From: an uncultured Lachnospiraceae bacterium
GTDB lineage: Bacteria > Bacillota > Clostridia > Lachnospirales > Lachnospiraceae
Length of the DNA: 32,505 bases
Assembly (NCBI GenBank): GCA_902766365.1
Contig: CACXDC010000052.1
Coordinates: 1-32,505 of the forward strand
Direction of reading: 5' to 3'
Part shown: piece by piece, positions 1 to 32,505 of the stretch
Numbering within the stretch: the first letter of the stretch is position 1
How the letters are laid out: every line of letters begins with the position of its first letter
Notes under the pieces: model-generated
The model's input: only the letters and a program-made list of their open reading frames with translations
What the model was told of the DNA's origin: nothing
Database searches by the model: none
Translations under genes and position numbers: made by a program

Positions 1-691
1 CACGCCCCATACCACCTTCATCCGGACTGATGACCATCATGTGGTCGGAGTCAAGCTGCAGATCATCTACGTTGCGGAGCAGGCCTTTGATAAACTGATA
101 GGTAGGCTGTACTGTTTCAAAACCATGCAGAGGAATCGCATTCTGTACACGGGGATCATGTGCATCGAAGGTGATGATATTGTCAACGCCCATACGTACC
201 AGTTCCTGCAGTGCCAGTGCACAGTCAAGGGATTCTCTTGCTGTTCTCTTGTGCTGACGGCTTTCGTAGAGGAAAGGCATGATCACAGTGATCCTTCTTG
301 CTTTACCGCCTACAGCAGCAATGATACGCTTCAGATCCTGATAGTGATCATCCGGGGACATGTGGTTTTCGTGCCCGCAGAGAGAATAGGTCAGGCTGTA
401 ATTGGCAACATCAACGAGAATATAAAGGTCTGTACCACGGACAGATTCCAGGATCATGCCCTTTGCTTCACCGGAACCAAAACGCGGTACCTTGGCTTTC
501 AGAATGTAGGAATCACGCTGATAACCAGAAAAGGCAAGGCTGTTTTTGTGCTCGCTTTCACGGACGGTCCTCCATTCTACCAGATAATCATCTACCTTCT
601 GACCGAGGGATTTGCAGCCCTCCAGGGGAATAATGCCCAGAGATCCTACAGGTATGGTCTCAAGATTTCTTGTTTCTTCACGTTGTGACAT
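1..691 (-). CDS. prs: Ribose-phosphate pyrophosphokinase (PRPP synthetase), partial, C-terminus outside window
   Basis: This gene makes PRPP from ribose 5-phosphate and ATP for nucleotide, histidine and tryptophan synthesis; it is cytosolic. The reverse strand reads open from an ATG at 689-691 to the window edge, giving 230 codons. Recognisable blocks are RGTDLYILVD (about residues 83-92), the ESRQHKRTARES region near residue 146, and FDAHDPRVQNA near residue 180, which match the PRPP synthetase N-terminal half. The N-terminal leader before the first block is longer than in E. coli Prs, as in the long clostridial form. The ribosome-binding site AGTGAGGA overlaps the end of the dnaI-like gene, and the gap between the two genes is only 8 bases. 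It is therefore the third gene of a dnaD-dnaI-prs operon. The rightward frame opposite it (41-688) is a shadow. Confidence 0.9.
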   Translation of the reverse strand, partial: MSQREETRNLETIPVGSLGIIPLEGCKSLGQKVDDYLVEWRTVRESEHKNSLAFSGYQRDSYILKAKVPRFGSGEAKGMILESVRGTDLYILVDVANYSLTYSLCGHENHMSPDDHYQDLKRIIAAVGGKARRITVIMPFLYESRQHKRTARESLDCALALQELVRMGVDNIITFDAHDPRVQNAIPLHGFETVQPTYQFIKGLLRNVDDLQLDSDHMMVISPDEGGMGR

Positions 692-699
692 GGGAGTCC

Positions 700-1671
700 T
701 CACTTTCTGTTCTGAAGTCTTTTTTTATACATCCGGATATCAGGTCCGGTTATCTTACAGATTTCGTAGTTGCTGGTGATCCTGGAAAAGATCCTGTCAG
801 AATAGCGATTCCGGAAATCCTCCAGTGAAAGATTAGTGGAAATAATAGTAGCTTTTTTACGCAGATGTCTGTCATTGATCAGTGAAAAAAGCTCAGAGGC
901 AATCAGATTATTGGTAAATTCTGTGCCAAGATCATCAATGATCAGCAGATCACTTTCGAACAGATCTCCATAGGAACTTCGGAGGTCATCACTGTTTCTG
1001 TAGTCAAATTTATATTTGGACAGCGTGTCGAAAAGTCCGGTGGCACTGAAATAGATCACAGAATGACCACTTTCAATCAACTCTTTGGCAATACAGCCTG
1101 AGAGAAAGGATTTGCCCGTACCAACTGTACCATAAAAAAAGAGATTGTGGTAGTCTGAATTAAAATTATTGATAAAGTTTCTGCAGGTAAGCACAGTGTT
1201 CCTGAACCTTGTCAGATCCTCTCCCTGATAGTATTCGTAGGACAGGGTGGAAAAATTCTCACTTTCCAGCATTTTGCGGATCCCGGACTGCTCATACAGA
1301 AGATCGATCTGCGCCTGCAGAAAACAATGACATTTCCTGCCATCGACATATCCGGTATCCTTACAGTCGGGACACTCATAGACCGGAGAAAGATAATCAG
1401 CAGGAAGACCGGCGTCTGCAAGGAGTGCTTCCTGCTTCCTGCGCAGCCTTGCAAGCTCCAGCTTCAGATCCTCCATGGCATCTTTGTTTCCGAGAAGAAG
1501 CTGTTTCCCCTGCCTGACAGAAACAGAGGCAATCTCATTTCTGACCTCCTGATAACCGGGGATATGTTTCATGACGTAAGCTGTCCGCTCTTCGAGAAGA
1601 TGACGGCTGTCAGTCTGTCTGGCTTCATAGAGCTTCATAATGGTTTCATACTGGGAATTGGTAAGTGCCAC
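700..1671 (-). CDS. dnaI: DnaI/DnaC-like replicative helicase loader (IstB-like AAA+ ATPase)
   Basis: This is probably the ATPase that loads the DnaB-type helicase at origins and restart sites. The 323-residue protein has a helical N-terminal part. A Cys cluster follows (C100, C103, C114, C116, with H115), consistent with a zinc-binding element as in Bacillus DnaI. The AAA+ domain has Walker A GTVGTGKS at 181-188, Walker B LLIIDD at 242-247 and a sensor-1-like STNLS. The start is GTG (1669-1671) with the strong ribosome-binding site AAAAGGAGCG. It lies 13 bases after the dnaD-like gene and 8 before prs, so the three are co-transcribed. Zinc element plus neighbouring dnaD argue for a chromosomal loader rather than an IS21-type IstB protein. 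Confidence 0.88.
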   Translation of the reverse strand: MALTNSQYETIMKLYEARQTDSRHLLEERTAYVMKHIPGYQEVRNEIASVSVRQGKQLLLGNKDAMEDLKLELARLRRKQEALLADAGLPADYLSPVYECPDCKDTGYVDGRKCHCFLQAQIDLLYEQSGIRKMLESENFSTLSYEYYQGEDLTRFRNTVLTCRNFINNFNSDYHNLFFYGTVGTGKSFLSGCIAKELIESGHSVIYFSATGLFDTLSKYKFDYRNSDDLRSSYGDLFESDLLIIDDLGTEFTNNLIASELFSLINDRHLRKKATIISTNLSLEDFRNRYSDRIFSRITSNYEICKITGPDIRMYKKRLQNRK

Positions 1672-1684
1672 GGGTACGCTCCTT

Positions 1685-2770
1685 TTAGTTGCTTAAGATC
1701 TCTCTTTCCAGAGTATCAAAGTCATAATCAGTGTGCATGAACTGATTGAACTGTCCGTTCTTTGGTGCAGTTTTAGCTGCCGGCTTCCGGGAATGGGCTT
1801 CATCCATGGTACGGATATCTGCCTTGTGCTTTACATGGTTTTCGTGCCAGCTTTTCAAAATGCTGTCAGCGTATTCGAAGCGGTGTCTGTCAGTAGCAAG
1901 AACAGTTCTTTCACAGGCTTCCATGATGATATCAGAAGTAAAACCATACTCCCGGACCCATTTCATGGCATAATCAGCTTCGGCCCTGGTCGGGGCAGAG
2001 GATTTGCCAAGAGCTTTCATGATATCATATACTGTCTTATCATATTTGGTGGCATATCTGGCTGCCTGTGCAGGTGTGGTAACACCTTCCTGTGCCCAGC
2101 TGATGGCCACCTTTTCTATGTAGCGGAAATCCTTCTTACCCTTTTCCACACAGTACTGGATCAGATAGTCGATCAGATCAACGGAGAAATGAAGCCTGTC
2201 TGAAAAGAAAAGAATGGTTTTCATTTCAGAGGCAGTCAGTGGTTTGCCGATATACTGTTCGGCAACGAAGATGATCTGGGAGGTTTCCTCATTATTTTTG
2301 AATTCTTTCAGCTCATCCAGAGAGTAGGAGGGCTTTGCAAAAGGGTCAGCCGTTTCAGAAACTGCTTTGGCGGCAGGATCTTCCGGGATACTTCTGTCTG
2401 GCATGTCCTTCTTGGAGACAGTAACAGGCATGGTAACGATTTTGGTCAGGGGAAGAACATCATTTTCCCTGCGGCTGGTTACATCCAGCAGACGAATGCC
2501 GCACAGAGCCTTGTCTTCACCATATTCCAGTGCGAGAAGGTTATTCTTTTCCCAGTACTTCAGTGCCCGCATCACATCTTTTTCGGTGTGATTAAACTTG
2601 TCCGCGATATCAGACACACTGGTAGCCTTATGTGCACTCATCATACGCAGAAGATATAAATAGATCTTAATCTGCGCATCATTGGCATCCTTCATATATT
2701 CATCAATAAATAAATTGGACACAATGGTGGTATCGGCATAGTTGTCCTGGTAAATAGTAAAACGACTCAC
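1685..2770 (-). CDS. dnaD: DnaD-domain replication initiation/primosome protein
   Basis: DnaD/DnaB-family proteins bridge DnaA or restart proteins to the helicase loader in Firmicutes. The 361-residue product has an N-terminal winged-helix-like region (about 10-90). A charged linker follows, then two DnaD-like segments. The first contains YIEKVAISW (around residue 217) and the second YADSILKSW (around residue 302); both fit the family's YxxxIxxxW signature. The start is GTG (2768-2770) with a modest ribosome-binding site (AGGGAT). It is first in the dnaD-dnaI-prs operon. A good promoter lies at 2822-2850 and DnaA-box-like 9-mers lie further upstream. It may be an ortholog of DnaD or a combined DnaD/DnaB-type protein; sequence alone does not separate these. 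Confidence 0.85.
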   Translation of the reverse strand: MSRFTIYQDNYADTTIVSNLFIDEYMKDANDAQIKIYLYLLRMMSAHKATSVSDIADKFNHTEKDVMRALKYWEKNNLLALEYGEDKALCGIRLLDVTSRRENDVLPLTKIVTMPVTVSKKDMPDRSIPEDPAAKAVSETADPFAKPSYSLDELKEFKNNEETSQIIFVAEQYIGKPLTASEMKTILFFSDRLHFSVDLIDYLIQYCVEKGKKDFRYIEKVAISWAQEGVTTPAQAARYATKYDKTVYDIMKALGKSSAPTRAEADYAMKWVREYGFTSDIIMEACERTVLATDRHRFEYADSILKSWHENHVKHKADIRTMDEAHSRKPAAKTAPKNGQFNQFMHTDYDFDTLEREILSN

Positions 2771-2821
2771 GTTTGATCCCTGCTCTCTGCTGTTTACATT
2801 TTCATTTTCAAAGCAAAGATG

Positions 2822-2850
2822 ATTATAGCATATGAAAAAGGAAATGCAAA
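2822..2850 (-). promoter_or_regulatory. Predicted sigma-A promoter of dnaD-dnaI-prs
   Basis: On the reverse strand TTTGCA (2845-2850) is followed by a 17-base spacer and a perfect TATAAT (2822-2827). A TGC just before the -10 makes it an extended -10. The expected start site is near 2815, about 45 bases before the GTG of dnaD. Confidence 0.65.
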
Positions 2851-2896
2851 CCTCAATTTTCCGGAAAACCCAGTATTTACAAGGGTTTCAGGACTT

Positions 2897-2923
2897 TGTG
2901 GACAATGTGGATAATGTGGATAG
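2897..2923. promoter_or_regulatory. Three abutting DnaA-box-like 9-mers
   Basis: Three 9-mers sit head to tail with no gap: TGTGGACAA (2897-2905), TGTGGATAA (2906-2914) and TGTGGATAG (2915-2923). The middle one is the exact complement of the consensus DnaA box TTATCCACA; the outer two each differ by one base. They lie about 45-75 bases upstream of the -35 of the dnaD promoter. An AT-rich stretch (2941-2990) follows on the right. Confidence 0.65.
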
Positions 2924-2988
2924 TTTATTGGAGGAGGAGAAAAACTATTGTAAAAAACAGGTAAAATCTACTTCTGTCATAAAAATAA

Positions 2989-3044
2989 ATATCCACATAA
3001 GGAAGAGGCTTTTACAGCTTCCAGAATGTGGATATCGTGGATAA
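2989..3044. promoter_or_regulatory. Second group of DnaA-box-like 9-mers
   Basis: ATATCCACA (2989-2997) is in the forward orientation. TGTGGATAT (3027-3035) and CGTGGATAA (3036-3044) abut each other in reverse orientation. Each differs from the TTATCCACA consensus by one base. The last box ends four bases before the murC stop codon. Together with 2897-2923 this makes six near-consensus boxes in about 150 bases of non-coding DNA. Confidence 0.55.
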
Positions 3045-3048
3045 AAAA

Positions 3049-4425
3049 TTATTTCAGAAGGTTTTCTCCGATTTTAACAACATCTCCGGCTCCCATAGTT
3101 ATCAACAGGTCACCGGGCTTACATTTTTCCAGGATAAATTTTTCGATAGAAGAAAAATCCGGGAAATAATAACAGGTTTTGCCAAGAGCTTCAATTTCTT
3201 TCTGAAGTGTTTCCGAGCTGATCCCAAGGTTATCAGTTTCCCTGGCCGGATAAATATCAGCAAGGATCACATAATCAGCATGGGACAGAGCCTTTGCAAA
3301 ATCCTTCATAAATGCCTTGGTACGTGAAAATGTATGCGGCTGGAATACACAGTACAGATCCTTATGGGGATAATTTGCAGCAGCTTTCAAAGTTGCAGTA
3401 ATTTCTGTGGGATGATGTGCATAATCATCTATTATAGTAATACCGTTGATACGGCCTTTATATTCAAAACGTCTGTCAGTACCATGAAAATCGGACAGGG
3501 CCTTTGCAGTAACAGATGGATCCACAGAAAGGAGGTTTGCAAGTGCAATTGCTGCGAGGGCATTCAGGATGTTGTGCTCTCCGGGAACAGACAGGGTAAA
3601 ACGTCCGCCGGGAATCCCTTCCTTCACTAAAGTAAAGGAGGCACAGCCCTTTTCGTCATAAGTAATGTCAGCGGCACTGTAGGTAAAGGAAGGATCCATA
3701 CCAAAGGTGATGATGGGACAGGCCACATCTGCGGTGATCCCGGAAAGATCGGAAATACTGCCGTTTATGATCAGTGCACCGTCAGAAGGAAGGAGCAGGG
3801 CAAAACGGTGGAAGGAAGAACGGATATCAGCCAGATCCTTGAAGAAATCCAGATGATCTGCTTCTATGTTAAGGATCAGACCGATCTTCGGATAAAAGCT
3901 TAGGAAGCTGTTGGTATATTCGCAGGCCTCTGTCACAAAGTAATCAGAATGACCGATCCTGATATTGCCGCCGATAGTCTTCAGGATACCACCGATGGAA
4001 AGGGTGGGATCGAGCTCTGCATGGAGCAGGATCTCAGAGATCATGGAAGTGGTCGTGGTCTTGCCATGAGTGCCGCTGATGGCAATGGGAAGCTTATAAT
4101 TCTTCATCATCTGTCCAAGGAGTTCTGCCCTTGTGAGAAGAGGAAGAGAAAGCTCTGAGGCTGCCTGCATTTCCGGATTATCCGGATGGATGGCACTGGT
4201 GTAAACAACAAGATCCAGGTCATCTGACAGGTTTTCACGTCGCTGGCCATAGAAGATATGGGCACCTCTTTTTTCGAGAAGTTCAGTCAGGGGAGATGGG
4301 CGCATGTCAGAGCCGGATATGGTAAATCCTTCATCTAACAGGATCTCTGCAAGACCGCTCATGCTGATGCCGCCGATCCCGATGAAATATATATGAATAG
4401 GGTGATGAAAATCGATCTGATACAT
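3049..4425 (-). CDS. murC: UDP-N-acetylmuramate--L-alanine ligase
   Basis: MurC joins L-alanine to UDP-MurNAc using ATP, the first peptide step of peptidoglycan precursor synthesis in the cytosol. The 458-residue protein has the expected N-terminal nucleotide-binding GIGGISMSGLAEIL (about 15-28), the Mur-ligase ATP loop GTHGKTTTTSMI (about 118) and DDYAHHPTEI near residue 334. The frame extends to a TTG at 4438-4440, but that codon lies within the ribosome-binding site GGAGG. The ATG at 4423-4425, 8 bases after GGAGG, is the sensible start. It is leftward and monocistronic here, with the DnaA-box region directly after its stop. Confidence 0.95.
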   Translation of the reverse strand: MYQIDFHHPIHIYFIGIGGISMSGLAEILLDEGFTISGSDMRPSPLTELLEKRGAHIFYGQRRENLSDDLDLVVYTSAIHPDNPEMQAASELSLPLLTRAELLGQMMKNYKLPIAISGTHGKTTTTSMISEILLHAELDPTLSIGGILKTIGGNIRIGHSDYFVTEACEYTNSFLSFYPKIGLILNIEADHLDFFKDLADIRSSFHRFALLLPSDGALIINGSISDLSGITADVACPIITFGMDPSFTYSAADITYDEKGCASFTLVKEGIPGGRFTLSVPGEHNILNALAAIALANLLSVDPSVTAKALSDFHGTDRRFEYKGRINGITIIDDYAHHPTEITATLKAAANYPHKDLYCVFQPHTFSRTKAFMKDFAKALSHADYVILADIYPARETDNLGISSETLQKEIEALGKTCYYFPDFSSIEKFILEKCKPGDLLITMGAGDVVKIGENLLK

Positions 4426-4456
4426 GGAAATAACCTCCAAATATAATTATACTGAT

Positions 4457-4485
4457 ATTATAAACATCCTATACAAAAAAACCAA
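4457..4485 (-). promoter_or_regulatory. Possible murC promoter
   Basis: On the reverse strand TTGGTT (4480-4485), a 17-base spacer and a perfect TATAAT (4457-4462) precede murC. The -35 is weak (three of six). Confidence 0.4.
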
Positions 4486-4544
4486 TAGCATTTTGAACAA
4501 AATGTATGGTCTGCTTCTTTTGCATAACACAAAATGTTGTAAAC

Positions 4545-4572
4545 ACGATTTGAATGCGGAAATTCAAATCGT
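4545..4572. repeat. Perfect 11-bp inverted repeat in the murC/glgC divergent region
   Basis: The arms ACGATTTGAAT (4545-4555) and ATTCAAATCGT (4562-4572) are exact reverse complements with a 6-base centre. No T-run follows on either strand, so it does not look like a terminator. It sits about 60 bases upstream of the glgC -35 and about 60 upstream of the putative murC -35, as an operator would. Confidence 0.6.
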
Positions 4573-4633
4573 ACAGAATTGTAAGATATTTACATAAAAG
4601 CATGTAAAATGAGCAAAATTTTTGTAAAAAATA

Positions 4634-4662
4634 TTCACATTCAAACGGTTATATGATATACT
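4634..4662 (+). promoter_or_regulatory. Predicted glgC-glgD promoter
   Basis: TTCACA (4634-4639), a 17-base spacer and TATACT (4657-4662) form a near-consensus sigma-A promoter, and TGA before the -10 makes it extended. The start site would be near 4669, leaving about 80 bases of leader before the glgC ATG. Confidence 0.65.
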
Positions 4663-4751
4663 ATTCGTAAACTTGATGATTGGAAACTATAACGGTCTAC
4701 CGATTATTAAGAACAAAATATTCACAAAAAATACTGGTAAGAGGTGACAAC

Positions 4752-6029
4752 ATGATTAAAAAGGAAATGATTGCCATGTTATTAGCGGGCGGTCAGGGAA
4801 GCAGACTTGGTGTGCTCACTTCAAAAGTGGCCAAACCTGCGGTATCTTTTGGGGGAAAGTACCGTATTATCGACTTCCCGCTCAGCAACTGTATTAACTC
4901 CGGTGTAGATACAGTGGGCGTGCTGACCCAGTATCAGCCCCTCAGGCTGAATACACATATTGGCATTGGTATTCCGTGGGATCTGGACAGGAATATTGGT
5001 GGAGTCAGCGTCCTGCCGCCTTATGAGAAGGTGACAAACAGTGAGTGGTATACAGGTACCGCAAATGCGATCTATCAGAACATTGATTACATGGAGAGCT
5101 TTAATCCCGATTATATCCTGATCCTGTCAGGAGATCATATTTATAAGATGGATTATGAAGTGATGCTGGACTTCCATAAGGAAAAGGGAGCAGAATGTAC
5201 CATCGCAGTCATGCCGGTTCCGATGGAGGAAGCGAAGCGGTTTGGTATTATGATCACAGATGAGGATAAGAAGATCACAGACTTTGAAGAGAAGCCTGCC
5301 AACCCGAGAAGCAACCTGGCATCCATGGGTATTTACATATTCAACTGGAAGACATTGAAGGAAGCCCTTCTTGCCAATGCAGACCAGCCGGGACTTGACT
5401 TTGGTAAGCATATCATCCCGTACTGCCATGGCAAGGGATCGCCGCTTTATGCTTTTGAATTTAATGGCTACTGGAAGGATGTAGGAACGCTGAATTCATA
5501 CTGGGAAGCCAATATGGAGCTGATCGATATCGTTCCGGAATTTAATCTTTATGAAGAGTACTGGAAGATCTATACAAAGAGTGAGATCCTTCCTCCACAG
5601 TATTTCGCAGAGACCAGTCTGGTAGAGAGAAGTATTATCGGTGAAGGAAGTGAGATCAGCGGACAGGTTTACAATTCCGTGATTGGTTGTGGCGTAACCA
5701 TCGGCAAGGATACGGTGGTAAGGGACTCCATTATTATGAACGGAACTGTGATCGGTGATGGCTGTGAACTGAACAAGGCTATTGTTGCAGAGAAGGCCAT
5801 CATTGGAAACAATGTGAAGATGGGCATCGGTGAAGAAGTGGAGAATGAGACAGATCCGCATATTTACAACCATAGTATTGCAACCGTTGGTGAAAAGAGC
5901 GTGATACCGGATGGCATCACTATCGGTAAGAATACCTGTGTATTCGGAACCACTACCGCTGAGGATTATCCGGATAACTGCCTTGCAAGCGGTAAAACAC
6001 TAATTATTAAGGCGGGTGATGAAAAGTGA
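4752..6029 (+). CDS. glgC: Glucose-1-phosphate adenylyltransferase, catalytic subunit
   Basis: GlgC forms ADP-glucose from glucose 1-phosphate and ATP, the committed step of bacterial glycogen synthesis. The 425-residue protein has the nucleotidyltransferase signature [11 protein letters not shown] near the N-terminus and [19 protein letters not shown] soon after. [11 protein letters not shown] lies mid-protein, and a C-terminal left-handed beta-helix region has hexapeptide-like repeats. The frame continues upstream to a TTG at 4680, but the AGAGGTGAC ribosome-binding site places the start at ATG 4752. The stop overlaps the glgD start by 4 bases, so the two are translationally coupled. Confidence 0.95.
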
Positions 6030-7147
6030 GAGCGATCGGTATTATTTTAGCAGGCGGCAGCAGCTATCGTATGAAGGAACTTTCCACAAAAAGGGCGGTA
6101 TGTGCCATGCCTGTGGCAGGAAGCTATCGTAGCATTGATTTTGCACTGAGCAATATGACGAACTCCCATATTCAGAAGGTGGCTGTACTGACTCAGTACA
6201 ATGCCAGAAGCCTGAATGAGCACCTCAGTTCTTCCAAATGGTGGGATTTCGGCAGAAAGCAGGGCGGTCTGTATGTGATGACGCCGTCTGTAACAGCAGA
6301 AAGCAACGCCTGGTACAGGGGAACCGCAGATGCCATTGCGCAGAACCTTTCTTTCCTGAAGAACTGCCATGAGCCCTATGTGGTAATCGCTTCCGGTGAC
6401 TGTGTTTACAAGCTGGATTACAATAAAGTGCTGGAGTATCACATTGCAAAGATGGCAGATATTACAGTAGTATGCAAGGACATGCCGGCAAGTGAGAATG
6501 TGGATCGTTTCGGTATCCTGAAGATGAATGAGGAAAGCCGGATCGAGGAGTTTGAAGAGAAACCGGTAGTAGCCAAGTCCAACACGATCTCCTGTGGTAT
6601 CTATGTTGTCAGAAGAAGACAGCTGATCGAGATGCTGGAGAAATGTGCAGAAGAAGAAAGATATGATTTTGTTAAGGATATTCTGATCCGTTATAAGAAC
6701 ATGAAGCGGATCTATGGATACAAGATGCAGGAGTACTGGAGCAATATTGCAAGTATTGATGATTATTTCAATACCAATATGGATTTCTTAAAGCCTGAGA
6801 TCCGTGATTACTTCTTCAGACAGTATCCGGATATCTATTCCAAGGTGGATGACCTTCCACCTGCCAAATATAATGTAGGAGTCAGTGTGAAGAACAGTCT
6901 GGTTTCCAGTGGCTGTATCATTAATGGTACTGTAGAGAATTCCGTAATCTTCAAAAAGGCCTATATCGGAAACAACTGTTACATCAAGAACTCCATTATT
7001 CTCAATGATGTGTACATTGGGGATAATACACATATTGAAAACTGTATTGTGGAAAGTCACGGTACGATCAGAGCAAACTCCTACCACGCCGGGGAAGATG
7101 GTAAGATCAAGATCGTTATTGAACGCAGTGACAGATATGTGATCTAG
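6026..7147 (+). CDS. glgD: GlgD, regulatory/non-catalytic subunit of glucose-1-phosphate adenylyltransferase
   Basis: GlgD partners GlgC in Firmicutes and raises the activity of the heteromer. The 373-residue protein shares the fold ([14 protein letters not shown] at the N-terminus, [18 protein letters not shown]). It lacks the canonical GGxGxRL loop and the KPAV block seen in its neighbour GlgC, as expected for a degenerate subunit. The GTG start (6026-6028) overlaps the glgC stop in a GTGA arrangement. No other glycogen genes (glgA, glgP, glgB) are in the window. Confidence 0.93.
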
Positions 7148-7200
7148 GTCACAGCAGCATTTATACAGGATAAACAAACGAAACAGGGGAGAGGAATGCT

Positions 7201-7476
7201 ATGCAGATTACAGATGTAAGAATCAGAAAGGTTGCGAAGGAGGGCAAGATGAAAGCGATCGTATCCATTACGATCGATGACGAATTCGTGATCCATGACA
7301 TTAAAGTGATAGAGGGAGAAAAGGGGTACTTCATTGCCATGCCGAGTAAGAAATCGACAGATGGAGAGTACCGGGATATCGCACATCCGATTAATTCCTC
7401 TACAAGAGAAAATATCCAGAAGATCATTCTGGATCGTTATGAACAGGCACTGCAGGAACCAGATGAAGAGGTCTAG
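7201..7476 (+). CDS. spoVG: SpoVG family regulator
   Basis: SpoVG is a small nucleic-acid-binding regulator known from sporulation and septation control in Bacillus and virulence control in Staphylococcus. The 91-residue protein shows the family pattern: [11 protein letters not shown] at the start, a central FIAMPSKK, and [15 protein letters not shown]. The ATG follows the strong site GGGGAGAGGA. It starts 53 bases after glgD and ends before a clear terminator at 7513-7547. It may be read with glgCD or from its own promoter, which I could not identify. Confidence 0.95.
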
Positions 7477-7512
7477 ACAGAGCCTTTAAGAAACCTGATA
7501 CCAGTTAAAATG

Positions 7513-7547
7513 AAAGCTGTCACTGCTTTTGCAGTGGCAGCTTTTTT
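7513..7547 (+). terminator. Rho-independent terminator after spoVG
   Basis: A 14-bp stem, AAAGCTGTCACTGC against GCAGTGGCAGCTTT with one G-T wobble and a TTTT loop, ends in a T-run. It closes the glgC-glgD-spoVG block. Confidence 0.85.
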
Positions 7548-7550
7548 CGT

Positions 7551-7584
7551 GTCATAGGAAATTACTCCATAATTTTCCTATGAC
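7551..7584. repeat. Near-perfect inverted repeat downstream of the spoVG terminator
   Basis: The arms GTCATAGGAAATTA and TAATTTTCCTATGAC match except for one extra base, with a CTCCA centre. An A-run follows on the plus strand, which is a T-run entering the hairpin when read from the other strand. The rest of 7585-7837 has no credible gene; it holds only a weak promoter-like sequence and the pth ribosome-binding site. Confidence 0.5.
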
Positions 7585-7659
7585 ATAAAAAAGCCCTTCG
7601 GTCAGGATTCTTTCTTGATGCAGGAGTGACAGCCCTCTGAAAGACATGGGACTGTACGG

Positions 7660-7689
7660 TTGCAAAAAAGGCAGCAGATATGTTATATT
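7660..7689 (+). promoter_or_regulatory. Possible pth-mfd promoter
   Basis: TTGCAA (7660-7665) and TATATT (7684-7689) are separated by 18 bases, about 150 bases before pth. It is the best candidate in the 360-base gap after spoVG. Confidence 0.4.
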
Positions 7690-7837
7690 GAAGGCTGTAC
7701 AGGGGCATATGATAAATATGGCCTTGTTTTCTGCATTGTTATACATGGGACAGGAAGAAGTGAATCCGGACTGCATGTGACAAAGGCAGCAGGCAGTACA
7801 GAAAGACGCTGGTTTCAGGAGAAAAGAGGAAAAGAAA

Positions 7838-8419
7838 ATGTATCTGATCGCAGGACTGGGGAATCCGGGAACAAAATATGAAGGAACACGGCATAATATC
7901 GGCTGGCAGGTTATTGATGAGCTGGCAGAGAAATATAATATAAGAGTACTGGAAAGCAAGTTTAAGGGGCTTACCGGAAAAGGGATGATCGGCGCTGAAA
8001 AGGTGATCCTGTTAAAACCATTGACCTATATGAACCTCAGCGGGGAAAGTATAGCAGAGGCGGCCCATTTTTATAAGATCGATGAGACGGAAGAGCTGAT
8101 CGTCATTGCAGATGACATCAGCCTGGATGTAGGGCAGATCAGGATAAGGAAGAAGGGCAGTGCTGGCGGACATAACGGACTGAAAAATATCATTGCACAG
8201 CTTGGACATGAAAACTTTGCCAGGATCAAAATGGGCGTTGGCGAAAAGCCGGCAGGCTATGATCTGGCAGATTATGTGCTTGGACATTTTTCGAAAGAAG
8301 AAGAAAAGATCATGGCAGAGAGCAGAAAAACAGCAGTAAAAGCCATAGAAACGATACTTGCAGAAGATATTGATAAAGCAATGAATCTGTATAACTCGAA
8401 GAAAAACCAGAAGGACTGA
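7838..8419 (+). CDS. pth: Peptidyl-tRNA hydrolase
   Basis: Pth releases peptides from prematurely dropped peptidyl-tRNA so that the tRNA can be reused. The 193-residue protein begins MYLIAGLGNPGTKYEGTRHNIGW, with the conserved Asn at about position 9 and the catalytic His at about 19. It continues with the typical KPLTYMNLSG, DDISLDVGQIRIRKKGSAGGHNGLKNI and RIKMGVG blocks. Length is normal. The ribosome-binding site AGAGGAAAAG precedes the ATG. It is 16 bases from mfd, the pth-mfd pairing also found near spoVG and prs in Bacillus subtilis. Confidence 0.96.
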   Translation: MYLIAGLGNPGTKYEGTRHNIGWQVIDELAEKYNIRVLESKFKGLTGKGMIGAEKVILLKPLTYMNLSGESIAEAAHFYKIDETEELIVIADDISLDVGQIRIRKKGSAGGHNGLKNIIAQLGHENFARIKMGVGEKPAGYDLADYVLGHFSKEEEKIMAESRKTAVKAIETILAEDIDKAMNLYNSKKNQKD

Positions 8420-8435
8420 AAGGAACAGGAATCAC

Positions 8436-11400
8436 ATGAGGGCACTGACAGCTCCGTTGTATGAGCTTTCGGAATTTGAAGAAATAAGGAAACTATTAAA
8501 AAAGCCGGGGAAATATGCAGCACTGACAGGCTGTGTGGAGTCCCAGAAGCTTCATATGGCGTATGGACTTTCAGAAGGGATCAGGTGCAGGCTGATCGTG
8601 ACCTTCAGTGACCAGCGGATGAAGGAGCTGCAGGAGGACTACCGCTTTTATGACAGAAATACGACCTGTTATCCGGCCAGGGATGTGATCTTCTATCAGG
8701 CGGATATCCATGGGAACCAGCTTACCAAGGAACGGATCAGGTGCCTGCGCAGGATGATGGAAGGAAGGCCTTTTACTGTGGTGACGACCTTCGGAAGCCT
8801 TCTGGCACCGCAGATCCCACTTTCTGTTTTCCGGGATAATGTGATCACAGTAAGCTGTAATGGCTCTCTGGATGAGAAAAAAATGGCAGAGGACCTGGTA
8901 AAGCTTGGCTATGAGAATGTCTATCAGGTAGAGGCTCCGGGACAGTTCAGTGTCCGTGGTGGTATTATCGACGTTTTTGATCTGACAGAGGAAAATCCGT
9001 ACCGGATCGAGCTGTGGGGAGATGAAGTGGAATCCATCCGGAGCTTTGATGTGCAGAGCCAGAGGTCGATTGAGAAGCTTTCTTCCATAGCGGTTTATCC
9101 GGCCTGTGAACTGATCCTCACAGAAGATCAGTTAAAAAAGGGAATGGAACGGATCGAGAAGGAAAGCAGAAAATTCTCAGAGAAGCTCCGGAAGGATTTT
9201 AAGACGGAAGAGGCGCACCGGGTAGAGGAACAGATGAAGACTCTGAAGGAAGAGGTCTTTGCCTATAAGAGCCTTGCCAATCTGGACGGGTATGTCAGGT
9301 ATTTTTATGAGGATACGGTATCATTCCTGAACTTCCTGGATCCGGAGAACAGCATTGTATTTCTGGATGAACCGGCAAGAATCAAAGAACATGCATCAGC
9401 AGTAGAACTGGAATTCAGGGAAAGCATGAGCCACCGTCTAGAAAAGGGCTATATCCTGCCGGGACAGGCGGATTTCCTGTACTCGGTTGCAGAAGTGGCA
9501 GCCAGAATGTCTGCTTTCCGGCTGGTATCCCTGGCAGCGCTTGACCTGAAGGGCGGGCTTTTGAAACCCGACTGGAAGGCAGATATCTCTGCCAAGAGTA
9601 TCTCTTCCTATAATAACAGCTTTGAGGCACTGGTATCGGATCTGCAGCGTTATAAGAAAAACGGTTACCGTGTGCTTCTGCTTTCCGGTTCCAGGACGAG
9701 GGCAAAACGTCTTGCAGCGGATCTGTCAGAGAATGAACTGACAGCCTTTTATACAGAGGATCCGGACAGGGAGATCAGACCGGGTGAGATCATGACTTTC
9801 TATGGAAGAGTGCTTCGGGGCTTCGAATATCCCCTGCTTAAGTTTGCCGTCATTTCTGAAAGTGATATCTTTGGGGCTGAAAAAAAGAAAAAAAAGAAGA
9901 AAAAGCAGTACGAAGGCAGGAAGATCAATGACTTTTCCGAGCTTTCCATCGGGGATTATGTTGTCCACGAAAATCATGGACTTGGTATTTACCAGGGAAT
10001 TGAAAAGGTTGAGGTAGAAAAGGTAGTCAAGGACTATATCAAGATCTCTTACCGGGATGGCGGCATCCTGTACGTCCTTGCCACCGGTCTTGATGTGATC
10101 CAGAAATATGCTTCTGCGGATGCGAAGCCGCCAAAGCTCAATAAACTTGGCACGACAGAATGGGTCAAGGTAAAGAGTAAGACGAAGGCGGCGGTCAATG
10201 AGGTGGCGAAGGATCTGGTGGAGCTGTATGCCATCAGACAGCAGAGCGAAGGCTATTCCTACGGAAAGGATACAGTCTGGCAGCGGGAGTTTGAGGAGCT
10301 GTTCCCCTATGAGGAAACAGAGGATCAGCTTTCTGCCATTGAAGCTACCAAGAAGGATATGGAAAGCAAAAAGATCATGGACCGTCTGATCTGCGGGGAT
10401 GTGGGCTATGGCAAAACGGAGATCGCTATCCGTGCAGCTTTCAAAGCCGTGCAGGAAGGTAAACAGGTCGTATATCTGGTACCGACCACGATCCTTGCGC
10501 AGCAGCATTACAATACCTTTGTACAGCGTATGAAGGACTTCCCGGTGCGGATCGATCTGCTTTCGAGGTTCCGGAGCAGCAGCGAGCAGAAAAAGACAGT
10601 GGAGGATCTCCGGAAGGGTCTGGTGGATATCGTGATCGGGACTCACAGGGTACTGTCCTCTGATGTGGTGTTTAAGGATCTTGGACTTCTGATCGTAGAT
10701 GAGGAGCAGCGTTTCGGAGTCGGACATAAGGAAAAGATCAAGAAGATGAAGGAACAGGTGGATGTCCTTACCCTGACGGCAACCCCCATTCCAAGAACAC
10801 TCCATATGAGCCTGATCGGGATCCGGGATATGAGTGTTCTGGAGGAGGCACCCAATGACAGGCTGCCGATCCAGACCTATGTCATGGAATATAATGAAGA
10901 AATGGTGCGGGAAGCCATTGTCCGGGAGCTTTCCCGGAACGGACAGGTTTATTATGTATATAATCGGGTCAATAATATCGCAGATGTTGCAGCAAAGATC
11001 CAGAGTCTTGTGCCGGAAGCCAATGTAGCCTTTGCCCATGGACAGATGCAGGAGCGGGAGCTGGAAAAGATCATGTATGACTTTATCAATGGTGATATTG
11101 ACGTACTGGTATCCACAACGATCATCGAAACCGGACTGGATATCCCCAATGTCAACACCATGATCATCCATGATTCGGATAATATGGGACTATCCCAGCT
11201 TTATCAGCTCCGGGGAAGAGTCGGCAGGAGCAACCGGACAGCGTATGCTTTCCTGATGTATAAGAGAGACAAAATGCTGAAGGAGATCGCAGAGAAGAGG
11301 CTTGCAGCCATTAAGGAATTTACCGAGCTTGGCAGCGGCTTCAAGATCGCCATGAGGGATCTTGAGATCCGGGGAGCCGGTAATCTCCTTGGGGTAAAGC

Positions 11401-11957
11401 AGTCCGGGCATATGCAGGCGGTCGGCTATGATCTGTACTGCAAGATGCTGAATGAAGCGGTAAAGACACTCAAAGGGGACAGCGTGGCAGAGGACTTCAA
11501 TACCACAGTAGATCTGGATGTGGATGCCTATATCCCGCCATCCTATATCCTGAATGAAGTGCAGAAGCTGGACATTTACAAACGGATCGCCGGTATCGAG
11601 ACCCAGAGTGAATGTGATGATATGAAGGAAGAGCTTCTGGACCGTTTCGGGGAGATCCCGTCGCCGGTACACAATCTACTCCGGATCGCCCTGATCAGAT
11701 CACGGGCACACGGACTGTATATCACCGAGCTGAAAGGAAAGAACGGAGAAATAAAGCTGCTGATCAAATCAGATGCCAGGATCCATGCGGAGCGGATCCC
11801 GGAACTCCTGAAGAAGGTGGAAAAGCTTTCCTTTAATATGAAAATGACAACCTTTGTGTATCACTATCAGAAGTCTGGCGTAGCAGAAAAGGATGCCAGA
11901 TCCCTGCTGCAGGAAACGGAAGATCTGCTTACTGCAATGGGAGAGGTTCTTCTGTAA
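8436..11957 (+). CDS. mfd: Transcription-repair coupling factor Mfd
   Basis: Mfd removes RNA polymerase stalled at DNA lesions and recruits UvrA. The 1173-residue length is normal. The order is a UvrB-like N-terminal region (about 1-370), a linker, and the CarD-like polymerase-interacting domain (about 498-560; YVVHENHGLGIYQGIE). The translocase follows, with Walker A GDVGYGKT near 654, DEEQRFG near 755 and LTATPIPRTLHMS near 780. Next come the second RecA lobe and TRG region (STTIIETGLDIPNV, QLRGRVGRS) and a C-terminal regulatory domain. A run of eight lysines just before the CarD-like domain is encoded by an A-rich stretch at 9880-9905. Several long frames on the opposite strand are shadows. 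Confidence 0.97.
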   Translation: MRALTAPLYELSEFEEIRKLLKKPGKYAALTGCVESQKLHMAYGLSEGIRCRLIVTFSDQRMKELQEDYRFYDRNTTCYPARDVIFYQADIHGNQLTKERIRCLRRMMEGRPFTVVTTFGSLLAPQIPLSVFRDNVITVSCNGSLDEKKMAEDLVKLGYENVYQVEAPGQFSVRGGIIDVFDLTEENPYRIELWGDEVESIRSFDVQSQRSIEKLSSIAVYPACELILTEDQLKKGMERIEKESRKFSEKLRKDFKTEEAHRVEEQMKTLKEEVFAYKSLANLDGYVRYFYEDTVSFLNFLDPENSIVFLDEPARIKEHASAVELEFRESMSHRLEKGYILPGQADFLYSVAEVAARMSAFRLVSLAALDLKGGLLKPDWKADISAKSISSYNNSFEALVSDLQRYKKNGYRVLLLSGSRTRAKRLAADLSENELTAFYTEDPDREIRPGEIMTFYGRVLRGFEYPLLKFAVISESDIFGAEKKKKKKKKQYEGRKINDFSELSIGDYVVHENHGLGIYQGIEKVEVEKVVKDYIKISYRDGGILYVLATGLDVIQKYASADAKPPKLNKLGTTEWVKVKSKTKAAVNEVAKDLVELYAIRQQSEGYSYGKDTVWQREFEELFPYEETEDQLSAIEATKKDMESKKIMDRLICGDVGYGKTEIAIRAAFKAVQEGKQVVYLVPTTILAQQHYNTFVQRMKDFPVRIDLLSRFRSSSEQKKTVEDLRKGLVDIVIGTHRVLSSDVVFKDLGLLIVDEEQRFGVGHKEKIKKMKEQVDVLTLTATPIPRTLHMSLIGIRDMSVLEEAPNDRLPIQTYVMEYNEEMVREAIVRELSRNGQVYYVYNRVNNIADVAAKIQSLVPEANVAFAHGQMQERELEKIMYDFINGDIDVLVSTTIIETGLDIPNVNTMIIHDSDNMGLSQLYQLRGRVGRSNRTAYAFLMYKRDKMLKEIAEKRLAAIKEFTELGSGFKIAMRDLEIRGAGNLLGVKQSGHMQAVGYDLYCKMLNEAVKTLKGDSVAEDFNTTVDLDVDAYIPPSYILNEVQKLDIYKRIAGIETQSECDDMKEELLDRFGEIPSPVHNLLRIALIRSRAHGLYITELKGKNGEIKLLIKSDARIHAERIPELLKKVEKLSFNMKMTTFVYHYQKSGVAEKDARSLLQETEDLLTAMGEVLL

Positions 11958-12001
11958 CAGAGATCCTGCAGGATACACAGAAAAGTAAATGGAATGATTC
12001 G

Positions 12002-12036
12002 AAATGTGCGCTTTTACGGCGCACATTTTGTCTTTT
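12002..12036 (+). terminator. Terminator after mfd
   Basis: AAATGTGCGC (12002-12011) pairs with GCGCACATTT (12019-12028) around a 7-base loop, followed by TGTCTTTT. The T-tail runs straight into the first hexamer of the pstS Pho-box-like array. Confidence 0.75.
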
Positions 12037-12061
12037 ACACAAATCTTACATAATCCTTACC
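12034..12061 (+). promoter_or_regulatory. Pho-box-like array upstream of pstS
   Basis: Three hexamers recur every 11 bases: TTTACA (12034-12039), CTTACA (12045-12050) and CTTACC (12056-12061). This resembles the TTAACA-like direct repeats bound by PhoP in Bacillus. A TATGAT at 12079-12084 lies 17 bases after the last hexamer, which would then occupy the -35 position of an activator-dependent promoter. PhoP/PhoR-like genes lie downstream. Confidence 0.6.
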
Positions 12062-12179
12062 TCCCCATGATATTTTCTTATGATTCCCCATGTTAACATA
12101 CAAAACAGAGACAGGGAAAAAAGCACAGAGCTTTTGAAATGCCTGCAGATGAATAACAAATAAGAGGAGATATGAAAAA

Positions 12180-13109
12180 ATGAAAATGAAAAAGTTTCTT
12201 GCACTGACATGTGCAGCAGCAATGGTATTTGGTCTTACAGCCTGCGGAAGTGCAGCAGCAGATACAACAGCTACAGACACAGCAGCAGACACAACAACTG
12301 AAACAACAGATGCAGCAGAGTCCACAGATACGACAGAAGAAGCACAGGCTCCTGCTGAAGCATCAGCAGATCTTTCCGGAACGATTTCCATGGCAGGTTC
12401 CACATCCATGGAGAAGCTTGCCAACGCCGTAGCAGAAAGCTTTATGGCAAAGTATCCCGGTGTTACCGTAACAGCAGAGTTTACCGGATCTTCCGCAGGT
12501 ATTGAAGCAGTAACCGCAGGAAGCGTAGATATCGGTAATTCTTCCAGAGCATTAAAGGATGAAGAAAAGGCAGCAGGCGCTGTAGAAAATATCGTAGCAA
12601 TTGATGGTATTGCAGTAGTGGTAGATCCTTCCAATACGGTTGCAGGTCTGACAAAGGATCAGCTGATCAGTGTTTACAAGGGAGAGATCAAGAACTGGAG
12701 TGAGCTTGGCGGTGAAGATGCTCCTATCGTAGTGATCGGACGTGAAGCAGGATCCGGTACAAGAGGAGCTTTTGAAGAGATCCTTGGACTTGAAGATGCA
12801 TGTGCCTATGCAAGTGAGCTGGACAGCACCGGTGCAGTGATCGCCAAAGTAGCAGCTACTCCCGGAGCGATCGGATATGTATCCCTGGATGCACTTGATG
12901 ATACAGTAAAGGCTCTTACACTTGATGATGTAGAAGCAACTGCAGAAAACATCAAGGCTGGAAACTACTTCCTGAGCAGACCTTTCGTAATGGCAACCAA
13001 GGGTGAGATCAGCGAACAGAGCGAAGCAGTACAGGAACTCTTCAAATATCTGGCATCCGATGAAGGAAAACAGGTAATTTCCGGTGTAGGTCTGATCACC
13101 GTAGACTAA
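12180..13109 (+). CDS. pstS: Phosphate ABC transporter substrate-binding lipoprotein
   Basis: PstS captures phosphate outside the membrane and delivers it to PstCAB. The 309-residue protein starts with a short basic segment, a hydrophobic stretch and the lipobox LTAC, so C22 should be lipidated. A low-complexity Thr/Ala/Asp/Glu tether follows (about 25-62). The binding domain has AGSTSMEKLANAVAESF, the SSAGIEAVTAGSVDIGNSSR block and GREAGSGTRGAF, all phosphate-contact regions of the family. The ATG at 12180 is preceded by GAGGAGA; an earlier ATG at 12172 hits a stop at once. It is first in the pst operon, behind the Pho-box-like array. Confidence 0.96.
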   Translation: MKMKKFLALTCAAAMVFGLTACGSAAADTTATDTAADTTTETTDAAESTDTTEEAQAPAEASADLSGTISMAGSTSMEKLANAVAESFMAKYPGVTVTAEFTGSSAGIEAVTAGSVDIGNSSRALKDEEKAAGAVENIVAIDGIAVVVDPSNTVAGLTKDQLISVYKGEIKNWSELGGEDAPIVVIGREAGSGTRGAFEEILGLEDACAYASELDSTGAVIAKVAATPGAIGYVSLDALDDTVKALTLDDVEATAENIKAGNYFLSRPFVMATKGEISEQSEAVQELFKYLASDEGKQVISGVGLITVD

Positions 13110-13121
13110 GAAAGTGTGGTT

Positions 13122-13140
13122 CGTTCCTGTAACAGAAACG
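13122..13140 (+). other. Small hairpin between pstS and pstC
   Basis: CGTT(C)CTG and CAG(A)AACG pair around a TAA loop with one mismatch. It lies in the 58-base gap between pstS and pstC, with no T-run. It could tune relative mRNA levels, as binding proteins are needed in excess of permeases, but it is short. Confidence 0.3.
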
Positions 13141-13167
13141 TCCATTTTATAAAGAGAGGTAATCATC

Positions 13168-14106
13168 TTGAACAAGCAGCAGACTTTTTCCATCATGGGA
13201 AACCGAAAGAATAAGTCCGCAGTGGAAGAAATCGCACAGGTTATATTTACCCTGTGCGCATTTCTTGCCATACTGGCAGTTATATCCATTACGGTATATA
13301 TGGTGATAAACGGAACCCCGGCATTGTTCCAGGTAGGGATCAGGGAAATTCTTTTTGGAACAGTATGGAAGCCAACGGCAGAAAATCCATCCTTCGGTAT
13401 CCTGTATGTTATCCTGACATCTATCATAGGAACGGCACTTGCAGTACTCCTTGGTGTTCCAATTGGAATCCTGACAGCCGTATTTCTGGCAGAAACAGCA
13501 CCGAGGAAGCTGGCTGCCCTTGTGAAGCCGGCAGTAGAACTTCTTGCCGGAATCCCTTCGGTGGTATATGGACTTCTTGGACTGATGATCCTGAACCCTC
13601 TCATGTACAAACTGGAACTGGCCATATTTAAAGGATCAGACACACACCAGTTTACGGGTGGAGCGAATCTGCTGTCAGCAGTGATCGTCCTTGCCATTAT
13701 GATCCTGCCTACAGTGATCAACATCAGTGAGTCAGCGATCCGGGCAGTACATCCTTCCCTGAAATCAGCATCTCTGGCACTTGGGGCATCCCATATACAG
13801 ACGATCTTTAAGGTGATCCTTCCGGCAGCCAAATCCGGTATTATCACAGCGATCGTTCTTGGTGTGGGAAGAGCAATAGGCGAAGCCATGGCGATCACAC
13901 TGGTTTCGGGAAGCAGCGTGAATATGCCACTTCCTTTCAACTCTGTCAGATTCCTGACAACGGCGATCGTAGCAGAAATGGGATATGCATCCGGACTTCA
14001 CAGACAGGTGCTTTTTACGATCGGACTTGTACTATTTGTATTTATTATGATCATCAATATCACACTGAACAGTATTCTGAAGAAAGGAGAAAGGGAAGAT
14101 GCATGA
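13168..14106 (+). CDS. pstC: Phosphate ABC transporter permease PstC
   Basis: This is one of the two membrane subunits of the high-affinity phosphate importer. The 312-residue protein has a cytosolic N-terminus, then about six hydrophobic segments starting near residue 28. It has the PstC-type ELLAGIPSVVYGLLGL segment and the ABC-permease coupling region LGASHIQTIFKVILPAAKSGIITAIVLGVGRAIGEAMA. The start appears to be TTG (13168-13170) after GAGAGG; an ATG ten codons in (13195) is the alternative. Its end overlaps pstA by 8 bases. Confidence 0.95.
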   Translation: MNKQQTFSIMGNRKNKSAVEEIAQVIFTLCAFLAILAVISITVYMVINGTPALFQVGIREILFGTVWKPTAENPSFGILYVILTSIIGTALAVLLGVPIGILTAVFLAETAPRKLAALVKPAVELLAGIPSVVYGLLGLMILNPLMYKLELAIFKGSDTHQFTGGANLLSAVIVLAIMILPTVINISESAIRAVHPSLKSASLALGASHIQTIFKVILPAAKSGIITAIVLGVGRAIGEAMAITLVSGSSVNMPLPFNSVRFLTTAIVAEMGYASGLHRQVLFTIGLVLFVFIMIINITLNSILKKGEREDA

Positions 14107-14971
14107 CAGTATCATGAACAGAAAGAAAAGGACATCTGATGTGCTGATCAGCGGCCTGATCAATCTTTCTGCTGCTTTCTCCGTAATTCTTCTGGTTGGT
14201 ATCATTGCTTATGTGTTTGTAAAGGGAATCCGGAGTGTAAACCTGCAGTTTCTGACAACGGTAACGAGTACATTGAACAAAACTGTAGGTATTGCCGGAA
14301 ATATTGTGAATACCCTGTATATTATCGTGATCACTCTTCTCATAGCAACACCCATTGGGATTGGTTCTGCTATTTATCTGAATGAATATGCAAAGCCGGG
14401 AAAGCTGGTAAGGGCGATCGAGTTTACTACAGAAACACTTTCCGGTATTCCATCCATTATTTTTGGTATGTTCGGTATGATGTTTTTCGGGACCGGACTC
14501 GGACTTGGCTACTCGATTCTGACAGGCTCTCTTACCCTGACACTTATGGTATTGCCACTGATCACGAGAAATACGCAGGAAGCGTTAAAAACAGTACCGG
14601 ACAGTTACCGGAGCGGGGCACTTGGAATGGGAGCAACAAAATGGTATATGATCCGGACAGTACTGCTTCCTTCAGCCATGCCGGGTATCATTACGGGAGT
14701 GATCCTGGCGATCGGAAGGATCGTGGGAGAATCGGCAGCACTTCTGTTTACGGCGGGCAGTGGCTACCTGCTTCCGAAATCAGGGATCGGCTTCCTGAAA
14801 AAGATACTGGAATCAGGAGGAACATTAACGATCCAGTTGTATTTAAGCATGGCGAAGGCGGAATATTCTACCGCATTTGGTATTGCAACGGTTCTGCTTG
14901 TGATCGTACTTGTGATCAACTGGCTGACCAAGGTCCTTTCCAGAAAACTGGATGTAACCAGAGCGGACTGA
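14099..14971 (+). CDS. pstA: Phosphate ABC transporter permease PstA
   Basis: This is the second membrane subunit of the phosphate importer. The 290-residue protein has about six hydrophobic segments, a TLSGIPSIIFGMFGMMFFG block parallel to that of PstC, and the coupling region LGMGATKWYMIRTVLLPSAMPGIITGVILAIGRIVGESAA. The start ATG (14099) lies within the end of pstC, so translation is coupled. It is followed by a 98-base gap before pstB in which I see no gene or terminator. Confidence 0.95.
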   Translation: MHDSIMNRKKRTSDVLISGLINLSAAFSVILLVGIIAYVFVKGIRSVNLQFLTTVTSTLNKTVGIAGNIVNTLYIIVITLLIATPIGIGSAIYLNEYAKPGKLVRAIEFTTETLSGIPSIIFGMFGMMFFGTGLGLGYSILTGSLTLTLMVLPLITRNTQEALKTVPDSYRSGALGMGATKWYMIRTVLLPSAMPGIITGVILAIGRIVGESAALLFTAGSGYLLPKSGIGFLKKILESGGTLTIQLYLSMAKAEYSTAFGIATVLLVIVLVINWLTKVLSRKLDVTRAD

Positions 14972-15069
14972 GGACAGATGGCTGAAAGAAAAATAGCCTG
15001 TGGAGATGCCGCTTAAGAAGGTACAGGCCGCAGAACAGGATGAAAGGAAAGAAAGACAGGGACAGTAAA

Positions 15070-15828
15070 ATGAGTGAAAATAAGATCATCACGGAAAATC
15101 TGAATCTTTATTATGGAGAAAATCATGCACTGAAAGATATTAACATGAAGATCCGGGAAGGTGCTATCACTGCATTTATCGGACCTTCCGGATGTGGCAA
15201 ATCCACCTTTCTGAAAACACTGAACAGGATGAATGATCTGGTAGACTGTGTCAGGATCGAAGGAAAGGTTTATCTGGATGGGGAAGATATTTATGATCCG
15301 AAGGTAGATACCACACTCCTCCGGAAGAAAATGGGAATGGTTTTCCAGCAGCCAAATCCCTTTCCCATGAGCATTTATGACAATATTGCCTATGGACCGA
15401 GGATCCACGGGATCAGGAATAAAGCGGCACTGGATGAGATTGTGGAAAGATCACTCAGGGGCGCCGCTATCTTTGATGAGGTAAAAGACCGGCTGAAAAA
15501 GTCTGCACTCGGTCTTTCAGGCGGACAGCAGCAGAGACTGTGTATTGCAAGGGCACTGGCAGTAGAGCCGGAGATCCTTCTGATGGATGAACCAACCTCA
15601 GCACTGGATCCGATCTCAACACTTAAGGTTGAAGAGCTGATGGAGGAACTGAAGAAGAATTATACAGTTGTAGTTGTTACCCATAATATGCAGCAGGCTG
15701 CCAGGGTTTCTGACTATACCGCATTTTTCCTGGTAGGGGAAGTAATCGAATTTGATACAACAGATAATATCTTTTCAAGGCCCAAAGATAAGAGGACTGA
15801 GGATTATATTACCGGACGGTTTGGCTGA
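15070..15828 (+). CDS. pstB: Phosphate ABC transporter ATP-binding protein PstB
   Basis: This ATPase powers PstCA. With the chosen start the protein has 252 residues, the family norm, beginning [17 protein letters not shown]. Walker [10 protein letters not shown] is at about 38-46, the Q-loop lies in [17 protein letters not shown], the signature is [15 protein letters not shown] (near 149), and Walker B is [12 protein letters not shown] (near 170). The H-loop lies in [15 protein letters not shown]. The frame also has an ATG at 15040 that would add ten charged residues. Neither start has a strong ribosome-binding site, so the start is uncertain by that amount. Confidence 0.95.
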
Positions 15829-15857
15829 TATTTAAGGAGAGGCAGAAGGAGAATAAC

Positions 15858-16520
15858 ATGTCACCCAGAACAACATTTATCAATGAATTAAATCAGTTAA
15901 AGGAAAATGTGGCTGATATGGCGACCAGAGTGGAGAAAAACTATGAAACTCTGTTCGAGGCCTATGAAAAAAAAGAAAAGGCTGTCATAGAAAAGATCGT
16001 GGCAGTAGATAAGGATATCAACAGACGGCAGAGAGAGATCGAATCAGAATGTCTGTTCCTGATCACCAAGCAGCAGCCGATCGTCAGTGATCTGCGGGCA
16101 GTTACAGCCAGTCTGAAGGTAGTCACTGATATTGAAAGAGTAGGAGACCATGTGGCAGATATCGCGGAACTGCTCATCAGAATGGAAATGAAGGAGCTGT
16201 CAGCATACTCTGTACACTTAAATCCGATGATCAGGGAAACAAGAGATATGCTTCGGATGGCGGTGGATGCTTTTACAGGCAGAAATAAAGAGGAGGCACA
16301 GGAAGTCATTCAGAAAGATGATGTTGTAGATGATCTTTTTAATGCAGTTAAGAATGATGTCATCGAGTCCCTGAAAAAGGAGACCAGGGATGCAGATGAG
16401 TGTGTGGATATCCTGATGATCGCCAAATATCTGGAAAAGATCGGAGATCACGCCGTTAATATCTGTGAATGGGAGATCTTCAAAGAGACTGGAAATATCA
16501 GCGATATGAGGCTTTTGTAA
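15858..16520 (+). CDS. phoU: Phosphate signalling/transport regulator PhoU
   Basis: PhoU couples the state of the Pst transporter to the PhoR kinase and restrains phosphate uptake. The 220-residue all-helical protein shows two copies of the PhoU metal-site pattern: DIERVGDHVADIAE (about 93-106) and KYLEKIGDHAVNICEW (about 190-205). ESECLFLITKQQPIVSDLR is also present. The ATG follows GGAGAATAAC, 29 bases after pstB. It is the usual last gene of a pstSCAB-phoU operon. Confidence 0.95.
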   Translation: MSPRTTFINELNQLKENVADMATRVEKNYETLFEAYEKKEKAVIEKIVAVDKDINRRQREIESECLFLITKQQPIVSDLRAVTASLKVVTDIERVGDHVADIAELLIRMEMKELSAYSVHLNPMIRETRDMLRMAVDAFTGRNKEEAQEVIQKDDVVDDLFNAVKNDVIESLKKETRDADECVDILMIAKYLEKIGDHAVNICEWEIFKETGNISDMRLL

Positions 16521-16634
16521 CAAAGAAAAGACCTACGGAAAACGGCAGAATGAAAATTTATATATCCAAATGGACATAAATAGTGTAGAATGGAAATCAA
16601 AGCGAGTTTTCTACGCATGATCCGGAGGGATAAC

Positions 16635-18410
16635 ATGGATATTTTTTCGTTACTGTCGATGATCGGAGGCCTGGCTCTGTTCCTGTATGGAATGGAGGTT
16701 CTTGGTGATGGACTGAAGAAGGCATCCGGCGGTAAACTGGAGCACATTCTTGAGAAGCTGACAAGCAATAAGCTGATGGCGGTGCTTCTGGGCGCAGGCG
16801 TGACTGCAGTGATCCAGTCATCTTCTGCAACAACTGTCATGGTAGTCGGATTTGTCAATTCCGGTATTATGAAGCTCTCACAGGCTGTGGGGGTTATTCT
16901 TGGTGCCAACGTAGGAACGACAGTGACAGCCTGGATCTTAAGCCTTACTGATGTGAACGGATCCGGACTTTTCCTGCAGCTTTTAAAACCTACTTCCTTT
17001 TCCCCGATCCTGGCGATCATCGGTGTATGTCTGATCAGCATGGGAAAGAAGGAAAAACAGAAAAATATCGGTACGATCCTGATCGGATTTGCCGTACTGA
17101 TGTTTGGTATGGATACGATGTCTACGGCTGTGGAGCCTCTGGCAGAACAGCCGGAATTTTCACATATTCTGCTTATGTTTTCCAATCCGGTACTGGGTAT
17201 GCTGGTAGGTCTGATCCTGACAGCAGTGATCCAGTCTTCATCCGCATCTATCGGTATCCTGCAGGCGCTGTGTGCAACTGGTGTAGTCAGTTATGCCACG
17301 GCGATCCCCATTATCATGGGACAGAATGTAGGAACCTGTGTGACAGCACTGATCTCCAGTGCGGGTGCCAGCAAGAATGCCAAGCGGGCAGCCCTGATCC
17401 ATCTGTATTACAATATCATAAAGACAGTAGCATTTATGGCTGTTTTTTATGCACTGAATGCTTTTATCCATTTTACATTTCTTGAGGAGGCAGCGAGTGC
17501 TCTTGGCGTTGCTGTGATCCATACTGCATTCAATGTGGCAGCAGTCATTATCATTTTCCCGGTTTCCTGGATCCTTGAGAAGCTGGCTTACCTGACGATT
17601 CCAGAGACAGAAGAGGAGAAAGAAAAGGAAGCTGAAAAATCCAGAAAGGAAATCCAGCTTCTGGATACCCGTTTCCTGTCGACTCCCGGATTTGCACTGG
17701 AGCAGTGCAAAAATGTGGCTGTGGATATGGCAGACTATTCCAGGGAAGCCCTGTTCCTGGCAATCCAGATGCTGGACAAGTTTGATAAGGCTTCCGCAGA
17801 CAGAGTAGTGGAGCTTGAAAATATTGTAGATCATTACGAGGATGAGATCGGTGCTTATCTTGTCAAGCTGTCAAGCCGTCACCTGACTGAAAAAGACAGT
17901 CAGCATTTATCTGTACTGCTTCACAGTATCGGTGATTTTGAACGTATTTCGGATCATGCGATCAATATTATGGAAGCAGCGAAGGAAATGCATGCCAAGG
18001 AACTGGATTTTTCCAGAAAAGCAAGAGAAGAACTGGATGTTTATACCGGTGCGATCAAAGATATCATCAACACTTCTGTTCTGGTGTTCCAGGAGGAAGA
18101 TCTGAAACTGGCTGCCATGATCGAGCCAATGGAAGAGGTGATCGATTATCTCAGCGTAGAAGTAAAGAAAAGACATATGAAACGCCTCCGCAAGGGGAAA
18201 TGTACGATTGAAATGGGATTTATCCTTTCTGATATTGTGACTAATTATGAAAGGGTATCAGACCACTGCTCTAATATTGCACTGTCCCTGCTGCAGCTCA
18301 ATGAGGAAAACTTTGAAACACATGAGTATCAGGAGGCAATTTCCAGCAAGGATAATGTTGCCTTCACCACAGAGGTAAAGCATTTGAAGGAACGTTATCA
18401 GCTGCCATAG
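16635..18410 (+). CDS. Na/Pi cotransporter family protein with C-terminal PhoU-like domain
   Basis: This is probably a low-affinity sodium-coupled phosphate carrier of the NptA/YjbB type. The 591-residue protein carries the duplicated signature of this family: VIQSSSATTVMVVGFVNSG near residue 60 and VIQSSSASIGILQAL near residue 198. Several hydrophobic segments run to about residue 325. The soluble C-terminal half has PhoU-like motifs (DFERISDHAINIMEAAKE near 436 and NYERVSDHCSNIALSLL near 537). The frame extends upstream to an ATG at 16590, but CCGGAGGGATAAC places the start at ATG 16635. It sits between phoU and the phoP-like gene. The transport direction (import or export) is not decidable from sequence. 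Confidence 0.9.
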   Translation: MDIFSLLSMIGGLALFLYGMEVLGDGLKKASGGKLEHILEKLTSNKLMAVLLGAGVTAVIQSSSATTVMVVGFVNSGIMKLSQAVGVILGANVGTTVTAWILSLTDVNGSGLFLQLLKPTSFSPILAIIGVCLISMGKKEKQKNIGTILIGFAVLMFGMDTMSTAVEPLAEQPEFSHILLMFSNPVLGMLVGLILTAVIQSSSASIGILQALCATGVVSYATAIPIIMGQNVGTCVTALISSAGASKNAKRAALIHLYYNIIKTVAFMAVFYALNAFIHFTFLEEAASALGVAVIHTAFNVAAVIIIFPVSWILEKLAYLTIPETEEEKEKEAEKSRKEIQLLDTRFLSTPGFALEQCKNVAVDMADYSREALFLAIQMLDKFDKASADRVVELENIVDHYEDEIGAYLVKLSSRHLTEKDSQHLSVLLHSIGDFERISDHAINIMEAAKEMHAKELDFSRKAREELDVYTGAIKDIINTSVLVFQEEDLKLAAMIEPMEEVIDYLSVEVKKRHMKRLRKGKCTIEMGFILSDIVTNYERVSDHCSNIALSLLQLNEENFETHEYQEAISSKDNVAFTTEVKHLKERYQLP

Positions 18411-18425
18411 AAAGGCGGAACTGTT

Positions 18426-19100
18426 ATGGCATTTGTATATATTGTTGAGGATGATAAGAACATCAGGGAGATTGAGGTGATCGCCCTGAAAAATTCCGGA
18501 TATGAAGTACAGGAGTTTGAAACGGCAGGAGAATTCCGAAAGGCATTTGAAGAAAAGCAGCCGGATCTGCTGCTTCTTGACCTGATGCTTCCGGATGCAG
18601 ATGGTCTTGATATTGTCAGGGAACTGCGTCAGGACAAAAGAGGGAGAGAGCTTCCTATTATTCTGGTGACAGCCAGGACGACAGAAATCGACAAGGTAAA
18701 GGGACTGGATATTGGTGCAGATGATTACCTGACAAAGCCTTTTGGCATTATGGAGCTGATCTCAAGGGTCAAGGCACTTCTGCGAAGGACAAGCAGAGAA
18801 CAGAGCAGCCGGGTACTCGAAATAGGAACAGTCCGTATGGACGATGAAAAGCACAAGGTTACAGCGGCAGGAGCAGACTGCGAGCTTACCTTTAAGGAAT
18901 ATGAGCTTTTGAAGCTTCTTATGACGAATGCAGGTATTGTGACATCCCGTGAGGAGATCCTGGAAAAGGTATGGGGTACTAATTTTGAGGGAGAATCAAG
19001 AACCCTTGATATGCATATCAAAACACTGAGGCAAAAGCTTGGAGAGGCCGGAAGTCTGATCAAGACCGTGCGGAACGTTGGCTATATTTTCAGTGCATAA
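18426..19100 (+). CDS. phoP: OmpR/PhoB-family response regulator, probable phosphate regulator PhoP/PhoB
   Basis: This is a DNA-binding response regulator of 224 residues. The receiver domain (1-120) has the acidic pair EDD near the start, the phospho-acceptor D52 in LLLLDLMLPD, T83-region VTARTT, and K104 in YLTKPFG. The C-terminal winged-helix domain (about 128-224) includes LTFKEYELLKLLMTNAGIVTSREEILEKVWG and the recognition-helix region RTLDMHIKTLRQKLGE. It starts 15 bases after the Na/Pi carrier and is 12 bases from its kinase. The phosphate role is inferred from the pst neighbours and the upstream Pho-box-like array; the family alone would not prove it. Confidence 0.88.
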   Translation: MAFVYIVEDDKNIREIEVIALKNSGYEVQEFETAGEFRKAFEEKQPDLLLLDLMLPDADGLDIVRELRQDKRGRELPIILVTARTTEIDKVKGLDIGADDYLTKPFGIMELISRVKALLRRTSREQSSRVLEIGTVRMDDEKHKVTAAGADCELTFKEYELLKLLMTNAGIVTSREEILEKVWGTNFEGESRTLDMHIKTLRQKLGEAGSLIKTVRNVGYIFSA

Positions 19101-19112
19101 AGGAATATACCT

Positions 19113-20480
19113 ATGAAGAGAAAAATATATAACAGATTATTTGCAACAGCTACTCTGGCAATTGTGGTTACCCTTTTGCTGACGGTAGCTGTTTGTTATA
19201 ATCTGCTGAAAAAGCAGGTGCTGGAGGACAGCGGACACTATGCACAGATGGCAGCAGGGCTGCTGGAGGATACTGAGGATATTGAGAAGTCACTTGCCCC
19301 CCTGACAGGAGAAAATGGTGCGCAGGATATCCGTATTACTGTGATAGACCATGAGGGAGAGGTACTGTACGATTCCCAGGTGCGTGCGGACAGTCTTTCA
19401 AATCATAAGAGCAGACCGGAGGTGCAGGAGGCCTTTGAGGACGGGAGCGGCTTTGAGATCCGGAGGTCTGCCACACTGGACGAAAATACCTACTATTATG
19501 CCATGCTTCTGAAGGATGGGACTGTCCTGCGGGTTGCCAGGGAAGCTGACAGTATTTACAAGGTAATGGAATATGCAGTGCCGTATCTTCTGATGATCGT
19601 AGCAGCGCTGCTGGTCGTATGTGGTATACTTTCGTATTATCTGGCAGAAGGGATCATCCGTCCTATCCGGCAGATCGCAGAGAGTGGCGGGGAGACAGGA
19701 GAAGTTTCTTCTTATGAGGAAATGAAGCCGTTCATTGAGGCCATTCGGAGACAGCAGGATGACGTGCTGGAAAATGCAAGACTGAGACAGGAATTTACAG
19801 CCAATGTTTCCCATGAACTGAAGACACCGCTGACCGCGATTTCCGGTTATGCAGAGCTTGTGGAAAACGGCATGGTCGCAGAAGAGGGGGAAGTGCGCCG
19901 GTTTTGCGGTGAGATCCACAAAAATGCAGGAAGACTCCTGGTATTGATCAATGACGTGATACGTCTGTCAGAACTGGATGATTCTGAAAATCAGGAGGCC
20001 ATGGAACCGGTCAATCTTTATGAATGTGCCAAAAACTGTGTTGATATGCTGCAGCTGAATGCAGAGAAGCATGGTGTTACACTTACAGTAAGCGGTGTGA
20101 ATGTAGTGATATCAGCCAATCATCAGATGGTGGATGAAGTGCTTTACAACCTGTGTGATAATGCGATCCGGTACAATAAGGAGAAGGGAAGCGTCAGCGT
20201 GATCGTGGAAGACCGCCTGGACCGTGCAGTACTGACGGTGAAGGATACCGGTATCGGTATTCCGAAGGAACATCAGGAACGGATCTTCGAGCGCTTTTAC
20301 CGGGTGGATAAGAGCAGAAGCAAATCCACAGGAGGAACGGGGCTTGGACTTGCAATCGTCAAGCATATTCTGCTAAAATTAAATGCAGAAATTGAATTAA
20401 AGAGTGAGCCGGGAGAAGGGACAGAGATCACGGTAACATTTCCTGCGATCAGAGAAGCCAGGTTCCGGCAGCCGTCATAG
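19113..20480 (+). CDS. phoR: Sensor histidine kinase, probable PhoR
   Basis: This is a membrane sensor kinase of 455 residues. TM1 is about 8-33, an extracytoplasmic PAS/Cache-like sensor spans about 35-148 (ITVIDHEGEVLYDSQ, TYYYAMLLKDGTVLRVARE), and TM2 is about 150-175. The phospho-acceptor is H234 in FTANVSHELKTPLT. The ATPase domain has an N-box (YNLCDNAIRYN), G1 (VKDTGIGIP), an F-box (RIFERFYR) and G2 (GGTGLGLAIVKHIL). The architecture matches PhoR of Gram-positive bacteria. No clear cytoplasmic PAS domain is visible between TM2 and the His domain. It is translated just after the regulator, and 20 bases before the aminotransferase gene. Confidence 0.87.
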   Translation: MKRKIYNRLFATATLAIVVTLLLTVAVCYNLLKKQVLEDSGHYAQMAAGLLEDTEDIEKSLAPLTGENGAQDIRITVIDHEGEVLYDSQVRADSLSNHKSRPEVQEAFEDGSGFEIRRSATLDENTYYYAMLLKDGTVLRVAREADSIYKVMEYAVPYLLMIVAALLVVCGILSYYLAEGIIRPIRQIAESGGETGEVSSYEEMKPFIEAIRRQQDDVLENARLRQEFTANVSHELKTPLTAISGYAELVENGMVAEEGEVRRFCGEIHKNAGRLLVLINDVIRLSELDDSENQEAMEPVNLYECAKNCVDMLQLNAEKHGVTLTVSGVNVVISANHQMVDEVLYNLCDNAIRYNKEKGSVSVIVEDRLDRAVLTVKDTGIGIPKEHQERIFERFYRVDKSRSKSTGGTGLGLAIVKHILLKLNAEIELKSEPGEGTEITVTFPAIREARFRQPS

Positions 20481-20500
20481 GATAACAGGAGGCAATGAAT

Positions 20501-21694
20501 ATGGAGAAACCGGCAATCTGCGGCGGGGAACCTGTCCGCAGTACGAAAATGTTTTATGGACATCAGTATATTGATGAGGATGATATCCAGGCAGTTGTAG
20601 ATGTGCTGAAGAGTGATTATCTGACCTGCGGGCCAAAGATCGGGGAGCTGGAAGAAAAGCTGTGTGAAGTAACAGGGGCAAAATATGCAGTTGTATGCAG
20701 TAACGGGACAGCGGCGCTTCATATTGCCTGTCTGGCAGCCGGAGTTATGCCGGGAGATGAAGTGATCACTACCCCCATTACTTTTGCAGCATCTGCAAAC
20801 TGTGCACTGTACTGCGGGGCAAAGCCTGTCTTTGCAGACATTAATGAAGCTACCTATAACATAGATCCGGAAAATGTGGAGAAACTGACAACAGAGAAAA
20901 CAAAGGCGGTAGTAGCTGTTGACTTTACAGGTCAGTCGGTGGAACTGGACAGACTGCTTACCCACTGCAGAGAACATAATCTGGTACTCATCGAGGATGG
21001 CGCTCATGTGATCGGCACCAGCTATAAGGGCAGGATGAACGGATCCATTGCTGACATGACTACCATGAGCTTCCATCCGGTAAAGACCGTAACAGGAGGC
21101 GAAGGCGGTGCAGTCCTGACCAACAGTAAAGAATATTATGAGAAGCTTTTATTATATCGTGCCCATGGCATTACCAGAGATCCGAAAATGATGGAGCATG
21201 AGCCGGATGGACCATGGTATTACGAACAGATCGCACTTGGAATGAACTACCGTATGACGGATATGCAGGCAGCCCTCATCATCAGCCAGCTCAATAAGCT
21301 GCCCCGGTTCATGGAAAGAAGAAAAGCAATCGTAAAGGCTTATAATGAGGCATTTTCCAAACTGCCGCAGCTTTTTGTACAGCAGGAGATCCCGGAATCT
21401 GATACCACAAGACATCTGTATATCCTGCGGATCCGCCCGGAGAAGCTGACGATTGACAGAAAGCAGTTTTTTGAGGCACTGGCAGCAGAAAATATCTGTT
21501 GTAATGTGCATTATATCCCTACCTATTATTTCCCTTACTATGAGAAACTTGGTTATAAAAGGGGACTTTGCCCGAAAGCGGAGAAACTCTACGCAGAAGA
21601 GATCAGCCTTCCTCTTTACTATGCCATGACTGATCAGGATGTAGAGGATGTGATTCATGCTGTTACCAGAATTGCGGAGTATTTTCAGGCTTAA
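20501..21694 (+). CDS. DegT/DnrJ/EryC1 family nucleotide-sugar aminotransferase, PseC-like
   Basis: This PLP-dependent enzyme should place an amino group at C4 of a nucleotide-linked keto sugar. The 398-residue protein has SDYLTCGPKIGELEEKL near residue 38, SNGTAALHIACLAAG near 67 and EDGAHVIG with D166. The PLP lysine K195 lies in SFHPVKTVTGGEGG, a block typical of PseC (UDP-4-amino-4,6-dideoxy-AltNAc transaminase). An in-frame ATG at 20495 is only 2 bases from AGGAGG; ATG 20501 is 8 bases away and is preferred. No other pse, flagellar or legionaminate genes are nearby, so the exact sugar is unknown. The 20-base spacing to phoR suggests co-transcription. Confidence 0.85.
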   Translation: MEKPAICGGEPVRSTKMFYGHQYIDEDDIQAVVDVLKSDYLTCGPKIGELEEKLCEVTGAKYAVVCSNGTAALHIACLAAGVMPGDEVITTPITFAASANCALYCGAKPVFADINEATYNIDPENVEKLTTEKTKAVVAVDFTGQSVELDRLLTHCREHNLVLIEDGAHVIGTSYKGRMNGSIADMTTMSFHPVKTVTGGEGGAVLTNSKEYYEKLLLYRAHGITRDPKMMEHEPDGPWYYEQIALGMNYRMTDMQAALIISQLNKLPRFMERRKAIVKAYNEAFSKLPQLFVQQEIPESDTTRHLYILRIRPEKLTIDRKQFFEALAAENICCNVHYIPTYYFPYYEKLGYKRGLCPKAEKLYAEEISLPLYYAMTDQDVEDVIHAVTRIAEYFQA

Positions 21695-21771
21695 GAAGCT
21701 GTAAGAGACACGAAAAGGCTGGATAAGGACAGCAAAAAAGACAGGCAGTATAGGGGCGGAGACAAGAAAAT

Positions 21772-22794
21772 ATGTTACTCAGTGTGATTGTACCTGTATA
21801 CAATATGGCAGAGGGCGACAAGCTTTCCTTCTGTATGAACAGTCTGGTGAACCAGACCATAGAAGATTATGAGATCATAGCAGTAGATGACTGTTCGACA
21901 GACAGATCATTGGAGATCCTGCGAAGCTATGAAAAAAAATATCCAAAGAAGGTGAAAGTGATCGCCTCACCGGAGAACCGCAGACAGGGTGGGGCCAAGA
22001 ACCTGGGTCTTGCCGTGGCAAAGGGAGACTGGATCGGGTTTATTGACAGTGATGACTGGGTCTGTGATGATTATTATGAGAAGCTGCTGAAAAAGGCAGA
22101 AGAAACCGGTGCGGATATGGTTGGATGTGATTATCATCTGACCGGAGAACACAGCATGCAGATCGGACAGATCGTCCACAATAACAAGCCTTCACAGGCG
22201 GGGATCCTGAATGAAGAGAAATACCGATCCCTGATCCTGGACAGTGGAAGTCTTGTGGTGAAGATCTACAGGAGACATATCATCCTTGATTATCCCAACC
22301 GCTTTCCCGAGCATATTTTCTATGAGGATAATGCCATCAGTAATTCATGGATGCTGAGAGCGAAACATTTTGAATATATTCAGGAGCCCATGTACTACTA
22401 TTATCAGCATGACAGCTCTACAGTGCATACGATCACGAAAAGCCGGTGCGAGGACCGCATGGAAGCGGCAAGAGTGATGGTCAGGGAAGCCAGGGAATTT
22501 GACTATCTGGAGCAGTATTATCCAGAGATCGAAAGCAGTTTTACCACACTGTTTTATGTAAATACTCTGTTTTCCTATATGGCTGGTGTGAAGAAAAAGG
22601 AATATGGATTTGTGAAAGCACTTTACCGGGAGATGAAAGAGACATTTCCCGGGTTTATGGAAAATAAATATTACGGGGAAAGAGTTCATGCAGAGGAAAG
22701 AAAGCTGATCCGGCTGCAGAGCAGATCCACCCTGTTATTTATGCTGTATTACAGGCTGCTGTGGAGCTACAGGAACCTGAGAAAGCGGTTGTAG
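21772..22794 (+). CDS. Family 2 glycosyltransferase
   Basis: This is probably a cytosolic, membrane-associated glycosyltransferase acting on a cell-surface glycan. The 340-residue protein opens with the GT-A fold start LLSVIVPVYN, a nucleotide-binding VDDCSTD (D39, D40) and the metal-binding DSDDW (D92, D94, D95). The C-terminal third is rich in aromatic and basic residues, and no clear membrane segment is present. It follows the aminotransferase by 77 bases with no terminator visible, so the two may make and transfer one amino sugar. Donor and acceptor cannot be told from sequence. A weak GGCGGAG serves as its ribosome-binding site. Confidence 0.85.
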   Translation: MLLSVIVPVYNMAEGDKLSFCMNSLVNQTIEDYEIIAVDDCSTDRSLEILRSYEKKYPKKVKVIASPENRRQGGAKNLGLAVAKGDWIGFIDSDDWVCDDYYEKLLKKAEETGADMVGCDYHLTGEHSMQIGQIVHNNKPSQAGILNEEKYRSLILDSGSLVVKIYRRHIILDYPNRFPEHIFYEDNAISNSWMLRAKHFEYIQEPMYYYYQHDSSTVHTITKSRCEDRMEAARVMVREAREFDYLEQYYPEIESSFTTLFYVNTLFSYMAGVKKKEYGFVKALYREMKETFPGFMENKYYGERVHAEERKLIRLQSRSTLLFMLYYRLLWSYRNLRKRL

Positions 22795-22817
22795 ATATGC
22801 TGTAAATGGGGTATACT
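22789..22817 (+). promoter_or_regulatory. Possible promoter of the phosphofructokinase gene
   Basis: TTGTAG (22789-22794), a 17-base spacer and TATACT (22812-22817) overlap the end of the glycosyltransferase gene and precede pfk by about 40 bases. The -35 is weak. Confidence 0.4.
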
Positions 22818-22855
22818 TAAAAGGTATTTTTCCAAAAGAAAGGAAGGGCTTTCAA

Positions 22856-23929
22856 ATGAAGAGAATCGGTATGTTAACGAGCGGCGGTGACTGTCAGGCA
22901 CTGAACGCAGCAATGAGGGGTGTGGTAAAGTGCCTCGTAAACAGTAATGAAGATGTGGAAATTTATGGTTTCCTGGATGGCTATAAGGGGCTGATCTACG
23001 GAAACTTCCGGATGCTTGCCGGACATGATTTTTCCGGTATCCTTACCAAGGGAGGTACGATTCTCGGCAGTTCAAGAGTTCCGTTCAAGACGATCAGGGA
23101 GCCTGATGAGAACGGTCTTGACAAGGTGGAAGCCATGAAGCAGAATTACTACAAGCTGCGTCTTGACTGTCTGGTGATCCTTGGAGGAAATGGTACCCAT
23201 AAGACAGCAAATCTTCTCAGGGAAGAGGGGCTGAATGTGATCACCCTTCCGAAGACGATCGACAATGACCTCTGGGGAACCGATATGACCTTTGGCTTCC
23301 AGAGTGCTGTGAACATTGCGACAGAAGCCATTGACTGTATCCATACCACAGCGTCTTCCCATGGAAGAACCTTTATCGTGGAAGTCATGGGACACAAGGT
23401 GGGATTCCTGACACTGAATGCCGGTATGGCAGGTGGGGCGGATATTATCCTGATCCCGGAGATCCCCTATGATATCAACAAGGTTGTGGAAGCAATCGAA
23501 AAGAGAAACCAGGATGGCAGCCGTTTTACCATTCTTGCGGTGGCTGAAGGTGCCATTTCCAAAGAAGACGCAAAGCTGTCCAAAAAAGAATACAAAGAAA
23601 AAATGAAGAGTTACAAATACCCTTCCGTTTCCTATGAACTGGCAGATGAGATCCAGAAGAGGACAGGCGGAGAGGTACGTGTGACAGTACCCGGACATAC
23701 CCAGAGAGGTGGAAGTCCCTGCCCTTATGACAGAGTATTTGCGAGCCGTCTCGGTGCAGAAGCAGGAGAACTGATCCTGAAGGGTGAGTACGGATTTATG
23801 GTTGGATATAAGAACAGAGAAATTGTGAAGGTTCCGCTCGCTGATGTGGCAGGAAAGCTGAAAATGGTTTCTCCGGATTCTGATATTGTCAAGGAGGCCA
23901 AGCTTCTTGGTATCAGCTTCGGAGATTAA
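22856..23929 (+). CDS. pfkA: 6-phosphofructokinase, GGNG subtype
   Basis: This enzyme phosphorylates fructose 6-phosphate in glycolysis. The 357-residue protein has the N-terminal loop TSGGDCQALNA (residues 8-18), GGNGT at 110-114, the catalytic PKTIDND at 132-138 (D136) and PGHTQRGGSP near residue 280. Compared with E. coli PfkA, the metal-binding GGDG is GGNG, and the Gly before TIDND is Lys (K133). Gly113 is the residue linked to ATP use, while Lys133 is shared with pyrophosphate-using relatives, so the phosphoryl donor is uncertain. I recall similar GGNG proteins in other Clostridia, so it is probably not a defect. The ribosome-binding site is GGAAGGG. Confidence 0.9.
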   Translation: MKRIGMLTSGGDCQALNAAMRGVVKCLVNSNEDVEIYGFLDGYKGLIYGNFRMLAGHDFSGILTKGGTILGSSRVPFKTIREPDENGLDKVEAMKQNYYKLRLDCLVILGGNGTHKTANLLREEGLNVITLPKTIDNDLWGTDMTFGFQSAVNIATEAIDCIHTTASSHGRTFIVEVMGHKVGFLTLNAGMAGGADIILIPEIPYDINKVVEAIEKRNQDGSRFTILAVAEGAISKEDAKLSKKEYKEKMKSYKYPSVSYELADEIQKRTGGEVRVTVPGHTQRGGSPCPYDRVFASRLGAEAGELILKGEYGFMVGYKNREIVKVPLADVAGKLKMVSPDSDIVKEAKLLGISFGD

Positions 23930-23961
23930 GAGAAGGAACGCTTCCGGAAGGAAATATCAGA

Positions 23962-25569
23962 ATGTCATATACAGCTCTTTACAGAAAATTTCGTCCCACG
24001 GTATTTGAAGATGTGAAGGGACAGGAGCATATAGTAACGACCCTGAAAAACCAGATCAAAGCTGACAGGATTGGTCATGCCTATCTGTTCTGTGGAACAA
24101 GAGGAACAGGTAAGACTACTATTGCCAAGATCTTTGCCAAGGCGGTGAACTGTGAGCATCCGGTGGATGGGAGTCCGTGTGGGGAATGTGAGACCTGTAA
24201 GGCTATTGCCGCAGGAGCATCCATGAATGTGATCGAGATTGATGCTGCATCTAACAACGGTGTGGACAATATCAGGGAGATCGTGGAAGAGGTTGCCTAC
24301 TCCCCTGCGGCAGGCAAATATAAGGTTTACATCATAGACGAGGTTCATATGCTTTCCATAGGAGCATTCAATGCTCTTCTGAAAACGCTGGAAGAGCCAC
24401 CGTCTTATGTTATTTTTATTCTGGCTACAACAGAGGTACATAAGATACCGATCACGATCCTTTCCAGGTGTCAGCGGTATGATTTCAGAAGGATCACGAT
24501 CGATACGATCGCAGACAGGATAAGGGAACTGACTGGGATCGAGAAAGTTCCCATAGAGGATAAGGCGATCCGCTATATTGCCAAGACAGCGGACGGCTCC
24601 ATGCGTGATGCCTTAAGCCTTCTTGACCAGTGTATTGCTTTTCATTTCGGACAGGAGCTGACGTATGATAAGGTGCTGGATGTTCTTGGGGCTGTGGACA
24701 CGGAAGTGTTCAGCAGGATGCTCCGTGCCGTCCTTGACGAGGATGTAAGTAAGACACTTGCCATTCTGGAAGAGATGGTGGTACAGGGAAGGGAACTGAC
24801 CCAGTTCGTAACCGACTTTACCTGGTATCTGAGAAATCTGCTGCTTCTCAAAACAGCAGATGGGATCGAAGATATCATAGATATGTCAACAGATAATCTG
24901 AACCGTCTGAAGGAGGAAGCAGAGCTTGCTGACTATGACAGGATCATGCGGTATATCCGTGTGCTTTCCGATCTGTCAGGACAGATCCGGTATGCAGCGC
25001 AGAAACGTGTACTGATCGAGATCGCACTGATCAAGCTGTGCAGACCCCAGATGGAAGCGGATACAGCATCTTTGTCAGAGCGGATCCGGGATCTGGAGGA
25101 AAGGCTGGAAAAGGGTATCGTACAGACGATTCCGGCACCAGGTGGCAGCAGCCAGCAGCAGAGTACGGCTCAGCCAGAGCCGCAGGCGCCCCTTCCGGAG
25201 GCAGTTCCGGAGGATGTCAGAATGGTGGCAGGTAAATGGTCTGCTGCTATCTCGGAACTGCCTAACCCTATGAAAACTTATCTGAAAGGGGCATATCCAA
25301 GCCTCTCGGAGGATGGGAAGCTTATGGTTGTTCTCAGTGACGGACTTCCGTTTGATTATTTCAGGCAGGAAGGCCACAAGGAAGAACTGGAGAAGCATCT
25401 TTCCGGTTATGCAGGTAAGGCCATGGAGGTTGTCATTAAAAATGCACAGGCAGGCAGAAATCCGGAGGCTGTATTCCCGAATCTTACCAGACTCATCTCC
25501 GATAATATCCAGATCGAGATAGAAGAAGAGGAAGAGCCGGAAGAGGATCCGCTGGAAGAAGAATTTTAA
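23962..25569 (+). CDS. dnaX: DNA polymerase III subunits gamma/tau
   Basis: DnaX is the clamp-loader ATPase and replisome organiser. The 535-residue protein has MSYTALYRKFRP at the start, Walker A GTRGTGKT at 45-52 and a zinc-binding Cys set (C64, C73, C76, C79). IIDEVHML lies near residue 119, with the SRC motif in TILSRCQRYDF. A variable linker near residue 390-415 leads to a C-terminal tau-like domain and an acidic tail rich in Glu. The length fits a Firmicute tau. I saw no convincing slippery site with hairpin for a gamma form. It is followed by ybaB and recR in the classic dnaX-ybaB-recR order. Confidence 0.96.
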   Translation: MSYTALYRKFRPTVFEDVKGQEHIVTTLKNQIKADRIGHAYLFCGTRGTGKTTIAKIFAKAVNCEHPVDGSPCGECETCKAIAAGASMNVIEIDAASNNGVDNIREIVEEVAYSPAAGKYKVYIIDEVHMLSIGAFNALLKTLEEPPSYVIFILATTEVHKIPITILSRCQRYDFRRITIDTIADRIRELTGIEKVPIEDKAIRYIAKTADGSMRDALSLLDQCIAFHFGQELTYDKVLDVLGAVDTEVFSRMLRAVLDEDVSKTLAILEEMVVQGRELTQFVTDFTWYLRNLLLLKTADGIEDIIDMSTDNLNRLKEEAELADYDRIMRYIRVLSDLSGQIRYAAQKRVLIEIALIKLCRPQMEADTASLSERIRDLEERLEKGIVQTIPAPGGSSQQQSTAQPEPQAPLPEAVPEDVRMVAGKWSAAISELPNPMKTYLKGAYPSLSEDGKLMVVLSDGLPFDYFRQEGHKEELEKHLSGYAGKAMEVVIKNAQAGRNPEAVFPNLTRLISDNIQIEIEEEEEPEEDPLEEEF

Positions 25570-25605
25570 AAAGAAAAGTTTTATCTTGAGAAAGGAAAAT
25601 AAATT

Positions 25606-25959
25606 ATGGCAAAACGTGGAGGATTTCCCGGTGGCGGAATGCCCGGAAACATGAACAATCTGATGAAACAGGCGCAGAGGATGCAGCGCCAGATGGAAGA
25701 GAATCAGAAAGCAATGGAGACAAAGGAATTTACAGCCAAGGCCGGTGGCGGAGCTGTTGAAGTGACAGTGACCGGAAAGAAAGAGATTACAAAGGTCAAG
25801 CTGTCCGAAGAAGTAGTGGATCCTGATGATATTGAAATGCTGGAAGACCTTGTTATGGCAGCAACGAATGAAGCACTCCGCATGGCAGATGAGGCAAATG
25901 CGGAACTGATGAACAAGATGACAGGAGGTCTCGGCCTCGGAGGAGGACTTCCGTTCTAA
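25606..25959 (+). CDS. ybaB: YbaB/EbfC family nucleoid-associated protein
   Basis: This is a small dimeric DNA-binding protein of unclear cellular role, nearly always encoded between dnaX and recR. The 117-residue product has a Gly/Met-rich start ([23 protein letters not shown]), then a core ending [29 protein letters not shown], and a Gly-rich C-terminus. The ATG follows GAAAGGAAAA. Its TAA overlaps the recR ATG by one base. Confidence 0.95.
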
Positions 25960-26555
25960 TGGATCTTTATAGCGGATATATTAACAAATTAATTGATGAG
26001 CTGGCAGCTCTTCCGGGAATCGGAAACAAGTCTGCACAGCGTCTGGCATTTCATCTGATCAATATGCCAAAGGACAAGGTGGCCAGACTGTCAAAGACGA
26101 TCCTGGATGCCAAAGAGCATGTCCGCTATTGCAAGGAATGTTATACTCTGACGGATGATGAACTCTGTCCCATCTGCAGAAATGAAAAAAGAGATCACAG
26201 CACGATCATGGTGGTAGAGAATACCAGAGATCTTGCAGCTTATGAGAAAACAGGTAAATATGAAGGGGTATATCATGTGCTTCATGGGGCAATATCGCCC
26301 ATGCTCGGGATCGGACCGTCAGATATCAAACTGAAGGAACTGATCGAGAGGCTGAAAGGAGACGTGCAGGAAGTGATCATCGCCACCAACTCAAGTCTGG
26401 AGGGCGAGACCACCGCCATGTATATCGGAAAGCTCATTAAGCCTACAGGAATCAAAGTAACAAGGATCGCCAGCGGTGTGCCGGTAGGGGGCGACCTGGA
26501 ATATATTGATGAAGTTACCCTGCTGCGGGCACTGGAGGGAAGAACAGAAATATAA
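25959..26555 (+). CDS. recR: Recombination mediator RecR
   Basis: RecR works with RecO (and RecF) to load RecA onto gapped DNA. The 198-residue protein has an N-terminal helix-hairpin-helix ([17 protein letters not shown], 18-34) and a four-Cys zinc finger (C58, C61, C70, C73). A Toprim domain follows, starting [16 protein letters not shown] near residue 81. The C-terminus includes [28 protein letters not shown]. Length is typical. The ATG overlaps the ybaB stop, so translation is coupled. Confidence 0.96.
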
Positions 26556-26576
26556 CACGAGAGGGGTTATCAGAAA

Positions 26577-27617
26577 ATGGCAGTAAGAACAGAAGTATTT
26601 GGCAAAATGAAAGACGGTCGGGAGATCACAAGATTTTTTATCAGCAATGGAAAAGGCATGGAGGCAGGTGTCATTAATTATGGCGCGATTCTCGTAAACC
26701 TTCTGGTTCCGGATAAGAACGGACAGACTGCAGATGTGGTCCTTGGTTATGATACACTTGAGCCTTATTTTGAAAACGGAAGCTGTTTTGGTGCGACCAT
26801 CGGACCAAATGCCAATAGAATTGCGAATGCCAGCTTTGTGCTGGAGGGAAAGAAATATGAACTTGCAAAGAACGACGGGGAAAACAATCTTCACAGTGAT
26901 GCAGACCTTGGTTATCACAAGAGGATATGGGATGCACAGATCGAAGGAAATGGCGTGAAATTCACACTGGAGGATGCAGATGGTTCCATGGGATTTCCGG
27001 GAAACAAGAGGGTTTCAGTTACCTATACTGTAACAGAAGAAAATGAACTTCAGATCCATTATCACGGAGAAAGTGACAGAAATACGATCCTGAATATGAC
27101 AAATCATTCCTACTTTAACCTTGCAGGACATGATGCAGGCAGAATTGAAGGACATAAGCTGCTGCTTCATGCAGCAAATTATACACCGGTACTGCCGGGT
27201 GCGATCCCTACAGGAGAGATTGCTTCTGTAAAAGGGACACCTTTTGATTTTACAGCAGAGAAGGAGATCGGAAGGGACATTAACGAAGACAATGAACAGT
27301 TAAAGCTCTGCAAGGGCTTTGACCATAATTTTGTAATAGATGGTGACTATGGCACCTTGCGGGAGGCTGCAAGAGTGACAGAGGAAACCTCCGGCAGAGT
27401 CATGACAGTACTGACGGATCTGCCCGGTGTGCAGTTCTATGCAGGAAACTGTATTGGCAGAACGACAGGAAAGAACGGGGCAGTGTACGCAGAAAGAAGC
27501 GGACTTGCGCTTGAAACCCAGTATTACCCGGATACTGCCAATGAACCGGGATTTCCGTCCGCAGTATTTGGACCTGAAAGGGCATATGATACAGTAACTG
27601 TTTATCGTTTTGCCTGA
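26577..27617 (+). CDS. galM: Galactose mutarotase (aldose 1-epimerase)
   Basis: This enzyme interconverts alpha and beta anomers of aldoses such as galactose and glucose. The 346-residue protein has GATIGPNANRIANASF near residue 64, NNLHSD near 101 (first catalytic His region), NMTNHSYFNLAGH near 175 (second His) and ALETQYYPDTANEPGFPS near residue 312 with the catalytic Glu. Length is normal. It starts 21 bases after recR with the ribosome-binding site GAGAGGGG, so it is probably read with dnaX-ybaB-recR, although the function is unrelated. The 94 bases after it contain no clear terminator. Confidence 0.93.
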   Translation: MAVRTEVFGKMKDGREITRFFISNGKGMEAGVINYGAILVNLLVPDKNGQTADVVLGYDTLEPYFENGSCFGATIGPNANRIANASFVLEGKKYELAKNDGENNLHSDADLGYHKRIWDAQIEGNGVKFTLEDADGSMGFPGNKRVSVTYTVTEENELQIHYHGESDRNTILNMTNHSYFNLAGHDAGRIEGHKLLLHAANYTPVLPGAIPTGEIASVKGTPFDFTAEKEIGRDINEDNEQLKLCKGFDHNFVIDGDYGTLREAARVTEETSGRVMTVLTDLPGVQFYAGNCIGRTTGKNGAVYAERSGLALETQYYPDTANEPGFPSAVFGPERAYDTVTVYRFA

Positions 27618-27711
27618 AAGTCGAACAATTAAGAAAAAGCCGGACGGGCTGTGACAGAAAGCGCATAGAATTTCCGATATGATGAAGAAAAACAGATATC
27701 ATGGAGGGACT

Positions 27712-28347
27712 ATGCGCTTACCTTGGATAGTAAGGCAGATCGGAAATGCTTCCGGAAAGGACCGGATCTACATAGAAGATTATGCCTGTTCTTTTTTGGA
27801 AAACTGCAGAAAAGAGGAATCTCTGCTTCCCGTCAGGGCTGCACTGTATGGATACGCACTGCAGAAAGGAGAAAGCCACATCTATCTGATTTATGGTGTT
27901 TCCCATATTGTGGTAGAACTTCAGCAGGGGAGGAGCCAGGAGCAGATCAGGGAGATGTTTTTCCCGGAATATGAGCTGATCGGATATGTCAATCTGTATG
28001 CCGGCCAGACAATGTTTGAAAATCCGGCATCTCAGGACACTTCCGGGAAAGCAGGATTTTTTATCTTTTATGAAAACAATGAGGCCATGCAGAATTATAT
28101 GATATTCTGCAATAAAAGAAAACAGAGAATGTCAGAGAACCACAGATCAGGCGTTAAAGAGGATAAACACCTGGGGGTGAAAGGTGAAAGCGGCAGGAGA
28201 CAGGGGAAGTGGACCGGCTTTTTTCAGATTTTTCTTCTGGCAGTTCTCATTCTGCTGACGGCAACAGCCTCTCTTGCGATTGGGGACTATACTGCCATGC
28301 GGGAATTTGCACTTATGGCGGCAAGGGCATTGCAGGGAGCCGGTTAA
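27712..28347 (+). CDS. Uncharacterised protein with one C-terminal membrane segment
   Basis: I do not recognise a named family. With the start at ATG 27712 (just after GGAGGG) the protein has 211 residues. An in-frame ATG at 27679 would add 11 residues but lacks a ribosome-binding site. Residues 1-115 look like a compact soluble domain (MRLPWIVRQIGN, then an acidic IYIEDYACSFLE, several beta-like stretches such as SHIYLIYGVSHIVVEL, and FFIFYENNEAMQNYMIF). A basic, Gly/Lys-rich linker follows (about 120-166). One hydrophobic segment spans about 168-192 (FFQIFLLAVLILLTATASLAIG). It lies 21 bases before the DUF5711-like gene, which is also a one-TM protein, suggesting a shared envelope role. Confidence 0.75.
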   Translation: MRLPWIVRQIGNASGKDRIYIEDYACSFLENCRKEESLLPVRAALYGYALQKGESHIYLIYGVSHIVVELQQGRSQEQIREMFFPEYELIGYVNLYAGQTMFENPASQDTSGKAGFFIFYENNEAMQNYMIFCNKRKQRMSENHRSGVKEDKHLGVKGESGRRQGKWTGFFQIFLLAVLILLTATASLAIGDYTAMREFALMAARALQGAG

Positions 28348-28368
28348 CAGGATATCTGGAGAAAAAAT

Positions 28369-29580
28369 ATGTCAAACATTCGGGACTATTTAAAAGAAAG
28401 AGAAAAACGTCAACAGACCGAAAAGACCACTGGTTACAGAGAAAAGATCAGGGGACATAAGCTGACTATATTTTACAGGGCAGCGCTTGGAGTTATTTTG
28501 GTTGCGGCTGTGCTGTTCTTTTTTATATTTCAGTGGAAGAATAAAGTCTTTACAGAAAGCGTGATCACAGGTTCTACGCCGGTGACGATTGCTCAGGGAG
28601 CCAGCGTAAGGGCACTTGGGACACGGGTGCTGTTATACAGTAAAGACGGTGTCAGTTCGCTGGATGAAAAAGGAAATGTGCTCTGGAACCAGACCTTTGA
28701 AATGCAGAATCCCATGACTGCGATCTGCGGAAATGTAGCGGCGATCGGTGATTACAATGGCAGGACAATTTATGTGGTAAGCGGGGACAAGCAGCTTGGC
28801 ACTGTGAATACCAATCTGCCGATCCGGAAGATCTGTGTATCTGAAAACGGAGTTGTGGCAGCAGTCCTGGACGATTCTGATGTGACAAGGATCCTCCTTT
28901 ACAATGGAAATGAAAATACGGATACTTCTATCGTAGATATCAAGGCTACTATGGATAAGAGCGGGTATCCCCTAAGTATCTCTCTTTCACCAAATGGGAA
29001 ACTTCTTGCCATTTCCTATCTCCATGTTGACAGCGGGGAAATGAAGTCAACGGTCGCCTTCTTTAATTTTGGAGAAGTGGGAAAAAATGAAAGTGATAAT
29101 TATGTGAGTGGTTTTGATTATGTTGATACGGTAGTGCCTTATGTACAGTTCATGAGCAGCAGTAATGCCTTTGCTGTTTCAGATGACAGAATTATATTCT
29201 TTTCCGGAAGTGAAAAGCCGAATACTACGGCTGTAGCATTGCTGGATGAAGAGGTACAGGGAATTTATTACAATGAAAGCTATGTAGGACTGGTATACAG
29301 AGATCAGAGTGGAGAAGCTGCCTACCGGCTGGATGTTTATAATACAGGTGGTGACAAGATCCATTCCCTGCTGATCGATATGGACTATTCAGATATTGTA
29401 TTTTCCAAAGATCAGATCATCATTTATAATGATATGGACTGCCGAATCTGTAATATCAGTGGAGTGGACCGGTTTACCGGTACTTTTGAAAAACCGGTAA
29501 GCCTGCTGATACCTACTTCTTCTGCTTACAAATACACAGCAGTGACCAGCAGCTCGGTTGATACGATGGAATTAAAATAG
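28369..29580 (+). CDS. DUF5711-like membrane-anchored beta-propeller-type protein
   Basis: Function unknown; it resembles the DUF5711 family as I recall it from Lachnospiraceae. The 403-residue protein has a basic cytosolic N-terminus (1-38) and one membrane segment (about 39-58, GVILVAAVLFFFIFQW). A long extracytoplasmic part contains repeated blade-like units: VRALGTRVLLYSKDGVSSLDEKGNVLWNQ, ICGNVAAIGDYNGRTIYVVS, ISLSPNGKLLAISYLHVDSG and others, as in WD40/PQQ-type propellers. The start ATG follows CTGGAG. It lies between the one-TM protein and the CvpA-family protein, 18 bases from the latter. It may be a sensor or scaffold at the cell surface, but nothing here proves that. Confidence 0.75.
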   Translation: MSNIRDYLKEREKRQQTEKTTGYREKIRGHKLTIFYRAALGVILVAAVLFFFIFQWKNKVFTESVITGSTPVTIAQGASVRALGTRVLLYSKDGVSSLDEKGNVLWNQTFEMQNPMTAICGNVAAIGDYNGRTIYVVSGDKQLGTVNTNLPIRKICVSENGVVAAVLDDSDVTRILLYNGNENTDTSIVDIKATMDKSGYPLSISLSPNGKLLAISYLHVDSGEMKSTVAFFNFGEVGKNESDNYVSGFDYVDTVVPYVQFMSSSNAFAVSDDRIIFFSGSEKPNTTAVALLDEEVQGIYYNESYVGLVYRDQSGEAAYRLDVYNTGGDKIHSLLIDMDYSDIVFSKDQIIIYNDMDCRICNISGVDRFTGTFEKPVSLLIPTSSAYKYTAVTSSSVDTMELK

Positions 29581-29598
29581 AAAAGGACGAAGGAGCGG

Positions 29599-29991
29599 AT
29601 GTATTATTTTTCACTGGCGATAGTTGCGCTGATCTTTATCTGGCGGATTGTTGCAGGCGCAAAAAAAGGAATGGTAAAGGAACTGATCTCACTGATCGTC
29701 ATGGTGGCAGCAGGCTTTTGCGTGATCCTGATCATGGGGGCTCTGAACAGTTATTTTGATCAGAAGATCGGTCAGGTGGTACAGTTCATCTGTGTTCTGT
29801 TTGCGGTCTGCCTGGTATACCGGCTTGTGAGCGTACTGTTTACTTCACTGAAGCTGATCTCGGGTCTGCCAGTGATCCGCTGGCTTGACAGACTGCTTGG
29901 AATGGTGCTCGGGGGTGTGGAGGCAGGACTGATTACGGCTTTTCTGGTACGGGTAGTAAAGGAACTTGGCCTGACATTTTTATCCATATGA
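29599..29991 (+). CDS. CvpA family membrane protein
   Basis: CvpA-family proteins are small integral membrane proteins; the founding member was linked to colicin V production, and the general role is unclear. The 130-residue protein has about four hydrophobic segments (2-17, 28-49, 59-80, 96-116) and the family-like start FIWRIVAGAKKGMVKELISLI with a GWxKG-like turn. It ends in GMVLGGVEAGLITAFLV. The ribosome-binding site is AAGGAG. It is the last gene before a roughly 490-base leader region belonging to cstA. Confidence 0.75.
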   Translation: MYYFSLAIVALIFIWRIVAGAKKGMVKELISLIVMVAAGFCVILIMGALNSYFDQKIGQVVQFICVLFAVCLVYRLVSVLFTSLKLISGLPVIRWLDRLLGMVLGGVEAGLITAFLVRVVKELGLTFLSI

Positions 29992-30032
29992 CAGAATAAA
30001 AAAGATCAATCAAAAAAATTAATAAAAAGCAA

Positions 30033-30060
30033 TTGACATTTTAGAAAAAGGGACTAAAAT
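30033..30060 (+). promoter_or_regulatory. Promoter of the T-box/cstA transcript
   Basis: A perfect TTGACA (30033-30038), a 16-base spacer and TAAAAT (30055-30060) lie just ahead of the T-box RNA. The start site would be near 30067. Confidence 0.75.
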
Positions 30061-30067
30061 AGTCCAT

Positions 30068-30351
30068 AGTTTTAGAAATGAAATGCAGAGAGCAGGACAG
30101 GATGTTTTCCGGGAAGCATAGACAGAGAGCCGGCGGTTGGTGCGAGACGGTATGTGAAGGAAGAGCATTATCCCCTGAGAGCAGTTCGGGTGAAGCGGTC
30201 AGTAATCCGAAACGGAGATCCACCGTTACAGGGATACGTATTCAGCAGCAGTGCGGATATGATAAGAGAGGTCAATTTTATTGGCAATTGAAGTGGTACC
30301 GCGGAGAACACATCTTCGTCTTCTGAGTGATCAGAAGACGGAGATTTTTTT
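30068..30351 (+). promoter_or_regulatory. T-box riboswitch (tRNA-sensing leader) upstream of cstA
   Basis: The T-box sequence AATTGAAGTGGTACCGCGG (30286-30304) is nearly textbook; it pairs with the free acceptor end of uncharged tRNA and forms the antiterminator. Upstream, AGAGAGCCGG followed by GGTTGGTGCGAG (around 30124-30147) is the distal stem I signature that docks on the tRNA elbow. A strong terminator hairpin follows. Uncharged tRNA should therefore permit transcription of cstA. The specifier is not certain. The usual AGUA loop-E strand is not obvious; opposite the expected position a GAA precedes GGA (30159-30161), which would be a glycine codon, but other registers exist. Confidence 0.95.
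30312..30351 (+). terminator. Regulated intrinsic terminator of the T-box
   Basis: ATCTTCGTCTTCTGA (30312-30326) pairs with TCAGAAGACGGAGAT (30331-30345), with one wobble and a GTGA loop, then seven T. This is the off-state terminator that competes with the antiterminator. Confidence 0.9.
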
Positions 30352-30404
30352 ATGTGTTAAGAAGCTGTAAAGATTCCGTGAAACTACAGGTTTTCTGATG
30401 TCAG

Positions 30405-30440
30405 ACACCGGGATTCAGCAAATGACTGAATACAGGGTGT
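30405..30440 (+). other. Hairpin in the leader between the T-box terminator and cstA
   Basis: ATTCAG (30413-30418) pairs with CTGAAT (30426-30431), and ACACC (30405-30409) with GGTGT (30436-30440), separated by an internal loop. No T-run follows, so it is not a terminator. It lies about 40 bases before the cstA ATG. The rest of 30352-30482 holds only the AGAGGAGAGAG ribosome-binding site. Confidence 0.4.
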
Positions 30441-30482
30441 TGAACATATATCTATATTATTGATAGAAGAGGAGAGAGTATT

Positions 30483-32171
30483 ATGAACACACTGGTTATC
30501 GTACTGGTTGCAGGCGTATGCCTGGCAGCAGGCTATCTGTTTTATGGAAGATGGCTTGCAAAGACATGGGGGATCGATCCCAATGCCAAAACTCCTGCCG
30601 TAACAAAAGAGGACGGACAGGATTATGTACCTACAAATGGATGGACAGTATTTGCCCATCAGTTTTCATCCATTGCCGGAGCGGGCCCTGTAACAGGTGC
30701 TATTCAGGCAGCCGTATTTGGATGGGTTCCGGTATTTCTCTGGATCGTCCTTGGCGGTATTTTCTTTGGTGCAGTCACTGACTTTGGTGCACTGTATGCC
30801 AGCGTCAAGAACGAAGGAAAATCCATGGGACTTCTGATCGAACAGTATATCGGAAAAACAGGACGTAAGTTGTTCCTTTTGTTCTGCTGGTTATTTACCC
30901 TGATCGTTATCGCTGCATTTGCTGACATGGTTGCAGGCACTTTTAATGCCTATACCGTAGTGGATGGTGTATCACAGCTTTCTGACGCTGCGAAGACAAA
31001 TGGAGCGGCCGGAAGCATTTCTCTGCTGTTTATCGTATTTGCTGTTGTATTTGGCCTGATCCAGAAGAAGTTCAAACTGACAGGCTGGAAGCAGGTTGTA
31101 GTTGGACTGATCTGTACAGTGGCAGCTTTTGCAATTGGTATGGCATGCCCGATCACAGCAACCAAGGACACATGGAGCTATATCACATTTGCCTATATCT
31201 TCCTGGCAGCAGTACTTCCGATGTGGCTTCTGATGCAGCCGAGGGATTATATGACAACCTTTATGTTTGCAGGAATGATCCTCGGAGCAGTCATCGGACT
31301 TCTGGTCGCACATCCTAAAATGAATCTGCCTGCATTTACCGGATTCCATAATGATGCACTGGGAGATCTGTTCCCAATCCTGTTTGTAACTGTTGCCTGT
31401 GGTGCGGTTTCAGGATTCCACAGTCTGGTTTCCTCAGGAACCTCATCAAAGACGGTTGCGAATGAAAAGGATATGCTTAAGGTTGGTTATGGTGCCATGA
31501 TCCTGGAAAGCTTACTGGCGATCCTTGCTCTCTGCGTAGCAGGTGCGGCTGCAGCAGCTGATGGTACCGCAGCAAGTGGAACACCGTTCCAGATCTTTTC
31601 ATCAGGTGTAGCCGGATTCTTTGAAATGTTTGGAATTCCTGTATATGCGGCACAGTGCTTCATGACAATGTGCGTATCTGCACTGGCACTGACAAGCCTT
31701 GACTCTGTAGCCAGGATCGGACGTATGTCATTCCAGGAGCTGTTCAGCGTAGATGATATGGAGCATGCAGAAGGCTGGAGAAAGGTTCTTTGCAATAAGT
31801 ATTTTGCAACAGTACTGACACTTGCCTGTGGATTTATCCTGACCAAGATCGGATATGCCAACATCTGGCCACTGTTTGGGAGTGCGAACCAGTTACTGAG
31901 TGCGCTGGTACTGATCACACTCTGTGTATTCCTGAAGGTAACCGGAAGACAGAACAAAACGCTGTTTCCTCCGCTGATCATCATGCTTTGTGTAACCTTT
32001 ACTGCACTGGTTGAACGTACGATAGGTCTTGTAAAGGCATACAGTGCAGGAACAGCAGTATTCCTGGTAGAAGGTCTGCAGCTTATCATTGCAATCCTCC
32101 TGATGATTCTTGGTGTTACGATCGTAGTACATTCAGGAAAAGAGCTTGTAAAGAAAAAAGCACAGAATTGA
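30483..32171 (+). CDS. cstA: CstA family carbon starvation/peptide-pyruvate transporter
   Basis: CstA-family proteins are multi-pass transporters tied to peptide and pyruvate uptake in enteric bacteria. The 562-residue protein has many hydrophobic segments and hallmark blocks: GYLFYGRWLAKTWGIDP near the N-terminus, DYVPTNGWTVFAHQFSSIAGAGPVTGAIQAA (about 40-75), VTDFGALYASVKNEGKSMG near 98, and the SGFHSLVSSGTSSKTV block near residue 308. The ATG follows AGAGGAGAGAG. The long leader carries a T-box, so expression should follow the charging level of one tRNA. That points to amino-acid or peptide supply rather than carbon starvation in this organism (inference). A terminator follows at 32263-32305. 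Confidence 0.92.
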   Translation: MNTLVIVLVAGVCLAAGYLFYGRWLAKTWGIDPNAKTPAVTKEDGQDYVPTNGWTVFAHQFSSIAGAGPVTGAIQAAVFGWVPVFLWIVLGGIFFGAVTDFGALYASVKNEGKSMGLLIEQYIGKTGRKLFLLFCWLFTLIVIAAFADMVAGTFNAYTVVDGVSQLSDAAKTNGAAGSISLLFIVFAVVFGLIQKKFKLTGWKQVVVGLICTVAAFAIGMACPITATKDTWSYITFAYIFLAAVLPMWLLMQPRDYMTTFMFAGMILGAVIGLLVAHPKMNLPAFTGFHNDALGDLFPILFVTVACGAVSGFHSLVSSGTSSKTVANEKDMLKVGYGAMILESLLAILALCVAGAAAAADGTAASGTPFQIFSSGVAGFFEMFGIPVYAAQCFMTMCVSALALTSLDSVARIGRMSFQELFSVDDMEHAEGWRKVLCNKYFATVLTLACGFILTKIGYANIWPLFGSANQLLSALVLITLCVFLKVTGRQNKTLFPPLIIMLCVTFTALVERTIGLVKAYSAGTAVFLVEGLQLIIAILLMILGVTIVVHSGKELVKKKAQN

Positions 32172-32262
32172 TAAGAGAGATGAAGGAAGGATTCGTATTT
32201 CGTATATATCATATATTGGAAGAAGTTGTGTGCGGAATCTCTCTGTAAAATAAAAAGAATGG

Positions 32263-32305
32263 AAAGGAGCTGTTCCGGTATTTGCCTTGGAAACGGCTCC
32301 TTTTT
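32263..32305 (+). terminator. Terminator after cstA
   Basis: AAAGGAGCTGTTCC (32263-32276) pairs with GGAAACGGCTCCTTT (32289-32303) with a small bulge and a 12-base loop, followed by a T-run. Confidence 0.8.
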
Positions 32306-32335
32306 CGTCTGATGAAAAAACTCTAAAATTAGGTA

Positions 32336-32365
32336 TTGACATTACGTTTAACACGGTGCTATAAT
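32336..32365 (+). promoter_or_regulatory. Strong promoter at the right edge (first of two)
   Basis: A perfect TTGACA (32336-32341), an 18-base spacer and a perfect TATAAT (32360-32365) with an extended -10 TGC. The transcript would start near 32372, at the beginning of a repeat/hairpin element. Confidence 0.75.
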
Positions 32366-32370
32366 CAAAT

Positions 32371-32417
32371 TCCACCGTCAAGAGAGACCGGTAAGAGATC
32401 CGGTGTGACGGAAAGGA
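32371..32417 (+). repeat. Tandem direct repeat that also folds as a nested hairpin
   Basis: AAGAGAGACCGGT (32380-32392) is followed directly by AAGAGATCCGGT (32393-32404). As RNA, CCGTC (32375-32379) pairs with GACGG (32407-32411), ACCGG (32387-32391) pairs with CCGGT (32400-32404), and the outer TCC can pair with GGA (32415-32417). It begins at the predicted start site of the first edge promoter. It could be an operator or a structured 5' leader. A second simple hairpin, TTTTCCT against AGGAAAA, follows at 32420-32437. Confidence 0.45.
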
Positions 32418-32465
32418 TGTTTTCCTGAGAAGGAAAAACAAAAATAAAAAAATCTCAAAAAAGTG

Positions 32466-32494
32466 TTGACACAGACAGAAACACATGATATTAT
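32466..32494 (+). promoter_or_regulatory. Second promoter at the right edge
   Basis: TTGACA (32466-32471), a 17-base spacer and TATTAT (32489-32494) with TGA before the -10. It probably drives a gene beyond the window, in tandem with the promoter at 32336-32365. Confidence 0.7.
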
Positions 32495-32505
32495 ATCAGA
32501 GTTGC

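Follow-up and report, generated by a model that had tools for sequence, protein, structure and literature searches.

DnaA is known to act both as an activator and as a repressor of transcription (PMC8203912; PMC4447404). In Bacillus subtilis, clusters of DnaA boxes outside oriC (sda/yqeG, ywlC, ywcI/vpr, gcp-ydiF, yydA, and trmE) likewise comprise several intergenic boxes, and some of the clusters act on nearby promoters; the gcp-ydiF gap, which contains ten boxes, is a measured DnaA region (PMC4447404). Of the eight sets that DnaA regulates directly in B. subtilis, none includes a loader gene (PMC8203912), and none of its top 20 in vitro DnaA regions lies at dnaD, dnaB, or dnaI (PMC4447404), a difference from the locus described here. 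In C. difficile, the way in which DnaA activity is regulated has been described as unknown (PMC7561715).

The locus described here belongs to an uncultured Lachnospiraceae bacterium (GCA_902766365.1), whose draft genome amounts to 2.98 Mb in 260 contigs; the window, i.e., the whole stretch of DNA that was analyzed, is contig C52 (CACXDC010000052.1) with a length of 32,505 nucleotides. On the minus strand, the gene order is murC, an intergenic stretch, dnaD, a DnaI/DnaC-like gene, and a prs-like gene, and this order suggests that prs could be co-transcribed with dnaD-dnaI. When a box is defined as a 9-mer with at most one mismatch from TTATCCACA, six boxes are present at 2897-3044, as the sequence-only reading had placed them: five form two gap-free blocks (three plus two), while the sixth lies inverted between the blocks. 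Several near-consensus boxes within a short non-coding stretch outside oriC are characteristic of a DnaA-box cluster, and 2897-3044 has them. The features are as follows, in the direction of dnaD.

3049..4440, minus strand: murC, the upstream neighbor of dnaD
3027..3044, minus strand: array 1, two gap-free DnaA-box-like 9-mers (3027-3035 and 3036-3044) just past the murC stop codon; found by the near-match scan and conserved in the genus
2988..3036, minus strand: terminator-like hairpin, its stem formed by an array 1 box paired with the inverted box, with a T-rich tail at about 2980-2987; fold of -20.3 kcal/mol, z -4.71
2989..2997, plus strand: single inverted DnaA-box-like 9-mer ATATCCACA; found by the near-match scan and present in 26 of 29 genus loci
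2897..2923, minus strand: array 2 (promoter-proximal), three gap-free DnaA-box-like 9-mers CTATCCACA, TTATCCACA, and TTGTCCACA (boxes at 2897-2905, 2906-2914, which is exact, and 2915-2923); found by the near-match scan, and conserved, with its position in helical register relative to the promoter
2869..2885, minus strand: conserved element CCCTTGTAAATACTGGG, not a box, located between array 2 and the promoter, with the genus consensus CCCTTGNAAATACTGG, anchored on the -10
2822..2850, minus strand: predicted dnaD promoter with a weak -35 (TTTGCA, 2850-2845), a 17-base spacer, and the extended -10 TGCTATAAT (-10 hexamer at 2827-2822)
1685..2770, minus strand: dnaD-like gene with DnaB_2/DnaD domains
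700..1671, minus strand: DnaI/DnaC-like AAA+ ATPase gene of the helicase loader type
2..691, minus strand: prs-like gene of the phosphoribosylpyrophosphate synthetase family, truncated at the end of the window

The cluster thus reads, towards dnaD, as array 1, the hairpin, the T-rich stretch, array 2, the element CCCTTGNAAATACTGG, and the extended -10 promoter. This promoter had been described as a good one for the loaders, which holds for its extended -10 but not for its weak -35, TTTGCA.

Chance as a source of the boxes is ruled out by shuffles and near-match counts. Dinucleotide shuffling of 2897-3044, or of the whole intergenic stretch (2771-3048), yields two boxes at most, and six boxes are obtained in 0 of 2000, which bears out the earlier view that a chance origin of such density is very unlikely. 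The whole window contains 23 near-matches vs 8.59 expected, and exact TTATCCACA occurs 51 times genome-wide (reversed control: 9). Gap-free pairs with at most one mismatch in all occupy only three places in the draft genome, two of them overlapping at this locus and the third next to an hpf-like gene on contig C125.

A second or displaced replication origin had also been considered possible, dnaA and dnaN being outside the window, and the density of the boxes and their AT-rich surroundings speak in its favor. A search of the genome locates dnaA on contig C144, together with two box clusters and with neighbors that we take, from their sequence and order, to be dnaN, recF, gyrB, rpmH, and rnpA. 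The oriC boxes on C144 have same-strand spacings of 11, 12, 12, 21, 25, and 28 bp, none of them 9. In 8 of the 13 relatives searched (G300, G306, G268, G121, G174, G041, G082, and G221, single contigs being taken as circular), dnaA shares a contig with dnaD (or its array), at a distance of about 125-667 kb; the cluster at dnaD is thus not next to dnaA, as an oriC would be. Over the first 4.5 kb, in which the genes switch strand, the GC skew climbs from about 0 into positive values; only 2.9 kb lie to the left of the cluster. As an ordinary oriC adjoins dnaA on another contig, the cluster fits an operator and not an origin, and a second or displaced origin, which these locations do not support, is very improbable.

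The boxes upstream of dnaD are conserved in other Lachnospiraceae, a point that the sequence-only reading had singled out for checking. Within the genus, a match was obtained in 35 of 37 genomes, in some cases a short one, and 30 loci were taken; L053 was omitted because its upstream DNA runs off the contig. In all of the 29 readable loci, a gap-free run of at least two boxes precedes the promoter. The family sample consists of 73 dnaD loci from 73 other Lachnospiraceae genera, with the own genus left out; these loci are the even-numbered handles among the better-scoring matches listed that reach the N-terminus, so that the most divergent dnaD genes are under-sampled. Among these loci from the better-scoring matches listed, 67 have at least two boxes, 64 at least three, and 54 at least four, while five have no box in the stretch counted; the mean number of boxes in the last 300 bp is 3.64, vs 0.13 in shuffles. 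Boxes conserved next to the same promoter are characteristic of DnaA-regulated promoters, and the predicted dnaD promoter has them in 29/29 genus and 67/73 family loci.

A general Clostridia trait is not supported by dnaD loci or triple arrays outside Lachnospiraceae. In 20 dnaD upstream stretches outside the family, taken from the matches listed, the mean is 0.2 boxes, with no gap-free pair (gene starts were estimated from partial matches, and some stretches may be misplaced). The triple gap-free array is present in 0 of the 375 non-Lachnospiraceae genomes among 391 Clostridia genomes; three of the 391 matched, all of them Lachnospiraceae, with one match for the reversed control.

Beyond what had been noted earlier, two of the six boxes double as the stem of a terminator-like hairpin. 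Intrinsic terminators combine a stable hairpin at the end of a gene with a T-rich stretch behind it; such a structure is found after murC, and the inverted box and the hairpin are both kept in 26 of the 29 genus loci. A simple terminator scan restricted to short loops found none here, and an Rfam scan of 2500-3300 gave no match to a known RNA element. In three genus loci (L049, L051, and L054), the hairpin is gone and one gap-free array is kept, as if the two arrays had merged into one. Since the stem is built from one array 1 box and the inverted box, the boxes might be regarded as a mere by-product of the murC terminator. This is hardly conceivable: the terminator accounts for two of the six boxes, array 2 lies outside the hairpin, and a gap-free array survives without the hairpin in the three loci mentioned.

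The specificity of the arrays for one gene emerges from a gene-blind search, i.e., a pattern of three gap-free boxes applied with gene context ignored. In the genus, the triple array is present once in each of 28 of the 37 genomes, in all 28 cases beside dnaD (control: 0). In Lachnospiraceae, 57 of 299 genomes match the exact triple array and 242 are without it (control: 0); of 30 such loci inspected, 27 carry dnaD and murC. Of the other three, with genes assigned by eye, L076 presumably has its array upstream of dnaA, L091 next to an SH3/NlpC-P60-like gene, and L099 between an hpf-like gene and a secA-like gene. The species-genome collection contains at least 120 triple-array loci. Among the 120 matches listed, 79 precede dnaD by no more than 600 bp and share its strand, with murC also present in 78, and some of these dnaD-linked loci appear under the older names Clostridium and Eubacterium; the remaining 41 are without a dnaD match, and no Lachnospiraceae title occurs among them. 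Gap-free pairs in the genus are at dnaD in 54 of the 63 cases listed. At dnaD in the family set, the same-strand neighbor spacing is 9 bp in 116 cases and 12 bp in 22.

Gap-free arrays are also seen in other settings. Five of the 41 non-dnaD matches listed (L192, L210, L217, L223, and L241) are triple arrays from Paenibacillus and Cohnella, whose neighbor, judged by eye, is presumably an ABC-F gene resembling ydiF. Another recurrent DnaA-box cluster, which includes gap-free pairs or triples, is found at L022 (G000:C125, 5151-5221), L099 (near 1500), and L091 (near 1500), next to genes that we take by eye to be hpf-like, secA-like, or SH3/NlpC-P60-like. Lentisphaerae-type contigs (L186, L205, L230, L239, L240, L249, L266, L278, and L287) contain TCCACA-containing 9-bp tandem repeats, and several of them match the triple pattern more than once each.

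Two further readings concern the purpose of the cluster and the protein that binds it. The cluster could titrate DnaA, as proposed for box clusters of B. subtilis outside oriC, with the neighboring gene being incidental; a six-cluster deletion leads to early initiation in that organism (PMC5295017), and array 1 is variable in place. Nevertheless, 79 of the 120 gene-blind matches listed are upstream of the same gene, dnaD, and titration leaves the register of array 2 with the promoter unexplained, which makes it improbable as the main role and possible as a side function. The gap-free 9-bp spacing is unlike that of the boxes at oriC in this genome (11, 12, 12, 21, 25, and 28 bp) and could point to a protein other than DnaA. 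Such a ligand is improbable, given that the 9-mers equal DnaA boxes and that gap-free triple arrays also occur upstream of dnaA in L076 and beside the ydiF-like gene in Paenibacillus and Cohnella, ydiF being adjacent to the measured DnaA region of B. subtilis (PMC4447404).

The position of the arrays relative to the promoter was measured as the distance from the array edge to the -10 hexamer of the extended -10 promoter. In the genus, this distance is 69 or 70 bp in 28 of the 29 loci and 80 bp in the remaining one. The species-genome set, whose contigs had been selected for the triple array, provided 78 contigs with usable upstream DNA among the matches listed; 72 were measured, and six were dropped, as they had no extended -10 or no run. 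Among these 72 contigs from the matches listed, the distances are 48-49 bp (18 contigs), 57-60 bp (14), 68-71 bp (35), 80-81 bp (3), 85 bp (1), and 167 bp (1), so that 70 of the 72 are at about 49, 58, 70, or 80 bp, i.e., at whole helical turns. For the matches listed, the resultant length R at a period of 10.5 bp is 0.84 for array 2 (n = 72), compared with 0.08 for array 1 (n = 66) and 0.15 for the distance from the -10 to the start (n = 72), both of which served as controls. At 11 bp, R is 0.83 for array 2, and the controls rise to 0.35 (array 1) and 0.24 (-10 to start); at 9 bp, the values are 0.47, 0.13, and 0.15, respectively, again for the matches listed. Array 1 is thus out of register with the promoter. 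The spacing classes could also have arisen by gaining or losing single 9-bp boxes, which is disfavored in the species-genome set (matches listed), where R is 0.47 at period 9 vs 0.84 at 10.5, although these contigs had been selected for the triple array.

A quick murC tree covers 63 of the 72 contigs (among the matches listed), 61 of them in the four spacing classes and two fitting none. The classes are clustered on the tree, which requires at least 10 changes of class; its well-supported branches alone force 4, 3, 3, and 2 changes when the four classes are taken singly. In the 73-locus family sample (better-scoring matches listed), 61 loci are measurable, 11 being without an extended -10 and one without a box before the -10. 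The distance is 67-70 bp in 32 of these 61 loci from the better-scoring matches listed and beyond 120 bp in seven, while many of the rest are near whole-turn places and a few between. The register expected of a DnaA-regulated promoter is present, and it is less clean in the 73-locus sample, with 32/61 loci at 67-70 bp; some cases at 78-81 bp in this sample may be due to the loss of one box. With the -10 starting at -12, the array edges of the spacing classes fall near -62, -71, -83, and -93, similar to the positions from which CRP and other class I activators work.

Direct observations comprise the sites and their conservation, their specificity for one gene, their register with the promoter, and the hairpin fold. 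The best explanation of the whole, to which a probability of roughly 0.6 may be given, is that the cluster would be a DnaA operator of dnaD-dnaI(-prs) that activates via array 2, in a loop that is perhaps self-closing. An operator is the best reading because the sites keep one helix face relative to one promoter across Lachnospiraceae; DnaA would be the natural ligand, since the 9-mers match DnaA boxes, and activation is favored, as the array is located upstream and the -35 is weak. In this mechanism, DnaA would bind cooperatively along the gap-free triple array (2923-2897) and form a short row, whose promoter-proximal edge would lie, depending on the species, near -62, -71, -83, or -93 from the predicted start, in steps of about one helical turn. 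Bound at this site, DnaA would contact RNA polymerase along a single face of the helix and increase the transcription of dnaD from a promoter with a good extended -10 and a poor -35, and the levels of DnaD and the loader would then track free DnaA. Array 1, merged with the terminator-like hairpin of murC, would have an auxiliary or titrating role. DnaD could in turn weaken the cooperative binding of DnaA, so that the loop may close on itself and be negative; in B. subtilis, DnaD has been reported to inhibit the cooperative binding of DnaA (PMC5295017). Against this explanation count the five family loci with no box in the stretch counted, the 242 of 299 genomes that are without the exact triple array, the less clean register of the 73-locus sample, the clustering of the spacing classes on the tree with fewer changes forced by well-supported branches, the position of array 1 out of register, and the fact that the direct DnaA sets of B. 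subtilis include no loader gene. As to the DnaA-responsive feedback operator proposed earlier, its conservation and layout fit, and we infer the binding of DnaA, the activating sign of the control, the co-transcription of prs, and the loop.

The same operator could also serve repression: DnaA bound to array 2, possibly with a loop to array 1, would repress dnaD, and loader synthesis would then drop when DnaA is plentiful. Several B. subtilis genes seem to be directly repressed by DnaA (PMC4447404), and the fixed register would also suit a repressor that contacts polymerase or forms a loop. Repression is nevertheless rather unlikely, considering that the array is upstream of the polymerase footprint and not over the promoter, that the -35 is weak, and that array 1 is out of register, against what a loop might need.

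If activation by DnaA is retained, a broader proposal can be made tentatively. Throughout Lachnospiraceae, DnaA might activate the helicase-loader operon in the manner of a class I activator, acting via a gap-free three-box row on one helical face within a homeostatic loop that leads from DnaA to DnaD/DnaI (and PRPP supply) and back to DnaA, and the 9-bp repeat might represent a mode of DnaA assembly unlike that at oriC and made for transcription. If true, such a direct DnaA-to-loader circuit would tie the level of the loader to that of the initiator across a common gut family. As the natural spacing among relatives is near 49, 58, 70, and 80 bp, the claim is testable with a few promoter constructs.

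DnaA is already known as a transcription factor, and this kind of regulation is known as well. A literature search of titles and abstract starts did not find DnaA boxes upstream of dnaD in Lachnospiraceae; the target, the Lachnospiraceae-wide conservation, the gap-free array, the register, and the overlap with a terminator look new within the literature searched. In E. coli nrdAB and Caulobacter dnaB/dnaQ, DnaA likewise tunes genes for precursor supply or the replisome; these are other genes in other lineages, and the boxes upstream of Caulobacter dnaB/dnaQ are described as predicted (PMC8203912). At sda of B. subtilis, the boxes likewise lie upstream of a promoter, which is activated there by DnaA (PMC4447404), but the target is a sporulation checkpoint gene and not a helicase loader.
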